64,000 nt of DNA from positions 276,702-340,701 of the forward strand of contig CACWNX010000001.1 in assembly GCA_902762295.1 (NCBI GenBank), given 5' to 3'. Position numbers and translations under genes: made by a program. Positions 1 through 64,000 of this stretch are shown here, in pieces; within the stretch, counting starts at the first letter, position 1, and every line of letters starts with the position of its first letter. This DNA is from an uncultured Pseudomonadota bacterium (GTDB lineage Bacteria > Pseudomonadota > Alphaproteobacteria > Rs-D84). Under the pieces are notes generated by a model. It saw only the letters and a program-made list of their open reading frames with translations. It was not told the DNA's origin and made no database searches.

Positions 1-671
1 GCACGATTCGCCAATGACATATCGTGTGTCACAAACAGCATTGCCATTTTATTCTTGCGCACCAAATCCAGCAACAATTCAAAAACCACAACTGCATGAT
101 TTGGATCCAAACTGCCAGTTGGTTCGTCTGCCAGTAATATATCCGGCGTATTCGCCAGCGCACGCGCAACCGCCGTCCGCTGTTGTTCACCACCAGACAT
201 CTGACCCGGTAAATGCGATGCACGATGTGCAACATTTGCCGATTTTAATAACTTCATTGCACGCGCGCGTGCAGAATCTTCATTGACACCATTTGCCAAC
301 ATCGGCAACATAACATTTTCCAACGCGGTAAAATCCGACAATAGATTATGTCGCTGATACACAAATCCCATTTTGCGACGACGAATCATTGTACGCATTT
401 CATCATTCATTGCATGCACCGGAGTACCGGCAACAATGATACTGCCACCAGATGGTTTATCTAATAATCCGACACATTGTAACAAGGTTGACTTTCCCGA
501 CCCAGACGGTCCAACCAGTGCGACAATTTCACCACGATGCAAATCAAAGCCACCACCAGACAAAATATGCAATGGTTGTCCACCTTCAACAAATGTCTTT
601 TTAATATCGCGCACTGACAGAACTACATCACCCTGCTTTGCCCGCGATAAAGAATTCAATATTGATGCCAT
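1..671 (-). CDS. lolD: Lipoprotein-releasing ABC transporter ATPase LolD (C-terminus cut by window edge)
   Basis: This is the ATPase of the inner-membrane LolCDE-type complex that extracts lipoproteins and hands them to the LolA carrier. About 223 codons are visible. The ATG at 669-671 is preceded by an AAAGGA site. Walker A (GPSGSGKST) lies near residues 54-62, followed by a Q-loop region (VYQRHNLL), the ABC signature SGGEQQR and Walker B (ILLADEPTG). The frame is open to base 1, so the C-terminal end lies outside the window. The gene starts 17 nt after the permease gene and is surely co-transcribed with it. A MacB-type ATPase is the main alternative, but the neighbouring permease favours LolD. 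Confidence 0.9.
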   Translation of the reverse strand, partial: MASILNSLSRAKQGDVVLSVRDIKKTFVEGGQPLHILSGGGFDLHRGEIVALVGPSGSGKSTLLQCVGLLDKPSGGSIIVAGTPVHAMNDEMRTMIRRRKMGFVYQRHNLLSDFTALENVMLPMLANGVNEDSARARAMKLLKSANVAHRASHLPGQMSGGEQQRTAVARALANTPDILLADEPTGSLDPNHAVVVFELLLDLVRKNKMAMLFVTHDMSLANR

Positions 672-688
672 TTACATAATTCCTTTAA

Positions 689-1942
689 TTACTCATTTCT
701 TAACACCTCTACTGGGTCGGTGTTAGCCGCCTTCCATGCCGGATAAATCGTCGCCAAAAACGCCAAAGCAATCGCAATCAGCGCGATTCCCAACACAGTT
801 GGGAATTCTAACCGCGACGGCAATTCTGACAAATAATACAGTTCTGCCGGGAATAAATCGCGACCTGTTGCCCACTGAAAAAATTTTCGAATCGGTTCAA
901 TATAAATTGCAACCACAACCCCCAGCACAGTTCCAAAAATTGCACCAATCACCCCTATACTGGTCCCCGACAATATAAATATTCGCATCATAGAACGACG
1001 CGACACCCCAAATGTGCGCAACACCGCGATATCCCGTGACTTGTCTTTAACCAACATCACAAGCGATGACACAATATTAAACGCCGCCACAATCACAATC
1101 AGCATTAAAATCAAAAACATAACATTTGATTCAACCTGTAATGCACCAACAAATCCACGATTTAAATCACGCCAATCACGAACAACATATCCATCTGGCA
1201 ACGATGTCATCAGTGCATCACGCACCGCCGTTGTATCATCGGCGTTTTTCAAAAACAAATCAATATGTGTCACCGAATCGCCAATGTTCAGATACTTCTG
1301 CGCGGTTTCCAGGGGCATAAATATATAGCCCGAATCATATTCATACATTCCCATAAAAAATGATGTTAGAACCGGATACGACATAATTCGTGGCATTGTT
1401 CCAAATGCCGTTGGTGTTGCACCATTTGCCGATACCAACGATACATTGTCCCCCATATGAACACCCAATGCACGACTTAATGCCGAACCAATTACTAATT
1501 CACCATCGCGAATTTCAGTAAGTTTCTTGCCGTATACACGCGTTCCATTTGTTGTTTTTTTTACCAAATCCGTCATACGAATTCCACGCACCATCGCACC
1601 ACTGTTATTGCCACGTGCAGTCACCATTACCTGACCTTCGGCAATTGGAACAATTGAATCAACCGCACGTGCCACAATACGATTATCGCGCATACGGTTT
1701 ATCAAGAAATCATAATCCGCAATTGCGCCATCTTGATGATACACAACGACATGACCATTCATACCAACAATCCGCGACAACAGAGTATCATGGAACCCCC
1801 CCATAACCGCCATAACCACAATCAGCGTTGCCACCCCAAGCATTATTCCAATCAGCGACACCCACGACACCACAGAACCAAAACCACGGCGACGGGCACC
1901 TAAATATCTGAATGCAATTTTTCGTTCCAGTTTTGTAAACAT
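689..1942 (-). CDS. lolC: Lipoprotein-releasing ABC transporter permease LolC/LolE
   Basis: The protein has 417 residues with the LolC/E layout. A cytoplasmic N-terminus (ERKIAFRYLGARRR) leads to a first membrane helix near residues 25-47. A large periplasmic domain follows, then an FtsX-type C-terminal permease domain with three helices (about 275-300, 320-345 and 385-405). The C-terminus ends in the usual YPAWKAANTDPVEVLRNE pattern. In many alphaproteobacteria one LolC/E-type permease serves as a homodimer with LolD, which fits this lolC-lolD pair. It lies 22 nt downstream of the secretin gene on the same strand. Confidence 0.92.
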   Translation of the reverse strand: MFTKLERKIAFRYLGARRRGFGSVVSWVSLIGIMLGVATLIVVMAVMGGFHDTLLSRIVGMNGHVVVYHQDGAIADYDFLINRMRDNRIVARAVDSIVPIAEGQVMVTARGNNSGAMVRGIRMTDLVKKTTNGTRVYGKKLTEIRDGELVIGSALSRALGVHMGDNVSLVSANGATPTAFGTMPRIMSYPVLTSFFMGMYEYDSGYIFMPLETAQKYLNIGDSVTHIDLFLKNADDTTAVRDALMTSLPDGYVVRDWRDLNRGFVGALQVESNVMFLILMLIVIVAAFNIVSSLVMLVKDKSRDIAVLRTFGVSRRSMMRIFILSGTSIGVIGAIFGTVLGVVVAIYIEPIRKFFQWATGRDLFPAELYYLSELPSRLEFPTVLGIALIAIALAFLATIYPAWKAANTDPVEVLRNE

Positions 1943-1964
1943 AACGGTTTCCTATTATACAAAT

Positions 1965-3284
1965 TTAATCACGCAAGAAATTCCGCAACGCATCACCAAC
2001 TAACTGTGGTTCATCCGGAATATCATTTGGATTTACAATAGATACTATCCGTGGCGACATAAACACAACTAATTCTGCAAACGGACTTATCAGAGTTTCG
2101 GGTGTCGTCACAAAAGAATGTGTCGGAATACCAACGATAATATAATTATCGCCGATACTTGACGGAATTGTAAACGATGATAATTCACCATGACTGGTCC
2201 GCAGAACAATCTTGGCATCTATTTTATCACGTCCGCCAAAATCACCATATTTTGCCGACGCACCGACAATCAAATCGGTTTCCAACCTTTCTTCTTTGCT
2301 GCACTGACCGATATCAAATCGCGATTGCCAGCCATCCGGTACAACAAAACGCCCCTGGGATATCAAAACTAAGTTTGCCTGGGTTGATAAAAATTCTTGC
2401 AATGTTTTTGTATTTATTTCCGGCCCCACAACCAGCGCACGCCCAACAACCCCCGGAATAGACATTTTAATATTTTTTTCACCAAATGCCGGCAACAGGT
2501 TCATCCAGATAATCGGATTATCGGTACGCGGATATACCCGATACACATCCATATCCCATGCCATAACATATTTCTTGGATGAAATATCCGAAATAATGCG
2601 TGCAACCTCACGTTCTGTTTGATAATTGCCTTCAAATACCAATGTGTTATCCGCCCAATCAACCAACAGATTCCTTACATCCGCCCCATGCATCGCATCA
2701 AGCAATGCCATAACAATCGTATCATCATGCGGCATCTTAATCAGCCACTTTCCACGATTATAAAGTTTTATTTCACCCATCGCCGCATCATAGGAATAAT
2801 ACATATGTCCAAGATGCGCAATCAAATCAACCGCATCCGCCAAATTTCCCGATGCGATTGAACCCGATATTTTTTCGTATCCTGGTTCTTGTTCCACAAC
2901 AGCGATATCAACCCCATCCAGCAATTTATTCAACGCCGCCGCAACGGTCTGTTTACGAAAATCGTAATCAGATACAGTTAATTCAGGCAATTTATCCCCA
3001 ACATTCAGACGAACAACTTCTATTTTTTCATCTGGCACAACCGACACAACCGACTGGTTATCCCAGTTCACAGTACAACGCCGTGGCAATTCAACCGAAA
3101 AATGTCGTGCAGTATCCGTCGTCAACGCCGCTTTTTTTGGAAAAATCGGAACAGAATTATCATCTATCACCAAATTATCCACGACCTGGACCGTGTCATA
3201 ATAAACCACATCATTCTGTTCATTTGCACGCATACAGCCCGCCATTACACCGCACACAATAAACAATTTTAATATTTTCTTCAT
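1965..3284 (-). CDS. Secretin-like outer-membrane lipoprotein, type IVb pilus PilN family
   Basis: The ATG at 3282-3284 is preferred over a GTG four codons upstream because it follows GGGGG by 5 nt. It begins a lipoprotein signal with lipobox VMAGC, placing the lipidated cysteine at about residue 17. The protein has 439 residues. Its C-terminus resembles the closing part of a secretin barrel: a strand-rich region, a GIPTHSF segment, then ELVVFMSPRIVSI, matching the family pattern of LLIFITPRII. PilN-type secretins form the outer-membrane channel of type IVb pili. Matching pilus genes (PilO, PilP, PilQ, PilR types) lie at 27013-31680. The gene is followed closely by lolC. Family-level function is well supported; the exact substrate is unknown. 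Confidence 0.75.
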   Translation of the reverse strand: MKKILKLFIVCGVMAGCMRANEQNDVVYYDTVQVVDNLVIDDNSVPIFPKKAALTTDTARHFSVELPRRCTVNWDNQSVVSVVPDEKIEVVRLNVGDKLPELTVSDYDFRKQTVAAALNKLLDGVDIAVVEQEPGYEKISGSIASGNLADAVDLIAHLGHMYYSYDAAMGEIKLYNRGKWLIKMPHDDTIVMALLDAMHGADVRNLLVDWADNTLVFEGNYQTEREVARIISDISSKKYVMAWDMDVYRVYPRTDNPIIWMNLLPAFGEKNIKMSIPGVVGRALVVGPEINTKTLQEFLSTQANLVLISQGRFVVPDGWQSRFDIGQCSKEERLETDLIVGASAKYGDFGGRDKIDAKIVLRTSHGELSSFTIPSSIGDNYIIVGIPTHSFVTTPETLISPFAELVVFMSPRIVSIVNPNDIPDEPQLVGDALRNFLRD

Positions 3285-3299
3285 ATTCGCCCCCACGGG

Positions 3300-3623
3300 T
3301 TATATATTCATTACCTTTTCAAATTCTTCCAGTGTCATTTCGTATATTGGTTTTTGGGACGGTGTCGCCAAATCGCGCACATGTTCAAACTGAGCCCGAA
3401 ACCGTTCTATGACCGAAACAACATCTGAATCCAGTTTTTTATTTTCTTTCATCAATCGTTCGCCGTATTCTACCACAAATTCTAAAACATCCGCCGCAAA
3501 AAAACGTCCAACATAATTTTCAATTGGGATGCCGCCTTTGTTCACACATATTGCAGACATAACTTTGGCAACCTGGTTATAAAAATTCGCCAACTTTATA
3601 AAATTTTGAACATTTATTGCCAT
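3300..3623 (-). CDS. Small unknown protein upstream of the secretin gene
   Basis: This 107-residue protein is not recognised. It is soluble-looking, rich in charged helices and has no signal peptide or membrane segment. The ATG at 3621-3623 follows a strong AGAGGA site. Its stop codon lies 15 nt before the secretin ATG, so the two are translated from the same transcript. A role in pilus or lipoprotein assembly can only be guessed from this position. Confidence 0.7.
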   Translation of the reverse strand: MAINVQNFIKLANFYNQVAKVMSAICVNKGGIPIENYVGRFFAADVLEFVVEYGERLMKENKKLDSDVVSVIERFRAQFEHVRDLATPSQKPIYEMTLEEFEKVMNI

Positions 3624-3662
3624 CTCTTTCCTCTGATATATTTTTATACATTATAAAAACTA

Positions 3663-3691
3663 TTGCCACAAAAAGGCAATTAAATTATAAT
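3663..3691 (+). promoter_or_regulatory. Sigma70-type promoter, probably giving a leaderless mRNA
   Basis: TTGCCA (3663-3668), a 17-nt spacer and a perfect TATAAT (3686-3691). Only 7 nt separate the -10 box from the ATG at 3699, and there is no ribosome binding site, so transcription should start at or next to the start codon. Confidence 0.65.
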
Positions 3692-3698
3692 AGTAATC

Positions 3699-4079
3699 AT
3701 GAAAATATTTAAAATAATTTTATTCCTTGGATTGGCGGCATGTGCATCCCCAAACGGGGGCAGTATAGATGACGCGACAATTCTGAATTGGGAAAACGAA
3801 TCGGTCACAATGGAACAATTTGTTCGCGATCATCGTGCATGTCTTGGGATAACAAAGCCATCATATTTACCACGTTCACGAATCGCAAAATTACTATCAC
3901 CGAATCAGAGTGTGCGTATGCCTGACTGGGATGGTTTATGGGTGACATTTCAATCAAACGAATACCGCGATGTAGGTCAGCGGGCATTATTATCCGTTCC
4001 ACGAAACACGACATCTAAATCGGTTGGTTCGTATCGTAAATGCATGTTTCGTCGTGGATACTTGTTGCGCGCAATGTAA
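3699..4079 (+). CDS. Small lipoprotein of unknown function
   Basis: The protein has 126 residues with a lipoprotein signal: a charged MKIFK start, a hydrophobic run and lipobox LAAC with cysteine 15. The mature part has no recognised domain. Its C-terminal half carries a conserved-looking SYRKCMFRRGYLL segment with a second cysteine. It is divergent from the secretin operon and has its own promoter. It ends 53 nt before ftsQ, which has a separate promoter, so it is probably monocistronic. Confidence 0.75.
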   Translation: MKIFKIILFLGLAACASPNGGSIDDATILNWENESVTMEQFVRDHRACLGITKPSYLPRSRIAKLLSPNQSVRMPDWDGLWVTFQSNEYRDVGQRALLSVPRNTTSKSVGSYRKCMFRRGYLLRAM

Positions 4080-4096
4080 TTTTTTTCGCCCACGGC

Positions 4097-4125
4097 TTTC
4101 ATATTAAATAAAATTATGATATAAT
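4097..4125 (+). promoter_or_regulatory. Promoter of ftsQ, leaderless geometry
   Basis: A weak -35 (TTTCAT, 4097-4102), a 17-nt spacer and TATAAT (4120-4125). Seven nt separate the -10 box from the ftsQ ATG at 4133, the same geometry as the promoter at 3663-3691. No Shine-Dalgarno sequence is present. Confidence 0.5.
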
Positions 4126-4132
4126 ATCGGTT

Positions 4133-4813
4133 ATGAAACGAAACCTGTGGTTTTGGCTGTATTTTGTTGCCGCCATTATATTGGCGATATACTTTTCTGT
4201 GCGTATTATCATGACATTTATGGGATACGGAACTCTATCAACGGTCCGTAATATTTCGGTTTCGGCAGATGTAAACAACAAAGATTTAACACCCATGGTC
4301 GCCGCAGTCGGCATTGCACCGGGAACCCGTTCATATTCGGTAAACCTTGAATTAGTAAACGAACGGTTGTTGCAAATGCCCGGGGTACGCGAATCGGCGG
4401 TACGCCGATTACCAAATGGAAATTTATCGGTTAAATTACATTTGTATCGGGCGGTCGCGCGATGGACCGATGGGACATATTATTATCCGTTATCGGCCGA
4501 TGGAACGGTTGTAAAAAAACCATCAATTGACAATACACCGGGAACTGTATTGTTTCGTGGCCCGGTACCAAAAGATATATCCGATATAACCAAGGCCGCA
4601 ACAAATGTAATAGACGAACTTGAATATATGGAATGGATTGACAACCGGCGCTGGAATATGATTACAAACGGCGGCATAACAATAATGTTACCCGAAGAAG
4701 ACCCGGTTGCCGCAATTGGAACATTGGTCACACTAAATAAAAACAATGATGTTTTATCTAAAAATATAAATGTAATTGACATGCGCGACAGTGCACGAAT
4801 TTTGGTAAAATAG
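4133..4813 (+). CDS. ftsQ: Cell division protein FtsQ
   Basis: A short cytoplasmic start (MKRNLW) and one membrane helix (about residues 7-28) lead to a periplasmic POTRA-like domain (about 37-105) with the pattern NLELVNERLLQMPGVRESAVRRLPNGNLSVKL. The FtsQ-specific C-terminal part follows. At 226 residues it is shorter than most FtsQ proteins. FtsQ links the early Z-ring to the FtsLBWI complex. It stands 1 nt before the FtsA fusion gene, matching the usual ftsQ-ftsA order, but no ftsZ follows. Confidence 0.88.
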   Translation: MKRNLWFWLYFVAAIILAIYFSVRIIMTFMGYGTLSTVRNISVSADVNNKDLTPMVAAVGIAPGTRSYSVNLELVNERLLQMPGVRESAVRRLPNGNLSVKLHLYRAVARWTDGTYYYPLSADGTVVKKPSIDNTPGTVLFRGPVPKDISDITKAATNVIDELEYMEWIDNRRWNMITNGGITIMLPEEDPVAAIGTLVTLNKNNDVLSKNINVIDMRDSARILVK

Positions 4814-4814
4814 T

Positions 4815-6599
4815 ATGAATATGATGGATTCATCTTTTTTGTGTTTAGACATTGGCACATGTGGTGTACGCGGTATTGCAACCCGTGTTCGAAATGCCCA
4901 GATATATGAAACCGCATATTATTCTGTTGATGATTTTGACACGGTGTTCGCATTAAAATCGGTAATAGACGAATTAGAAAATAAAATTGGAACACGTTTT
5001 GATACGGCGTATATAACCGGGAACTTTGGAAAATCCTATTTTGAAATGGCGGCAAAAAATACGGTCTGGGCGAATGACCATAAAATAACAGCAAACGATA
5101 TAAAATCTCAAATATCCGAAATAAATGCCCCCGACGGATTTTATCCAATGCATATTATTCCATTGCGTTATGACACACCAAAAATCAGAAATATGTTATC
5201 GCCAATTGGACACAGTGACCGCCAGTTAGTATCTGCATATTCTGCATTATTTTTTGACGGCGAACATATGCAAAAATTACTGGAAATATTACGGCATGCG
5301 CACATCCAGGCAAACGCGTTCTATACGCCGCATTTTCTGGCAAACGCGGTTTTACGCACAAAAAAAACAACGGTGATGTTTATTGATTTTGGTGCCGAAT
5401 ATACAACCGTATCCATATGGACCGATCGTGGTCCGGTCTGGTATAACGCGTACGCAATTGGTGGTAATGATTTAACATCTGAAATTTCCACACAACTGGA
5501 TATTGGTTTTACCGATGCCGAACGCATAAAAAGAACAGTGGCAGATTTACAGTCAAACGAAATGTCACGTTTCAGTCCTGCCGACCCTGCATATGCGTTT
5601 TCGTGCGCCGATGTAAATGAAATCGTTACAAAATTTTATAATAATTTACTGGATAAAATAAAAACGGACACAACTAAATACATTGAAAAATACCACCCAA
5701 ACGAAATCATCGTCGGTGGTGGCGGGGCACGCATTAACGGCATTGTTGATAATTTGAATTCATTGTTAAATATACCAATTACAAAAACCGATTCGGACAC
5801 AACGGTCAGAACGCTTGCAAAATACATATGGATGGGTGAAGAATCTCATCGCAATGCCTATATTGCACGCAATGAAAAGATTCAAAATCGCATAAATAAA
5901 ATATTCAAATTTTTCAAAATTAAACATAAAAACAAACAACCCAAAAAACAAATTCCAATTTTACCCAGTACACTTTGTTTTAATATGGAAAGCCCCGTCA
6001 CATATACAATGTTTGAATCTGCGGGTATATCAGCGATACATGTTGATATTATGGACGGGTTGTATGTTGATAAAATTGCCGGCGGGCTGGATGAACTGCG
6101 AAAGATTCGTGCGTCATGGCCGGGGCATTTGCATGTTCATTTAATGACCGAGGCTCCATCCGAATGGGCAACCGGCGCGATTGAATCGGGTGCCGATACT
6201 GTGATACTATCAACGAACACATCTGGTCTGCGCAACGCAATAAAAATTGTCCGTGAATCAAATCATCGCATCGGTATTGCATTAAATCCAGATTCCCCGG
6301 TATCATTATTAAAAACGGTTTTACGCGATTTAGACGAAGTCATGATAATGGCGGTAAAACCCGGGGCTGCCGGACAAAAATTTGACAGGAATGTTTTACA
6401 AAAAATATCCGCATTGGCGGCAACACGAAAGAAATACGGATTAAAATTTATAATTTCTGTTGATGGCGGAATAAATTCTGAAACCGCGAAACTTTGTTGG
6501 GATGCCGGTGCGGATGCATTGGTTTCTGGTTCATATCTGGCGAATGCGCCGGATTTTCCACTTGCAGTTATGTCACTATTAAAAACTGATAATCATTAG
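4815..6599 (+). CDS. ftsA: FtsA fused to a ribulose-phosphate 3-epimerase domain
   Basis: One uninterrupted 594-codon frame encodes two complete-looking proteins. Residues 8-350 are FtsA: phosphate-1 motif DIGTCGV (12-18), phosphate-2 motif FIDFGAEYTT (189-198), IGGNDLTSEIS (215-225) and adenosine motif VGGGGARINGI (300-310). Residues 354-370 form an amphipathic lysine-rich helix like the FtsA membrane-targeting sequence. After a basic linker, residues 380-590 are a TIM-barrel ribulose-phosphate 3-epimerase. Ser385 and all four expected metal/catalytic residues are present: His409, Asp411, His442 and Asp550 (SVDGG). No in-frame ATG or ribosome site lies between the FtsA tail and Ser385; the first Met (391) is inside the barrel. 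Both family calls are firm. What the epimerase does at the division site is unknown. Confidence 0.9.
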   Translation: MNMMDSSFLCLDIGTCGVRGIATRVRNAQIYETAYYSVDDFDTVFALKSVIDELENKIGTRFDTAYITGNFGKSYFEMAAKNTVWANDHKITANDIKSQISEINAPDGFYPMHIIPLRYDTPKIRNMLSPIGHSDRQLVSAYSALFFDGEHMQKLLEILRHAHIQANAFYTPHFLANAVLRTKKTTVMFIDFGAEYTTVSIWTDRGPVWYNAYAIGGNDLTSEISTQLDIGFTDAERIKRTVADLQSNEMSRFSPADPAYAFSCADVNEIVTKFYNNLLDKIKTDTTKYIEKYHPNEIIVGGGGARINGIVDNLNSLLNIPITKTDSDTTVRTLAKYIWMGEESHRNAYIARNEKIQNRINKIFKFFKIKHKNKQPKKQIPILPSTLCFNMESPVTYTMFESAGISAIHVDIMDGLYVDKIAGGLDELRKIRASWPGHLHVHLMTEAPSEWATGAIESGADTVILSTNTSGLRNAIKIVRESNHRIGIALNPDSPVSLLKTVLRDLDEVMIMAVKPGAAGQKFDRNVLQKISALAATRKKYGLKFIISVDGGINSETAKLCWDAGADALVSGSYLANAPDFPLAVMSLLKTDNH

Positions 6600-6600
6600 T

Positions 6601-7011
6601 TTATTTTATAATTATTTTGCGTCCGTCTTTATATTCTGATATATAAACATGCATCGTATTTTCTGGCAAAATATCGTTGGCTATATCCGGCCATTCAATT
6701 AAACAGATATCATTTTGAACCGCATACCCCAGCCCTATTTCCACCAATTCCGCCGCATCTGAAATCCGATACAAATCAAAGTGCGATATTTTTTTACCAC
6801 CAAAATTATATGTCTGAACCAATGTAAATGTTGGACTTGGCACCACAGTATCCGCACCACACAAGGTCTGGATTATCGTGCGTGCTATTTCCGATTTTCC
6901 AACACCCAAATCGCCATGCAGCGCGATTGTCATCGGTGCATGCAACCCGGTTGCAAATTTTTTTGCCCATTCGTGCGTTTCGTTTATATCATGTGTTATA
7001 AATTCCTGCAT
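6601..7011 (-). CDS. tsaE: tRNA threonylcarbamoyladenosine biosynthesis ATPase TsaE
   Basis: This 136-residue P-loop protein has Walker A GDLGVGKS (about residues 33-40), switch-like PSPTFTLVQTY, the HFDLYR motif and the LIEWPDI segment typical of TsaE. TsaE assists TsaB and TsaD in making t6A37 on ANN-decoding tRNAs. It is convergent with the ftsA fusion gene, with a single base between the two stop codons and no obvious terminator. It lies 5 nt after uvrB and is probably co-transcribed with it. Confidence 0.93.
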   Translation of the reverse strand: MQEFITHDINETHEWAKKFATGLHAPMTIALHGDLGVGKSEIARTIIQTLCGADTVVPSPTFTLVQTYNFGGKKISHFDLYRISDAAELVEIGLGYAVQNDICLIEWPDIANDILPENTMHVYISEYKDGRKIIIK

Positions 7012-7016
7012 AATTT

Positions 7017-9005
7017 TTACTCCAATAATAATAAGTCATCTTCCATTTTTCGTATAGTATCACGAATTTCCGCCGCCGTTTCAAAATCCAAATTTTCTGC
7101 TGCTTTGCGCATTTTTATATTCAGTTTTTTAATATCGTGTCGCAATGTTTCTGCATCAAAAACCCCATCTTTATTATAAATAAATTTGTGTTTTTTATCT
7201 GTTTTTTCTTCCTTTGCTTTTACTTCGTCAAACACCGCCTTGGACACTGTTTTTGGTGTAATTCCATGTTCGGTGTTATATTTCATTTGCTTTTCACGAC
7301 GACGCGCCGTTTCATCCAATGCCGCCCGCATAGAATCTGTTATCACATCGGCATAAAGTATAACGCGTCCATTTGCATTTCGTGCCGCACGACCAATTGT
7401 TTGAATCAGCGACCGCGTTGAACGCAGAAATCCTTCTTTATCGGCATCCATAATCGCAACCAATTCACATTCGGGAACATCCAGACCTTCGCGTAATAAA
7501 TTTATTCCAACCAGAACATCAAATTTACCCATACGCAAATCACGCAACAATTCTATGCGTTCCAGTGTTTCAATATCGCTGTGCAGGTACCGCGCACGCA
7601 CACCATTTTCATTCAAATAGTCGGTCAATTGTTCTGCCATTTTCTTGGTCAATGTTGTCACCAATACGCGTCCAGATATTGCCTTGACTTCGTCCAACAA
7701 ATCATCAACCTGATTTTTAATTGGACGAACAATGCATTCGGGGTCTAATAACCCGGTTGGACGTATAACTTGTTCGGCAACAACTCCGCCCGCCTGAGTC
7801 ATTTCCCATTCCGCCGGTGTCGCAGAAACGAATATTGTTTGTGGTCGCATAGAATCCCATTCATCAAATGTCAATGGGCGATTATCAACACATGACGGCA
7901 ACCGAAAACCATATTGTGCCAATGTTTCCTTGCGTGCCCTGTCCCCACGCGACATTGCCGCAATCTGGGGAACGGTCACATGACTTTCATCTATAAATAA
8001 AATCGCATCTTTTGGCAGATATTCAAACAATGTCGGTGGCGGTTGACCCGGTGCCCGCCCAGATAAATATCGCGAATAGTTTTCAATTCCACGACATGTC
8101 CCGGTTGATTCCATCATTTCAACATCCATATTCACGCGTTCACGCAGACGCTGTTCTTCAACATACTTCATATTTTCATGAAAGAAATTTAATCGTTCAT
8201 TTAAATCTTTTCTGATTTCAGCAATTGCATTCATAATTGACGGCATCGGTGTCGCATAGTGAGTATTCGGATAAATCGCAACCCGGTCCAATTTGAACAA
8301 TTTTGCCCCTGTCAACACATCAAATTCCCATATTTCTTCTATTTCATCGCCCCAGAAAGAAACTTTCCAGCCCCTATCCTGGCTGTGCGATGGAAATATA
8401 TCCAATGTATCACCACGCACACGAAAATCGCCCCGCTCTGGTGTGACATCATTGCGTTTATATTGAATGTTTACCAATTCCCGAATAACATCACCCATTC
8501 CCATTATATTCCCAATACGCAGAACCAATTTCATTTCAGAATATTGTTCTGGGGTACCAAGTCCGTATATAGACGATACCGACGAAACAACAATAACATC
8601 GCGTTCTTCTAACATAGCACGCGTTGCACTGTGTCGCATACGGTCTAATTGGTCATTTATTGATGCATCTTTATCAATATATGTATCGGTTGTCGGGACA
8701 TAGGCTTCTGGCTGATAGTAATCATAGTACGAAACAAAGTATTCAACATGATTGTTTGGAAAAAATGACTTCATTTCTGTATAAAGTTGCGCCGCAAGAA
8801 TTTTATTCGGTGCCATCAACAATGCCGGTCGTCCAAGTTTGGCAATAACATTTGCCATTGTAAATGTTTTACCCGAACCAGTCACACCCAATAATACCTG
8901 GGACCGGCGACCATCTTTAATACCATGAACCAACTCAGAAATAGCGATCGGTTGATCGCCCATCGGTTTATAATTACTTTCAAGATTAAAAATTTTTTTA
9001 TTCAC
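7017..9005 (-). CDS. uvrB: Excinuclease ABC subunit UvrB
   Basis: A full-length 662-residue UvrB. It shows Walker A GVTGSGKTFT, the beta-hairpin region (YYQPEAYVP), helicase motifs (FIDESHVT, VSATPAEWE, GINLLREGLD, QTIGRAARN) and the C-terminal UVR domain that binds UvrC (AAENLDFETAAEIRD). It forms the damage-verifying core of nucleotide excision repair. Translation starts at a GTG (9003-9005). A -10 box lies 7 nt upstream and there is no Shine-Dalgarno site, which suggests a leaderless mRNA. Confidence 0.96.
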   Translation of the reverse strand: MNKKIFNLESNYKPMGDQPIAISELVHGIKDGRRSQVLLGVTGSGKTFTMANVIAKLGRPALLMAPNKILAAQLYTEMKSFFPNNHVEYFVSYYDYYQPEAYVPTTDTYIDKDASINDQLDRMRHSATRAMLEERDVIVVSSVSSIYGLGTPEQYSEMKLVLRIGNIMGMGDVIRELVNIQYKRNDVTPERGDFRVRGDTLDIFPSHSQDRGWKVSFWGDEIEEIWEFDVLTGAKLFKLDRVAIYPNTHYATPMPSIMNAIAEIRKDLNERLNFFHENMKYVEEQRLRERVNMDVEMMESTGTCRGIENYSRYLSGRAPGQPPPTLFEYLPKDAILFIDESHVTVPQIAAMSRGDRARKETLAQYGFRLPSCVDNRPLTFDEWDSMRPQTIFVSATPAEWEMTQAGGVVAEQVIRPTGLLDPECIVRPIKNQVDDLLDEVKAISGRVLVTTLTKKMAEQLTDYLNENGVRARYLHSDIETLERIELLRDLRMGKFDVLVGINLLREGLDVPECELVAIMDADKEGFLRSTRSLIQTIGRAARNANGRVILYADVITDSMRAALDETARRREKQMKYNTEHGITPKTVSKAVFDEVKAKEEKTDKKHKFIYNKDGVFDAETLRHDIKKLNIKMRKAAENLDFETAAEIRDTIRKMEDDLLLLE

Positions 9006-9012
9006 AAATATC

Positions 9013-9040
9013 AGTATAATAAATTATAATAAAAAAACAA
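9013..9040 (-). promoter_or_regulatory. Promoter of uvrB, leaderless geometry
   Basis: On the minus strand: TTGTTT (9035-9040), a 16-nt spacer and TATACT (9013-9018), then 7 nt to the GTG start of uvrB. It overlaps the divergent promoter area of the AsmA-like gene, which has TATAAT boxes at 9015-9020 and 9025-9030. Confidence 0.5.
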
Positions 9041-9060
9041 GAGGAGTGGAGTACAAGCTA

Positions 9061-11541
9061 ATGCCTATGAAAGCACGCAGTAAACGCAGGACATTTTGGA
9101 CCATTGTTATTACATTGGCCGTATTATTTATGGCCATCATAATTATCCCACCAATGATAACACTGAACAGTATGCGTTCAAAAATAGAAGCAGCCGTCTT
9201 TGCCCAAACTGGTGTACCTATTCAAATACTTGGTGATGTGAACTTTGGTTTAATCGGTCACACAACAATCGTTATGCACAAGGTAAAAACCCCAAACGGT
9301 TTAACAAAGCGGTTGTCGATTCAGGTACCGTTTTCTAATTTATTTGATTTGCAAAATGCCGCTTTGAACGGCGCGATTAAGGCATATGGTGCAGACATTA
9401 ATATTACGACACTGTCTATGTTAAAATTACCATATCATATGTATGTGACAAATTCTGTTCTACACTTTATGGGCAAAGATTACCATATTGTTCGTGGGGA
9501 TTTTAATTATGGAACATTCAGTGGTGTTGTGCGTACCGATGAACATAAATACGAGATACAGTTTCAAGGTAATGAATTTACCGTTAAAAACAAAAATTTA
9601 AACCTGGATATTGCCGGCGAATTTTTCCCATCTGGGGGTGCCATCGGAACACTTGAAATCAGTACAAACAAGATAAATTCCTGGTTTGGTTTTGACGAAC
9701 CGCGTATAAGCGGAATGGTAAAACTATCAACAGATTTTCGGTGGAATGGTGGATATGAATTTAAGTTTTTTGATTTGGTCGCAAATAATGTTCGTGGAAA
9801 CATTGACATTTATGATAACGGATGGCGCAGTATTGTTTTATCATCCGACGATGTTGTGTTTGATTTTTCGTTTCTGGCACATCCAACAAAAATTATGCGC
9901 GATACAAAACTGGATATAGATTTTTATGGTGATTTATTATTTGAACACAAACGGTTTTCACATGTAAAAATTGACGCGGTCAGTACGGAAAAATACATAC
10001 AAATTGCGAAAATTATTGCCGATAATTTATCACTGACCGGTGGAACAATAGATAAAAACGGCGGTCATGATATTTTAATAAAAACTGTTATGCACGGCAA
10101 AAACACCGAGTGTTTGTTTTCTGGGACACCGACCGATTGGAAATGCGAGACTTTTAAATATGGTGATTTATCAGGAACAATGAAAATAACAAAAAAACAC
10201 ACAATGGACGCAACCGTTATATCAAATCGCGCAATAACAATTGAAGAATTACAGGCGGATATTGAACAAATCGGTGTAAAAAATGCAAACATACGATTTA
10301 AATTTGCTACGATTGGTGGTAAATATACAATGACCCCAACCGGTTCAAAAACCATCTATGATTATGTATACGGCAAAAATCTGCGTTGGTTAAATCCACA
10401 TATGAAATTATTACCCGACTTTATGATGGATGAGACCGGTAATATTGTGTGGAATGGCGATACGATGACATTTATACCAAATTCACAAGATTGGTCTTTG
10501 GCACTGCACGATAATTTCTTTTATCTGACCGGAAAAAGTATAAAACAATGGCTACCAAATGCAGATTTACGTTCTGTGAATGATTTTGAATATAACGCAT
10601 CGGGATTTTATAACGACCGTGGCGATATATCTGACCTAACATTAAAAGTCGCCGGTCAAGTATTTACCGGAAAATCAAATGCCAGCGGAATCACAATACA
10701 CACAAACAAACTTGTTTTGGATACATTTATAAACCAAAATTTCTTTGCACGATATAATGAAATGGAATATGTTGCAAATGCACCGATATTATTGCCATTT
10801 GAAGTAAATAAAAATATATATCTGTCGGCGGATGAATTAGTATATGGTGAAAACACCTATAAAAACTTTATATACTCTTTAAAAGATGGGACACAAACAT
10901 TTTCAATTACCGACAATGACCGTGGAAATATGTTGGCAACCATTATCAAAGAATTATCAGAATACGATATATTCATTCAATTAAATCGTTTCATGATAAA
11001 TGGTGCGTTATTATCACCGCGATTTCCATTAAATATAATGAACACATCCATCACCGCAGAAATAAATCTGAAAACACACGGGCACATTGCGCATGATATT
11101 GGATATAACATGAACGGGAACATGGATTTAAGTTTTGATGGTGGATACCTAACAGGCATCGGAATAGATAATTTCTATGATGAATATGCCGATTTAACCC
11201 GATTAAATATATCAGATCGTTTAATGACGGCATTGGAAAATGGAATCACAAAAATCAAAAAAATGCGTGTCATTGGTCGGTACCAGAATGGAGTTTTTGA
11301 AACAACAAAACCACTGGAAATATCGGTCCATCATGCCGACATGCTTGGAACATTGGTTATTGATAATTCGGGCATGGATGTACAATTAAATATATCTATG
11401 CGTGGCACATCCCCAGATGCAACATCGGTCTTTCTAACTGTTTCGCCAAATGGGGGGCGTGGTTATTCACTATCAGAAATTTTGAAAAACTTTGACCCCG
11501 CCTATATGCGCAGTTTTATAAGGAATCATGATAAATTTTAG
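9061..11541 (+). CDS. AsmA-family envelope protein
   Basis: The protein has 826 residues. A basic N-terminus precedes one membrane helix (about residues 10-32). A long beta-rich periplasmic region follows, and the C-terminal AsmA-like segment contains ALENGITKIKKMRV and LGTLVIDNSGMDVQLNISMRGT. Members of this group act in envelope lipid transport and outer-membrane assembly. The ATG at 9061 follows GGAG with 9 nt between. A GTG at 9046 in the same frame overlaps that site and is less likely. A short hairpin lies just after the stop codon. Confidence 0.8.
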   Translation: MPMKARSKRRTFWTIVITLAVLFMAIIIIPPMITLNSMRSKIEAAVFAQTGVPIQILGDVNFGLIGHTTIVMHKVKTPNGLTKRLSIQVPFSNLFDLQNAALNGAIKAYGADINITTLSMLKLPYHMYVTNSVLHFMGKDYHIVRGDFNYGTFSGVVRTDEHKYEIQFQGNEFTVKNKNLNLDIAGEFFPSGGAIGTLEISTNKINSWFGFDEPRISGMVKLSTDFRWNGGYEFKFFDLVANNVRGNIDIYDNGWRSIVLSSDDVVFDFSFLAHPTKIMRDTKLDIDFYGDLLFEHKRFSHVKIDAVSTEKYIQIAKIIADNLSLTGGTIDKNGGHDILIKTVMHGKNTECLFSGTPTDWKCETFKYGDLSGTMKITKKHTMDATVISNRAITIEELQADIEQIGVKNANIRFKFATIGGKYTMTPTGSKTIYDYVYGKNLRWLNPHMKLLPDFMMDETGNIVWNGDTMTFIPNSQDWSLALHDNFFYLTGKSIKQWLPNADLRSVNDFEYNASGFYNDRGDISDLTLKVAGQVFTGKSNASGITIHTNKLVLDTFINQNFFARYNEMEYVANAPILLPFEVNKNIYLSADELVYGENTYKNFIYSLKDGTQTFSITDNDRGNMLATIIKELSEYDIFIQLNRFMINGALLSPRFPLNIMNTSITAEINLKTHGHIAHDIGYNMNGNMDLSFDGGYLTGIGIDNFYDEYADLTRLNISDRLMTALENGITKIKKMRVIGRYQNGVFETTKPLEISVHHADMLGTLVIDNSGMDVQLNISMRGTSPDATSVFLTVSPNGGRGYSLSEILKNFDPAYMRSFIRNHDKF

Positions 11542-11550
11542 TAAAAGATA

Positions 11551-11572
11551 ATCGCCCACAGTTGTGGGCGAT
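11551..11572. terminator. Hairpin between the AsmA-like gene and aspS
   Basis: A perfect 10-bp stem (ATCGCCCACA / TGTGGGCGAT) with a 2-nt loop lies 9 nt after the AsmA-like stop, in the converging intergenic space. A U-tract is missing, so termination is inferred from position and stability only. Confidence 0.45.
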
Positions 11573-11577
11573 ACTTG

Positions 11578-11603
11578 TTCCACAAAGCATTGGCAAAGTG
11601 GAA
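11578..11603. repeat. 26-nt hairpin repeat, copy B (downstream of aspS)
   Basis: Outer stem TTCCAC/GTGGAA, symmetric AAA/AAA internal loop and inner GCA-TT-GGC. It sits 8 nt beyond the aspS stop. It differs at 5 of 26 positions from copy A (13401-13426), including a compensatory pair change in the outer stem (C-G to T-A). Confidence 0.65.
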
Positions 11604-11611
11604 ACTATCCA

Positions 11612-13381
11612 CTAATTCTTTTTACGAACCTGGATATGAACATCACGCAGTTGCTGTTCGGTGACCTCGTTTGGCGAACCCATCAACAAATCTTGACCGC
11701 GTTGATTCGCCGGGAACGCAACAATTTCACGAACACTATCGCCATTGCCCAGTATTTCCGAAATTAAACGTTCAATACCAAACGCACATCCACCATGTGG
11801 TGGTGCACCATATTGAAACGCGGTATATAAACCTGAAAAGTTCTTTTCAACCGCCTCGATTGGATAGCCTGCGATTTCAAAACACTTTTTCATAACATCC
11901 GGATTATAATTCCGCAACCCGCCACTGCAAATTTCCATTCCGTTTAAAACCATATCAAATTGTGCCGCCTTGATTGAAAATGGGTCACGTGTTGACAATT
12001 CTTCCAATGTCGCCAACGGATATGAAAACGGATTATGTGTAAATGCCGGCGCACCATCGCGTTCGGGGTCTGGTTCAAAGAACGGGAAATTATCAACCCA
12101 GCAAAATGCGAAATCACGTGGTTTAATTAACCCTAAATCTTCACCAAGTTTATTACGCAACCTGCCCGCTGCACGCGTCGCATTATCGGTGGTATCACAA
12201 ATAAAGAACAACGATGAATTGTCGCCTGCAATTTTATGCAATTTTTCAATGCGCTCGGCATCCAATTTTTTGGCAACTGGACCCTTTGGTTCATCTGCAA
12301 AAACGATATAGCCTAATCCCCCAAGTCCAAGTTCTTTGACCGCATATTCACCAAGTTTATCAAACCATGAACGGGGTTTATCTGCGCTGTTTGGTGCCGG
12401 AATTGCACGAACCACACCGCCATTTTCAATCGCATTTGCAAATATTCCAAAATCTGACCCACGAAAAATATCGGTCACATCTGAAATCAAAATTGGATTG
12501 CGCAAATCTGGCTTGTCCGAACCATATTTTAACATTGCGTCGTCAAATGAAATGTGCGGGATTTCCGGATAAACATTCGCATCTGGCACAAACGTTTTAA
12601 TCAGTTCTGGCATAATTGCTTCGCCAACCGCCTGAATATCCGGCAAATCAACAAAGGACATTTCTAAATCTAACTGATAAAACTCTAATAATCTATCCGC
12701 CCGCAAATCTTCATCACGAAAACACGGCGCAATTTGAAAATAACGATCAAAGCCCGCCACTTGCAGTAATTGTTTAAACATCTGGGGTGCCTGGGGCAAA
12801 GCATAGAATTTACCATGATGCAAACGCGATGGAACCAAGAAACTGCGCGCACCTTCGGGTGAATCGGCGGTAAGCAATGGGGTCTGGAATTCTGAAAAAC
12901 CTAAATCCCACATTTTGTCACGCAACCACTTCATAATTTTATTACGCATTAAAATATTATTGTGCAATTTTTCACGGCGTAAATCCAAGAAACGATATTT
13001 ATATCGCAATTCTTCACTGGTATCATCGTCACCAAAAACCTGGAATGGCAAAACATCCGCATTTGTTAAAACATCCCATTTTTCAACCTGCACTTCTATT
13101 GCACCGGTTGGGATTTTATCATTTACCTGGGATGCATCACGTGCGACAACTTTACCGGTTATCTGCAACACAGATTCCGGGCGTACACGTTCCAAATCAT
13201 CATTTCCACCGTCAATAACTATCTGGGTTATTCCGTAATTATCGCGCAGGTCAATAAACAGTAAAGACCCATGGTCGCGTTTACGATGCACCCACCCCGA
13301 CAGGGTGACCACTTCTCCAACATTTTTTGAATTTAATTCACCGCAAGTATGCGTTCTGTATTTTGATTTCAGTGATAACAT
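11612..13381 (-). CDS. aspS: Aspartyl-tRNA synthetase
   Basis: A 589-residue bacterial-type class II synthetase. It has an OB-fold anticodon domain (about 1-105), the class II core with motif 2 (QIAPCFRDEDLRADR), a GAD insertion (about 280-400) and motif 3 (GCAFGIERLISEIL). It charges tRNA-Asp; whether it also charges tRNA-Asn cannot be told from sequence alone. The ATG follows AGGGG. The leader between it and tRNA-Thr(GGT) holds a T-box-like element whose UGGC bulge matches the G73 discriminator of tRNA-Asp. The gene is bracketed by two copies of the 26-nt repeat. Confidence 0.96.
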   Translation of the reverse strand: MLSLKSKYRTHTCGELNSKNVGEVVTLSGWVHRKRDHGSLLFIDLRDNYGITQIVIDGGNDDLERVRPESVLQITGKVVARDASQVNDKIPTGAIEVQVEKWDVLTNADVLPFQVFGDDDTSEELRYKYRFLDLRREKLHNNILMRNKIMKWLRDKMWDLGFSEFQTPLLTADSPEGARSFLVPSRLHHGKFYALPQAPQMFKQLLQVAGFDRYFQIAPCFRDEDLRADRLLEFYQLDLEMSFVDLPDIQAVGEAIMPELIKTFVPDANVYPEIPHISFDDAMLKYGSDKPDLRNPILISDVTDIFRGSDFGIFANAIENGGVVRAIPAPNSADKPRSWFDKLGEYAVKELGLGGLGYIVFADEPKGPVAKKLDAERIEKLHKIAGDNSSLFFICDTTDNATRAAGRLRNKLGEDLGLIKPRDFAFCWVDNFPFFEPDPERDGAPAFTHNPFSYPLATLEELSTRDPFSIKAAQFDMVLNGMEICSGGLRNYNPDVMKKCFEIAGYPIEAVEKNFSGLYTAFQYGAPPHGGCAFGIERLISEILGNGDSVREIVAFPANQRGQDLLMGSPNEVTEQQLRDVHIQVRKKN

Positions 13382-13400
13382 TTTTTACCCCTTTTTCTTG

Positions 13401-13426
13401 TCCCACGAAGCCTTGGCGAAGTGGGA
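13401..13426. repeat. 26-nt hairpin repeat, copy A (upstream of aspS)
   Basis: Outer stem TCCCAC/GTGGGA, GAA/GAA internal loop and inner stem GCC-TT-GGC, all perfectly paired outside the loops. It lies 19 nt before the aspS start, inside the aspS leader and downstream of the T-box-like element. Same plus-strand orientation as copy B. Confidence 0.65.
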
Positions 13427-13450
13427 TCGGGCGACAAAATAACAGGATTT

Positions 13451-13586
13451 TGGCACCCACAATTACTAAATGTTTTTTTCGGGGCGCATAAATTGGCTAT
13501 GCGCGGTGCCACCCGAATTTATCACTTTTTTTGTTTTTGAATACGACTCCGTGGTTGTTGGTCACATCAACACCAAATTCAAAAAC
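13451..13586 (-). promoter_or_regulatory. T-box-like tRNA-sensing leader of aspS
   Basis: Read on the minus strand. A 10-bp base stem (GTTTTTGAAT / ATTCAAAAAC, 13533-13586) encloses an apical hairpin with a 7-nt loop containing GAC, an Asp codon (13561-13563). Downstream is a structure with the exact T-box antiterminator layout: helix TTCGGG/CCCGAA (13478-13517), a 7-nt bulge TGGCACC (13505-13511), and helix GCGCATA/TATGCGC. Thirteen bases match the T-box consensus GGGUGGNACCGCG. The UGGC bulge would pair with a GCCA 3' end, and tRNA-Asp has G73. A later GGTGCCA (13451-13457) is fully complementary to the bulge and could form the competing fold. Stem I is much shorter than in classical T-boxes. 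The mode (transcription or translation) is unclear. Confidence 0.7.
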
Positions 13587-13600
13587 GGATTATGCATTCG

Positions 13601-13674
13601 TGGTGCCCTAAGCAAGAATCGGACTTGCGACTCGTCCTTACCAAGGACGTGTTTTACCACTAGACTATTAGGGC
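13601..13674 (-). tRNA. tRNA-Thr (anticodon GGT)
   Basis: A 74-nt cloverleaf with encoded CCA. Acceptor stem GCCCTAA/TTAGGGC, anticodon stem CGTCC/GGACG around loop TTGGTAA, T-arm GCAAG-TCCGATT-CTTGC. Anticodon GGT reads ACC/ACU. G1-C72 and C2-G71 fit Thr identity. The D-stem has one C-A mismatch. It is transcribed towards aspS and could share its transcript. Confidence 0.88.
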
Positions 13675-13741
13675 AATTCCTTTGAATCACCCCGTGATTA
13701 TACGGAACAAACAGAAAAAATCAAGCAAAAACCGCCCCAGC

Positions 13742-14326
13742 CTATTTTTCAATTTTTACACGAATATTTATATCTTCAATCCGTTTTACATCCGGCGATT
13801 TTTCAATTCCGCCAAACGGCATCTGCCCAACCAGCGTCCATGTTTCCGGCAAGTCAAACATTTCACTAACAATATTGTCTATTATTGGGTTATAGTGTTG
13901 CAAATTCGCCCCAACCCCGATTGTCCGCAATGCCGTCCATACGGCAAATTGCAACATACCGTTTGACTGCATTACCCAATCATGAAAATTTTCGGCATAA
14001 AGTGGATATTGCCGCCGGGTTTCTTCAACAACCGCGGTATCATAAAAATAAAGTACTGTCCCATATGCTGCGGCAAAGGCATCTGTGCGTTCACGCGAAA
14101 AACGACCACCGGTAAATTTTACCATTTCATCATAAACCGCATCCCAGAATCTGTCTTGTTCTTGCCCAACCACAATCACTACACGTTGACTCTGCATGTT
14201 AAACGCATCTGGAACATAGCGAACACAGTCTTTAATTAAATCAAAAACTTCGTCTTGAACCACAGGCAAATTCTTATTCAATTCATAAACCGACCGGCGA
14301 TTTTTAATCATTTCAATAAAGTTCAT
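13742..14326 (-). CDS. Nitroreductase-family flavoprotein
   Basis: 194 residues with the FMN-dependent nitroreductase fold. The N-terminal NRRSVYELNKNLPV is the phosphate-binding RRS motif. AFNMQSQRVVIV and LQFAVWTALRTIGVGANLQHYNP are typical of the small YdjA/HBN1-like branch. The physiological substrate is unknown. Its ATG overlaps the TGA of the AlkD-like gene (ATGA), so the two are translationally coupled. A short tail separates it from tRNA-Thr. Confidence 0.85.
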   Translation of the reverse strand: MNFIEMIKNRRSVYELNKNLPVVQDEVFDLIKDCVRYVPDAFNMQSQRVVIVVGQEQDRFWDAVYDEMVKFTGGRFSRERTDAFAAAYGTVLYFYDTAVVEETRRQYPLYAENFHDWVMQSNGMLQFAVWTALRTIGVGANLQHYNPIIDNIVSEMFDLPETWTLVGQMPFGGIEKSPDVKRIEDINIRVKIEK

Positions 14327-15009
14327 TTTTGGCCTCCCTTGATTGACCTTAATCTTACCTTATTTTCATCTGAAACGCGATAGGATTCGCATGCTTTCCG
14401 AATTGCGCACCGACGCGTCCAATCATCAAGTTTAAAAAAACATGGAAATATCCGGTCAAATTGCTTTGCCGCCGCGGTTGCAAAATACCAGGCACGCATC
14501 ATATTAACATAATATTTATCTGATTTTATTTTCAAAACAATATCGGCATATTTGTCATCAAAGTTATTGTCCATAAAATATCGCATCAGGCTCAATACGG
14601 CAAAACGCACCGTATAGACATGTTTTGACTTAATCCACTTTTCTATATACGGTAATAATTTATCCGTATTTTTTGCAAACACTTTTGGTGACATCTGATC
14701 ACATGTTGCCCAGTTATCAACATACGGCAAAAATTTATCCACCGCCAAAACCGCCATATCAAAATCACGATATTCTGAAATAATAAATGCATGTAATTGG
14801 TTTTCTTCAAAGAATTTATGTGGCAAATCATGAATAAAATCTTTATCATAACCAGATTTTATTATATCGCGTGCCAAAACACGCAGTTGTGGTGTTCGAA
14901 CACCAATAAATCGTGATTTATCAACCGTTGGTACTAACGATGAATTAAAATCCCGATATTTTAAATCCGCCCCCGAATACAAAGAATCAAGAATACATTT
15001 TTTATTCAT
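14323..15009 (-). CDS. AlkD-like DNA alkylation repair protein
   Basis: 228 residues forming HEAT-like helical repeats of the DNA alkylation repair (AlkD) family. Recognisable segments are FIGVRTPQLRVLARDI, the NWATCDQMSPK stretch and VRFAVLSLMRYF. AlkD removes bulky alkylated bases without base flipping, but many members of this small subgroup have no tested activity. The ATG at 15007-15009 is preferred to an in-frame TTG six codons earlier. No clear ribosome site is seen for either. It is coupled to the nitroreductase by an ATGA overlap. Confidence 0.8.
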   Translation of the reverse strand: MNKKCILDSLYSGADLKYRDFNSSLVPTVDKSRFIGVRTPQLRVLARDIIKSGYDKDFIHDLPHKFFEENQLHAFIISEYRDFDMAVLAVDKFLPYVDNWATCDQMSPKVFAKNTDKLLPYIEKWIKSKHVYTVRFAVLSLMRYFMDNNFDDKYADIVLKIKSDKYYVNMMRAWYFATAAAKQFDRIFPCFFKLDDWTRRCAIRKACESYRVSDENKVRLRSIKGGQK

Positions 15010-15128
15010 ACTGCAAACTATACACAAAAAAAATCAAGTAAACATAATAAAAAACTTAAAATTTTATGATTTTTTTATTAAAAAAATCAGGCAAATATGA
15101 TAAAATTCACACTCGTAAGAGGGTTTTT

Positions 15129-16457
15129 ATGAAAAAATTCATATTGCTGATTGCGCTTTTGATGCCAACAATCGCATGGGGTGCCGATGATTGTGCGACA
15201 CGGACCAATGTTCCGGCTGGTGAACAATCACTGCAAGATGTTATAAAACTTGGATTATGTCGCAATCCCCAAACTGCGGCGGCATATGCATCGTTACAAT
15301 CAAGTCGTTTTAATAAAAATGCCGGCTATGCAAATTATTTGCCAAGTGTATCGGCTGGATTGTCTATGGGCAAAGAATATAAAAACGAGCAATGGCGTGA
15401 TTGGTCATACGGCGCATCTCTGTCGGCATCATATCTAATTTTTGATTTTGGCAAACGAACCGCCGATATGAATCAAATGCTGGCAACATATCGTGCCGCC
15501 GGGTTTGACTTTAATGAAACCATACAAAACTTCGTCTATGGTTTGGTTGGGTCATACTATGAATTATTAAATGCCGATGCGAATGTAAAATCGGCAGAAT
15601 CTGCATTAACCGTCGCCCAGACCGCATATGACACCGCATCAAAAAAATTCAAGGCCGGTGTTGTTGCACGCGCCGATGTATTAAAGGCCGAAACCACATT
15701 GGCAAATTCCAAACTATCGGTTGAACGCGCAAAAAACAATCGCGAAATTACCAAGGGAACATTGCTTACAAAACTTTCATTTCCGGCCGATCAAGAAATA
15801 AAAATTGCCGATATGTCTTCTTCTTTCGGCAGTGATGCCGAAAGCGAAAGCATTGAAGAATTATTAAAAATTGCGCGCGAAAAACGACCAGATTTATTAA
15901 AGGCATCTGCAAACAAAGATGCCGCATGGCATAAACGCAACAGTGTATTTTTACGAAATCTGCCATCTATTTCGGCATCGGCATCACTGGGGTGGAACGA
16001 TAACAGTTTTTCGGATGTGTTCAGCCCATCTGGCGAAAAACTGAATGGTTCAATCAGAATAGGCGCATCTATGCCGATATTCGCCGGATTTGCGAATATG
16101 TACGGACTGCGCGCGGCCGAATCTGATTATGAACGCGCAAAATATAACGAACAACAAACATCAAACGCGGCAATGATGGATGTATTCACCGCATACCAAA
16201 ACTATAAAACGGCACGCACAGTTTTAACACAGACCGCCGCATTATTAAAATCGGCCACCGAATCAGAAAAAGTGACCGCCGGTATGTACAAGGTTGGTCG
16301 CGCAACAATGCTGGATTGGCAAACGGCACAATCTGAACTGATTGACGCACAAAAACAAAACAATGCCGCAAAGTACGATTTGTTTGTAAAACGTGCCGCG
16401 GTCGCATTGGCAATCGGCGATTTAAAATCTGAATTAGAAGGGGCAACAAATGAATAA
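15129..16457 (+). CDS. TolC-family outer-membrane efflux protein
   Basis: The true start is the ATG at 15129, preceded by AGAGGG and beginning a Sec signal peptide (MKKFILLIALLMPTIAWGA). An in-frame ATG 63 nt upstream lacks these features. The 442-residue product has the duplicated TolC helical-barrel architecture, with long alanine-rich helices around residues 110-240 and 310-430. It is the outer-membrane duct for the MacAB-type pump encoded next. Its end overlaps the adaptor gene by 8 nt. Confidence 0.9.
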   Translation: MKKFILLIALLMPTIAWGADDCATRTNVPAGEQSLQDVIKLGLCRNPQTAAAYASLQSSRFNKNAGYANYLPSVSAGLSMGKEYKNEQWRDWSYGASLSASYLIFDFGKRTADMNQMLATYRAAGFDFNETIQNFVYGLVGSYYELLNADANVKSAESALTVAQTAYDTASKKFKAGVVARADVLKAETTLANSKLSVERAKNNREITKGTLLTKLSFPADQEIKIADMSSSFGSDAESESIEELLKIAREKRPDLLKASANKDAAWHKRNSVFLRNLPSISASASLGWNDNSFSDVFSPSGEKLNGSIRIGASMPIFAGFANMYGLRAAESDYERAKYNEQQTSNAAMMDVFTAYQNYKTARTVLTQTAALLKSATESEKVTAGMYKVGRATMLDWQTAQSELIDAQKQNNAAKYDLFVKRAAVALAIGDLKSELEGATNE

Positions 16458-17631
16458 AAAGAATTGGCTTAAACGCCATAAATGGTTATTAATTATACTT
16501 GCAATTATTATGGTTACAGTATTCGCATTCAGTGGCACATCAATCAAAAATCAAAAAAAGAATTTTGTCACAATGGATATTACGCGTGGTGATATGTCAC
16601 AAACGGTGACTGCAACCGGCGAAATACGACCGCTGAATACGGTGAATGTCGGTTCCCAGGTATCTGGAACAATTCAAGAATTATATGTTGACTATAATTC
16701 CCAGGTAAAAAAAGGCGATAAATTACTGGAAATTGAACCGTCTGTTTTACAGGCATCGGTTGACGAAGCCAAGGCTTCACTGGACAGTGCAAATTCACAG
16801 TTAACACTGGCAAAAAACGATTATAACCGAAATAAAACTTTATATGATTCTGGATATATTGCACGCGCCGAAATGGAAAAATCTCTGTCAACATATGAAC
16901 AGGCGAAATCATCGGTTGTTCGTGCACAATCACAATATGACAAAGCGGTCACAAATCTTGGATACGCAACAATTACATCACCGGTTGACGGCACGGTTAT
17001 TTCGCGCAAGGTTGATAAAGGTCAAACCGTTGCCGCATCATTTCAGACACCCGATTTGTTTGAAATCGCCGAAGATTTAACCAAAATGCAAATTGAAACA
17101 TCTATATCCGAAGCCGACATCGGTGTTATTAAACAGGATCAACCTGTCACATTTACCGTTGATGCGTATTCGGGACAAAAATTTAATGGTTCTGTTCGTC
17201 AAATTCGTTTATCGCCGACAACAACATCAAATGTCGTCGTATACACCGTCATTATTGATGTTGATAATTCCGATATGCGATTGATGCCCGGAATGACAGC
17301 ATTTGTGACAATCACCGTCAATGCCGCAAAAAATGCCTGGAAAGCGCAAAATTCTGCATTTTTATTGCGTGATTTTGGCGACATTGTTGAAACACAAGAC
17401 GAATCAATAACGCCGGCAAACCACCTTGCAATAAAACGCGGCGACTCTGTAATTCTTGTTCCGTATACCAAGGGTTTAACAACCGCAACCGAAACACAAA
17501 TAATTTCAGATAAAATTATAGACGGCGATAAAATCATTATTGGATATACCGGTCAAAAAACCAAACGCACGACAACAAACAATCGTGGAAATGGTATGAT
17601 GGGCGGCGCACCTGGTGGTCGTCCAATGTAA
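16450..17631 (+). CDS. macA: Periplasmic adaptor, MacA/HlyD family
   Basis: 393 residues. One N-terminal membrane anchor (about 12-29), then a lipoyl-like half (VSGTIQELYVDYNSQVKKGDKLLEIEP), a coiled-coil hairpin (about 95-160), the second lipoyl half (ATITSPVDGTVISR) and beta-barrel domains. A glycine- and methionine-rich tail closes the protein. It bridges the inner-membrane MacB-type transporter and the TolC duct. It overlaps tolC upstream and the ATPase gene downstream (TAATG), so the cluster is one operon. Confidence 0.92.
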   Translation: MNKKNWLKRHKWLLIILAIIMVTVFAFSGTSIKNQKKNFVTMDITRGDMSQTVTATGEIRPLNTVNVGSQVSGTIQELYVDYNSQVKKGDKLLEIEPSVLQASVDEAKASLDSANSQLTLAKNDYNRNKTLYDSGYIARAEMEKSLSTYEQAKSSVVRAQSQYDKAVTNLGYATITSPVDGTVISRKVDKGQTVAASFQTPDLFEIAEDLTKMQIETSISEADIGVIKQDQPVTFTVDAYSGQKFNGSVRQIRLSPTTTSNVVVYTVIIDVDNSDMRLMPGMTAFVTITVNAAKNAWKAQNSAFLLRDFGDIVETQDESITPANHLAIKRGDSVILVPYTKGLTTATETQIISDKIIDGDKIIIGYTGQKTKRTTTNNRGNGMMGGAPGGRPM

Positions 17632-18389
17632 TGGTGACAGATATGAAACAAACACCGGTCATTTCATTAAAAAAAATCTGTAAAACATTTCCACTGGAAA
17701 TCGGTGGTTTTCAACAGGTTTTATTTGACAACACATTTGATGTAATGCCGGGTGAATTTGTCGCAATTATGGGACCATCGGGATCGGGAAAATCAACATG
17801 CATGAATATAATCGGCGCGCTGGATACGGCGAGTTCCGGCGTATACGAACTTTACGGTCGGGATATAACAACACTTTTACCCGATGAATTGGCTAAAATA
17901 CGAAATGAATATATTGGATTTGTTTTTCAAAATTTTAATCTGCTGCCAAAGCGAAACATTTTGGATAATGTTATACTGCCACTGATGTATCGTGGCATGC
18001 CAATATCCGAACGAATGACGCGTGCGCGCGAAATGTTAAAACTTGTGGGACTGGAAAATTTTGAAACATATTTACCAACACAACTTTCGGGCGGTATGAA
18101 ACAGCGCGTTGCCATCGCACGCGCATTGGCGGGCGACCCAAAAATTATATTGGCGGACGAACCAACCGGTGCATTGGATTCAAAAATGGGAAACGAAATA
18201 TTAAAATTCTTTAAAAAACTGAATAAAGAACTTGGTATAACCATTGTGATGATTACGCATGAATTTGAAATTGCACAGTATGCAAATCGCGTTATTCATA
18301 TTTACGATGGGCATATAACATACGATGGCCCAATTCCAAAAAGCGAATCTGTTCTAACCAAATCCGAACAAAAGGTACATAAAAAATGA
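17631..18389 (+). CDS. MacB-type ABC transporter ATPase
   Basis: 252 residues with Walker A GPSGSGKST (about residues 46-54), Q-loop FVFQNFNLLPK, signature LSGGMKQRVAIARAL, Walker B IILADEPTGALDS and the switch histidine (MITHEFEIA). In classical MacB this domain is fused to the permease; here the two are separate genes coupled by an ATGA overlap. An ATG five codons downstream is an alternative start. It powers export through the MacA-TolC conduit; the substrate is not known. Confidence 0.92.
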   Translation: MVTDMKQTPVISLKKICKTFPLEIGGFQQVLFDNTFDVMPGEFVAIMGPSGSGKSTCMNIIGALDTASSGVYELYGRDITTLLPDELAKIRNEYIGFVFQNFNLLPKRNILDNVILPLMYRGMPISERMTRAREMLKLVGLENFETYLPTQLSGGMKQRVAIARALAGDPKIILADEPTGALDSKMGNEILKFFKKLNKELGITIVMITHEFEIAQYANRVIHIYDGHITYDGPIPKSESVLTKSEQKVHKK

Positions 18390-19603
18390 CATTTTATGAT
18401 ATTGCACACGAATCTTGGCTTTCCATATCTGGCAATAAAATGCGGTCATTTTTGACTGTACTGGGGATTGTAATTGGTATTATGGCGGTTGTGATAATGG
18501 TTGCGGTTGGTGAAACGGTTCAACAATCTATTACCGACCAGTTTTCATCACTGGGGACAAACACACTTATGATACGTGCCGGTGCGGCACAAAACGCCGG
18601 GATTCGTTCTGGCAACCGTATGACATTGACATTGGACGATGCAGAATTTATTGGACAATTGTCCGATGTTGCCGCGGTCAGTCCCGTTGAAAACAGCGCC
18701 GCCCAGGTTGTATATGGAAACCAAAACTGGTCAACATCTATGGTTGGTGTCTATCCAGGATACGCAATGGTTCAAAACATTGAAATGCAGTATGGCTCTT
18801 TTTTTGACATGAACGCAATTAAATCTGCATCAACATATGCGGTTATCGGCCCCGATACCGCCGAAGAACTTGGGATGCCGAAAAATCCGGTTGGTGAAAT
18901 AATCCGTGTGCGCAATACACCAATGACAGTTATTGGTGTCACCAAAGCCAAAGGCGATTCATCTATGGGTTCACAAGATGACATGGTGATAATTCCAATA
19001 ACAACATTAAAAAAGCGATTATCTGGTTCGCGTTTTCCAAATTCTGTGCAAATGATATCTGTGAAACTTTACCAAGACGCGGATAATGATATTGTCACCA
19101 ATCAAATAACAGAATTATTGCGTTCGCGTCATAAATTAAAAGATGGTGCCGCAGACGATTTTCAAATCACCGATATGAAACAAGTTATGGAAACCCTGGA
19201 AACCGTCAGCGGTTATTTAACACTGTTATTGGTTGCAATTGCGGCGGTATCATTACTGGTTGGGTCAATTGGGATTATGAATATGATGTTGGTATCGGTA
19301 GCCGAACGCACACGCGAAATCGGAATTCGTAAAGCCATTGGCGCACAAGAAAGCAGCATTATTATACAATTCTTATCTGAATCTATTTTGATTTCGTTTA
19401 TCGGTTCCATGTTCGGACTGGTTCTTGGTGTTGGATTGTCCCAGGGGGTTGGACGATTCATATTACACTATAATGTTCCGTTCAGTATCTGGCCGGTTAT
19501 TGTTTCAATATCGGTCGCGATTGTTGTCGGATTGGCATCTGGTGTAATGCCGGCAATCAAAGCCGCAAAATTAAACCCAATAGACAGTTTAAGATACGAA
19601 TAA
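18386..19603 (+). CDS. MacB-type ABC transporter permease
   Basis: 405 residues. An N-terminal membrane helix (about 20-42) is followed by a periplasmic MacB_PCD domain (about 45-270) and three C-terminal FtsX-family helices, with the motifs MLVSVAERTREIGIRKAIGAQ and PAIKAAKLNPIDSLRYE. It couples ATP hydrolysis by its partner to periplasmic movement that drives efflux through TolC. The operon ends here or reads on into the hydrolase gene 60 nt downstream, which has its own strong AAAGGAG site. Confidence 0.92.
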   Translation: MTFYDIAHESWLSISGNKMRSFLTVLGIVIGIMAVVIMVAVGETVQQSITDQFSSLGTNTLMIRAGAAQNAGIRSGNRMTLTLDDAEFIGQLSDVAAVSPVENSAAQVVYGNQNWSTSMVGVYPGYAMVQNIEMQYGSFFDMNAIKSASTYAVIGPDTAEELGMPKNPVGEIIRVRNTPMTVIGVTKAKGDSSMGSQDDMVIIPITTLKKRLSGSRFPNSVQMISVKLYQDADNDIVTNQITELLRSRHKLKDGAADDFQITDMKQVMETLETVSGYLTLLLVAIAAVSLLVGSIGIMNMMLVSVAERTREIGIRKAIGAQESSIIIQFLSESILISFIGSMFGLVLGVGLSQGVGRFILHYNVPFSIWPVIVSISVAIVVGLASGVMPAIKAAKLNPIDSLRYE

Positions 19604-19663
19604 TATTTTTTCTTGTATAAAACACACACAACTTTTATCATATTCTAAAAAAAGGAGTCTGCC

Positions 19664-20683
19664 ATGAAATGGTCAATTTTAATTGTAATAATCGCACTAG
19701 GAATAATTGGTTATTTTCTTATTCCGTGTAATAAATGGGATAATGTCTTTCCAAAAAATTCCGCTGTCATTACACAAAAGGTGCATTTTCACAATCGTTA
19801 TGGGATTGAATTAACCGGTGATTTATATATTCCAAAGAACAAAACATCTGAAAAAATGCCGGCAATCGCTGTATCTGGTCCATTTGGGGCGGTCAAAGAA
19901 CAATCATCCGGTCTATACGCCCAAGAAATGGCGGCGCGTGGTTTTATAACCTTGGCATTTGACCCATCATTTACCGGTGAAAGCGACGGTAATGTTCGCA
20001 ATGTTGCATCACCCGATATAAATACCGAAGATTTTTCTGCGGCGGTTGACTATCTTTCAACCAGACCAGATGTTGATGCAGAAAAAATAGGTATTATTGG
20101 AATTTGTGGTTGGGGTGGAATGGCGATAAATGCCGCCGCAATGGATACACGAATCAAAGCGACCGTCGCATCAACTATGTATGACATGACACGCATAACT
20201 GCAAACGGATACTTTGATACCGACAATAATGCCGATGCCAGATTTGCAACCAAAACCGCACTTAACAACCAACGAACAACAGATTATAAAAATGGTAAAT
20301 ACGAATTGGCCGGCGGTGTTGTTGACCCCCTGCCCGATGATGCGCCACAGTTTGTGAAAGATTACTATGCGTATTACAAAACACCACGCGGATATCATAA
20401 ACGGTCATTGAATTCAAATGGCGGATGGAATAAAACCAGTTCTTTATCGTTTATAAATATGCCGATATTGCAGTACGCAAATGAAATTCGCAGTCCAATA
20501 TTACTGGTGCACGGGGAAAAAGCGCACAGCCGTTATTTCAGTGAAGACGCATTTAAAAAATTAACCGGTGACAATAAAGAATTGTTAATTATTCCCGGCG
20601 CAAATCATGTTGATTTGTATGATAACATGGAAAAAATACCATTTGATAAACTTGAACAATTTTTCAAAACAAACTTAAAATAA
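19664..20683 (+). CDS. Membrane-anchored alpha/beta hydrolase
   Basis: 339 residues. An N-terminal hydrophobic helix (about 3-20) is followed by an alpha/beta-hydrolase domain. The nucleophile elbow reads GICGWGG, with cysteine in place of the usual serine, as in dienelactone-hydrolase-like relatives. A distal Asp/His pair is suggested by LLVHGEKAHSRYFSEDA and IPGANHVDLYD. The substrate is unknown. The strong AAAGGAG site sets the start. It is followed 13 nt later by a flavodoxin gene, a pairing that suggests a shared redox or detoxification role (inference). Confidence 0.8.
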   Translation: MKWSILIVIIALGIIGYFLIPCNKWDNVFPKNSAVITQKVHFHNRYGIELTGDLYIPKNKTSEKMPAIAVSGPFGAVKEQSSGLYAQEMAARGFITLAFDPSFTGESDGNVRNVASPDINTEDFSAAVDYLSTRPDVDAEKIGIIGICGWGGMAINAAAMDTRIKATVASTMYDMTRITANGYFDTDNNADARFATKTALNNQRTTDYKNGKYELAGGVVDPLPDDAPQFVKDYYAYYKTPRGYHKRSLNSNGGWNKTSSLSFINMPILQYANEIRSPILLVHGEKAHSRYFSEDAFKKLTGDNKELLIIPGANHVDLYDNMEKIPFDKLEQFFKTNLK

Positions 20684-20696
20684 AAAGGACTTTAAA

Positions 20697-21266
20697 ATGA
20701 AAAAATTTTTATATATTATTATTGCGTGTTTAATCGCGGTGATTACTTTTACACTGTTATTTATAAAAACAGGGGAATCAAATATGACAAATAATAAAGT
20801 GTTAGTTGCATATTTTAGCGCAACCGGAAATACAAAAACAATAGCAGAAAAACTTGCCAACGAAATCGGCGCTGATTTATTTGAAATAAAACCTGCACAA
20901 ATATATACAGATGACGATTTAAATTGGCAAAACGACAAAAGTCGTTCTTCGGTTGAAATGGCGGACAGAAACTCACGACCAGAAATCGCATCAAAAATTG
21001 ATGATTTTGCACAATATAAAACCGTTTTTATTGGTTTTCCAATATGGTGGGGACGCGAACCATCAATAATAGATACATTTATGGAAAGTTATGATTTTGC
21101 CGGGAAAACAATTATTCCGTTCGCAACATCCGGTTCCAGCGATATCGGAAATTCGGGTGAAATCATACAATCATTGGTTCCAAATGCAACAGTTTTGTAT
21201 GGAAAACGGTTTTCAACCAGTGTTTCCGATACAGAACTAAAAAACTGGGCAATCGAACAAATGTAA
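20697..21266 (+). CDS. Membrane-anchored flavodoxin
   Basis: 189 residues. The N-terminal 22-residue hydrophobic segment is an uncleaved anchor or signal. The rest is a flavodoxin with FMN phosphate loop FSATGNTKTIAE and the flavin-stacking PIWWG segment. The ATG at 20697 has an AAGGA site, so the anchored form is the intended product. An internal Met at the flavodoxin domain start could give a soluble form. A GC-rich terminator follows immediately. Confidence 0.87.
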   Translation: MKKFLYIIIACLIAVITFTLLFIKTGESNMTNNKVLVAYFSATGNTKTIAEKLANEIGADLFEIKPAQIYTDDDLNWQNDKSRSSVEMADRNSRPEIASKIDDFAQYKTVFIGFPIWWGREPSIIDTFMESYDFAGKTIIPFATSGSSDIGNSGEIIQSLVPNATVLYGKRFSTSVSDTELKNWAIEQM

Positions 21267-21271
21267 AAAAC

Positions 21272-21296
21272 GCCGGCGAAAACGCCGGCATTTTCT
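21272..21296 (+). terminator. Intrinsic terminator of the flavodoxin gene
   Basis: Perfect stem GCCGGCG/CGCCGGC with an AAAA loop (21272-21289), followed by ATTTTCTATTT. It begins 6 nt after the stop codon. Confidence 0.85.
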
Positions 21297-21319
21297 ATTT
21301 CGCGACTATACAAAAATTA

Positions 21320-21451
21320 AAACCGGGCACATCCCGGTTTGAATTTTGGTAGCCGCACAAGGGATTGCTTCGCCACCTTGCAAAATCCACCTTCGTTAAA
21401 ACTTCGGTGGACCGGCGTTATTCCGCCTTTTTGCTACGGTTCGGACCCCTG
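21320..21451 (-). pseudogene. Decayed tRNA-Met 3' end with an insert in its T-loop, plus duplicated terminator
   Basis: Downstream of tRNA-Met on the same strand. A stretch identical to its T-arm 5' side (CAGGGGTCCGAA, 21440-21451) is separated by a 73-nt structured insert from a near-identical 3' end (AATCCC...GGCTACCA, 21347-21366). A copy of the terminator follows (AAACCGGG/CCCGGTTT, 21320-21340), with the stem sequence changed but pairing kept. The insert contains the 26-nt hairpin repeat, copy C. No 5' half is present, so it cannot be a working tRNA. Confidence 0.65.
21386..21411. repeat. 26-nt hairpin repeat, copy C
   Basis: Read on the minus strand: outer stem TCCACC/GGTGGA, GAA/GAA internal loop and inner stem GTT-TT-AAC. 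Outer and inner stem sequences differ from copy A, but every pair is restored, which argues that the hairpin itself is conserved. Confidence 0.65.
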
Positions 21452-21475
21452 TGCCGGTGTCCAAATCCCAATATC

Positions 21476-21504
21476 AAAAATTAAACCCCGAATAAATCGG
21501 GGTT
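21476..21504 (-). terminator. Intrinsic terminator of tRNA-Met
   Basis: On the minus strand, stem AACCCCGA/TCGGGGTT with a 5-nt loop (21484-21504), followed by TAATTTTT. It begins 7 nt after the tRNA CCA end. Confidence 0.8.
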
Positions 21505-21511
21505 GAATTTT

Positions 21512-21586
21512 TGGTAGCGGCGAAGGGATTCGGACCCCTGACCAAAGGATTATGATTCCTCTGCTCTACCACTGAGCTACGCCGCC
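21512..21586 (-). tRNA. tRNA-Met, elongator (anticodon CAT)
   Basis: 75 nt with encoded CCA. Acceptor GGCGGCG/CGCCGCT, anticodon stem GAGGA/TCCTT around loop ATCATAA, T-arm AGGGG-TCCGAAT-CCCTT. It lacks the 1-72 mismatch of an initiator, and its arm sequences match elongator tRNA-Met. A CAT tRNA-Ile (lysidine) is the alternative. Confidence 0.88.
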
Positions 21587-21722
21587 AAAAGACCGTGTCA
21601 TTATAACAGACAATTTTTCAAATGCAAGTATTTCCATAATTCGGCACAAATATATGATTTCGTTCCAATTTTAAACACGGTGCGACTTGTAATATTATAT
21701 ATACAAAGCCAAACTTATAAAA

Positions 21723-22286
21723 ATGAAAAAAATATGCACAATTATTGCTGTTTTAATTTCGTGCCCTGCATTTGCCACACCGCGCAAATTCAGTCCTTTT
21801 ACCGGACACTATAAAAACCAATTCGCTTTTAATCTTGCCCAGGGCATAGATAATGGTTTTATACTGCCGCCGCCCGGGAAATTTGTTCCGTTTTTTATTG
21901 CGCAATTACAGTATTCCCAGCCAACAACATTTTTTCGCATTCCTGCGCGTCAGTCTATAAACTTAGCGCAAACCATTGGTTTTGGACATAAATATGGATG
22001 GGATTGGGGCGATTTTATAACCCCGATTCTGTTCATATCTGGTGATGTAATGATATTAGATTTTTGCAAATATTACCTGACGGGTGGTGCCGGAATTGGA
22101 TTACAGGCCGAAGAAAATGAACGACTTGGTGCAAAATTATTGTTTCAATTCAAGGTCACCGCCGGTTGGCATATAGATAAAAAATGGGGCCTAGAATTAT
22201 ATATGCAACATTTTTCCAACGCAAACACCGCACCACAAAACCATTCATATGCATTTTACGGCATCGGGATAACATATAATTTTTAA
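21723..22286 (+). CDS. PagL-like outer-membrane lipid A 3-O-deacylase family protein
   Basis: 187 residues with a signal peptide (cleavage after about AFA, residue 18) and a small outer-membrane beta-barrel pattern ending in aromatic YNF. The HFSNANTAPQN segment (His163, Ser165, Asn166) matches the PagL catalytic His-Ser motif. The acidic third member of the PagL triad is not obvious in the expected downstream position, so activity is uncertain. PagL removes a 3-O acyl chain from lipid A. It is convergent with ung. Confidence 0.7.
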   Translation: MKKICTIIAVLISCPAFATPRKFSPFTGHYKNQFAFNLAQGIDNGFILPPPGKFVPFFIAQLQYSQPTTFFRIPARQSINLAQTIGFGHKYGWDWGDFITPILFISGDVMILDFCKYYLTGGAGIGLQAEENERLGAKLLFQFKVTAGWHIDKKWGLELYMQHFSNANTAPQNHSYAFYGIGITYNF

Positions 22287-22294
22287 TTATGATT

Positions 22295-22966
22295 TTACCA
22301 CTCTATTGGTTTTCCACCATGGGCGACAATATATTCATTTGCGCGACTAAAATGATGATTACCAAAAAATCCGCGATGCGCCGACAATGGCGATGGATGC
22401 ACACTTTTCAAAATCAAATTTTTCGTTTCGTCAACAAATTCTGCTTTGCGTTGCGCGTATGCCCCCCAGAGCATATAAACCAAACCATCACGCGCAGACA
22501 ATGCCCGAATTACCGCATCGGTAAATTGTTCCCAACCGCGCCCCGCGTGCGATGCCGCCAGATGCGCCGCAACCGTCAATGTAGAATTCAACAACAACAC
22601 ACCCTGGTGCGCCCAGGATGTTAAATCACCATGTGTTGGGCTGGGACGCCCCAAATCCAATTCAATTTCTTTATAAATATTGACCAATGATGGTGGCGGC
22701 GTAATTCCATCAGGGACCGAAAAGCACAGACCGTGTGCCTGACCCGGTTCATGGTATGGATCTTGGCCGATAATCACGACACGCACAGAATCAAATGGGC
22801 ACAGGTTAAATGCATTAAAAATATTTTTTGCCGCTGGATAAATTTTTTTACCTGCCAAATATTCCCCCCGCACAAAATCGGTCAGTTTTATAAAGTAATC
22901 TTTATCAAATTCATCCGCCAGCGCGCGTTTCCACGATTCCTCTATTTTTACATCCATTTCCACCAA
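22295..22966 (-). CDS. ung: Uracil-DNA glycosylase
   Basis: A 223-residue family 1 uracil-DNA glycosylase. It has the water-activating loop [13 protein letters not shown], the [11 protein letters not shown] uracil-recognition strand and the [13 protein letters not shown] leucine loop. It excises uracil from DNA to start base excision repair. It lies 3 nt after the HhH glycosylase gene and shares a transcript with it and gyrB. Confidence 0.96.
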
Positions 22967-22969
22967 ACC

Positions 22970-23598
22970 CTATAATTTTATTAAACCTATTTGCAATGCT
23001 TTCCACAATACCACATCAATATATCCGCGCGGAAGACCTGTTTTACGCACCAAATGCGCGAACATATCGTCGCACGCCGTTTTTATTTCATCTGTCAATT
23101 CGTCTGTACAGCGGATTCCGCCGTATTGCGCCCCTAACCTGCGAATCCAAACATCATATTTAACAACATCAACACCCAAATTTCGCGCCAGGTGATTTGC
23201 GGTTATTTTTCCAATATGTGGCAAAGTCGCCAAATATTTCAGCCGCGCATTATCATCAGCACATTTATAAAACCCATCGCAAAATTCTGCACGATTTTCC
23301 CAAATTTTACAAATTGCCGACACCTTATTTTTATTATGAAACATTTGAAAAATCACATCAAAATTCGCACCATTTATATAAATATATTCCATTATGTTTT
23401 TATGAATTCGCTTTGCAGTTTTTTGTGAAAAGCCCCCTGCCAAAATAACATAGGCACACATTTCCGCAAATTCATCGGGTGTAAACCGCCGTGGGTTTGC
23501 CAACATATCGCGAATCTCATCAAAAGATTGGGCATCAGAATCTGCGCCCAAATCTTTTATTTTTTTCTCTAAATCAAAGAACCATTTTGCATCAAACA

Positions 23599-23599
<1 letters not shown>
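22970..23599 (-). CDS. HhH-GPD superfamily DNA glycosylase-like protein
   Basis: 209 residues, mostly helical. The helix-hairpin-helix core is visible near residues 130-160 (LPHIGKITANHLARNLG), followed by VKYDVWIRRL, where Asp occupies the catalytic position of HhH-GPD glycosylases. No Fe-S cluster cysteines are present. It differs from the Nth gene at 59765. The lesion specificity is unknown. Its ATG overlaps the gyrB stop (TAATG), and ung follows 3 nt later, so two base-excision enzymes are co-expressed with gyrase. Confidence 0.7.
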
Positions 23600-26043
<2,444 letters not shown>

Positions 26044-26072
26044 CTATAATTGTCAAAGAAAAAGGAGAAAAT

Positions 26073-26381
26073 ATGCGTTTCGATACTTTTGCAACAAAAG
26101 AAGACAGAAAACGTCTAACAGAAATAAAAGGTCCGGAAACCAAAACCTTTAAAAAGGCCGATTTTTTAACGGCTACAAAGTTGGTCGATGAACTTGGATT
26201 GCCCAAAGATGTTATTGAAAAAGCCATGCGCGAAATGAAACTCAAACAAACAAAAGTTGTTTTTAATAACCGCAGAACCGAAGTTATTATAGGCAGCGAT
26301 AAAAAGGCTCTCAAAGTTCATCCGATGGGTTTATCGGTATTTAAAGAATATGTATTAAAACAAAATGGTGGTAAAAAATGA
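26073..26381 (+). CDS. Small unknown protein, coupled to a RusA-like gene
   Basis: 102 residues, highly charged and helical with no signal or membrane segment. It has a good AAAGGAG site, a TATAAT box about 25 nt upstream, and an ATGA overlap with the next gene, so it is real. No family is recognised. The basic N-terminus and the KALKVHPMGLSVFKEYVLKQ tail suggest nucleic acid contact (weak inference). Confidence 0.7.
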   Translation: MRFDTFATKEDRKRLTEIKGPETKTFKKADFLTATKLVDELGLPKDVIEKAMREMKLKQTKVVFNNRRTEVIIGSDKKALKVHPMGLSVFKEYVLKQNGGKK

Positions 26382-26950
26382 AGTTTAAACTATTGTATTT
26401 TGGGGAAATTTTAATAAACCCAAAAAAACGGGCGCAACACATATCTGATATTCGGATGCAATTTCACCCACAATTAAAGAAATTGGTTGAACACCAGCCG
26501 TGGGATAAACTGACCCAATATATGGCACCAAACGCAACCAAAAGTCCGATTATCACCCGTCATGTCGGTGGTATAGATTGGAATCCGATTATTACACCGA
26601 AACTAAAACTTATTGCAGAGTTGGATATCCAAATGTTGCATCCAGAAATAATTGGTGTTCCGCGTTCGGATATAGATAACCGCATAAAAACATTATTTGA
26701 TGGTCTGCGTTGCCCACAAAACGAACACGAAATCGGACAAAATGTTCCACGCGATATTGGCCCGATTTATACATTGCTGGACGACGACCATTTGATAACC
26801 AAGATTTCTGTAAATACCAGCCACTTGCTGTCAACACATATGTTCCATCCAAATTTAGCAAACACCAGTCCGGACTGTGTATTTATGATGATTGATGTAA
26901 ACCTGCGCGTTGCCGAAGGCACATTAGAAAACTTGCCGTTTATGGTATAA
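26378..26950 (+). CDS. RusA-like protein (possible Holliday-junction-type nuclease)
   Basis: 190 residues. The segment RSDIDNRIKTLFDGL followed by LLDDDHLITKISV resembles the RusA active site, in which a D-x-D-N-x-x-K-x-x-x-D motif and a later DD pair bind the metal and the junction. The remainder does not match a known family by eye and is longer than phage RusA. It is translated with the 102-residue protein upstream. It may be a prophage remnant or a host repair enzyme. The function call is tentative. Confidence 0.45.
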   Translation: MKFKLLYFGEILINPKKRAQHISDIRMQFHPQLKKLVEHQPWDKLTQYMAPNATKSPIITRHVGGIDWNPIITPKLKLIAELDIQMLHPEIIGVPRSDIDNRIKTLFDGLRCPQNEHEIGQNVPRDIGPIYTLLDDDHLITKISVNTSHLLSTHMFHPNLANTSPDCVFMMIDVNLRVAEGTLENLPFMV

Positions 26951-26951
26951 A

Positions 26952-27013
26952 GTGGTTAATGTTTTTCTGGAATTATATACAATTACAAAATGATTCCAGA
27001 TTGTATTAACCAC
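26952..27013. repeat. Long interrupted inverted repeat between convergent genes
   Basis: Outer arms GTGGTTAAT / ATTAACCAC (26952-26960, 27005-27013) and inner arms CTGGAAT / ATTCCAG form a two-step hairpin in the space between the RusA-like gene and the pilR-like stop. No U-tract follows either strand; a role as a shared terminator or a mobile palindrome is possible. Confidence 0.5.
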
Positions 27014-28083
27014 TAACTAAGAAATGCTGTTATCTGGTCTTGCATTTGGAATGTTCCCATAACTATCCACGCAATCACACCAGATATCAGCAATATTCCA
27101 ATTGTATTCAATGTATCAGACAAAGACTCTATTTTCTTAACCGAATTTTCCAGATAATCGTTTGATATTGTGGTCAGATTCGTATCAAAATCATTCATAT
27201 CGGCATAAATTGTCATATCTCCAATCAATTCAGAATTTGGAAAATTTTTACCTGTGTTCTGTAATGCAACCCCAAGGTTATCACCATTCGCAATATAATG
27301 CAGTGTTTCATCTAATATATTTCGCAGATAGCGATTTGAATTATCTGCTAACATGCGCATCGCATCAGGAATTGCGACACCGGCCGAAACCATCGCAGAC
27401 AATGACATCATCCAACCAACCGATAAACGAATTTTATAAATACTCCATGGTGGCAAATTATCAAATGCCGCACGAATATGTCCCGACCATCGTGGCAACG
27501 ACCACCAAATTAAAACACACAACACACCAAACACTACTGAAAATTCCATCCAATATTTTCCAGATATACTTGACAACCATATCAACGATGCCGCCCCACC
27601 CCGCCATACAATATCAGAACCGGCAACTTCGGCCAACGGCGGAACCAAATATAAACCAACCATAATAATTATTCCGAACACCAACACCAATAACAATAAT
27701 GGATATGCAATCGCGCTGAATACGGCACGCCCTATTCTTTTATTTGCCATAATTATATGTCCAACATTATCCAGTGCGACAATCAAACTGGACATGTTTC
27801 CCGATGTTAACAACAATGTTTCTTCGGCGGGTATCCATCCGCGTGTAGCCTCGGAAAAACTCATACCGCGTTCAAGATTTTTTTCCCATTCACGCATACA
27901 TATTGCAAAGGGTTCATTTGGTTTTGCGCCACCACGCGATTCTATCATCTGCAAACGATTCAGCGCATTAACCAATGTAAAATCATTTTTTAATAATGAC
28001 ACCAATTTGCGCCAAATTGAAATGCGTTTGTCATTACTGAATCGACAAACCATCTTTGCATAAAGAATTTCTAATTGATTCAT
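27013..28083 (-). CDS. Type IVb pilus inner-membrane platform protein (PilR / GspF family)
   Basis: 356 residues with the GspF-family duplicated four-helix cytoplasmic domains and three membrane segments (about 120-150, 170-200 and 330-350). EETLLLTSGNMSSLI and the second-half SAGVAIPDAMRMLADNSNRYLRNIL correspond to the conserved GspF repeats. It forms the base on which the PilQ-type ATPase acts. It starts 2 nt after the ATPase gene, last in the pilO-pilP-pilQ-pilR row. Confidence 0.8.
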   Translation of the reverse strand: MNQLEILYAKMVCRFSNDKRISIWRKLVSLLKNDFTLVNALNRLQMIESRGGAKPNEPFAICMREWEKNLERGMSFSEATRGWIPAEETLLLTSGNMSSLIVALDNVGHIIMANKRIGRAVFSAIAYPLLLLVLVFGIIIMVGLYLVPPLAEVAGSDIVWRGGAASLIWLSSISGKYWMEFSVVFGVLCVLIWWSLPRWSGHIRAAFDNLPPWSIYKIRLSVGWMMSLSAMVSAGVAIPDAMRMLADNSNRYLRNILDETLHYIANGDNLGVALQNTGKNFPNSELIGDMTIYADMNDFDTNLTTISNDYLENSVKKIESLSDTLNTIGILLISGVIAWIVMGTFQMQDQITAFLS

Positions 28084-28085
28084 TT

Positions 28086-29720
28086 TTAATATACCCCCGG
28101 TCTGTCAAGTAAACCAACCCAACGCTCTAATTCATCAACACCAATTATGCCCTGCAACATTAATGCAGATGCCGCCTCTTTTAATGTGCGACCATCCATT
28201 TCTTCAAGCCAATATTTTACCGCGGCATCGGTATTACCAGATAACGCCAGTTGCAAAAATTCACTGTTTGTGATAATTATTTCACCGGCCTTGATACGAC
28301 CATGTGTTCCGGTTCCGTCACAATGTTCACACCCCATACCACGCATATAAACCTGTTTTAATCCAATTTCACCAAATGCATCCATAACGCGCGCATACTC
28401 GGGATATTCCGGATGATTTATCAAACGTTCGCGACAATGTGGACAAAGTCTTTTAAACAAACGCATTGAAACCAAACCACGCATCATAGTTTCTTCTTTT
28501 AATTTGAATGCCTCTACACCCATATCTAATAATCTTACTAATGCCGCCATTGCAGAATTTGCATGCAATGTTGTCCAAACATTATGTCCCGATAGTGCGC
28601 CCTTGACCGTCAACTGTGCCGCCGACAAAGTTCGAATTTCACCAACCATAAGTGTATCTGGGTCACTGCGCAACGCGGCAGCCAATGCCTCGGTATATTC
28701 GTTTTCACGCTGTTCTTCGTTTAATGTATTTATAACCGGAATCTGGTTTGCGCCAAAAATCTTTTGTTCAACAGGGTCTTCCACAGTAATAAGGTTTATT
28801 TCATAATGGTGTTCTTTCAACATCAGTGCCATATTACGCACCAGCGTTGTTGACTTACCAGAACTGGTCGGACCGGCAACAACAACAAGACCTGTTGGAA
28901 ATGAACGCAAACGCCGTAATAATTTTTGTTCATATTTTCCAAATTCTTGGTCTGTTGTTATGTTTTCAGATGGGTTATCATACAACAATCGCATAACAAC
29001 ATAACGTGAACCAAAGGCAACTGGATTAAATTGCATACGAATACCCAACACACCCGACGGTAAATATAAGTCTTTTGTTCCGCGTAATGGTGTGCGTCCG
29101 TCTTTTTGTGCAGATTGATATTCATTCTGGGCATAGTTAGCATTTGAAATATCGGCCGATGCAAATGCCGCACGAACAAACGATTCACCCCATCCAGAAT
29201 TAAATTCTAAAACAGGTTGCATACTGCCATCTATACGAAAGAATATTGTTGTCTGGTCTGCGACCTTGATATGAATATCTGAAACTTTTTGTGCCGCGGC
29301 CTTGGCGATAATATCAACAAAGTCTTTTTGCATTTGGTTGTTGTAATCAACCCGCGAACGACTTGTATCACCAAGTTTTGTTTCATAAAATTTATATATT
29401 GCCGACACCAAACCCAAATCCGCATAGAACGGCAAACGCAAAGGACGGTTTTTTCGTTTTAATAAATCTATGAATGCCAGCACGCGTCCATCATAACGAT
29501 GTGTCCGCGAAACAATTATACAACCACCGGAAAAGTACGCTAATAAACTCTGGGTATCTTTTGGTAATTCAAATTCACCACCTGGTGCCGTCAACAAATG
29601 ATTATTTTCCGAAAACAGATATTCTATGATTTCTTTATTATCTGCATGTTGCAGTCCGACCGGCACAGACGGTTTTTTTGAATCAGGCACATTGTCCAAA
29701 ATATCTTGTCGTTCTTTCAT
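28086..29720 (-). CDS. Type IVb pilus assembly ATPase (PilQ / GspE family)
   Basis: 544 residues. The C-terminal secretion ATPase domain has Walker A GPTSSGKST (about residue 280), an Asp box, Walker B SDPDTLMVGEIR and the His box GHNVWTTLHANS. A CxxC...CxxC zinc element (LCPHC ... GCEHC) is typical of GspE-type assembly ATPases rather than PilT retraction motors. It powers pilus subunit polymerisation at the inner membrane. The N-terminal 120 residues are variable. Confidence 0.85.
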   Translation of the reverse strand: MKERQDILDNVPDSKKPSVPVGLQHADNKEIIEYLFSENNHLLTAPGGEFELPKDTQSLLAYFSGGCIIVSRTHRYDGRVLAFIDLLKRKNRPLRLPFYADLGLVSAIYKFYETKLGDTSRSRVDYNNQMQKDFVDIIAKAAAQKVSDIHIKVADQTTIFFRIDGSMQPVLEFNSGWGESFVRAAFASADISNANYAQNEYQSAQKDGRTPLRGTKDLYLPSGVLGIRMQFNPVAFGSRYVVMRLLYDNPSENITTDQEFGKYEQKLLRRLRSFPTGLVVVAGPTSSGKSTTLVRNMALMLKEHHYEINLITVEDPVEQKIFGANQIPVINTLNEEQRENEYTEALAAALRSDPDTLMVGEIRTLSAAQLTVKGALSGHNVWTTLHANSAMAALVRLLDMGVEAFKLKEETMMRGLVSMRLFKRLCPHCRERLINHPEYPEYARVMDAFGEIGLKQVYMRGMGCEHCDGTGTHGRIKAGEIIITNSEFLQLALSGNTDAAVKYWLEEMDGRTLKEAASALMLQGIIGVDELERWVGLLDRPGVY

Positions 29721-29735
29721 TTGCGATGCCGAACA

Positions 29736-30434
29736 TTAGTTTTTACTACCTATATTTAATGTATATGTTTCACCATCTTTGACAAATACAACACCATCAT
29801 CCAACGATATAGATTTTACCTTGTATCCATCCAATGTTTTACCAACTGTTAACCGCTTGTTTTGACCACTTGACAATTCCTGAACGGTTGCTTGCAATTG
29901 GCTGCCGGCACCGAAAACATTTAACAGTTTATAACTTTTATCTATTTCTGTTTCTTGTTTTTTTTCTTCTGCAATATAACTTTTATCTGCGGTTTGTGCC
30001 GGTTCAATTTCTTTGTTATCCAACGCCTCTTTTTCGCGTTCTAATCGTTTTGCCTCGGTTTCCAAACGCATGCGTTCGGTTTCAAATTCTTGTTGTTGCT
30101 GTTCTGCACGACCAGATAAAGTATCTATTTCCATATTCAACTTTATTTTTTCGGCCGCCAACCTGTCCAAATCCAGATTTAATTGTGCACGTTCTTTTTC
30201 CAATTGCATCAGGACTTTTTCCTGTTCTAACTCTGTTATTTGTTGAAACAGCGATCCTTCTATCTGATATTCTTCAATCGCATCGGCCGAGAATTCTTCG
30301 TTTGCGGCAACATCATTTACTTCAATATTATCTGCAACATCAACAAATGTTTCATCAAATTCTGCGCGACATACCGGCATAAAACCGAAAATAATCGCAA
30401 CACACATCAATATTGATTTTATTTTATTTTGCAT
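29736..30434 (-). CDS. Type IVb pilus protein PilP-like, periplasmic with coiled coil
   Basis: 232 residues. A signal peptide or anchor (about 1-23) is followed by a long acidic and basic coiled coil (about 65-145) and a small C-terminal domain (ELSSGQNKRLTVGKTLDGYKVKSISLDDGVVFV) of the PilP/GspC-like type that contacts the secretin. The 11-nt overlap with the PilO-like gene supports co-assembly. The long coiled coil is unusual for PilP; the PilP label rests on the C-terminal domain and order. Confidence 0.7.
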   Translation of the reverse strand: MQNKIKSILMCVAIIFGFMPVCRAEFDETFVDVADNIEVNDVAANEEFSADAIEEYQIEGSLFQQITELEQEKVLMQLEKERAQLNLDLDRLAAEKIKLNMEIDTLSGRAEQQQQEFETERMRLETEAKRLEREKEALDNKEIEPAQTADKSYIAEEKKQETEIDKSYKLLNVFGAGSQLQATVQELSSGQNKRLTVGKTLDGYKVKSISLDDGVVFVKDGETYTLNIGSKN

Positions 30435-31680
30435 AGATTATCACCTCATAGTTCCATGTTCGTCTTGCCACATTCCATGTGACCTTTGTCATATATACAC
30501 CACCAAAGCCGTCAAATATTTGCATGAATTGTTCCGGCACCAATTTAGATTCCGCCGAAATTTCTGCAACATAAATTTCCTGGGATTGTGATTGGTTTGA
30601 AATAACATCAACCACAACCGTCATATTTGCATCTAAATTCACCGCCTGGAAACGACTGGTTAATTCACGAACCAATGTATCCGGATCACGACTATCACGC
30701 GAATATCCAAGAACGCGTTCTGGTAATTTTGCACGAACCAGTATTTCATTCTCACTTATCTCTTGAACAAAAACACCCGGCATAATTTGTTCTGCAATCG
30801 CGTAAAAATCATCCAATGTTCCAAACGACCGTTTAAATGTTGCAAATGCGTGTGTTTCACCACATTCGGCCGATGATTGGTTCCATCCTGTCACCTGTTG
30901 CATTAAAAATCCAATTGCACGATAACAAACATCTGCCCGTTCCATTGCATCTGGTAAAGATTCAAACGGCATAACCAACGGCTCTGGTTCTGGACGCATA
31001 TTATACATTGCGTCTAATTCTTTATTTTTTTCTTCTATTTGGCGTTTATATTCTGCCTGTAATTCTGGGTCTATTTTTGCAACCTGGGGTTTTGGTGCAA
31101 ACATTTCATTTATTGAATCACGAAAAACAAACAAAAACAAAAACACAAACAACGCCAGCAATAATACCGAAACAAGATTTGAACCAAAACGATTTATTAA
31201 ACGCAATGAACCATGTGTATTACCAAACAACAAATCGGATAAATTTCGTTCAACCGCACGTGGCATACCCCATGATGCCGGCGCGAACAAGGCATTCCAA
31301 TCTGGTATTTCTGCTAACTCTGCATATTTTTCGCGTGCCTTGGTTTCGTCTTCAAATAACAAATCCTGTAATATAACACCGTTTCTTACCGCAACCAGAA
31401 CAAACTTTCCATCAATTTTAAACGCACAGAGCATAGATGAATACCCCGGCAAAGCCTCTATTATTTCGTTTGCAACCGACGGCATTCCCGAACGCAGTCC
31501 GTTTACACGTGCGCCCAATCCAATCATATTATTATATGCAATATACAGGTTTAATCGCCGGTCAATTCCGCGCGCCAATTTATATGCATATGTACGCGGT
31601 GTAAAACCCGAAACCAGCGGTTGCCAAAGCAAGCCCGCCGCATATTTTTTACGCTTAATTTGTACATATTGTTTTGACAA
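30424..31680 (-). CDS. Type IVb pilus protein PilO-like
   Basis: 418 residues. A cytoplasmic domain of about 165 residues, one membrane helix (about 165-190, VSVLLLALFVFLFLFVF) and a periplasmic domain with paired cysteines. This bitopic layout with a large cytoplasmic half and the order O-P-Q-R match the type IVb PilO2 protein, which joins cytoplasmic and periplasmic parts of the pilus machine. It begins the operon; the start ATG is preceded by GAGAGA. No pilin or prepilin peptidase gene lies next to it. Confidence 0.7.
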   Translation of the reverse strand: MSKQYVQIKRKKYAAGLLWQPLVSGFTPRTYAYKLARGIDRRLNLYIAYNNMIGLGARVNGLRSGMPSVANEIIEALPGYSSMLCAFKIDGKFVLVAVRNGVILQDLLFEDETKAREKYAELAEIPDWNALFAPASWGMPRAVERNLSDLLFGNTHGSLRLINRFGSNLVSVLLLALFVFLFLFVFRDSINEMFAPKPQVAKIDPELQAEYKRQIEEKNKELDAMYNMRPEPEPLVMPFESLPDAMERADVCYRAIGFLMQQVTGWNQSSAECGETHAFATFKRSFGTLDDFYAIAEQIMPGVFVQEISENEILVRAKLPERVLGYSRDSRDPDTLVRELTSRFQAVNLDANMTVVVDVISNQSQSQEIYVAEISAESKLVPEQFMQIFDGFGGVYMTKVTWNVARRTWNYEVIIYAK

Positions 31681-31741
31681 ATTCTCTCTCTGGTTTTATA
31701 TGCAATCATTATAACACAAAACGATAAAATAATTCCAGTAT

Positions 31742-31768
31742 AAAAAACCGTTTTTATCAAACGGTTTT
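31742..31768 (-). terminator. Intrinsic terminator of the lpxC-region operon
   Basis: On the minus strand, AAAACCGTTT/AAACGGTTTT hairpin followed by a T-run, starting 7 nt after the stop of the small lipoprotein gene. Confidence 0.75.
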
Positions 31769-31774
31769 AATATT

Positions 31775-32095
31775 TTATATATCTGGACAATCATAAACAT
31801 TTGCAACAAGTATAAAAGTATTTTTTGGACCAAATATCGCACTGGGGTTCTGGCGCATACGTTCACTAACAATAAAATATGCATTACCTGGATTTTCTTG
31901 GTCTGAAATACGATTTTCTAAATATCGCAATGCGTCACCACGATCATAAACCGAAACATCTGATTCAATTTTATATAGCATTGTGCAATTACTTGGTTTA
32001 GAATCTAACTTCTTTATATTTTCACTGCCATTTTCATTCTGAATATATCCACTGCACCCACACATCAACAATGATAATACTAGTATTTTTTTCAT
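31775..32095 (-). CDS. Small lipoprotein of unknown function
   Basis: 106 residues with a lipoprotein signal and lipobox LMCGC (cysteine 14). The mature part contains a cysteine pair and the segment LENRISDQENPGNAYFIV, reminiscent of small DUF4156-type envelope lipoproteins, a weak similarity. It lies 14 nt downstream of lpxC on the same strand and ahead of a terminator, so it is the last gene of the lipid A operon. Confidence 0.7.
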   Translation of the reverse strand: MKKILVLSLLMCGCSGYIQNENGSENIKKLDSKPSNCTMLYKIESDVSVYDRGDALRYLENRISDQENPGNAYFIVSERMRQNPSAIFGPKNTFILVANVYDCPDI

Positions 32096-32109
32096 TTTTT
32101 ATTCCACCT

Positions 32110-33045
32110 TTATGCGTCAACTATATCATAATTATCTTTATTACTGAATAATTTTCTTAACACAAGATTATTCATCGCATGACTGCCTTTGTATGATTCA
32201 AGGTTTCCAATAACAATTCCCCCAGATGTAAACATGTCACCAACTGCGTCTATGATTTTATGTCGTACAAATTCATCAGGCCAAAACAAACTGTTTAATG
32301 TACCATCACCAGAATCATTCAATGCGATAACATTTGTTTCATCTGCACCGCGTGCCATATTATGTTTTTTCAGGTATTCCCATTCTGAATATTTTCCAAA
32401 TGTTCGCGCCCGTGCAATATTTTTTACAAAATCTTGAACAGATTTTTGTGATGTATCGTACGAATATGAAAAACTCTGGCAACCAATAATTGGTTCACGA
32501 TAAACCAGTGTTGCATTTATATTCAACGAATTATTATCTGATGGTGATAATTTAACAAATCCATCCGAACGCCGATGTGACAACAAATTTATAAAAAACA
32601 ATTTTATACGCGTAAGTATTGGTAATTCACGCAAAATTTCATGCGCCTTAACAACAATAGGTTGGCGCACAATAATCTTTTTTAATTTTCCATCTGTGAT
32701 ACCTGCGGTAATTATATGTTTGTAAAACTCAACCGCACTGCCATCCAGAATCGGGGTTTCTGGTCCATCTATTTCAATTATCGCACTATCAACGCCGGCC
32801 ATAAATAATGCCGCCATTAAATGTTCTATTGTTTTCACATGCGCACCATCATTCTTGCCAATTGTTGTGTTCCGCATTTTTGTATCACATACAAAATCAA
32901 AACGTGCCGGTATCAAATCATTATCTAAATCAACGCGTTTAAAAAAAATTCCATATGTTCCCGATGGTTTTACAACCATATTTACCGGCAAACCCGAATG
33001 AATTCCACGACCAGAAAAACTTACAGATTTTTTAATTGTCGGCAT
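32110..33045 (-). CDS. lpxC: UDP-3-O-acyl-N-acetylglucosamine deacetylase LpxC
   Basis: 311 residues. The N-terminal SGRGIHSG motif, the zinc site from KTIEHLMAAL (His) and RHKIIDAVGD (His and Asp), and the catalytic SHAMNN histidine are all present. A hydrophobic insertion (about 155-180, ILTRIKLFFINLLSHRR) could contact the membrane and is not typical. LpxC commits UDP-sugar to lipid A. It overlaps lpxK by 14 nt, an uncommon pairing that would co-regulate early and late lipid A steps. Confidence 0.94.
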   Translation of the reverse strand: MPTIKKSVSFSGRGIHSGLPVNMVVKPSGTYGIFFKRVDLDNDLIPARFDFVCDTKMRNTTIGKNDGAHVKTIEHLMAALFMAGVDSAIIEIDGPETPILDGSAVEFYKHIITAGITDGKLKKIIVRQPIVVKAHEILRELPILTRIKLFFINLLSHRRSDGFVKLSPSDNNSLNINATLVYREPIIGCQSFSYSYDTSQKSVQDFVKNIARARTFGKYSEWEYLKKHNMARGADETNVIALNDSGDGTLNSLFWPDEFVRHKIIDAVGDMFTSGGIVIGNLESYKGSHAMNNLVLRKLFSNKDNYDIVDA

Positions 33046-33943
33046 TTAATTTCTCCTTTAACCAATCAAAGAATTTTTCATCCAGTACTGTTTCTAGTTT
33101 TACACATTTTATATCATCACGAACATCATCCGGCAACCGTACCCAGTCTTTTTCGGTTGTCACCAAATCCGCATTTTTTTTCTTTGCAATTTTTTTCAGA
33201 TTTAAAATATCTTCTTTTGTATATTGATAGTGGTCTGAAAATGAACGTGACGCAACAACATTATCCAGTGAATTAAAAAATTTCTTTGGATATCCAATAC
33301 CCGCAAACGCAACCAATTTCTTATTTTTATGATATGGCATAATATTTTTATTTTTTGCATAAAACACCGGTATATCATCCGGCAGTTTAAAATTTTTACG
33401 AACTTTATCTTTTTTTATAACAATAATTGCATCGGCATTTTTAACATGTGATTTTGGTTCACGCAATGGTCCCGCCGGCAACAAAAAACCATTTCCAAAA
33501 CCAAGACTTTCATCAAAAACAATAATTGAAATATCTTTCCTTATACCTGGATTTTGCAGTCCATCATCCATCACAATCGGTGTATCATCTTTCTGGCGAT
33601 TTAATAATATAATATTGCTTTTTCTGTCACCGACATGCACCGAAATATCGTCAGACATTAACATCATCGCTTCGTCACCAATATTTCCTGTATGTGCCGT
33701 CCGTTTATAGCCACGCATAACAACCGGCGCATCTAAACGATTTGCAATTACACGCACAATTGGTGTTTTTCCGACACCACCGGCAAAAATTCCACCAACA
33801 CAAATTATCTTGCGACGCGATTTATACGCAAACAGCCGCCGCCAGCCATAAACCACGCGTGACGCAATATAATAAACCCATGATACCGGCAGCAACAAAA
33901 AAGCCAACAGAGTTTTATGTAAAAACCACCACGGTGTTTTCAT
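33032..33943 (-). CDS. lpxK: Tetraacyldisaccharide 4'-kinase LpxK
   Basis: 303 residues with an N-terminal membrane-associated helix (about 8-28), the P-loop variant GGIFAGGVGKTPIV and IVMDDGLQNPGI, the catalytic Asp motif of LpxK. It phosphorylates the 4' position of the lipid A disaccharide at the inner membrane. It lies between the acyltransferase gene upstream (7-nt gap) and lpxC downstream (overlap). Confidence 0.95.
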   Translation of the reverse strand: MKTPWWFLHKTLLAFLLLPVSWVYYIASRVVYGWRRLFAYKSRRKIICVGGIFAGGVGKTPIVRVIANRLDAPVVMRGYKRTAHTGNIGDEAMMLMSDDISVHVGDRKSNIILLNRQKDDTPIVMDDGLQNPGIRKDISIIVFDESLGFGNGFLLPAGPLREPKSHVKNADAIIVIKKDKVRKNFKLPDDIPVFYAKNKNIMPYHKNKKLVAFAGIGYPKKFFNSLDNVVASRSFSDHYQYTKEDILNLKKIAKKKNADLVTTEKDWVRLPDDVRDDIKCVKLETVLDEKFFDWLKEKLNADN

Positions 33944-33950
33944 AGTAATC

Positions 33951-34712
33951 CTATCCTTTTTTTAATTTTTGTTTATTTGCACTGACAAAATCCATAGCAT
34001 TTAAATCTTGTTCAGCCGGTTTTATATTAAATTCTGAATCTAAATCACGCAGTTGTTTTATCATAATTTTTTCTAAATTTTTGCGTGCCAATTCAAAATC
34101 TTTTTCAGAAATTTTTGAATCTATAAAAATTGGGTCTCCGATATTAAACTTTATCTTTGTAAACGGATAGACCAACAAATACCTATCCCAACGATTCTGC
34201 ATCCAAACATGTGATGCCGAAAAACAAACTGGGATAATCGGCACCCCGGTCATTTTTGCAAAATACAATGCCCCATCTTGAACCCGCAACGACGGCCCAT
34301 TTGGTCCATCGGGTGTTATACATATTGAACTATCGCCACGCCGCAGTTTCCGTACCCCCTTGCGCAGAACCGATAAACCACCATCATCGGATGTCCCATA
34401 AATCGCACCAAGACCAAAAAAATGCTGTAATTTTGCCATCAAACGCCCATCTTTGTGACGACTTGCCACCGCATATGTCCGTACTCCATTAAGGAACACA
34501 AACGGCGACAACATCATACTGCGCCCATGCCAGAATACAAAAACCGCCGGTTTATGCTTATATTTCCGAAAAATTTCATAATTTTCATAATATCTGCGCG
34601 ATGTTAAATAAATAAACCATACCAACACCGCCATAACTGCGGCAGCAATCCATTGAAAAATTCCAATTTCCAGGATTTTTCCCCAGATAAATTTGCATGA
34701 TTTTTTCAACAT
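33951..34712 (-). CDS. DUF374-type lysophospholipid acyltransferase-like protein
   Basis: 253 residues from the ATG at 34710-34712. An in-frame ATG 18 codons upstream lies before the predicted transcription start and is unlikely. An N-terminal membrane helix (about 18-38) precedes the DUF374 pattern: FWHGRSMM, YGTSDDGGLSVLRKGVRKL, TPDGPNGPSLRVQDGALYFAKMTGVPI. This family is related to PlsC and LpxL acyltransferases; here it opens an operon with lpxK and lpxC, suggesting lipid A or phospholipid acylation. Confidence 0.82.
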   Translation of the reverse strand: MLKKSCKFIWGKILEIGIFQWIAAAVMAVLVWFIYLTSRRYYENYEIFRKYKHKPAVFVFWHGRSMMLSPFVFLNGVRTYAVASRHKDGRLMAKLQHFFGLGAIYGTSDDGGLSVLRKGVRKLRRGDSSICITPDGPNGPSLRVQDGALYFAKMTGVPIIPVCFSASHVWMQNRWDRYLLVYPFTKIKFNIGDPIFIDSKISEKDFELARKNLEKIMIKQLRDLDSEFNIKPAEQDLNAMDFVSANKQKLKKG

Positions 34713-34744
34713 TATACAAAAAAACCTATCTATACCTATGACAG

Positions 34745-34773
34745 AGTTTAGCAATAAAAAAAGCATTTTTCAA
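34745..34773 (-). promoter_or_regulatory. Promoter of the acyltransferase-lpxK-lpxC operon
   Basis: Minus strand TTGAAA (34768-34773), a 17-nt spacer and TAAACT (34745-34750). Expected start near 34738, which excludes the upstream ATG and leaves a 26-nt leader to the ATG at 34712. Confidence 0.6.
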
Positions 34774-34837
34774 GTACCCATTAGGAACGGAATCAAATGA
34801 TAAAAAAATAAAAAAATCCAAAAAATCCGAAAAAAAT

Positions 34838-34865
34838 TTGACATATTAAAAAGGTAATATATAAT
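34838..34865 (+). promoter_or_regulatory. Strong promoter of initiator tRNA
   Basis: Consensus TTGACA (34838-34843), a 16-nt spacer and consensus TATAAT (34860-34865). Expected start near 34872, about 6 nt before the tRNA 5' end. Confidence 0.85.
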
Positions 34866-34877
34866 ATACCTGTTTAT

Positions 34878-34954
<77 letters not shown>

Positions 34955-34962
34955 GTTTAAAT

Positions 34963-34992
34963 AAAAAATGCACCAATATGGTGTATTTTTTG
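34963..34992 (+). terminator. Terminator of tRNA-fMet
   Basis: AAAAATGCACC / GGTGTATTTTT hairpin with a 5-nt loop and T-run, starting 9 nt after the tRNA. Confidence 0.8.
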
Positions 34993-35040
34993 TTTAAATC
35001 TTGTTGTGGTCTGTGGTTTGTGACCCGCAACGCAGTTGCC

Positions 35041-35151
35041 GGTTCAAAATTTGTATATAAGAACGAACGATAGTGAAGTTCGAATAACTACAAATTTGCG
35101 CACAGCCGGCACATAATGTGCCGAGCTAGCGAAATCCATCCCCCGCAACCA
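35041..35151 (+). pseudogene. Partial copy of the tRNA-fMet 3' end interrupted in the T-loop
   Basis: The last 20 nt of tRNA-fMet recur exactly at 35132-35151. The T-arm 5' side GGTTCAAA recurs at 35041-35048. Between them lies an 83-nt insert with nested inverted repeats: AAATTTGTA/TACAAATTT (35047-35055, 35089-35097), TGCCGG/CCGGCA spanning the junction (35037-35042, 35106-35111), and a GAAC-GAA...GAA-GTTC hairpin (35061-35081) resembling the 26-nt repeat family. The insertion point in the tRNA matches the one in the tRNA-Met relic at 21347-21451. Confidence 0.65.
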
Positions 35152-35159
35152 CTGTTTGC

Positions 35160-35182
35160 AACCGCTCATTTTAGGGCGGTTT
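35160..35182 (+). terminator. Intrinsic terminator after the tRNA-fMet relic
   Basis: AACCGCTC / GGGCGGTT stem (one G-U pair) followed by TTTTTT, directly after the duplicated tRNA tail. Confidence 0.75.
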
Positions 35183-35207
35183 TTTGTTGGATTTATAATA
35201 TATGCAG

Positions 35208-35261
35208 AAAGTTCGAAAGTTAGATTTTTGAAAACTGCTATTTTTCTACCACTTTTGAACT
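35208..35261. repeat. Islet repeat module, copy 1
   Basis: Starts AAAGTTCGAAAGTT and ends ACCACTTTTGAACT, giving near-inverted arms around an AT-rich centre, 54 nt in all. It begins 57 nt after the end of the tRNA tail at 35151. Copy 2 at 37405-37457 has the same ends, nearly the same length and the same 57-nt distance to a tail. The next gene on the far side is the minus-strand lipoprotein. Confidence 0.6.
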
Positions 35262-35297
35262 AAATGATACGAAATAAGTATAACTAATTTTTTATTA

Positions 35298-35627
35298 TCA
35301 TAATTTTTTACAATCCAATTTTATAATCTGCATCGGTTGTTTTCCTGTTTTGTCTGTAAAATATTTATCCGCAGAATTAACAAAATCCATATTGTCGTAT
35401 TTAGATTGCACAAATTGTTTTAATTCTTTACTAGAAACAATTTCGTGTTTTTCTTCAATTCTTTCTTTTATAGAAGATTCTATGATTTTCCATTCATCAC
35501 AGGGAGCATCGCATAATTTTTCTCGTGTCCAATCGTAATATTTTATGATAATATGGCAATCATATTGTTCATTAGAAGAACACGCGGTCAACAAACATAC
35601 AAAAAACAATGTAAAAAATCTTTTCAT
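35298..35627 (-). CDS. Small lipoprotein, islet gene of unknown function
   Basis: 109 residues with a lipoprotein signal (lipobox LTAC, cysteine 16). The mature part carries four more cysteines (positions near 24, 39, 43 and 106), likely forming disulfides in the periplasm. No known family. It is more AT-rich than its flanks and lies between two islet repeats. The 247 nt upstream of it (35628-35874) are very AT-rich and hold nothing recognisable. Confidence 0.65.
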   Translation of the reverse strand: MKRFFTLFFVCLLTACSSNEQYDCHIIIKYYDWTREKLCDAPCDEWKIIESSIKERIEEKHEIVSSKELKQFVQSKYDNMDFVNSADKYFTDKTGKQPMQIIKLDCKKL

Positions 35628-35874
35628 TTTTAACCTATTTTTTAAACACCTTTATATTAAATTATTCAACTAAAAAAATCAAGATGTTGGTCAAAATTTA
35701 ACTTTTATTTTTTTATTTAAATTTTGCTAATTGTTATATATTAAGTTTCATAACACACGAAATATTTAAAGTGTTTCTATTAATGTTTTATAAGAAAAAA
35801 CAAGCAATTATACTAAAAACAACACATCTATAAAGTGTGTATTTTTAAAAGTCAAGTCTTTTTTCACTTTTTTA

Positions 35875-35903
35875 TTGTAAAATTAAATGATTTGTGTTAT
35901 AAT
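35875..35903 (+). promoter_or_regulatory. Promoter of the candidate small RNA
   Basis: TTGTAA (35875-35880), a 17-nt spacer and TATAAT (35898-35903). No open reading frame follows on this strand, only the structured segment at 35910-36018. Confidence 0.65.
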
Positions 35904-35909
35904 CCAAGC

Positions 35910-36018
35910 GAGGTTTAGGAATAAACCTTCAATTTGGGTCTTGACCAATGGTCGAGAATATACCGAGGCTTTTGGGGAGACTGGGCCAGCATAGCAAATC
36001 AGCTCCCCGTTTTTATTT
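35910..36018 (+). ncRNA. Candidate structured small RNA of unknown class
   Basis: A strong promoter lies upstream and an intrinsic terminator ends the segment. Three hairpins can be read: AGGTTTA-GGAA-TAAACCT with a GNRA-type tetraloop; CTTGACC-AAT-GGTCGAG; and a final GGGGAG(A)CTG...CAGCTCCCC stem with a large loop, followed by GTTTTTATTTT. It has no coding capacity. SRP RNA, 6S RNA and tmRNA signatures are absent. It converges on the DUF3800 operon; its terminator overlaps the end of that operon, so antisense or antitoxin-like roles are possible (inference). Confidence 0.5.
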
Positions 36019-36483
36019 TGCTTCTGGATTTAAACACTTTTTGCAGTCTTCAATCGTCCATTTAGGTGATTTTTGTATGCTTTTATATGTATGTTTGTTA
36101 TCAGCATAAAAAGCTGTTTTAAATTGAGCACATAGTATCTCGGCTTTATAAAACATTTCTATCACTACTACGTACTTGTCGTTTTTCACCATCGCAACTC
36201 GCCTATTGGGCATTATACTTTTTGTATCACTACAATACCCCTGGTATAATTCCGACTCAGGACTTTCAAGAGTGTATTTTATCCAATCTATAAATCTTGC
36301 ACGTGCAAAACTGAAATTTTTTGCCTTAATTTTACCTTCAAAAAAAGCATGATTAAAACGTTCTGCACTAAAATATACCCTGATGTTATCTGGTGTATAT
36401 ATCTGGTTTCTACAATATACTCTCTTATAATGTTCTAAATATTCTGCTTCGGTTTTATATATAACCATTGATGGACGCTTCAT
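36013..36483 (-). CDS. Small partner of DUF3800 protein, possibly a RelE/barnase-like nuclease
   Basis: 156 residues from the ATG at 36481-36483, which has GGAGG 9 nt upstream inside the end of the DUF3800 gene; the stop-start gap is 2 nt. The C-terminal half (NRRVAMVKNDKYVVVIEMF, then AQFKTAFYADN) has the strand-turn-strand look of RelE/barnase/EndoU-like small nucleases found in phage and toxin proteins. No catalytic set can be assigned by eye, so this is a tentative fold guess. Close translational coupling says it works with the DUF3800 protein. Confidence 0.6.
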   Translation of the reverse strand: MKRPSMVIYKTEAEYLEHYKRVYCRNQIYTPDNIRVYFSAERFNHAFFEGKIKAKNFSFARARFIDWIKYTLESPESELYQGYCSDTKSIMPNRRVAMVKNDKYVVVIEMFYKAEILCAQFKTAFYADNKHTYKSIQKSPKWTIEDCKKCLNPEAK

Positions 36484-36485
36484 AA

Positions 36486-37181
36486 TTACCAACCTCCACC
36501 AGATTTTATATTAAACACGTTAAATTTTACTTCCGTTCTGTATGTTTCTTGAATTTCACGACCAAGTTTATCTTCAAGATACTTTATTAAAATCATCTTT
36601 GGACTATTATTAAGAACAGTATGATTTACTTTAGCCGCAGTTAAACCTATAAAAAAATCAGCAAATTGCAATAATACTAAATCTCTAGACTCCGCAGCAT
36701 AAACACCCTTTATGGTTGCAAAAATATTGGCTTTCGCTAAAAAATCTTTCAATATAGATAATCGATTCTTTTGCTTATTTATTTTTTTATCACAATAAAT
36801 ACTATATTCATTATTTATTTCAATCCAATGGATAATCATTTGATAATAAAATTTATAAAAAGCAAGTTCTGGATAATTATCATGCTTTTCCCAAAGTATC
36901 TTAGTTTTATCGACTGTTATGCATCTAAAACGTAATGTATTTCCATATGCCCAAAACAAATCTATAATTTCTTTATAAAAATCTATTTTTGACTTTGAAA
37001 CTTTGGCCCATTTTAGTTCACCTAAACAATTGTGTTTTTGTTTTAAATTTTTTATTTCTGATTTTAATTTTTCAACATTTTCTTTTGGTAACCAAATACT
37101 ACCTATTACCATATACTGAACATCATGATTACCTTTCATACAGTCTTGATAAGATTCATCACAATATACATTAAATTTCAT
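36486..37181 (-). CDS. DUF3800 family protein
   Basis: 231 residues with the DUF3800 layout, an RNase H-like fold with presumed metal-binding acids: NVYCDES at the N-terminus (Asp8, Glu9), ELKWAKVS near residue 55, YCDKKINK in the middle and LLQFADFFIGL (Asp in the last motif) near residue 180. All candidate catalytic acids are present. DUF3800 proteins often occur in mobile and defence loci; their activity is largely untested. An AAAGGA site precedes the ATG. It forms a two-gene operon with the 156-residue protein. Confidence 0.8.
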   Translation of the reverse strand: MKFNVYCDESYQDCMKGNHDVQYMVIGSIWLPKENVEKLKSEIKNLKQKHNCLGELKWAKVSKSKIDFYKEIIDLFWAYGNTLRFRCITVDKTKILWEKHDNYPELAFYKFYYQMIIHWIEINNEYSIYCDKKINKQKNRLSILKDFLAKANIFATIKGVYAAESRDLVLLQFADFFIGLTAAKVNHTVLNNSPKMILIKYLEDKLGREIQETYRTEVKFNVFNIKSGGGW

Positions 37182-37326
37182 TTTCTAATCCTTTACGCGA
37201 AAATATTACTAATTTATTCGATTCGGAACAAGCATATTTAATGTAAATTTGGTAAACCTAATTTATCTTTAAAAAGTTGTATTTCGTGTCCAAATGCTAT
37301 TAAATCCATATAGTTATTAATTCGAG

Positions 37327-37383
37327 AACTGCACACCACCCGCAACCAAAGTTTCAAAACTTGCCCACCGGGGCAAGTTTTTG
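37327..37383 (+). repeat. tRNA-fMet-like tail with terminator, islet copy
   Basis: CCCGCAACCA (37339-37348) matches the last 10 nt of tRNA-fMet. It is preceded by GAACTGCACACCA, which recurs in similar form near 37786-37808. A strong terminator follows, AACTTGCCC-ACCG-GGGCAAGTT with TTTT (37358-37383). It repeats the tail-then-terminator order seen at 35132-35182. The rest of the 37182-37476 interval is AT-rich without a gene. Confidence 0.5.
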
Positions 37384-37404
37384 TTTATTTTCTAACACCT
37401 ACAC

Positions 37405-37457
37405 AAAGTTCAAAAGTTGAAATAAAAAAAGTGGCGAAAATTCACCACTTTTGAACT
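37405..37457. repeat. Islet repeat module, copy 2
   Basis: Same ends as copy 1: AAAGTTCAAAAGTT and ACCACTTTTGAACT, 53 nt, starting exactly 57 nt after the tail end at 37348. Here the arms AGTTCAAAAG/CTTTTGAACT are perfect. The inner AAAAGTGG...CCACTTTT stem with a T-run on the minus strand would terminate the small membrane protein gene. Confidence 0.6.
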
Positions 37458-37476
37458 TGTTATACATATAATTTAA

Positions 37477-37671
37477 TTAAATAAATAAATTAATTATTAA
37501 TAAAATAACTATTATCCATAGAATATCAGAAATACGAACAAGCAGGCGTGCCATATCTGGTATATCTTGAGTATTTTTTGAAATAGCATTTATCGAATAT
37601 TCATTGTTTAATGATATACCTTGCATTCTTTGTGGTTGGAACAAATCAGAAAAAGTATCTTTTTTTTTCAT
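37477..37671 (-). CDS. Small tail-anchored membrane protein, islet gene
   Basis: 64 residues. A hydrophilic N-terminal half is followed by a C-terminal hydrophobic helix (about 45-63, ILWIIVILLIINLFI). GGAG lies 6 nt before the ATG, and a terminator-like stem lies beyond the stop, so a real gene is likely. No family is recognised. It sits between two tRNA-tail-like repeats. Confidence 0.55.
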   Translation of the reverse strand: MKKKDTFSDLFQPQRMQGISLNNEYSINAISKNTQDIPDMARLLVRISDILWIIVILLIINLFI

Positions 37672-37783
37672 AATAAACTCCCATTCAATATAACATGACT
37701 ATATTCCAATGTATTTTATTTTTCAACATTTAAATACTTTTTCACTCTATCAATCTCTTACCCAATTTCCAACAATTCGGCTC

Positions 37784-37808
37784 GGGAACTGCACACACTG
37801 CACAACCA
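37784..37808 (+). repeat. Degenerate tRNA-tail-like repeat
   Basis: GGGAACTGCACACACTGCAC ending in AACCA resembles the segment at 37327-37348 (GAACTGCACACCACCCGCAACCA). Both follow AATTCG. This is the fourth tail-like element counting from tRNA-fMet. It is followed by AT-rich sequence and the 39-nt palindrome. Confidence 0.4.
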
Positions 37809-37846
37809 CGAATTTTCTAAAAATACAAAATACAGTATTTTTGTTT

Positions 37847-37885
37847 ATTCTATCTATACACCGGAATCCGGTGTATAGATAGAAT
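37847..37885. terminator. 39-nt perfect palindrome at the end of the virB4-linked gene
   Basis: Two 19-nt arms, ATTCTATCTATACACCGGA and its exact complement, around a single base. It begins directly after the stop codon of the secreted HExxH protein. It lacks a clear U-tract on either side, so it may be a terminator, an mRNA-stabilising hairpin or a protein-binding site. Confidence 0.5.
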
Positions 37886-38503
37886 TTAACTAATAAAAAA
37901 ACACGATTTTAATTCGCTATTATCTTCGTTTTGGTCAATGCGTTTATTGCGTATTTCTTGGGCGGCATTTATCTTTTGTTTTATCAGTACAACTTCTGGA
38001 TGATTTCGAATTTCATAATTTATATTTTCTATTAAAAAATCTATATCATTATAATTTTGTGTAAACATCGGCATTATTGAATTAGCGGCATTAAATATTG
38101 AACTTTTTATATCTGAATTTAAATCATCGGTGACCGATAAATACGCGTTAATATGTTGTTTTTCATGATTTAATATCGCATTATATGAACACGAATTACT
38201 TTTGTGTGATTTATCTATTTTTACCAAGAAATCGGTGTATCCAACCAATGCATCTATATTTTTTAATACAACACAATATCCGCCATTTGTTGCAACAATA
38301 TCAACCGAAATATCATAGTCTTCAATCAATGTTGCCAAGACCGTTCCATGAAAAATATTCATCGGTTCATTTGGTTGAACTACTTCCATATTATATCGTG
38401 GATTTTTTATTTTTATATTTGGTATTTGTTTATATGTTATACATTCATCGCCGGCAAAAGATGAAAATGGTAATAATAATAAAAATATAATCTTTTTAAT
38501 CAT
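37886..38503 (-). CDS. Secreted protein with HExxH motif, coupled to virB4
   Basis: 205 residues from the ATG at 38501-38503, 1 nt after the virB4 stop. A Sec signal peptide (MIKKIIFLLLLPFSSFAG) leads to a cysteine-containing periplasmic domain. His113-Glu114-Lys-Gln-His117 forms an HExxH zinc-protease signature (ILNHEKQHINAY), and a disulfide is plausible (Cys21 with Cys77 or Cys105). The rest is unlike known families by eye. Its position suggests a role with the type IV secretion machine, for example opening the cell wall (inference). Confidence 0.65.
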   Translation of the reverse strand: MIKKIIFLLLLPFSSFAGDECITYKQIPNIKIKNPRYNMEVVQPNEPMNIFHGTVLATLIEDYDISVDIVATNGGYCVVLKNIDALVGYTDFLVKIDKSHKSNSCSYNAILNHEKQHINAYLSVTDDLNSDIKSSIFNAANSIMPMFTQNYNDIDFLIENINYEIRNHPEVVLIKQKINAAQEIRNKRIDQNEDNSELKSCFFIS

Positions 38504-38504
38504 A

Positions 38505-40922
38505 TTACAAATCGCCGGCACCCTGCTTTTTCAAATATTCCGCAACAAACGCAGAACCATATTGGCGATATAATTCTTCGGCCAGTAATACCGATGAACG
38601 ACCAGATTCAAACAACCGTAATAAATTTCCAAGTCCACCAAGTTCGGTATTCAAAATTACCGATTCATTTGTCACCGGACGCGATAATAATACCGCGCGT
38701 TTCAGGTTTGGATATGCTTTGCCCTGGATAAACGCCATTTCTAATGGATTTAAATTCCAATGTTCATAATCTGATGCATCGGCCGCCGGATTACGGAAAA
38801 ACATAATTGTTTGTGCCTGGCCACGAACAACATCACCAATCCCCAGTTTATCTAAAACATTCGCCCGTTGGAATGCGACCATATATGCCTGACGATTTTT
38901 GCGACCTTCTTGCAGACCGGTAATAAAATTATCGCGGAACATTTTATTTTCCAACATTGGCGCGGTTTCATCTATCATAATCAGTGACGGATTTCCACCT
39001 GAAACCGTTGTATTATTTATTCGGTGTAATATATATGAAATAACCGCCGGTGCCAATACAGTATCTTGTAATATATCGGTAAAATCAAATGTTGTTAAAC
39101 GCGACTGTAAATCCAGTGTATCTGTTTCTTCATTAAATATTTCACCATATTGCAACGGGTCAACCCACTTCTTTAATGCAGCGCGCATATTACCAGACGA
39201 TGAAAAACAACTTTCCCAAAGATTTTTTAACATTCTGTCTTTTTCAGACAAATAATCAAAATTCACCGAAACTGCACGCGCAATTTCATCCGCAGAATTT
39301 GCATCGGATTGTTCAGAAATCATCGCAAACCACCGACGCAGAAAAGCACGATTTGCAACAGTATCCGGCATTTTTAACGGATTTAAATGTGTTAAAAATG
39401 ATTTTTCTGTTTTTTCTTTACCCTGCATAGTTATATATTTTCCACCGACCGCCAATGTAAATATTTCTGCGCCTTTATTACGGTCAAAGAAAAACGCTTT
39501 TAATTTTGGATGACGCAAAGATTGTGCAATTAAAAATGAAAATAATGTTGTTTTACCACCGCCGGTTGGACCAATTGTCAGTGTATGCGCAACCGCCGCC
39601 GGTTTATCAGAAACATGGAATTGGAATTGGTATGGTGTTCCTTGGGCGGTTGGAAACACAACCAATGGTCCCGGACCCCAGTCTGAATTTGCAACACCAC
39701 GTGGTGTACTGGACATTGGGATACTAATTGCCGCTGCACGCGATAACATTTTAAATGTACGCGGGAAAGTATCAAACCCCGGTATCATTGAAAACCACGA
39801 AACCTTTGTTGCGAAATTTTCAACAACCGGCGATACACCAAATGATGCGGAAATTTTCTTGAATTCATCAACATATTCGGTCAATTCTTCACGCGATTTT
39901 CCAAATATTAAAAATAATGGATAGTAATTAACCAGTGTTTGATTACCTGAAACATTTTCATCCATAACCGATTCAGCACTTGAAATCTGTTCTTCGGTTG
40001 AATCGTTTTCTTTTGCCGCGACACTGCGACGCTGACGAATTATTGCATCAACATCACCGGCGGTCATAATTTTAAAGCCGTTCATACAAATCATTTCTGT
40101 CTGAATTGTATTTACCGAATCAAAGAAATCTTCGTCCAAATAATCTGGTGCCGCACGAAATGAAACCAATGATGCGTAATATTCACGTGTACCACTGATA
40201 TATTTAACCGAACCATCTGATAAAAATTCAACATCATCAACAGTTGTGACATCTGTTATTTGTTCATCACATTTTTCTGGTGATGGTTTTGTAATTGGTG
40301 AAAATATACGACCAAAAAACTTTGCCATATTATCACGCGAATCATTTTTTAAAACATGCGGATTATATGGTGCAAGTATAGATTCAATATAATTACCATA
40401 TTGATTTAATTTTTCCCGTGTATTATTTCCACGCACAGACAACACAATATAATAATTATTTAAAAATATCTTTAATCCCTGGGAATGCCATTTATCATAA
40501 ATCTTTTGTAAAACAGGTTGATCAAATTCATAGTTAGTATTTTCACCGGCGGCATCACGAATTGTAAAAAATCGCAAAACAACATTCGGATCATGAATTT
40601 GATTAAATAATTGCGCCCGCAAATCTAAAAATTTTGCCCTTTGTTCTTCTGTTTGCATGCTAGTCTGAACACCTGAAACCTTATAGACACGAACTAAACA
40701 ACCATCATCCAGTTCAATAGAATTATCAGTATAAACCGTTCTGAATGGGATATATTGTGAATAATGTTTATATCCAAACTTTGGAAAAACATGTTTAACA
40801 ATCGTTGGTATATATATCATCAACGCGATAAAAACAAAAATTATTGCCACAACCATGATTGTCAATGTCATAGTTCCTGAAAAAGATGCACCGGCAAAAT
40901 AATTAAAAAAATTATCTATCAT
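38505..40922 (-). CDS. virB4: Type IV secretion system ATPase VirB4
   Basis: 805 residues. The N-terminus has a hydrophobic segment (about 18-40). The CagE/TrbE/VirB domain follows, then the ATPase core with Walker A GPTGGGKTT, Walker B SLIMIDETAPML and a late motif QEGRKNRQAYMVAFQRAN. VirB4 energises assembly and transport in type IV secretion systems. It overlaps virB3 by 4 nt (ATGA). No other VirB genes lie nearby; scattered vir genes are usual in Rickettsiales-type systems. Confidence 0.92.
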   Translation of the reverse strand: MIDNFFNYFAGASFSGTMTLTIMVVAIIFVFIALMIYIPTIVKHVFPKFGYKHYSQYIPFRTVYTDNSIELDDGCLVRVYKVSGVQTSMQTEEQRAKFLDLRAQLFNQIHDPNVVLRFFTIRDAAGENTNYEFDQPVLQKIYDKWHSQGLKIFLNNYYIVLSVRGNNTREKLNQYGNYIESILAPYNPHVLKNDSRDNMAKFFGRIFSPITKPSPEKCDEQITDVTTVDDVEFLSDGSVKYISGTREYYASLVSFRAAPDYLDEDFFDSVNTIQTEMICMNGFKIMTAGDVDAIIRQRRSVAAKENDSTEEQISSAESVMDENVSGNQTLVNYYPLFLIFGKSREELTEYVDEFKKISASFGVSPVVENFATKVSWFSMIPGFDTFPRTFKMLSRAAAISIPMSSTPRGVANSDWGPGPLVVFPTAQGTPYQFQFHVSDKPAAVAHTLTIGPTGGGKTTLFSFLIAQSLRHPKLKAFFFDRNKGAEIFTLAVGGKYITMQGKEKTEKSFLTHLNPLKMPDTVANRAFLRRWFAMISEQSDANSADEIARAVSVNFDYLSEKDRMLKNLWESCFSSSGNMRAALKKWVDPLQYGEIFNEETDTLDLQSRLTTFDFTDILQDTVLAPAVISYILHRINNTTVSGGNPSLIMIDETAPMLENKMFRDNFITGLQEGRKNRQAYMVAFQRANVLDKLGIGDVVRGQAQTIMFFRNPAADASDYEHWNLNPLEMAFIQGKAYPNLKRAVLLSRPVTNESVILNTELGGLGNLLRLFESGRSSVLLAEELYRQYGSAFVAEYLKKQGAGDL

Positions 40923-41224
40923 GCGGTTAATCTCCGTGGAATTTTATTTTTTATCATTTGTATTTTTGCAACAAGTATCTGACCAAGTTGCGGGTCGCGT
41001 TTTGAAAAATGTGCTAAAATCATATGAACAATAACCACAGATATTAAAAAATACAATGGATTTAAATAATCATTAACATTTTCCATACCAATAACAAAAA
41101 TACCAACAGTATATAAAATAATAAAAATAACGAATTGTACCATGAAATTCAGCACCGCCAAACTGTACGGTACATAAAACAAATGCGACGGATTCGCCAA
41201 AGCTTTCAACACTTGTTGCTTCAT
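40919..41224 (-). CDS. virB3: Type IV secretion system protein VirB3
   Basis: 101 residues. The N-terminal ALANPSHLFYVPYSLAVLNF is the VirB3/TrbD signature, followed by two membrane helices (about 24-48 and 56-75). VirB3 is an inner-membrane partner of VirB4. A 7-codon open frame overlaps its start codon. The promoter lies within a set of TTCAACA repeats. Confidence 0.88.
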   Translation of the reverse strand: MKQQVLKALANPSHLFYVPYSLAVLNFMVQFVIFIILYTVGIFVIGMENVNDYLNPLYFLISVVIVHMILAHFSKRDPQLGQILVAKIQMIKNKIPRRLTA

Positions 41225-41244
41225 TTTATTAAAAATCCCTCCAT
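41221..41244 (-). CDS. Possible 7-codon upstream frame coupled to virB3
   Basis: ATG at 41242-41244 encodes MEGFLIK and stops at a TGA that overlaps the virB3 ATG. The predicted transcription start is only about 4 nt upstream. The best Shine-Dalgarno-like GGAGGG is inside this frame, 13 nt from the virB3 ATG, which is too far for ideal use. Coupled translation is inferred. Confidence 0.3.
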   Translation of the reverse strand: MEGFLIK

Positions 41245-41254
41245 GGACGATTTT

Positions 41255-41283
41255 ATTATAACAATTTCAACAATTTTCAACAA
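41255..41283 (-). promoter_or_regulatory. virB3-virB4 promoter overlapped by repeats
   Basis: Minus strand TTGTTG (41278-41283), a 17-nt spacer and TATAAT (41255-41260). Two TTCAACA repeats (41266-41272, 41276-41282) cover the spacer and -35 box, a classic operator position. Confidence 0.6.
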
Positions 41284-41448
41284 GCATAAAAAACAAAAAC
41301 ATAAAATTGTTTAAAATGTTGAAAAATACTGATTTTATCAACATGTTTTTACCTGGTAATTTTTTCAACATTTTTTATAAAATCGGCTAAAAATTGGTAA
41401 AAAATTGTTAAAAACGGTGTTGAAATTCAAAATTCAACAATTTCAACA
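41266..41448. repeat. Cluster of seven TTCAACA / TGTTGAA repeats
   Basis: Perfect copies at 41266, 41276, 41317 (inverse), 41364, 41418 (inverse), 41433 and 41442, plus a TATCAACA variant at about 41336. Pairs are spaced by 9-10 nt, one helical turn. The cluster fills the 310-nt divergent region between virB3 and rpmJ, which has no other gene. Confidence 0.65.
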
Positions 41449-41483
41449 GGCTAAATAATAACAACAAAAAAATAATATATTAT

Positions 41484-41511
41484 TTGATTTTTGTTAAAAA
41501 GTGTTTATAAT
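41484..41511 (+). promoter_or_regulatory. Promoter of rpmJ
   Basis: TTGATT (41484-41489), a 16-nt spacer and TATAAT (41506-41511). An AAAGGA site lies before the ATG at 41535. Confidence 0.65.
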
Positions 41512-41534
41512 AGCCCTGCAAAAAGGATAAAGAT

Positions 41535-41669
41535 ATGAAGTTTTTAAGTTCTTTAAAGGCATGGAAAAAACGCGGAAATATTAAACAGGTTCGTCGTGGT
41601 AAGCAAGTTGTCCTGATTGATCCTGATAATCCGAAGTTCAAGGCTAAACAAGGGTTTAAAAGAAAATAA
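41535..41669 (+). CDS. rpmJ: Ribosomal protein L36 (bL36)
   Basis: 44 residues beginning MKFLSSLKAWKKR and ending NPKFKAKQGFKRK. This is the cysteine-free, slightly longer L36 variant seen in proteobacteria (MKIKNSLKSLK... NPRFKARQG pattern). An AAAGGA site and a promoter precede it, and a terminator follows. It belongs to the 50S subunit. Its position next to a secretion gene looks incidental. Confidence 0.88.
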   Translation: MKFLSSLKAWKKRGNIKQVRRGKQVVLIDPDNPKFKAKQGFKRK

Positions 41670-41693
41670 CCCTGGTTTTGGTACATAAAAAAT

Positions 41694-41717
41694 GGCGGTT
41701 TTTACCGCTTTTTTTTA
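41694..41717 (+). terminator. Intrinsic terminator of rpmJ
   Basis: GCGGT-TTTT-ACCGC stem followed by a nine-base T-run. The A-rich upstream side may also serve the SufD-like gene on the other strand. Confidence 0.8.
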
Positions 41718-42404
41718 TTAAAATAAACTAAAATCATTTATAAATGATTCAACCGCGACATCTTTTACCTCGGCACCCGATAAACCACCGCTGCGTAAAT
41801 AATTTTCCTGTTCGTCGTCTATATGAAACATATATGCACTATGTTCGGCAATTTTCGGGACAGATTGTATTCTTTGTGCAGGTATAAATCGTATTTTTGC
41901 AGATTTATCTGTTGTATGACCGGAAAATCTGATATCAGATGTGGTATTTTCACAGTCTTTATGTATAATTGCGGTTCCAGATATTCGCGAGAAACTGTTT
42001 TTAAACCCAATTATTTTTGTCTGCAATAAAATACCAGTATTTGGCGCGGTATGTTCACCGATAATTTTTACCGATAAATCTGATTTGTTTTTTAATAAAA
42101 TATGACCACGAATTTCAGAATTTTTCCCGGCATTTTTGATAAAAATGTTCAAAAAAGCCGGGAAATCATTTTCAATATTTACCGATAAAAACACCGGCTG
42201 ATTATCCACATCAAGATTTATATTTATTGTATTTTCACCAGATATTTTACCAACATATATAATATGAATAGGTTTATCATATTTTTTTGAAATTATATCT
42301 GTTTCATCCAATGTTGATAATTCCGACATAAAAAAACCATCACAGTAAACAATTGTTTCTGCATCAAAGGTTTTTATATTGAATTTATCCCATTTGTATG
42401 ACAT
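41718..42404 (-). CDS. Short SufB/SufD-family Fe-S assembly protein
   Basis: 228 residues, about half the usual SufD length. The C-terminal part carries the SufB/SufD beta-helix ending: SAKIRFIPAQRIQSVPKIAEHS, then HIDDEQENYLRSGGLSGAEV with the family pattern DEEQLFYLRSRGIS and a final helix (VESFINDF). The N-terminal helical domain of SufD is missing. SufD helps SufB build Fe-S clusters. No other suf genes are in this window, so it may serve a system encoded elsewhere or have a new role. Confidence 0.65.
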   Translation of the reverse strand: MSYKWDKFNIKTFDAETIVYCDGFFMSELSTLDETDIISKKYDKPIHIIYVGKISGENTININLDVDNQPVFLSVNIENDFPAFLNIFIKNAGKNSEIRGHILLKNKSDLSVKIIGEHTAPNTGILLQTKIIGFKNSFSRISGTAIIHKDCENTTSDIRFSGHTTDKSAKIRFIPAQRIQSVPKIAEHSAYMFHIDDEQENYLRSGGLSGAEVKDVAVESFINDFSLF

Positions 42405-42431
42405 ATTACATATATTATAAAGGATTTTATT

Positions 42432-43511
42432 ATGGGTTTCAATTGTGGAATTGTTGGTTTACCAAATGTTGGAAAATCAACATTATTTAATGCATTAACA
42501 CAGTCTGCCGCGGCAGATGCACAAAATTATCCGTTTTGTACTATTGAACCGAATACTGGACGTGTCGTTGTTCCGGATGAAATATTGCATAAACTTGCGG
42601 CGGTTGATAATTCGGCAAAGATTATACCGACACAACTTGAAATTGTTGATATTGCGGGATTGGTTCGTGGTGCATCAAATGGTGAAGGACTTGGAAATAA
42701 ATTTCTTGGGAATATTCTTGAAACCGATGCAATAATTCATGTTGTGCGTTGTTTTGAAAATGATGATATTGTCCATGTTGATGGCCGTATAAACCCAATT
42801 GCTGATATAGATACAATTGAAACCGAACTTATGCTTGCGGACCTTGAAAGTTTATCAAAACAAATGAAGAACCTTGAAAAAAAAGCACATGGTTTAGATA
42901 AAGATGCAATAAATTTGTTATCTGATGCAAAAATAATAAAGGAAAATCTGGAAAAATCTGTTCCGGCGCGTGATATAAACATTGATTCAAAACCGTTTAA
43001 TTTATTAACATCGAAACCGGTCATATATGTATGTAATGTTGAAGAATCTGCGGCGGCGACTGGTAATAAATATTCAGAAATGGTTAAAAATAAATTTGCC
43101 GGTAAAAATCCAGTTTTGGTTATATCTGGTAAAATAGAAATGGAAATTGCACAAATTGTTGACCCAGACGAACGAAAAATGTTTTTAAATGATTTAGGGC
43201 TGGAACAATCTGGTTTGGAACAGGTTATAAAAACCGGGTATGAAACACTTGGACTGCAAACATTTTATACTGTCGGACCCAAGGAAGCACATGCGTGGAC
43301 AATAACGCGTGGTATGACCGCGCCACAGGCGGCTGGTAAAATTCACACAGATTTTGAACGCGGTTTTATACGGGCGGAAATTATTTCACCATCTGATTAT
43401 ATTGCGCTTGGTGGTGAAGTTGCCGTCAAAGAAGCGGGAAAAATGCGCTTGGTTGGTCGTGATTATATAATGCAAGATGGTGATATATGTCATTTCTTGT
43501 TTAATAAATAA
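42432..43511 (+). CDS. ychF: Redox-regulated ATPase YchF
   Basis: 359 residues. An Obg-like P-loop domain (GLPNVGKSTLFNAL, residues about 8-21; IVDIAGLVRGAS) prefers ATP in this family because the G4 motif is altered. A coiled-coil insertion (about 130-190) and a C-terminal TGS domain (KEAHAWTITRGMTAPQAAGKIHTDFERGFI) complete the family layout. It associates with ribosomes and stress control. Its AAGGA site and own promoter region separate it from the SufD-like gene behind it. Confidence 0.95.
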   Translation: MGFNCGIVGLPNVGKSTLFNALTQSAAADAQNYPFCTIEPNTGRVVVPDEILHKLAAVDNSAKIIPTQLEIVDIAGLVRGASNGEGLGNKFLGNILETDAIIHVVRCFENDDIVHVDGRINPIADIDTIETELMLADLESLSKQMKNLEKKAHGLDKDAINLLSDAKIIKENLEKSVPARDINIDSKPFNLLTSKPVIYVCNVEESAAATGNKYSEMVKNKFAGKNPVLVISGKIEMEIAQIVDPDERKMFLNDLGLEQSGLEQVIKTGYETLGLQTFYTVGPKEAHAWTITRGMTAPQAAGKIHTDFERGFIRAEIISPSDYIALGGEVAVKEAGKMRLVGRDYIMQDGDICHFLFNK

Positions 43512-43548
43512 AAACTCTACAAATTTATTCAAGAAAACACTGATAATT

Positions 43549-45159
43549 TTATACCAACAAATCAAATTTTTCGTGCATACGAATAAGTTCTTCATCTATA
43601 CGGCGGATTTCTTCGTGTACATCATTTTTACCCGAAAGACTATTAACCATTAAATCGCGTTTTTGTTTTTCAAGTGATTCAATATATTTTTGTAATTTTA
43701 ATGATACCAAATATTTTTCGGCGGAATTAAAATCAAGATTTATATCTTTTTGTATCATATCAAAATTTAATTTAAACCTGCTTATAAAATCACCATATCT
43801 TTCGGCAAGTTCTGGATATTTATTTACAATAAATACCAATGTATTTTTTATAACATTATCTATTTCTGGTACATCAATATTTGATAAATCTGTTTGGTTA
43901 TTATAATTTCGCCATTCTTTATATCTACGATTTTTATAATCGCGTTCATATTCATATTTTAATAAATTATCTTGTATTTTATCTGTATTTTGTTTTAAAA
44001 ATTTTTCTGCCTGAGTTCGACCAGATGGGGTTTTTATCAAAAAATTTTTATTTGCAATATTCCATAAAAAATCAACCAACGGAACGGCATTATTTATAAT
44101 TTTTTCCATTTCCGCCCTGCCCGATTTTCGCAGTATTTCATCTGGGTCTTTTCCACCGGTCACAAATGCGAATCGTACATCAGAATTATCACGCAAAAAT
44201 GGTAATACAATACCGCATGCGCGTGCCGCCGCTTTTTGTCCGGCATTATCACCATCAAAACAAAAAATAATATTACGATTTGCCTTACATATTATTGCAA
44301 TGTGGTCTTCGGTTAATGCGGTTCCAAGTGGTGCGACCGTTTCACCAAAACCATTACATTGCATTTGAATTGCATCAATTTGACCTTCTACAATAATTGC
44401 GCGATTTGCACGATGAATATTTTCGCGTGCAAAATTAAAACCGAACAAAGTTTGTCGTTTATGAAACATTTCTGTATCGGTGGTGTTTATATACTTTGGT
44501 TCCGAACCATCCAAAGACCGCCCAGAAAATGCAACAATTTGACCGCGCGCATTAAATATAGGAAACATTAATTTATCGCGAAAGAAATCATACATACCAA
44601 ATTCACCACGGCGACATAATCCTGTTGCAATAAGTTTATCTTGTTTGGTATTTGCAAACATATTTGCAATTAAATTGTTTTTTGGTGCATATCCAATACC
44701 ATATTTTTTTATCATTTCATCACTAAAACCGCGCCCACGTATGTATTCTAACGCATGCGCACCATCGGGTGTAAAAAGTTTTTCTGCATACAATTTTGCC
44801 GCCGCCATCGTGATTGAAATATATGATTCTTCTGCATCAATTTGTTGTTGTGATTTTGGTTTATATTCCGGTAACTTTAATCCCGCCATATCGGCCAATT
44901 CTGATATAGCAGTTTTGAAATCAACATGTTCAGATTCCATAGTAAACGAAATAATATCACCACTTTTTCCACAACCAAAACAGTGAAAAAAACCTTTATC
45001 TTCATTAACCGCAAAAGACGGAGTTTTTTCATTATGAAACGGACAACATCCCCAATAATTTTGACCTTTCTTGACCAGAGGTACACGACGGGACACAACA
45101 TCTACAATAGAAAGATGTTCGCGTAATTGGTCGGTAAAATTATTGTCGTATTTTGTCAT
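43549..45159 (-). CDS. dnaG: DNA primase DnaG
   Basis: 536 residues. The N-terminal CHC2 zinc finger (CCPFHNEKTPSFAV ... FHCFGCGKSGD) is followed by the RNA polymerase core with Toprim acids (IIVEGQIDAI, CFDGDNAGQKAA). The C-terminal helicase-binding region is short. It makes RNA primers at the fork. The start overlaps the upstream 97-residue gene by 4 nt, and the gene ends the long mreC-dnaG operon. It is convergent with ychF, without an obvious terminator. Confidence 0.94.
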   Translation of the reverse strand: MTKYDNNFTDQLREHLSIVDVVSRRVPLVKKGQNYWGCCPFHNEKTPSFAVNEDKGFFHCFGCGKSGDIISFTMESEHVDFKTAISELADMAGLKLPEYKPKSQQQIDAEESYISITMAAAKLYAEKLFTPDGAHALEYIRGRGFSDEMIKKYGIGYAPKNNLIANMFANTKQDKLIATGLCRRGEFGMYDFFRDKLMFPIFNARGQIVAFSGRSLDGSEPKYINTTDTEMFHKRQTLFGFNFARENIHRANRAIIVEGQIDAIQMQCNGFGETVAPLGTALTEDHIAIICKANRNIIFCFDGDNAGQKAAARACGIVLPFLRDNSDVRFAFVTGGKDPDEILRKSGRAEMEKIINNAVPLVDFLWNIANKNFLIKTPSGRTQAEKFLKQNTDKIQDNLLKYEYERDYKNRRYKEWRNYNNQTDLSNIDVPEIDNVIKNTLVFIVNKYPELAERYGDFISRFKLNFDMIQKDINLDFNSAEKYLVSLKLQKYIESLEKQKRDLMVNSLSGKNDVHEEIRRIDEELIRMHEKFDLLV

Positions 45160-45449
45160 TTTTGATTTTGTTTTCCATATTCAAATAATTTTTTTGCTAT
45201 TAAACCATCTAAATATATCAAATTATTCTTATTTTTTTCGCTAACATGGGCAAAATATATAGTTTTCCACCAATACGGTGGTTTAATATATAAAAAATCT
45301 GATTTTTTAACAGAAAAAATATCAACTTTATACGAATTCGTATCATAAGTCATAGTACAGTGAAAACATTTACTATTGTAAACCGTCACACATTGTGGTT
45401 TTTGTTTAGTAATGTTTTTATAAATTTTATATTTTTCAAACATATTCAT
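45156..45449 (-). CDS. Unknown protein between topA and dnaG
   Basis: 97 residues, basic, no signal or membrane segment. It contains a CFHC pair (about residues 29-32) and a WW pair. The overlap with dnaG (ATGA) and the 3-nt gap from topA show that it is part of the operon. No known family. It may be nucleic-acid related by context only. Confidence 0.65.
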   Translation of the reverse strand: MNMFEKYKIYKNITKQKPQCVTVYNSKCFHCTMTYDTNSYKVDIFSVKKSDFLYIKPPYWWKTIYFAHVSEKNKNNLIYLDGLIAKKLFEYGKQNQK

Positions 45450-45452
45450 TTA

Positions 45453-47687
45453 TTATTTTTTCCTAAATCTTTTTGTTGTTTTTTTATTATTTATCAGATC
45501 TATTGCTGTATCTAAATCTGGTTGTTCTTTTACACTAACATTCACACGATTAGATGAAATATATGCACCATAGCGCCCGGTTGGATAAAAATAAATCATT
45601 TTATCGGTTTCTGGATTTTTTCCAATTTCAATCGGTTCAATTTTCTTTTTTTCACCAGATAATAATTCGCGTGCAATTTCCAGTGTTATTGTTTCTGAAT
45701 TATATTTTTTCGCAGATGCATTTTTTGTCCCATCGGTCACATATGGACCAAATTTTCCAATTTTAAATGAAATACCATCACCAAGTTCTTTTGGTTCGTT
45801 TTTATTTTGTTCATTTGTTTTTTCATCTGTTGAATTTAATCGCATAGTATAATCACATTTTGGATAATTTTCACATCCAACAAATGGACCGAATTTTGAA
45901 AGTTTTATCCCAAGTTTTCCACCACATTTTGGACATTTATCATTACCATCAGAAAACAAATGCTTATTCATAAAATCATTTATATTATCAATAATATCTG
46001 TTGTTTTTACATCGCGTGCACCAGAAATCATCGTTTTAGTATCATCCCAGAATTCATTCAACGCATTTAATTTTTTTATTTTCCCATTTGAAACATCATC
46101 CAAAGTATCTTCGGTTTTTGCGGTAAAGTTTACATCAACCAAATCTGCAAAATATTTTGCCAGGTATGCGGCAATTACCCACCCCCCAGATGTTGGATGA
46201 AAACGACGCTGTTTGTCTTGTTCAACATATTTACGGTCAACAATTGTTGACATAATTGTTGCATATGTTGATGGTCGCCCTATCCCAAGTTCTTCTAATT
46301 TTTTAACCAGTGATGCCTCGGTATATCGCGCCGGTGGTTGTGTAAAGTGTTGTTCGGGCAAAATTTCAGAAATATTTACATTATCGCCAATATTCATCGG
46401 TGGTAATTTTGTATCCAATTCATCATCTGAATCATCTTTATCTTCGGTATATATTTTCATAAACCCATCAAAGGTCCGTGTTGTACCAACCGCATGAAAT
46501 GTTGCAATTTTATTTTCTGATAAAATATCAACAGAAACAGAATCAAATTCTGCATTTGTCATTTGACATGCGATTGTCCGTTTCCATATTAAATCATAAA
46601 GTTTTTTCTCGTCCCCGGACAGTTCATTATTTGCACCGTCAAAATGTGTTGGACGAATTGCTTCGTGTGCTTCCTGGGCATTTTTAGATTTTGTTACATA
46701 AACATTTGGTGATTTTGGCAAAAATTTATCACCATAATTTTTTTTAATAAATTCGCGAATTTCACCAACTGCATCAACCGACAGATTAGTTGCATCGGTA
46801 CGCATATATGTAATAAACCCATTTTCATACAGTTTTTGTGCAACCGACATGGTTTTTTTAGAACTGAAATAAAGTTTACGCGCCGCTTCTTGTTGTAATG
46901 TACTGGTTGTAAAAGGCGCATACGGTTTGTGTGAAACTTTCTTTTTTTCAATATTTGAAACCGTTGCATTGAATGGAGTTTTTAATTTTGATAAGACATT
47001 ATCAACATCACTTTTGTTTTTTAATGTCATTTTTTCTATTTTTTTACCATCAAAACGGGTCAAATTTGCATTAAATGATTTTTTTGCGGTATCACAATTT
47101 GCCGCAACAGACCAATATTCATCGGCAACAAAATTTTCAATTTCGCGTTCACGGTCAACAACCAATTTAACCGCCACCGACTGTACACGACCGGCCGACC
47201 GCCCAAGGTTTCGCCGCCACAACAGTGGTGAAATTTCAAAACCAATTAAATAATCCAGTGCGCGACGAACCAAATACGCGTCAACCAAATCTGAATCTAT
47301 ATCGCGTGGATGTTCAATTGCGTCCATAACGGCACGTCGCGTAATTTCATGAAATGCAACACGATATACCGGTATTTTTCCAAGTAATTTTTTTGAATTT
47401 AATATATCCAGTATATGCCATGCGATTGCTTCCCCTTCGCGGTCCGGATCGGATGCCAGGTAAACTGCATCGGCTTTTTTAACATTATCGGTAATAAGTT
47501 TTATTTGTTTTTCTTTGCCAGGCATAATCTGCCAACGCATATCAAAATTATGTTCTGTATCAACACTGCCATTTTCAGGGACTAAATCACGCACATGACC
47601 AACAGATGCAATAACATGCCAATCATGTCCCAAATATTTTTCAATTGTTTTCGCCTTTGATGGAGATTCTACAATCATTAATTTCAT
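45453..47687 (-). CDS. topA: DNA topoisomerase I
   Basis: 744 residues. It has N-terminal Toprim motifs (MIVESPSKAKTIEKYLG; LASDPDREGEAIAWH), the active-site Tyr segment (GFITYMRTDATNLS), one zinc ribbon (CPKCGGKLGIKLSKFG ... CENYPKCDY) and topoisomerase C-terminal repeats (KIGKFGPYVTDG, RYGAYIS). It relaxes negative supercoils. It sits 2 nt downstream of mrdB in the same operon as mreC and dnaG. Confidence 0.96.
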   Translation of the reverse strand: MKLMIVESPSKAKTIEKYLGHDWHVIASVGHVRDLVPENGSVDTEHNFDMRWQIMPGKEKQIKLITDNVKKADAVYLASDPDREGEAIAWHILDILNSKKLLGKIPVYRVAFHEITRRAVMDAIEHPRDIDSDLVDAYLVRRALDYLIGFEISPLLWRRNLGRSAGRVQSVAVKLVVDREREIENFVADEYWSVAANCDTAKKSFNANLTRFDGKKIEKMTLKNKSDVDNVLSKLKTPFNATVSNIEKKKVSHKPYAPFTTSTLQQEAARKLYFSSKKTMSVAQKLYENGFITYMRTDATNLSVDAVGEIREFIKKNYGDKFLPKSPNVYVTKSKNAQEAHEAIRPTHFDGANNELSGDEKKLYDLIWKRTIACQMTNAEFDSVSVDILSENKIATFHAVGTTRTFDGFMKIYTEDKDDSDDELDTKLPPMNIGDNVNISEILPEQHFTQPPARYTEASLVKKLEELGIGRPSTYATIMSTIVDRKYVEQDKQRRFHPTSGGWVIAAYLAKYFADLVDVNFTAKTEDTLDDVSNGKIKKLNALNEFWDDTKTMISGARDVKTTDIIDNINDFMNKHLFSDGNDKCPKCGGKLGIKLSKFGPFVGCENYPKCDYTMRLNSTDEKTNEQNKNEPKELGDGISFKIGKFGPYVTDGTKNASAKKYNSETITLEIARELLSGEKKKIEPIEIGKNPETDKMIYFYPTGRYGAYISSNRVNVSVKEQPDLDTAIDLINNKKTTKRFRKK

Positions 47688-47689
47688 TT

Positions 47690-48835
47690 TTAACTTCCTT
47701 TTGCCGATAATTGCTGGTCTTTATGTATATGGGCATTTTCACAAAGTCCAAATCCGAACATCAGTGACAGAAGACTGCTGCCACCGAACGACATCAGTGG
47801 TAATGGCACACCAACCGTCGGTATCAGACCAAGAACCATAGATATATTTATAAAATAATAAATGAAAAAGTTCAACATAAAACCAAAACAAACCAGTTGT
47901 CCGAACCGATTTCGGCATGTTTTCGCCATCCAAAACAATATTGCAACGATTATTGTATAAAGTGCCAATATGAAAAATGCTCCAAAAAAACCAAATTCTT
48001 CACCAAGCATAGTGAATATAAAATCGGTCTGTTTTTCCGGTAAAAACGATTGTTGAGACTGGGAACCTTTCATATAGCCTTTACCGGTCAAGCCGCCACT
48101 GCCAAATGCGATTTTTGCCTGGTTTATCTGATACCCGGCACCGCGTGCATCTCGGTCAGGATTTATAAATGTTATAACACGGTCGCGTTGATATTGGTGC
48201 ATTCCACCAAACCAGACAACAGGTGCCGCCATTACCGCAAGTATTGCACCAATAATAAACCATTTTTTATTTGCACCGACTATATAAAACATACCAACCG
48301 TAATCATCGCAATAGACATCGCGGTTCCTAAATCAGGCTGGATAACAATTAAACCAAACGGTATCAGCATCATTAGTGCCGGGGCGATATAGTTCTTAAA
48401 TTTGCTTAAATCCACAGAATTCATCCATGCAAAATATCGTGCCAATGCAACGACCAACGCTATTTTGAATAATTCAGATGGCTGGATATGTATAAAGCCA
48501 AGATTTAACCAGCGCTGTGCACCCATACCTGTGTGTCCAAAGAATGTCACCATAATAATCATTATCAGTGCAATCGCGTAAATAATATATGCCGATTTTA
48601 TCCAAAGTTTTATATTCGTAAACGCCGCAATCACAAACACACCAAATCCAATAATTATTTTAAATAATTGCGATAATGCAAATGGTTGCCATGAACCACC
48701 ACCGGCGGAATACAGTATTACTTCGGATACAATTAAAACCAAACACATTGGCACAAACATCGCCCATGAAAAACGCCCCATGCGTTCAGATATGGTCATC
48801 ATATTCGCATTTGAAACGCGTGTTTGTCGTGTCAT
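47690..48835 (-). CDS. mrdB: Rod-shape glycosyltransferase RodA (MrdB)
   Basis: 381 residues with about ten membrane helices of the SEDS family. It has the periplasmic loop catalytic Asp motif (HQYQRDRVITFINPDRD), IQPSELFKIALV, IVIQPDLGTAMSIAMI and the C-terminal VGVPLPLMSFGGSSLL. RodA polymerises glycan strands for cell elongation with PBP2. It lies 3 nt after mrdA. Confidence 0.95.
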   Translation of the reverse strand: MTRQTRVSNANMMTISERMGRFSWAMFVPMCLVLIVSEVILYSAGGGSWQPFALSQLFKIIIGFGVFVIAAFTNIKLWIKSAYIIYAIALIMIIMVTFFGHTGMGAQRWLNLGFIHIQPSELFKIALVVALARYFAWMNSVDLSKFKNYIAPALMMLIPFGLIVIQPDLGTAMSIAMITVGMFYIVGANKKWFIIGAILAVMAAPVVWFGGMHQYQRDRVITFINPDRDARGAGYQINQAKIAFGSGGLTGKGYMKGSQSQQSFLPEKQTDFIFTMLGEEFGFFGAFFILALYTIIVAILFWMAKTCRNRFGQLVCFGFMLNFFIYYFINISMVLGLIPTVGVPLPLMSFGGSSLLSLMFGFGLCENAHIHKDQQLSAKGS

Positions 48836-48838
48836 TTT

Positions 48839-50611
48839 TTATCCGTTTTCTAAAATTTCTTTCATTGCGGCGGCGGCTGTGCGTGCAGCACTGCCACTGG
48901 ATCCAGAATGTTCGGTAATTACGCATACAGCGTATTTTGGCGCATTGGTTGGTGCATATCCAACAAACAATCCATGATTACGCATATTCCATTGCAGTTG
49001 TTCGTTTGTTAAAACACCCGATATTCGTTCGGCGCGTGAAATACTGCGAACTTGGGATGTTCCAGTTTTTCCAGCCATTTTTGCACCATTTACATTTATC
49101 GCACTGCCAGATGCGGTCCCACCTTTTTTTGTGACTTCTTCTAATCCAGTTAACACAAATTTTAAGTTTTTTTCTTGCAACCCAAGTTTTTTAAATGTGA
49201 TTTTTTTATCTGTTTTTATCAGATTTGGTACAACGCGTTTATTTGATGCAACACGCGCCATCATCACTGCCAGTTGCATACAGTTTACTAATATAAATCC
49301 CTGGCCAATCCCAGAAATAATTGTATCGCCATGAACCCAACGCGAACCAATATTTGATTCTTTCCATTTTCGGTCAGGTATAACCCCCGGCATTTGTTTT
49401 GTTATAATATCATCCATATATTTTTCGGTCATCCCAAGGCGAATTGCCATGTTTTTTATTGCATCTATGCCAATTTTTAATGCCAACTGATAGAAATAAA
49501 TATCGCACGAATGTTTTAATGCACCAACCAGGTCAACCCGACCGTGTCCTTTGTGTTCCCAACAGTGATACCGTCGGTCACCATAGTCCCAATACCCCGG
49601 ACAAAAAACAGTTTCTTTTGGTGTTATTGCACCCGCCTCTAATGCCGCCAATGCAACAATAATTTTGAATGTTGAACCTGGTGGATACAAACCTTCAAAT
49701 ACTTTATTCATAAACGGTTTTGCAAAATCACTGCGCAGACCGGCAATATATTCTTCGGAATCATCACCCGAAAAATTATTCGGGTCAAAACTTGGGGTGG
49801 AAACCATTGCTAACACATTCCCGGTTTCTATATCAAGCACAACACCACACCCAGATTTATGTAATGTTAATGAATCGTAAAGTTTTCTTTGTAATGAATC
49901 ATTTATGGTTGTTTGAATATCATTACCAATAATAGATGGTTTATATTGTTTTTTGTCTTCGCCGGTTACACGTCCAACCGCATTTGTTATCATAACTGTC
50001 TGACCCGGAACCCCGGCAAGTTTATCATTAAACCGTTTTTCAATTCCGGTAATTCCGGTCGTATAAAATGGTGCATTCGCAACCGGTTTATCGGGCGCAC
50101 CGACATAACCAAAAAATTGTGCACCCGCCGGCCCAAGTTCATATACGCGTGCATACCCGCTGGTCACATGTAATCCATCAAGGTTCTTTGCTTGCAGTCC
50201 CGCGAGTGTGTTCCAATCGGTGTTTTCACTTACCAAAACGGGTTGAAATTTTTGCTGTTTTTTTATACGAGTCCATATTTTTTTTATGCGTTTTTCCGAC
50301 AGTTTTAAATCATTTGCAACAATATCAACCAGGTTTTCTAAATCATCGGTTTCTTCGGGAATTATATATATACGATATATCGGCGAATCATGCGATATTG
50401 CTACACCACTGCGTGACAGTATTTTACCCCGTTCCGGCATATTCATTTGAATTCTGAATGAATTATTTTCACTTTGTTTTTTATAGTTGTTATAGCCAAA
50501 AACCTGCATTTGCAACATACGCATAACCAATACAGATGTCAAAATCATACCAGATGTTAAAAACAATGCACTGCGGCGGTCAAAAATTTGTGATATTTCG
50601 GTGTCAATCAT
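48839..50611 (-). CDS. mrdA: Penicillin-binding protein 2 (MrdA)
   Basis: 590 residues. An N-terminal membrane anchor (about 14-34) is followed by a pedestal domain and the transpeptidase domain with the motifs STFK (PPGSTFKIIVALA), SCD (KHSCDIYF) and KTGTS (AGKTGTSQV). It cross-links peptidoglycan in elongation together with RodA. The gene overlaps mreD by 8 nt. Confidence 0.95.
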   Translation of the reverse strand: MIDTEISQIFDRRSALFLTSGMILTSVLVMRMLQMQVFGYNNYKKQSENNSFRIQMNMPERGKILSRSGVAISHDSPIYRIYIIPEETDDLENLVDIVANDLKLSEKRIKKIWTRIKKQQKFQPVLVSENTDWNTLAGLQAKNLDGLHVTSGYARVYELGPAGAQFFGYVGAPDKPVANAPFYTTGITGIEKRFNDKLAGVPGQTVMITNAVGRVTGEDKKQYKPSIIGNDIQTTINDSLQRKLYDSLTLHKSGCGVVLDIETGNVLAMVSTPSFDPNNFSGDDSEEYIAGLRSDFAKPFMNKVFEGLYPPGSTFKIIVALAALEAGAITPKETVFCPGYWDYGDRRYHCWEHKGHGRVDLVGALKHSCDIYFYQLALKIGIDAIKNMAIRLGMTEKYMDDIITKQMPGVIPDRKWKESNIGSRWVHGDTIISGIGQGFILVNCMQLAVMMARVASNKRVVPNLIKTDKKITFKKLGLQEKNLKFVLTGLEEVTKKGGTASGSAINVNGAKMAGKTGTSQVRSISRAERISGVLTNEQLQWNMRNHGLFVGYAPTNAPKYAVCVITEHSGSSGSAARTAAAAMKEILENG

Positions 50612-51059
50612 CTTGTGCCGCCTTTAACAGTATGGTTATTGGAATATACATTAAAGATGTGGTTATAAATATCAACACCCCAGATAATAAATTTGCCAAT
50701 CCTATATGTCCGATTGTGATAAAAAATATGATTAAACCAAAGAACAGCATAAATGCGTATACACCGTTTCTGTTCGTATGTGTCAAATCTATAAAATTTT
50801 GAATATTTATAACCGCATAGTAGATACAATAACAAATTGTCCACATTAAAACGGTATTAAATTTATAATCCAGCAAGAAACAAAACAATATTGCGAACGG
50901 TGTAAAGTATGGCACCGGCCTAATAAACGAACAATAAAATATTGGTATCACAGATAACACACCGGCGGGGTTTAACCATGGCACAGAAAGCCGCCACAAT
51001 GCGACCGTAAATAAGAACGGAAAAATTTTGCGTAAAATATCAATAACAATTTTTCTCAT
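50604..51059 (-). CDS. mreD: Rod-shape protein MreD
   Basis: 151 residues with four to five membrane helices and no enzymatic motif, as in MreD. It stands between mreC (4-nt overlap) and mrdA (8-nt overlap) in the canonical order. It stabilises the elongasome at the inner membrane. The sequence itself is poorly conserved, so the name rests partly on gene order. Confidence 0.85.
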   Translation of the reverse strand: MRKIVIDILRKIFPFLFTVALWRLSVPWLNPAGVLSVIPIFYCSFIRPVPYFTPFAILFCFLLDYKFNTVLMWTICYCIYYAVINIQNFIDLTHTNRNGVYAFMLFFGLIIFFITIGHIGLANLLSGVLIFITTSLMYIPITILLKAAQDD

Positions 51060-51880
51060 TTATACTTACCCTGGTCGGTATTGAATTTTAAAACCATTAC
51101 ACGCGAAACTTTTGCAGGGGTTATTACATCAACATCTGATGTGTTTAACATTGTTCCGATATAAATATCCGGTGGTAATATTCCGCTGATACTACTGGTT
51201 AATAATTTTACCCCGGTCGATGGTTGAAACTTTGGATCACTGAAAAAACCAATTGTTGGGTTTGATGAACCATTACCATGAATAAATCCATAAACCTCGG
51301 ACCCGGCAATTCGCACAGCAATGTTTGTATTTGAATCGGTCAATGCGCGCACACGCGAAAAATCTTTACCGGCATCTATGATTGTTCCAACCAGTGTATT
51401 TTCAACGGATATAACCGCCATACCCGGTTCAATACCATCACTGTATCCACGATTTATCATAAATGTTTCATGATTCAGTGCGGAATTATCCAGTATCACA
51501 TCGGCAACAATATTTTCAAAATTTGAATTGCGTTTTACATCTAATTCGTGGGCCAACTTTTGATTTTCCAGTATCGCAATATCACAGTCTTGATTTTTTG
51601 ATAGTTCATTTTGCAACATTGCGCGCAGTTCTTCGTTTTCTTGTTCAAGTTTAGAAATATCATGAATTTTTCGGAAAAAACGCCCACCCGCCCGCAGTGG
51701 CCATGTAATAAAATCACCAAAACCATCTGCAATTGGCATCATAACATGCGCAGCACCGTTCATTATCCGGTAATCAGGCTTTGCCACAATCAGATATATC
51801 ACAGTAAATGGTAAAATCGCCGCGACAATGGCGGATTTTATAATTGTGTGCATTCTGGAAGATATCTTTTTCGGGTTCAT
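51056..51880 (-). CDS. mreC: Rod-shape protein MreC
   Basis: 274 residues. A membrane helix (about 13-30), a coiled coil (about 70-105, LEQENEELRAMLQNELSK) and the two-barrel periplasmic domain (NRGYSDGIEPGMAVIS, GTIIDAGKDFSRVRALTD). MreC activates the PBP2-RodA synthase. It begins the seven-gene operon that ends with dnaG. mreB is not in the window. Confidence 0.93.
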   Translation of the reverse strand: MNPKKISSRMHTIIKSAIVAAILPFTVIYLIVAKPDYRIMNGAAHVMMPIADGFGDFITWPLRAGGRFFRKIHDISKLEQENEELRAMLQNELSKNQDCDIAILENQKLAHELDVKRNSNFENIVADVILDNSALNHETFMINRGYSDGIEPGMAVISVENTLVGTIIDAGKDFSRVRALTDSNTNIAVRIAGSEVYGFIHGNGSSNPTIGFFSDPKFQPSTGVKLLTSSISGILPPDIYIGTMLNTSDVDVITPAKVSRVMVLKFNTDQGKYK

Positions 51881-51889
51881 GTTATGGTC

Positions 51890-51918
51890 AGTTTAAACAC
51901 AAAAGAACGAATATTCAA
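51890..51918 (-). promoter_or_regulatory. Promoter of the mreC-dnaG operon
   Basis: Minus strand TTGAAT (51913-51918), a 17-nt spacer and TAAACT (51890-51895), then 9 nt to the mreC ATG and no Shine-Dalgarno site: a nearly leaderless transcript. Confidence 0.5.
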
Positions 51919-52018
51919 TAAAAACTTGATTTTTCATTTATTTGTGTCAAAATACTGCCGTTAAACGGTTCAAAATGGCAAAGGCATTGCCATCAGGACC
52001 TAGCAAAAAGAGGTAAAA

Positions 52019-52222
52019 ATGCCAAAATTAAAAACAAAGTCATACTTAAAGAAGCGTGCATCTGTTACGGCCACTGGAAAAATCCGTGTCGCCAGAAATG
52101 CCCACAAAAAATTGCTGCGTAAAAAGTCTGCCCGTGCGAATAACGCGGGATCAAAGCCGCAGTATCTGAACGATAACATGGTCGGCCAGGCGAAAATCTT
52201 GGCACCGTATGGTTTGAAATAA
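52019..52222 (+). CDS. rpmI: Ribosomal protein L35 (bL35)
   Basis: 67 residues with the L35 pattern: MPKLKTKSYLKKR, ASVTATGKIRVARNAHKKLL, then YLNDNMVGQAKILAPYGLK. An AGAGG site lies before the ATG. The 60-nt leader contains a small GGCA...TGCC hairpin. It is followed 12 nt later by rplT, the standard pair. Confidence 0.97.
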   Translation: MPKLKTKSYLKKRASVTATGKIRVARNAHKKLLRKKSARANNAGSKPQYLNDNMVGQAKILAPYGLK

Positions 52223-52234
52223 TGGGGGTTTATT

Positions 52235-52600
52235 ATGGCAAGGGTAAAACGTGGAACAACAGTTCGTCAAAAACACAATAAAATTCTGGAACACGCCAAA
52301 GGCTTTCTTGGTCGTCACAGCACTACATATCGTGCCGCGCGTGAAAAGTCAGAAAAGGCAGGTCAGTATGCATACCGCGACCGTCGCACCAAAAAACGCG
52401 ATTTTCGCAGTCTGTGGATTGTTCGTATTAATGCCGCGGTTCGTCCGGCCGGTATTACATACAGCCAATTTATGAACGGTCTGCGCAAGGCAGGTATTGA
52501 ACTGGATCGCAAAGTTTTGGCGGAAATGGCGTATGCAGGTGATGCAAATTTCGCAAAACTGATTGAAACATCAAAACGATTTATTGCCGGGGATAAATAA
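52235..52600 (+). CDS. rplT: Ribosomal protein L20 (bL20)
   Basis: 121 residues: [20 protein letters not shown], the basic N-terminal arm, then the globular [23 protein letters not shown] domain. L20 nucleates 50S assembly and represses its own operon in many bacteria. pheS and pheT follow, an order conserved with enterobacteria. Confidence 0.97.
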
Positions 52601-52637
52601 AACCCTTGGCGGCGGATTGTTTTTTGTTTATGATTAT

Positions 52638-52657
52638 GGGGCCGCGTATGCGACCCC
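52638..52657 (+). terminator. Hairpin between rplT and pheS, possible attenuator
   Basis: GGGGCCGC-GTAT-GCGACCCC pairs 7 of 8 positions. AT-rich sequence follows but there is no long U-run. A Phe-codon leader peptide like that of enterobacterial pheST cannot be supported here, only a TT(T)-rich stretch upstream without a good start. Confidence 0.35.
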
Positions 52658-52680
52658 GTATTTATTAAAAAGGTAAAATT

Positions 52681-53631
52681 ATGTTGAACGAAAAAATAAA
52701 GAATACAAAATCTTTGGATGAATTACAGGAACTTTATACCGCGACATTTGGTAAAAATGGCACAATGACCGCCAAATTGCGCGAAATGAAAAACTTGGAT
52801 AATGATGCGCGGGCGGAACTAAATCGTGAAAATACCGAACTGCGAGAATTATTCAAATCGCGCCAGGTGGAATTAGAAAATGCGGTCATGAATGCCGCAT
52901 TAGCAGGTGAAAAATTAGATGTTTCGTTGAATGCAGAACCTGAAAATCGTGGAACAATTCATCCATTGACCCAGAGTTTATATGAAATTTCTAGAATACT
53001 GGAATCTTTTGGATATTCCCATTATACTGGGCCAGAAATAGAAGATGATTGGCATAATTTTACTGCACTAAACACGCCATCGTATCATCCGGCGCGTGAT
53101 ATGCAAGATACTTTCTTTTTACCAAATGGTAATGTTATGCGCACACAAACATCGGCGATTCAGGTTCGTGCGATGGAATCAGATGGGGTGCCAATTAAAA
53201 TGTTTGGAACGGGTTCAACATATCGCAAAGAAATGGATGCAACGCATGGACCAATGTTTGGTCAAATAGAAGGTTTATACATAGATAAAGGTATAACATT
53301 ATCTGATTTGGTTGGTGATATACGCGCGTTTCTTAAAAAATTCTTTGAATTAGATAATGTTGAATTGCGTATTCGTCCGTCTTATTTCCCTTTTACCGAT
53401 CCCAGCATAGAGGTTGATATGAAATGGAATGGTGAAAAGTGGTTGGAAATAATGGGTGCAGGTATGGTTCATCCGAATGTTTTGCGTAATTGCGACATTG
53501 ACCCGGATAAATACCAAGGCTTTGCATTCGGTTTTGGTTGGGATAGATTGGCTATGCTGAAATATAACCTGCCGGATTTGCGCGATTTATATGGCAACGA
53601 TATTCGTTGGTTGAAAAGTACAGGTTTTTAA
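52681..53631 (+). CDS. pheS: Phenylalanyl-tRNA synthetase alpha subunit
   Basis: 316 residues, compact for PheS. An N-terminal coiled-coil region (about 1-85) is followed by the class II core: HPLTQSLYEI, motif 2 around RTQTSAIQVRAM, the Phe pocket GMVHPNVL and motif 3 GFAFGFGWDRLAMLKYN. With PheT it forms the heterotetramer that charges tRNA-Phe. Its AAGG site is close to the ATG. Confidence 0.96.
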   Translation: MLNEKIKNTKSLDELQELYTATFGKNGTMTAKLREMKNLDNDARAELNRENTELRELFKSRQVELENAVMNAALAGEKLDVSLNAEPENRGTIHPLTQSLYEISRILESFGYSHYTGPEIEDDWHNFTALNTPSYHPARDMQDTFFLPNGNVMRTQTSAIQVRAMESDGVPIKMFGTGSTYRKEMDATHGPMFGQIEGLYIDKGITLSDLVGDIRAFLKKFFELDNVELRIRPSYFPFTDPSIEVDMKWNGEKWLEIMGAGMVHPNVLRNCDIDPDKYQGFAFGFGWDRLAMLKYNLPDLRDLYGNDIRWLKSTGF

Positions 53632-53646
53632 TAATAGGGGAACAAA

Positions 53647-55953
53647 ATGAAATGGACATATGATTGGTTAAAAGATTATTTAAAAACAGATTTAAATGCG
53701 GAACAAATATCTGATACTCTGACACGCACAGGGCTAGAGGTTGAAGATTTAATTTCGCCAATTCCCCCAATCGCGGCAAAAATCGTGGAATGCAAACCCC
53801 ATGAAAACAGCGACCATTTGCATGTTTTAATGGTTGATGACGGTTCAGGAACCCTGCGTCAGGTTGTATGTGGTGCGCCAAATGTACGCGTTGGTATGAT
53901 TTCCGCACTTGCAGTACCGGGCTGTGTTATTGAAGGACACGAAATTCAATCAGGTAAATTGCGTGGCGTTGTTTCCGACGGTATGATGTGCAGTGGTCGT
54001 GAACTTGGCATAAATGATGACCACAGCGGTATTATTGAATTGCCAGAAAATACAAAAATTGGCACCCAGGTTATAGATTGTCCAACGGTCTTTGATGCGG
54101 GTATAACACCGAACAGACCCGATTATTTGGCGGTGCGTGGTGTTGCACGCGACCTGTCGGCGGCGGGTGCGGGTGAATATATTGAACCACATGATGAAAA
54201 ATTTGTGGTATCCGGTACTGCGCGCGGTGTAAACCTAAAAACCGATAAATGTCGTGCATATAAACTTGCAGAAATTCGCAATATCAAAATATCACCAAGT
54301 TCACAAAAAATCGCATCTCGTCTGCGTGCAATCGGTATAAATCCAAAGAACGCGCCAATAGATGCAACAAATTATATTTGCTATGACATGGCACAACCGA
54401 TGCATTGTTTTGATGCGGATGAAATCAACGGCGATATTACTGTGCGTATGGCAAAAAATGATGAAAAATTTGTTGATTTGTTTGGCACCGAACATGAATT
54501 AATTAATACAGACATTGTTGTTGCCGATGATGCGGGTATTCTCGCACTTGCGGGTGTGGTTGGTGGCGCGCGTGGTTGTACATCCGATAAAACAAAAAAT
54601 ATAATTTTAGAAAGCGCGTATTTTGACCCGGTATGTGTTCGTAAAACATCAAAGCGTCTTGGTATATCAACCGATGCATCATATCGTTATGAACGTGGTA
54701 TTGACCCAACAATAACCGGCCCTGCACTAATGTTTGCGATAAAAATAATTACGGATGCATGTGGTGGAAAAATTATTGGCTTGTCGGCGGCGGGTGATGA
54801 TTCACCAATGAATCCGGTAATTGAATATTCGCCTGATATATTTGTTAAAAAGACCGGCATAGAAATGTCCGATGAAGAAATGCAGAATATTTTAATGTGT
54901 CTTGGGTATGTTAGTAAAATGGATGGGAAAAAGTGGAAAATAACCGCACCATCATCGCGTGTTGATGTTCAAATACCCGAAACAGTCGTTGCCGATTTAA
55001 TTCGTATATATGGATATGAAAGAATCGCCCAAAATGATAAACATACAACCGGTGACGCAAAACCGTATGATGATTTTGAATTTGAAACAAAGAAATCTTT
55101 GGTTGCGCACGGTTTAAACGAGTGTCGGTCATATGGGTTTGGAAATTCCAAAATTGAAAGTTTGTTATCTGATAAAAAAACCGTGTCAGTTGCAAATCCA
55201 ATTATTTCTGATTTAGATACAGCGCGTAACTCGTTATTGGGAATTATGTTAAATGCGGTATCCGAGAATGAAAAACGCGGATATCCAGATTTGAATTTAT
55301 TTGAAATGGGAACGGTGTTTGATGGCGATATGCCGGGTGAACAACACACACAAATCTGTATAGTTCGCACCGGTGCAACATCGCCACGGCACTGGCAAAA
55401 ACGCAATCGCAATGTTGATATATATGATGTCAAGGCGGATATTGTTTCACTGCTGAACGGTCAAAACTTTACGATTGAAACGGAAAACCCGCCGCTTTGG
55501 GCGCACCCATATCGTTATGGAAGGGTTATGCAAGGCAAGAAAAAAATTGCCGAATTTGGTGAATTGCACCCATCGATTGCGAAAAAATTAAAAATCAAAA
55601 TAAATGTAGTCATTGGTATCGTTGAAAATATTGATGATTTACCACGCAAGGTTTTACCACGCAAACCAATTGTTATGCGTGAATTTCAACCGATTTCGCG
55701 CGATTTCGCATTCGTTGTACCAAAAGATTTCCCGGCGGAACAATTGGTTGCCGCGGCGCGCAGAGCATCAAATATAATTACCGATATTGTTGTATTTGAT
55801 TCGTTTGAAATGCCAGATGGTCAAAAATCTGTGGCGTTTACAACAACAATCGTGCCAATGGAAAAAATGTCAGAAAATGATTTAGCAAAATTGCACAGCG
55901 AGATAATCGCAGCGGTTGAAAAGAAATGCCCGGCAAAGGTTCGTGACAAATAA
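53647..55953 (+). CDS. pheT: Phenylalanyl-tRNA synthetase beta subunit
   Basis: 768 residues: a tRNA-binding (EMAP/OB) domain (about 40-150), the B3/B4 editing domain (about 205-370, APIDATNYICYDMAQPMHCFDADEI), B5 (about 395-465), the inactive class II core and a C-terminal ferredoxin-like anticodon domain (REFQPISRDFAFVVPKDFPAEQLV). It edits Tyr-tRNA-Phe and binds the tRNA. It starts 15 nt after pheS. Confidence 0.96.
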   Translation: MKWTYDWLKDYLKTDLNAEQISDTLTRTGLEVEDLISPIPPIAAKIVECKPHENSDHLHVLMVDDGSGTLRQVVCGAPNVRVGMISALAVPGCVIEGHEIQSGKLRGVVSDGMMCSGRELGINDDHSGIIELPENTKIGTQVIDCPTVFDAGITPNRPDYLAVRGVARDLSAAGAGEYIEPHDEKFVVSGTARGVNLKTDKCRAYKLAEIRNIKISPSSQKIASRLRAIGINPKNAPIDATNYICYDMAQPMHCFDADEINGDITVRMAKNDEKFVDLFGTEHELINTDIVVADDAGILALAGVVGGARGCTSDKTKNIILESAYFDPVCVRKTSKRLGISTDASYRYERGIDPTITGPALMFAIKIITDACGGKIIGLSAAGDDSPMNPVIEYSPDIFVKKTGIEMSDEEMQNILMCLGYVSKMDGKKWKITAPSSRVDVQIPETVVADLIRIYGYERIAQNDKHTTGDAKPYDDFEFETKKSLVAHGLNECRSYGFGNSKIESLLSDKKTVSVANPIISDLDTARNSLLGIMLNAVSENEKRGYPDLNLFEMGTVFDGDMPGEQHTQICIVRTGATSPRHWQKRNRNVDIYDVKADIVSLLNGQNFTIETENPPLWAHPYRYGRVMQGKKKIAEFGELHPSIAKKLKIKINVVIGIVENIDDLPRKVLPRKPIVMREFQPISRDFAFVVPKDFPAEQLVAAARRASNIITDIVVFDSFEMPDGQKSVAFTTTIVPMEKMSENDLAKLHSEIIAAVEKKCPAKVRDK

Positions 55954-56000
55954 AATCTTGAAAAAAGAAATATTGTCATGTAAAGTGTGTCTCACAATGC

Positions 56001-56076
56001 GCCGGTGTAGCTCAGTTGGTAGAGCATCTCATTCGTAATGAGGGGGTCGTAAGTTCGAGTCTTATCACCGGCACCA
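56001..56076 (+). tRNA. tRNA-Thr (anticodon CGT)
   Basis: 76 nt with encoded CCA. Acceptor GCCGGTG/CACCGGC, anticodon stem TCTCA/TGAGG around loop TTCGTAA, T-arm GTAAG-TTCGAGT-CTTAT. Anticodon CGT reads ACG. Confidence 0.95.
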
Positions 56077-56087
56077 CTGAATTTTTT

Positions 56088-56113
56088 AACCCGCACCATA
56101 AAGTGCGGGTTTT
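56088..56113 (+). terminator. Terminator of tRNA-Thr(CGT)
   Basis: AACCCGCAC / GTGCGGGTT stem with a 6-nt loop and short T-run, 11 nt after the tRNA; it may also serve the pheST transcript. Confidence 0.75.
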
Positions 56114-56151
56114 AAAAAATATACTTAATTATACAAAATGTCAGATACTTT

Positions 56152-56499
56152 TTATCGTGACATTTGTTTTTTTTCTATAACAACCTGTGCCAAATAATCC
56201 GATAATTGTGGTGAAATAGTTGTCACCTGGTTGTAATTTCCGTTAATATCGCGTTTGAAAACATATCCATTTCCGCGCATACCACCACACCAATCTGTTC
56301 CGTTTGGCGCAAAGTCTATCATGTATTCACCAAATTTACAGCGCCGCGGATAGTAATTCTGATGTTCGGTTGCTTCAAAGTAATAAACATCTATCATACC
56401 ATTAAAATCCAGAATTTTGGACAATCCGGTCGCTTCTATTTCTATCAACGGATTAAAAATTTTTATATTTTCTTTTTTTAAATGTTTGTTTCTTAACAT
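56152..56499 (-). CDS. Unknown small protein
   Basis: 115 residues from the ATG at 56497-56499, which has AAAGGA 6 nt upstream; an in-frame ATG 12 codons earlier lacks one. No signal or membrane segment. The centre holds CKFGEYMIDFAPNGTDWCGG with two cysteines and conserved-looking aromatic residues. No family recognised. It is divergent from the ileS leader. Confidence 0.6.
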   Translation of the reverse strand: MLRNKHLKKENIKIFNPLIEIEATGLSKILDFNGMIDVYYFEATEHQNYYPRRCKFGEYMIDFAPNGTDWCGGMRGNGYVFKRDINGNYNQVTTISPQLSDYLAQVVIEKKQMSR

Positions 56500-56604
56500 A
56501 GTTTTTCCTTTGTTGTATATTATAATGTAATGCAAAATATATTTTTGTCAAGTTTTAAATAAAATACTGGAATTTTAATTTTTTATATATTAAAGTGTTT
56601 TCCG

Positions 56605-56637
56605 ATGAACAAAAAAACAATAATTATTATTAAATAA
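56605..56637 (+). CDS. Isoleucine-rich leader peptide of ileS
   Basis: ATG at 56605 encodes MNKKTIIIIK and ends in TAA. Four consecutive Ile codons (ATA ATT ATT ATT, 56620-56631) sit just before a terminator hairpin and upstream of the isoleucyl-tRNA synthetase gene. This is the layout of ribosome-mediated transcription attenuation. The start has only a weak ribosome site (AAGTG). Confidence 0.65.
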   Translation: MNKKTIIIIK

Positions 56638-56638
56638 A

Positions 56639-56687
56639 CTGGCTGCGCGCTTTGGCGTTGGCTGGGGCGCGAATGCGCCCGTTTTTT
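56639..56687 (+). promoter_or_regulatory. Attenuator before ileS
   Basis: After the leader stop, a weaker hairpin (GCTGCGC ... GCGTTGGC, 56643-56663) is followed by a strong terminator, GGGCGC-GAAT-GCGCCC-G with TTTTTT (56665-56687). An upstream GCGCGC can also pair with the GCGCG in the terminator's 5' side, giving a possible antiterminator. Stalling at the Ile codons would decide which forms (inference). Confidence 0.6.
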
Positions 56688-56713
56688 ATGATAAAAACAC
56701 GGAGTAAAAAAAC

Positions 56714-59700
56714 ATGGCATACCCAAAAACAGAACCAAAGGCAGACTTTTCCGCATTGGAAAATCAGATAATTGAATTCTGGCGTTGCGACGATACTTTC
56801 CATAAATCTTTGGAAAAAACGAAACAAGGGCATCCGTTTTCGTTTTATGATGGGCCACCGTTTGCCAACGGTTTGCCACATTGGGGGCATTTGGGGGTGT
56901 CTGCGGTTAAAGATATGGTGTCGCGTTACCAGACAATGAAAGGCAAACATGTTGAACGTGCTTTGGGTTGGGATTGTCACGGTTTGCCGGCCGAGGCATC
57001 TGTTGAAAAAAAGCAAGGACGCAGTGCCAAGGATATTGTTGCAACCGATGGCATCGCCGCATTTTGTGATATGTGTCGTGATGATGTTATGACCTATTCT
57101 AATGAATGGCTGCGTTTTATTGAACGTGTTGGGCGTTGGGTTGATGGTGGCGATGAATACGGTTATCGCACTATGGATAAAAACTTTATGGAATCGGTTA
57201 TTTGGGCAATCAAAGAATTATATAAAAAAGGTTTATTATACAAAGATTTCAAAGTAAATCCGTTTGATTGGAAACTGGGAACGGTTTTATCAAATTCCGA
57301 AGCGTCATCTGAATATCAAGATATTGTTGATGATACGGTGACGGTTTGGTTTGAACTCTCAAATGGTGACCGGGCGATTGCATGGACAACAACGCCATGG
57401 ACACTGCCGGCAAATTCTGCACTGGCGGTAAATCCGAAAATGAAGTATGTTCGTATGCGTCATGATGATGGTCATGTTTATGTGTTGGCGGAATCGCGCC
57501 TTGCGGCATATGATAAGGTTTTTGCAAATTCAGAACGCATTGGTGAATATATTGGTTCTGAATTGGTTGGATTGCGCTATACGCCGATTTTCCCATATTA
57601 CAAAGATATGGCGAATGATGGTCATGGTCTGTATACGGTGATTTCTGCGGACTATGTGTCGGACGGTGATGGTACCGGTATCGTTCATATTGCCCCGGCA
57701 TATGGTGAAGACGACTATATCGCCGCTAAAGCGATTGACCCAATGTTTCCGGTAATATTAAATGTTGATGATTACGGAAACTTTGATAACACGGTTGCCG
57801 ATTGGGCGGGTGAAAATATATTTGTTGCAAACCCAAAGATAATTGACTGGTTGCGTAGTCGCGGAATATTGGTAAAGAAAGACCAACATAAACACAGTTA
57901 TCCGTTTGGCCCGCGCAGTAAAGAAAAACTTATCTATCGCGCGACGGATGCGTGGTATGTTGATGTTCCAAAAATTCGTGACCGCTTGGTTGAAATAACC
58001 AAAAATGAAACAACATGGACATCGGCAGGAAACAGATTTTTATCGTGGATAGAGGGTGCGCGTCCATGGGGAATTTCGCGTAACCGTTTCTGGGGTGTGC
58101 CATTGCCAATTTGGGAACGAAACGGTGAATATAAAATCTTTGGTTCAATTGCCGAACTGGAAGAATTCTTTGGAACAAAAATTGACGATTTGCATCGTCC
58201 GACACTGGATGCGCTGGAAAAAGATGGCTGGAAAAGAATACCCGATGTTTTAGATTGTTGGTTTGAAAGTGGTTCAATGCCATTTGCATCACTGCACTAT
58301 CCGTTTGAAAATCGTGATGTGTTTGAAAAAACTTTCCCGGCGGATTATATTATAGAAGGTCAAGACCAAACCCGTGGATGGTTTTATCATTTAATGATAA
58401 TGGCGGTTGCGTTGTTTGATAAACCGGCATTCAGTGTTGTTTCTGTAAACGGTTTGGTTGTTGATGAAAACAAACGAAAGCTTTCAAAATCATTGCATAA
58501 CTATGTTGAACCATCAGAACAACTGGAAGTGTACGGTGCCGATGCAGTTCGTTTGTTTATACTGGGCAGTAATTTTATGAAAGCCGAACCTGTTCCAGTT
58601 GATAAAGAAGGCAAAGTATTTAACGAATCTATCAAAACAATACTGACACCACTTTGGAATGCTTATCATTTCTTTACATTGTATGCGAATGCCGGAAATA
58701 TTACCGCGCGCGATGTTTGGGGTGCACCGACACGTAATGCGTTGGATGAATATATCTTGGCGGAAACAAATGTTTTGATAAAGACGGTTGATGATGCATT
58801 GGCGGAATATAAACCGGATGTTGCAGTAAAAGAATTTGTTAGATTCTTGGATGTGTTGAATAATTGGTATATCCGCCGTTCGCGTGCGCGTTTTTGGGAT
58901 GAAGATACCGATGCGTTTAACACATTGTATACGGTGCTTATCATGCTGTGCCGCGTGCTGGCACCATTTGCACCGTTTATATCGGAATATATCTATAAAA
59001 ACCTGACTGGAGCGGAATCTGTACATTTGACCGATTTTCCGACGGCGATTGATATGAATGAAAAAATCGTGTCCGATATGCGTCGTGTCCAAGAAATTGT
59101 GTCGGTTGGAAAGCAACTGCGCGAACAATATAAATTGCGCAATCGGTTGCCACTTTCTAAATTGACGGTTGCGGGCGACACCCCAATGCCAGATTACACA
59201 AACATAATTCGTGATGAATTAAATGTGAAATCGGTTGAATGGGTTGATAACACCGCAAAGGTTGCCGACAGTTTCGTATACCTGGTAACACCAAAAATTG
59301 GTGCGCGCCTGGGGGCGGCATTGCGCGAAATTGTGCCGGCGGTCAAAAACGGTAATTACGAAATTGACGGCGATAAACTGATTGTTGGTGAATACACATT
59401 GAATGCGGATGAATTTGAAAATCGTCTGACTGTTCGTGATGGTATAACCGGTATGGCATTGCCAGATAATACATCTGTTGTGATTTTAGATACAGAATTA
59501 AATTCGGAACTGATTGCCGAAGGTTTGGCAAATGATGCATTGCGGTTTATCCAAGATACCCGTAAAACATTGGGTCTGGATGTATCCGACCGAATCAAAT
59601 TGACCTATACGGCGGATTTGGCGCTGTCGGGGGCGATTGAACAGCATCGTAAACGCATAATGTCCGATGCACTGATTCGCGATATGTCTGCGGGCCCTGC

Positions 59701-59761
59701 GGAAATCTTTAAGGATATCGAAGGTTATAACTTTGGTATTTCAATAGAGAAAGTAAAATAA
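56714..59761 (+). CDS. ileS: Isoleucyl-tRNA synthetase, long eukaryote-like type
   Basis: 1015 residues. The HIGH-type motif reads HWGH (FANGLPHWGHLGVSAVKDM), the KMSKS-type motif KLSKS (ENKRKLSKSLHN), with an editing domain (WTTTPWTLPANSALAV) between them. The HWGH context, length and C-terminal region place it with IleRS2, found in eukaryotes, Rickettsiales and scattered bacteria and often resistant to mupirocin. CGGAG lies before the ATG. Expression is probably controlled by the Ile leader peptide upstream. nth follows 3 nt later. Confidence 0.95.
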   Translation: MAYPKTEPKADFSALENQIIEFWRCDDTFHKSLEKTKQGHPFSFYDGPPFANGLPHWGHLGVSAVKDMVSRYQTMKGKHVERALGWDCHGLPAEASVEKKQGRSAKDIVATDGIAAFCDMCRDDVMTYSNEWLRFIERVGRWVDGGDEYGYRTMDKNFMESVIWAIKELYKKGLLYKDFKVNPFDWKLGTVLSNSEASSEYQDIVDDTVTVWFELSNGDRAIAWTTTPWTLPANSALAVNPKMKYVRMRHDDGHVYVLAESRLAAYDKVFANSERIGEYIGSELVGLRYTPIFPYYKDMANDGHGLYTVISADYVSDGDGTGIVHIAPAYGEDDYIAAKAIDPMFPVILNVDDYGNFDNTVADWAGENIFVANPKIIDWLRSRGILVKKDQHKHSYPFGPRSKEKLIYRATDAWYVDVPKIRDRLVEITKNETTWTSAGNRFLSWIEGARPWGISRNRFWGVPLPIWERNGEYKIFGSIAELEEFFGTKIDDLHRPTLDALEKDGWKRIPDVLDCWFESGSMPFASLHYPFENRDVFEKTFPADYIIEGQDQTRGWFYHLMIMAVALFDKPAFSVVSVNGLVVDENKRKLSKSLHNYVEPSEQLEVYGADAVRLFILGSNFMKAEPVPVDKEGKVFNESIKTILTPLWNAYHFFTLYANAGNITARDVWGAPTRNALDEYILAETNVLIKTVDDALAEYKPDVAVKEFVRFLDVLNNWYIRRSRARFWDEDTDAFNTLYTVLIMLCRVLAPFAPFISEYIYKNLTGAESVHLTDFPTAIDMNEKIVSDMRRVQEIVSVGKQLREQYKLRNRLPLSKLTVAGDTPMPDYTNIIRDELNVKSVEWVDNTAKVADSFVYLVTPKIGARLGAALREIVPAVKNGNYEIDGDKLIVGEYTLNADEFENRLTVRDGITGMALPDNTSVVILDTELNSELIAEGLANDALRFIQDTRKTLGLDVSDRIKLTYTADLALSGAIEQHRKRIMSDALIRDMSAGPAEIFKDIEGYNFGISIEKVK

Positions 59762-59764
59762 CAA

Positions 59765-60412
59765 ATGATAACGCCACAGCGATTTTTTGAAATCGTTCCA
59801 CAGAATCTGAATATGGATATTCGGTCTGAATTGTATTACACGAACGAATTCAATTTTGCTGTGGCGGTTATTTTATCCGCCCAGGCAACCGATAAGAAAG
59901 TAAACGAAGTGACACCTGCTCTGTTCCGTATTGCACCGACACCGCAAAAGATGTTGGAACTTGGGCTTGATGGGGTAAAAGAACATATTCGTGTGATTTC
60001 GTTCTTTAATAACAAAGCAAAAAATATAATTGCATTGTCAGAAAAACTTTCAAAATACGAAAATTCGGAAAAATGGGCGTTTCCAACCAAATACCACAGT
60101 CGCGCCGAACTTATAAAATTACCCGGAATCGGGCAAAAAACCGCGAATGTTATAACCAATGTTCTGTGGAATGCGCCGAATATCGGTGTTGATACACATG
60201 TATACCGTCTTAGTCATCGGTATGGTTGGGTTGACGACAGTGCGAATACCCCCGATAAGGTTGAATCAGAATTGTTAAAAAAAATTCCAAAAAAATACCA
60301 TGACATAGTGAATCATGTAATGGTATTATTTGGACGGTATACATGTACCGCATTGCGTCCAAAGTGCAATACATGTCCACTTTTTAAATATTGCAATTTT
60401 AAACACGATTAA
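59765..60412 (+). CDS. nth: Endonuclease III
   Basis: 215 residues. The HhH motif LPGIGQKTANVITNV carries the catalytic Lys, and GVDTHVYRLSHRYGW holds the catalytic Asp. The C-terminal C-x6-C-x2-C-x5-C pattern (CTALRPKCNTCPLFKYC) binds the 4Fe-4S cluster. It is a bifunctional glycosylase/AP lyase for oxidised pyrimidines. It lies 3 nt after ileS and ends 1 nt before the convergent mnmG stop. Confidence 0.96.
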   Translation: MITPQRFFEIVPQNLNMDIRSELYYTNEFNFAVAVILSAQATDKKVNEVTPALFRIAPTPQKMLELGLDGVKEHIRVISFFNNKAKNIIALSEKLSKYENSEKWAFPTKYHSRAELIKLPGIGQKTANVITNVLWNAPNIGVDTHVYRLSHRYGWVDDSANTPDKVESELLKKIPKKYHDIVNHVMVLFGRYTCTALRPKCNTCPLFKYCNFKHD

Positions 60413-60413
60413 A

Positions 60414-62054
60414 TTATTTAACTGCGCGCAACACAACCATAATACCCGCCGGGGTCATGCCGGGTATTTTTTGCAATTCTGCGATATTTGCCGGGCGAAT
60501 TCGCTTTAATTTTTCGCGTATTTCATTGGTCAGCCCAGAAAGTGCATCATAATCAAAATTTTCCGGTATTTTTATTGTTTTATCCCGGCGATACGATTCT
60601 ATTTCCCGGTCGTTTCGCATAATATATCCGGCATAAAATTTATCATTTTCGGAAATTTTCCCGGCTTTTTTATTCATTTTGTTCAAAAATGCCGGTGGAC
60701 TTATCAACCCCAGGTTGACACCAATTTGTCCTAATCTTGCAATTGCGTTATCTGCCCGCAGGTTTAAACGATATTCTGAACGCGATGTGAACATACGATA
60801 CGGCTCGTCAATTCCGATAGTAGTTATATCGTCAATCATAACCCCAATCATAGAATTGGTTCGGTCCAGTTCCAATGTCGGCAAATCTAACGCGAATGCG
60901 GCGGCATTTGTACCGGCAACCAAACCTTGGGCGGCGGCTTCTTCGTATCCAGATGTACCGTTTATTTGACCGGCAAAAAACAATCCTGGTTTTTTACGCG
61001 CCATCAAATGTTTATCTAATGCCCTGGCATCAATTGCATCATATTCAATCGCATAACCATACCGCGCAATACGCGCATGTTCCAGTCCTGGGATTGTACG
61101 AATCCAGATATCTTGAATTTCACGACCAAAACTTGTCGATATTCCGTTGGGGTAAATTATATCACTGTTTAATCCTTCGGGTTCCAAAAACACATGATGC
61201 GATGTGTGTTCGGGAAATCGCATAACTTTATCTTCCAGTGATGGGCAATAACGCGGACCTGTGCCGACAATTTCGCCATTATACATGGGTGCATTTTTTA
61301 TATTTTGCCGAATAATCTCATGTGTTTGTTCGGTCGTGTGTGTAATAAAGCAAATTGCATGGTTGTTATCGGTATCACATCCATCAGAAAACCAATCGTG
61401 CGGTGTGTCCGGCTTTTGTTCTTCACATACCGAAAAATCTACGGAATCACGATATATGCGCGCTGGTGTTCCGGTTTTTAATCGCATAATATCAAAACCC
61501 GCATCGCGCAATACGGCGGAAATGTTTGTGTCTGGTGATTGGTATTCGCCATTATCCATAATTCGCCCAGATTCGGTTTTTTCACCACCCATAGTGACAA
61601 GTCCACGCAAAAATGTTCCGGTTGTAAAAACGATTGCTTTTCCGCCGTATACAGCGTTTATAATTTTATTTTCTAAATCAACCGATTTCACAGTTTCAAA
61701 CAAAACGGTCAAATTTTTGTATTCGTGTAAAATTTTTACAATCGCATCATGATAAAGTGTCCGGTCAATTTGTGCGCGTAGTGCCCTGGTTGCCGGACCA
61801 TGCGATGCGTTTAATGTGCGAAAGTGAATTCCCGCCATGTCGGCGGCACGCGGCATAACCCCACCAAGTGCGTCCATTTCGGCAACCATTTGTGATTTTC
61901 CCGGACCGCCGATTGATGGATTACATGACATTGCGCCCAAATCAGATTCACGCATTGTTAACAGCAGGGTTTTTGCGCCGCGCCGCGCCGCCGCCGTTGC
62001 CGATTCTATCCCGGCATGTCCCCCACCAATAACAATTACATCAAAATTTTGCAT
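60414..62054 (-). CDS. mnmG: tRNA uridine modification enzyme MnmG (GidA), short form
   Basis: 546 residues against about 620 for most members. The FAD site GGGHAGIESATAAARRGAKTLL, SCNPSIGGPGKSQMVAEMDALGG, TGTFLRGLVTMGGEKTESGR and GQINGTSGYEEAAAQGLVAG are all intact. The shortening falls in the C-terminal helical region after RLGQIGVNLGLI, where MnmE and tRNA contacts lie; the extreme C-terminus (KIPGMTPAGIMVVLRAVK) is kept. With MnmE it makes the 5-carboxymethylaminomethyl group at U34. Its ATG overlaps the fabG stop. Confidence 0.93.
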   Translation of the reverse strand: MQNFDVIVIGGGHAGIESATAAARRGAKTLLLTMRESDLGAMSCNPSIGGPGKSQMVAEMDALGGVMPRAADMAGIHFRTLNASHGPATRALRAQIDRTLYHDAIVKILHEYKNLTVLFETVKSVDLENKIINAVYGGKAIVFTTGTFLRGLVTMGGEKTESGRIMDNGEYQSPDTNISAVLRDAGFDIMRLKTGTPARIYRDSVDFSVCEEQKPDTPHDWFSDGCDTDNNHAICFITHTTEQTHEIIRQNIKNAPMYNGEIVGTGPRYCPSLEDKVMRFPEHTSHHVFLEPEGLNSDIIYPNGISTSFGREIQDIWIRTIPGLEHARIARYGYAIEYDAIDARALDKHLMARKKPGLFFAGQINGTSGYEEAAAQGLVAGTNAAAFALDLPTLELDRTNSMIGVMIDDITTIGIDEPYRMFTSRSEYRLNLRADNAIARLGQIGVNLGLISPPAFLNKMNKKAGKISENDKFYAGYIMRNDREIESYRRDKTIKIPENFDYDALSGLTNEIREKLKRIRPANIAELQKIPGMTPAGIMVVLRAVK

Positions 62055-62782
62055 TAAAAGCGCCCTAATCCGCCGTTGATGTGCAATGTTTGACCGTTGA
62101 TATATGATGCTTCATCACTTGCCAAGAACACGCACGTATTTGCAATGTCTTCGGGTTCGCCAAATCGGCCCGCCGGTATTTGCGACAAATAGTTCTTTTT
62201 TAATTCATCCGACAACACATCGGTCATTGGTGTTTTGATAAATCCTGGTGCGATTGCGTTCGCTGTAATACCACGGGATGCAACCTCGGCCGCAATAGAT
62301 TTTGTTAAACCAATCATACCGCCCTTGCTTGCCGCATAGTTTGCCTGACCTGCGCCACCGATAACACCAATGATGGATGCCATATTTATAATACGACCAA
62401 ATTTTTGCTTCATCATCGGCATAATCGCCGCACGACACATTTTAAAGCATGACCGCAAATTCGTGTTTATAACATTATCAAATTGTTCATCGGTCATACG
62501 CATAAGCAATGTGTCCGCCGTGATTCCCGCATTGTTTATTAAAACATCCAACCGGCCACATTTTTCAATGGTGTCCATAACCAATTCAACCGCCGCGCCT
62601 TCGGCCGATAAATCCGCCGGAATTTTAATATAAGAATCGTCAAATTCCGTGTTCATCTTGGCAATATTGCGGCCCGACACAACAACCGTTGCGCCGGCTT
62701 CCTTCATCTTGTGTGCGATTGCACCACCAATTCCGCCGGTTGCGCCGGTAATCAGAACAACTTTGTTTGTTAAATCAAACAT
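62054..62782 (-). CDS. fabG: 3-oxoacyl-ACP reductase FabG
   Basis: 242 residues, a classical short-chain dehydrogenase: NADPH site TGATGGIGGAIAHKM (about 13-27), NNAG, catalytic Ser (INMASIIG) and YxxxK (YAASKGG), and a C-terminal FLASDEASYINGQTLHINGG. It reduces 3-oxoacyl-ACP in fatty acid synthesis. The co-located fabD supports FabG over other SDRs. acpP is not adjacent. Confidence 0.94.
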   Translation of the reverse strand: MFDLTNKVVLITGATGGIGGAIAHKMKEAGATVVVSGRNIAKMNTEFDDSYIKIPADLSAEGAAVELVMDTIEKCGRLDVLINNAGITADTLLMRMTDEQFDNVINTNLRSCFKMCRAAIMPMMKQKFGRIINMASIIGVIGGAGQANYAASKGGMIGLTKSIAAEVASRGITANAIAPGFIKTPMTDVLSDELKKNYLSQIPAGRFGEPEDIANTCVFLASDEASYINGQTLHINGGLGRF

Positions 62783-62793
62783 ATTTGCTTCCT

Positions 62794-63003
62794 TTATTTA
62801 GATTTTGATTTCAGTAATTTCATATACACATTCTTGACCGCAGATGCCCGAGATTCATAATTTATGGTCAAACACACATCGTTTATTTGTAATTCCACTG
62901 TTGTCTTTTTCTGCTTGGCTACATCAAGCGCATAATCTATTGCTTGGTCAACTGTCCAACCAATACGTGGAAATATTGTGGTCATGTTTGCATTCCAATC
63001 CAT
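62794..63003 (-). CDS. Small unknown protein between fabD and fabG
   Basis: 69 residues from the ATG at 63001-63003, with AGAGG spanning the end of fabD 8 nt upstream. A longer frame into fabD is unlikely. It looks like a small alpha/beta protein (VDQAIDYALDVAKQKKTTVELQINDVCLTI). No family recognised; not an acyl carrier protein, because no DSL motif is present. Its position within the fatty acid operon suggests a linked role. Confidence 0.65.
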   Translation of the reverse strand: MDWNANMTTIFPRIGWTVDQAIDYALDVAKQKKTTVELQINDVCLTINYESRASAVKNVYMKLLKSKSK

Positions 63004-63005
63004 TT

Positions 63006-63881
63006 TTACACCTCTAATTTTTTTCCGTCCATTTCTGGACAAATTCTTTTTGTTAATCCGGTTAAGACCGCACCGGGACCAACCTCTATCGTTTCGGTAA
63101 TACCCATATCATGCATTGCCAATACACTTTCGCGCCAACGAACACCGTGGGTTATTTGGTAAACCAATGCGTCGCGAATTTCATCAGGCTTGCTGATAGG
63201 GGTGCACGTTTTGTTTGAAATCAACGGTGCCACCGGTGTTTTTATTTCTGTTTGTAAAAGTGCATCGCGCATTTCATCCGCCGCAGGAACCTGAATCCGG
63301 CAATGAACTGGTACCGACAGTGCAAGTGGCATTGCGCGCTTTGCACCCATCGCCCGTGCATCATCCAGTGTTTTTTCAACAATCTCTTTTGCCCCAGAAA
63401 TTACAACCTGACCCGGGGAATTATCATTTGCAACATCGCAATCATTTTTCGCACAAATGTCACGAACTGTTTCTATATCCAGTCCTAAAATTACCGCGGT
63501 CAGACCACGTCCAACCGGAACGGCGCGTTGCATTGCGTCCCCACGCAGGCGCAAAAGTTTTGCAGTATCTGCCAACGATATCGCGCCCGCCGCACACAGT
63601 GCCGTATATTCGCCAAGTGAATGACCGGCAACATATTTGGTCAATTCCGCACCTGATGCGCGTAACATAGCAATGGATACCGCCATTATCGCCGGTTGAA
63701 CATTAGTGGTCAATGTTAAATCTTCCATTGGTCCATTAAAAATAATATTGGACAGTTTTTGGTTTAATGCATCGTCCACTTCATCAAAGACCGCGCGTGC
63801 CGCGGCATTATTTTTATACAGTTCATACCCCATACCAACCGCTTGCGAACCTTGGCCCGGGAATACAAGTATTGATGACAT
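63006..63881 (-). CDS. fabD: Malonyl-CoA:ACP transacylase FabD
   Basis: 291 residues: N-terminal VFPGQGSQAVGMG, nucleophile GHSLGEYTALCAAG, the malonyl-binding Arg region (RGDAMQRAVP) and the catalytic His (PVHCRIQVPA). The ATG at 63879-63881 has AAAGG 7 nt upstream; an in-frame GTG two codons before overlaps that site. It makes malonyl-ACP and heads the fabD-unknown-fabG-mnmG operon. Confidence 0.95.
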   Translation of the reverse strand: MSSILVFPGQGSQAVGMGYELYKNNAAARAVFDEVDDALNQKLSNIIFNGPMEDLTLTTNVQPAIMAVSIAMLRASGAELTKYVAGHSLGEYTALCAAGAISLADTAKLLRLRGDAMQRAVPVGRGLTAVILGLDIETVRDICAKNDCDVANDNSPGQVVISGAKEIVEKTLDDARAMGAKRAMPLALSVPVHCRIQVPAADEMRDALLQTEIKTPVAPLISNKTCTPISKPDEIRDALVYQITHGVRWRESVLAMHDMGITETIEVGPGAVLTGLTKRICPEMDGKKLEV

Positions 63882-63910
63882 AATCACACCTTTGGTTATA
63901 TTACATGTGG

Positions 63911-63939
63911 ATTATACTTTACGAATACTGAATTCGCAA
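63911..63939 (-). promoter_or_regulatory. Promoter of the fabD operon
   Basis: Minus strand TTGCGA (63934-63939), a 17-nt spacer and consensus TATAAT (63911-63916), inside and just after the end of the queH-like frame; expected start near 63904, leaving about 22 nt to the fabD ATG. Confidence 0.65.
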
Positions 63940-64000
63940 CCGCAATAATTTTGGCGGTAAAAATCGGATTCGTGGTTAATTTTTTGCCGCAAAGTTTCAT
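63912..64000 (-). CDS. queH: 3' end of a QueH-like epoxyqueuosine reductase (5' part outside window)
   Basis: The last 28 codons of a minus-strand frame enter from the right edge and stop at TAA (63912-63914). The visible tail, HESDFYRQNYCGCEFSIRK, matches the C-terminus of the QueH (DUF208) family, which ends in a FYRQxYCGCxFS-type motif supplying metal-binding cysteines. QueH reduces epoxyqueuosine to queuosine in tRNA. Only this fragment can be judged. Confidence 0.65.
   Translation of the reverse strand, partial: ETLRQKINHESDFYRQNYCGCEFSIRKV

Follow-up and report, generated by a model that had tools for sequence, protein, structure and literature searches.

T-boxes are known mainly from Gram-positive bacteria. 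Two ways of holding the tRNA are described in the accessible text of PMC7583486, either by a long stem I at the tRNA elbow or by a short stem I combined with Stem II and the IIA/B pseudoknot, the latter two modules being essential where stem I is truncated; the ileS T-boxes agree with such a need for Stem II at short stem I (PMC10651847, accessible parts). Among Proteobacteria, T-boxes were counted in two of 125 genomes, upstream of leuA in Geobacter and Pelobacter (PMC2494555, accessible parts), and the class II model of TBDB was searched in Actinobacteria and applied to truncated class I matches, according to the accessible text of PMC7778990. A T-box of the tRNA-dependent asparagine pathway and a two-codon form of it are known from Clostridium acetobutylicum (Saad et al. 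2012, 2013, as cited in the accessible parts of PMC4206432 and PMC4052509). In the open literature, covered mostly at the level of titles and abstracts, a search for T-boxes in alphaproteobacteria, Proteobacteria or Enterousia returned no alphaproteobacterial report among the papers listed, in line with the initial annotation, which knew of none.

Here we describe the sequence, structure conservation, distribution, codon variation and neighbouring genes of a T-box upstream of the aspartyl-tRNA synthetase gene aspS of an uncultured alphaproteobacterium, located in a stretch of 64,000 nucleotides (the window). Judged by its sequence, it is a known kind of element in a new lineage and with a new minimal architecture. 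With the actinobacterial ultrashort class II T-boxes of ileS it has in common, as far as the accessible parts of PMC7583486 and PMC10651847 describe them, a short stem I with K-turn, the lack of an elbow-binding tip, an antisequestrator with a UGGN bulge and probable control of the Shine-Dalgarno sequence; it differs from them in having no Stem II, S-turn, IIA/B pseudoknot or stem III, in belonging to another phylum and in its predicted use of Asp/Asn instead of Ile. Stem II is also absent from the glycine T-boxes (glyQS; PMC7583486, accessible parts), but their long stem I grips the tRNA elbow, whereas the stem of the aspS element ends at the codon loop. The T-box of C. acetobutylicum, as far as it is covered by the sources cited above, is likewise linked to the amidation route of Asp-tRNA(Asn), but belongs to the Firmicutes, whereas the codon of the aspS element switches back and forth between Asp and Asn from one relative to another. 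The leuA T-boxes of Geobacter and Pelobacter also lie outside the Gram-positives, but differ in class and in gene and are called typical in the accessible text of PMC2494555.

Architecture and identity of the aspS leader

The genome that contains the window comprises 836 kb in four contigs and is 93% complete. Its AspRS is 84–92% identical to those of eleven MAG loci (L031-L040, L059), mostly titled Alphaproteobacteria or proteobacterium and from rumen or gut samples, and a 76% match comes from Candidatus Enterousia scatequi, whose genus NCBI places in the Alphaproteobacteria, as expected from the alphaproteobacterial host that the initial annotation had proposed. The annotation of the downstream gene as aspS also stands, its product scoring over the cut-off for both NF001750 and TIGR00459. 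A tRNA-Thr(GGU) gene lies directly upstream of the leader and perhaps shares a transcript with aspS; the sole promoter-like site of the window leader region, at 13724-13697, precedes this tRNA gene (one site found against 1.1 expected by chance). tRNA-Thr(GGU) also precedes the T-box in L033, L037, L043, L190 and L193.

The element covers 109 nt of the minus strand (13478-13586) and consists of a 54-nt stem I, a 15-nt A-rich linker and a 40-nt antiterminator (Table 1). On this strand the antiterminator matches GGGTGGCACCGCG exactly, and the plan first recognised there, a 6-bp helix, the bulge TGGCACC and a 7-bp helix, is exact, as is the downstream complement of the bulge, GGTGCCA at 13457-13451. 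Stem I had been read as minimal, similar to ultrashort forms and with a GAC-containing loop. It is indeed short, but has a 10-bp outer helix, three further pairs and a K-turn plan; its specifier position reads AAC, and the GAC referred to (within GTGACC) is partly in the stem. The likeness to the actinobacterial ultrashort forms is incomplete, too, as these have Stem II and the IIA/B pseudoknot (PMC7583486, accessible parts) and the window element has neither.

Table 1. Positions of the aspS leader elements and neighbouring genes in the window
Feature	Position	Strand	Basis
tRNA-Thr(GGU), directly upstream, ends 14 nt before stem I	13601..13674	-	
Stem I, overall	13533..13586	-	Sequence; covariation in 73 and 51 leaders
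Stem I outer helix GTTTTTGAAT/ATTCAAAAAC, 10 bp	13586-13577 with 13542-13533	-	
Stem I GGT/GTC, 3 pairs beyond internal loop	13574-13572 with 13547-13545	-	
Stem I K-turn plan: 3-nt bulge; tandem GA	13571-13569; 13568-13567 with 13549-13548	-	
Stem I 3-bp helix GTG/CAC	13565-13563 with 13553-13551	-	
Stem I 9-nt end loop	13562-13554	-	
Predicted specifier codon AAC	13557..13559	-	GAC in 57/73 leaders
A-rich linker AAAAAAAGTGATAAA, between stem I and A1	13518..13532	-	Sequence; conservation
Antiterminator/antisequestrator: A1, T-box bulge, A2	13478..13517	-	Sequence, RF00230, covariation
Helix A1 TTCGGG/CCCGAA, 6 bp	13517-13512 with 13483-13478	-	
T-box bulge TGGCACC, 7 nt	13511-13505	-	
Helix A2 GCGCATA/TATGCGC, 7 bp	13504-13498 with 13490-13484	-	
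Strand 2, GGGTGCC; pairing options: T-box bulge or strand 3	13452..13458	-	
Strand 3, TTTTGTCGCCC; pairing options: strand 2 or Shine-Dalgarno sequence	13429..13439	-	
26-nt palindrome between strand 3 and Shine-Dalgarno sequence; outside core switch	13401..13426	-	
Shine-Dalgarno-like AAGGGG of aspS	13388..13393	-	Sequence
aspS, aspartyl-tRNA synthetase, probably non-discriminating	11612..13381, start 13381	-	

Neither class mark is present in the window leader. The elbow-binding tip of stem I with its double T-loop motif, the mark of class I, is absent, stem I ending in the codon loop; Stem II, S-turn and IIA/B pseudoknot, the mark of class II, are absent as well, and between stem I and A1, where stem III is also missing, there is only the linker. 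Other T-boxes have a purine string around stem III, of which the linker may be what is left: in place of RRRxG-stem III-AA the window reads AAGUG-AU-AA, with the last G varying in relatives and stem III absent.

The Rfam T-box model RF00230, which the initial annotation had suggested running, covers the leader from end to end (model positions 1-219); the score is 26.5 bits, far short of the gathering score of 93, with E 4.8e-4 when 461 bases are searched. In the 836-kb genome the aspS leader is the sole match at E <= 10 (E 2e-4). With the gathering score as threshold, neither the window nor any of the 190 genomes searched in the order yields a match, so that absence by this cut-off means little. 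Folded by itself, the window leader beats its shuffles by only 1.9 sd (10 of 200 as good), and the pairing of GAATGC with GTATTC in this fold was set aside because the covarying helix uses another partner. The features that distinguish the T-box family, helix A1, a 7-nt UGGNACC bulge and helix A2, are all found, the bulge being itself the search pattern; A1 and A2 are kept in 73 of 73 leaders and covary, and stem I presents a predicted specifier codon that fits the downstream aspS. A K-turn in stem I is present in nearly all T-boxes, and the window stem I has the sequence plan of this GA motif, a 3-nt bulge followed by GA/GA. The terminal A2 pair is G-C in all 73 leaders and not the G-U wobble described as aminoacyl sensor, which is common in T-boxes and here not taken as defining. 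On these sequence and conservation criteria the aspS leader is a T-box that belongs to neither described class.

Conservation, distribution and fuller relatives

Conservation of bulge and helices as well as covariation in relatives had been named at the outset as tests of the T-box reading, and both were found. GGTGGCACCGCG precedes aspS in 29 of 29 close loci, compared with 0 of 51 more distant alphaproteobacterial aspS loci. Counting RF00230 matches upstream of any gene, 40 of 59 genomes, the window's own included, have one at E <= 1, 143 of 190 genomes of the order at E <= 0.01, nine of 385 genomes of the class at E <= 0.001 and none of 398 genomes of the phylum at E <= 1e-5, a cut-off that would miss the window's copy too. 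We also checked aspS in 30 genomes, namely 22 of the window's own genus (g1; the window is f1/g1 in our family and genus labels) selected from those without RF00230 match at E <= 0.01, and eight others. In 26 of these aspS could be located: the T-box is present in 18 of 19 g1 loci from genomes without strong RF00230 match (L185 and L191 included), the remaining one (L203) being cut off, while of the seven non-g1 loci L206 has a T-box and L204, L205 and L207-L210 have none.

Two sets of leaders were compiled. Seventy-three distinct leaders, with duplicates removed, passed a stem I pattern requiring TGA, RAC and GA as well as an AspRS start pattern; omitting the stem I pattern and adding later loci resulted in 93 distinct leaders, of which 80 pass the pattern and 13 fail. 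The failing leaders are five fuller forms and eight minimal ones; the latter all have GAC and deviate beside the loop helix. For covariation, 51 of the 73 leaders (<0.88 similarity) were aligned; of the 31 invariant columns of this alignment, some are invariant owing to the search pattern. Given these 51 diverse leaders and no constraint, RNAalifold recovers stem I and A1/A2. In the counted structure 92.3% of the cells are paired, compared with 34–52% in slid controls, and 13 pairs show double-sided change in a total of 193 cells; none of 500 shuffles reached these values (six of 500 did so for further pair types). Across the 73 leaders, the stem I C-helix, on which the pattern sets no condition, is paired in 395 of 438 cells against 128–176 when slid, and the first five pairs of A1 and the first four of A2 form without exception. 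Having been selected for GA, the 73 leaders are no test of K-turn conservation; in four of the eight minimal pattern-failing leaders (L048, L219, L226, L227) the 3′ GA is TA.

A covariance model built from the 51 leaders (R1), with the window leader in training so that the window's score is not independent, finds the minimal form outside the training set in L217, L219, L220, L222-L224, L226, L227, L229 and L230. These matches precede genes that are aspS by eye, from other f1 genera, and a match in L221 precedes what is by eye an AspRS2-like gene; E lies between 5e-14 and 3e-19 throughout (2e-15 to 3e-19 for L217, L219, L220, L222 and L223). In 57 aspS loci without T-box R1 has no match. R1 matches in G433 and G438 (E 0.002-0.006) were rejected as chance, since on visual inspection they fall within reading frames or directly behind them and have no UGGNACC bulge, and a match of a looser T-box pattern in L081 was rejected as resembling upstream coding sequence.

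T-boxes of a fuller type, which also have a stem II region and a CCCGUUA-type segment (taken here as the F-box), precede aspS in L003, L114, L132-L135 and L206 and AspRS2-like genes in L111, L113, L121, L123, L218, L225 and L228. The gene family was checked for four proteins only, those of L121, L138 (the gene of L010), L139 and L140; all four pass NF003483, aspartate-tRNA(Asn) ligase, so that a reading of this other T-boxed gene as asnS was rejected. The fuller forms have the same core, a related codon loop and the same kind of target gene as the minimal form, but keep the two additional modules that it does not. Both forms occur in genomes G084, G133 and G185, and because fuller forms exist in relatives, with three genomes having both, the minimal form is most simply seen as a reduction of the fuller one. 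Promoter-like sites scoring at least 9 are present in 47 of the 73 leaders (26 score <9, and 14 of 73 shuffled leaders reach 9), and in 39 of the 47 they end 24–34 nt before the TGA of stem I. In leaders with such a site just before stem I the RNA likely starts at stem I, which makes an upstream domain unlikely in them.

Several further arrangements were seen in these genomes. At L228 (G185:C26) two T-boxes are adjacent and divergent: the fuller of them precedes the AspRS2-like gene, and the opposite strand carries a minimal one. L004 and L006, from the same order, are T-boxes of tyrosyl-tRNA synthetase genes with a GGTACC bulge. In another alphaproteobacterial family, a DAHP synthase gene is preceded by a long T-box, L131 (G407:C1:135170-135410), that exceeds the Rfam cut-off with 110 bits; recent transfer or contamination may account for it. 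L034, L035, L038 and L050 have repeated segments similar to AAATGCAT...TTTGCGTTTGTT upstream of the leader, some of them just after CACCA.

Predicted specifier codon and tRNA ligand, and AspRS

Positions 4–6 of the end loop read GAC in 57 and AAC in 16 of the 73 leaders, for which the pattern demanded RAC; the 13 leaders of the 93 that fail the pattern also read GAC or, in L114, AAC, and no other triplet. The fuller relatives L133-L135 and L206 have a shorter loop in which only the specifier triplet fits, and this is GAC. The first GAC of the loop (GTGAC) was rejected as specifier, some relatives having GTGCC or GTGTC there while RAC at positions 4–6 is kept. Since the window specifier reads AAC, the predicted ligand of the window copy is tRNA-Asn rather than tRNA-Asp. 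A tandem GAC-AAC/AAT is present in 43 of the 57 GAC loops. On an AspRS tree of 29 loci and four outgroups (L048 unlabelled, GAC by eye), well-supported branches impose six changes to account for the six AAC rows, and the AAC/GAC label is no more clustered than when shuffled.

The tRNA-Asp(GUC) of the genome ends CCC-G-CCA and hence carries G73, as the initial annotation had assumed, and ten tRNA-Asn genes read from genus-mates have G73 as well; the N of UGGN is C, complementing the discriminator of both tRNAs. tRNA-Asn was matched at 92–100% in ten of 12 genomes tested and not found in the other two, the window genome (G000) and G021; in the window MAG it is not among the tRNAs named by ARAGORN. 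As the tRNA is needed, this is perhaps an assembly gap in both. Partial tRNA-Asn matches beside the intact gene, perhaps footprints of elements inserting there, were observed in G022, G028, G029, G059, G060 and G073.

According to the accessible text of PMC4206432, bacteria that lack AsnRS obtain Asn-tRNA with a non-discriminating AspRS, which provides Asp-tRNA(Asn), and GatCAB. A search with TIGR00457 (E <= 1e-60) found no asnS in 53 of 59 genomes, the window's own among them, and gatB is present in 55 of the 59, again including the window's own. The best PDB match of the AspRS is 4wj3, Aspartate-tRNA(Asp/Asn) ligase, with E. coli AspRS scoring nearly as high; RDHG is common to the window AspRS and 4wj3, where the E. 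coli enzyme has RDLG, and is found in all 33 AspRS of the tree, including four without T-box. The His of RDHG presumably marks dual specificity of AspRS. By these sequence features the AspRS is probably non-discriminating, one enzyme feeding both tRNAs. With asnS not found and gatB present, the Asp/Asn codon flips fit such an enzyme, and since one enzyme probably serves both tRNAs, either codon would report on AspRS.

Downstream strands and a proposed translational switch

In 64 of the 73 leaders the T-box is followed by strand 2 (GGTGYY), a pairing-capable strand 3 and the Shine-Dalgarno sequence, whereas nine short forms are without strands 2 and 3. Strand 2 pairs better with its own strand 3 than with those of other leaders (−13.1 versus −11.6 kcal/mol; 0 of 300 shuffles as good), and so does strand 3 with its own Shine-Dalgarno region (mean −7.8 versus −7.1 kcal/mol; one of 300), although the strand-swap shuffles ignore the relatedness of the leaders. 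Matching changes of strands include CGCCC with GGGCG in L037, GCACC with GGGTGT in L052 and GCC with GGC in L049; the pairing of bulge and strand 2 cannot covary, the bulge being invariant.

Folding gives mixed support to a switch. The unpaired fraction of the Shine-Dalgarno Gs is 0.76 with A1/A2 forced, 0.16 with bulge:strand 2 forced and 0.45 with nothing forced, and exposure is higher in the A1/A2-forced state in 62 of the 64 leaders, by >0.2 in 57. However, only 18 of the 64 leaders favour the bulge:strand 2 fold energetically when tRNA is absent, the mean difference being 1.5 kcal/mol in the wrong direction. The window leader does favour the OFF-type state (−46.3 versus −42.7), but its contrast at the Shine-Dalgarno sequence is weaker (0.91 versus 0.58), and this sequence is preceded by a palindrome (TCCCAC...GTGGGA), similar copies of which are found at the same place in L022, L116, L187 and L122 (two). 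In the nine short forms the Shine-Dalgarno sequence may be masked directly by CCCC, the 3′ strand of A1; with nothing forced, 0.00–0.03 of the Gs are unpaired in L055 and L057, 0.32–0.36 in L195 and L196 and 0.54–0.92 in the other five.

We consider it likely that the minimal aspS T-box senses uncharged tRNA-Asn (tRNA-Asp in most relatives) and then frees the ribosome-binding site. The end-loop codon of the K-turn stem I would pair with the tRNA anticodon, and the GCCA end that both tRNAs, having G73, are inferred to offer when uncharged would be read by UGGC in the bulge. Bound uncharged tRNA would hold A1/A2 together, leaving strand 2 free for strand 3, so that the Shine-Dalgarno sequence would be exposed and aspS on; with charged tRNA, the bulge would instead pair with strand 2, and strand 3 would be freed to cover the Shine-Dalgarno sequence. 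Points against this reading are the RF00230 score far under the gathering threshold, the lack of a second tRNA anchor, which PMC7583486 treats as essential beside a short stem I, the terminal G-C pair of A2, TA in place of the 3′ GA in some relatives, the nine leaders with no strands 2 and 3, and the negative search for tRNA-Asn in the window MAG.

As modelled, the output is likely control of translation and not termination. A transcriptional T-box choosing between terminator and read-through would be in keeping with the hairpin and T-run typical of terminators that are visible by eye in the tyrosyl-tRNA synthetase T-boxes L004 and L006, and with the T-rich stretches between strands 2 and 3 in many leaders. 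It is nevertheless improbable, as the minus strand between 13300 and 13800 yielded no terminator-like site, no T-run follows bulge:strand 2 or strand 2:strand 3 in the window, and in the nine short forms only about 60–67 nt separate T-box and start codon. The presence of fuller forms with a stem II region in relatives, and the absence of several modules from the minimal one, could alternatively mean that the latter has degenerated from an older full T-box and lost its function. Given helices that survive 193 double-sided changes in 51 leaders, and a T-box retained in all 29 close loci plus 18 of 19 g1 loci without strong RF00230 match, we regard this as very unlikely.

In E. coli, the thrS operator allows the synthetase to repress its own mRNA via a tRNA mimic. 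That AspRS likewise binds its own leader as a tRNA mimic is extremely unlikely: the gene does encode a synthetase and the leader hairpin does have a 9-nt loop, but this loop carries a codon (GAC/AAC) and not an anticodon (GTC/GTT), and such a mechanism has no place for the invariant UGGCACC bulge complementary to the tRNA end.

Beyond the translational T-box as the preferred reading, we lean slightly towards a third T-box architecture, in which codon and acceptor end would be the sole grips on the tRNA, elbow contact and Stem II both being absent, a three-strand relay would uncover the Shine-Dalgarno sequence, and a dual-specificity AspRS would be watched by a one-base Asp/Asn codon flip; the tandem GAC-AAC/AAT may let one loop read both tRNAs. 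The finding extends the T-box into the Alphaproteobacteria, where fuller and reduced forms coexist in living relatives. A bacterial family whose aspS T-boxes are mostly without both anchors would show the minimum RNA needed to decode a tRNA and test its charging, and its natural series of Asp/Asn codon flips would track the dual tRNA use of the enzyme.
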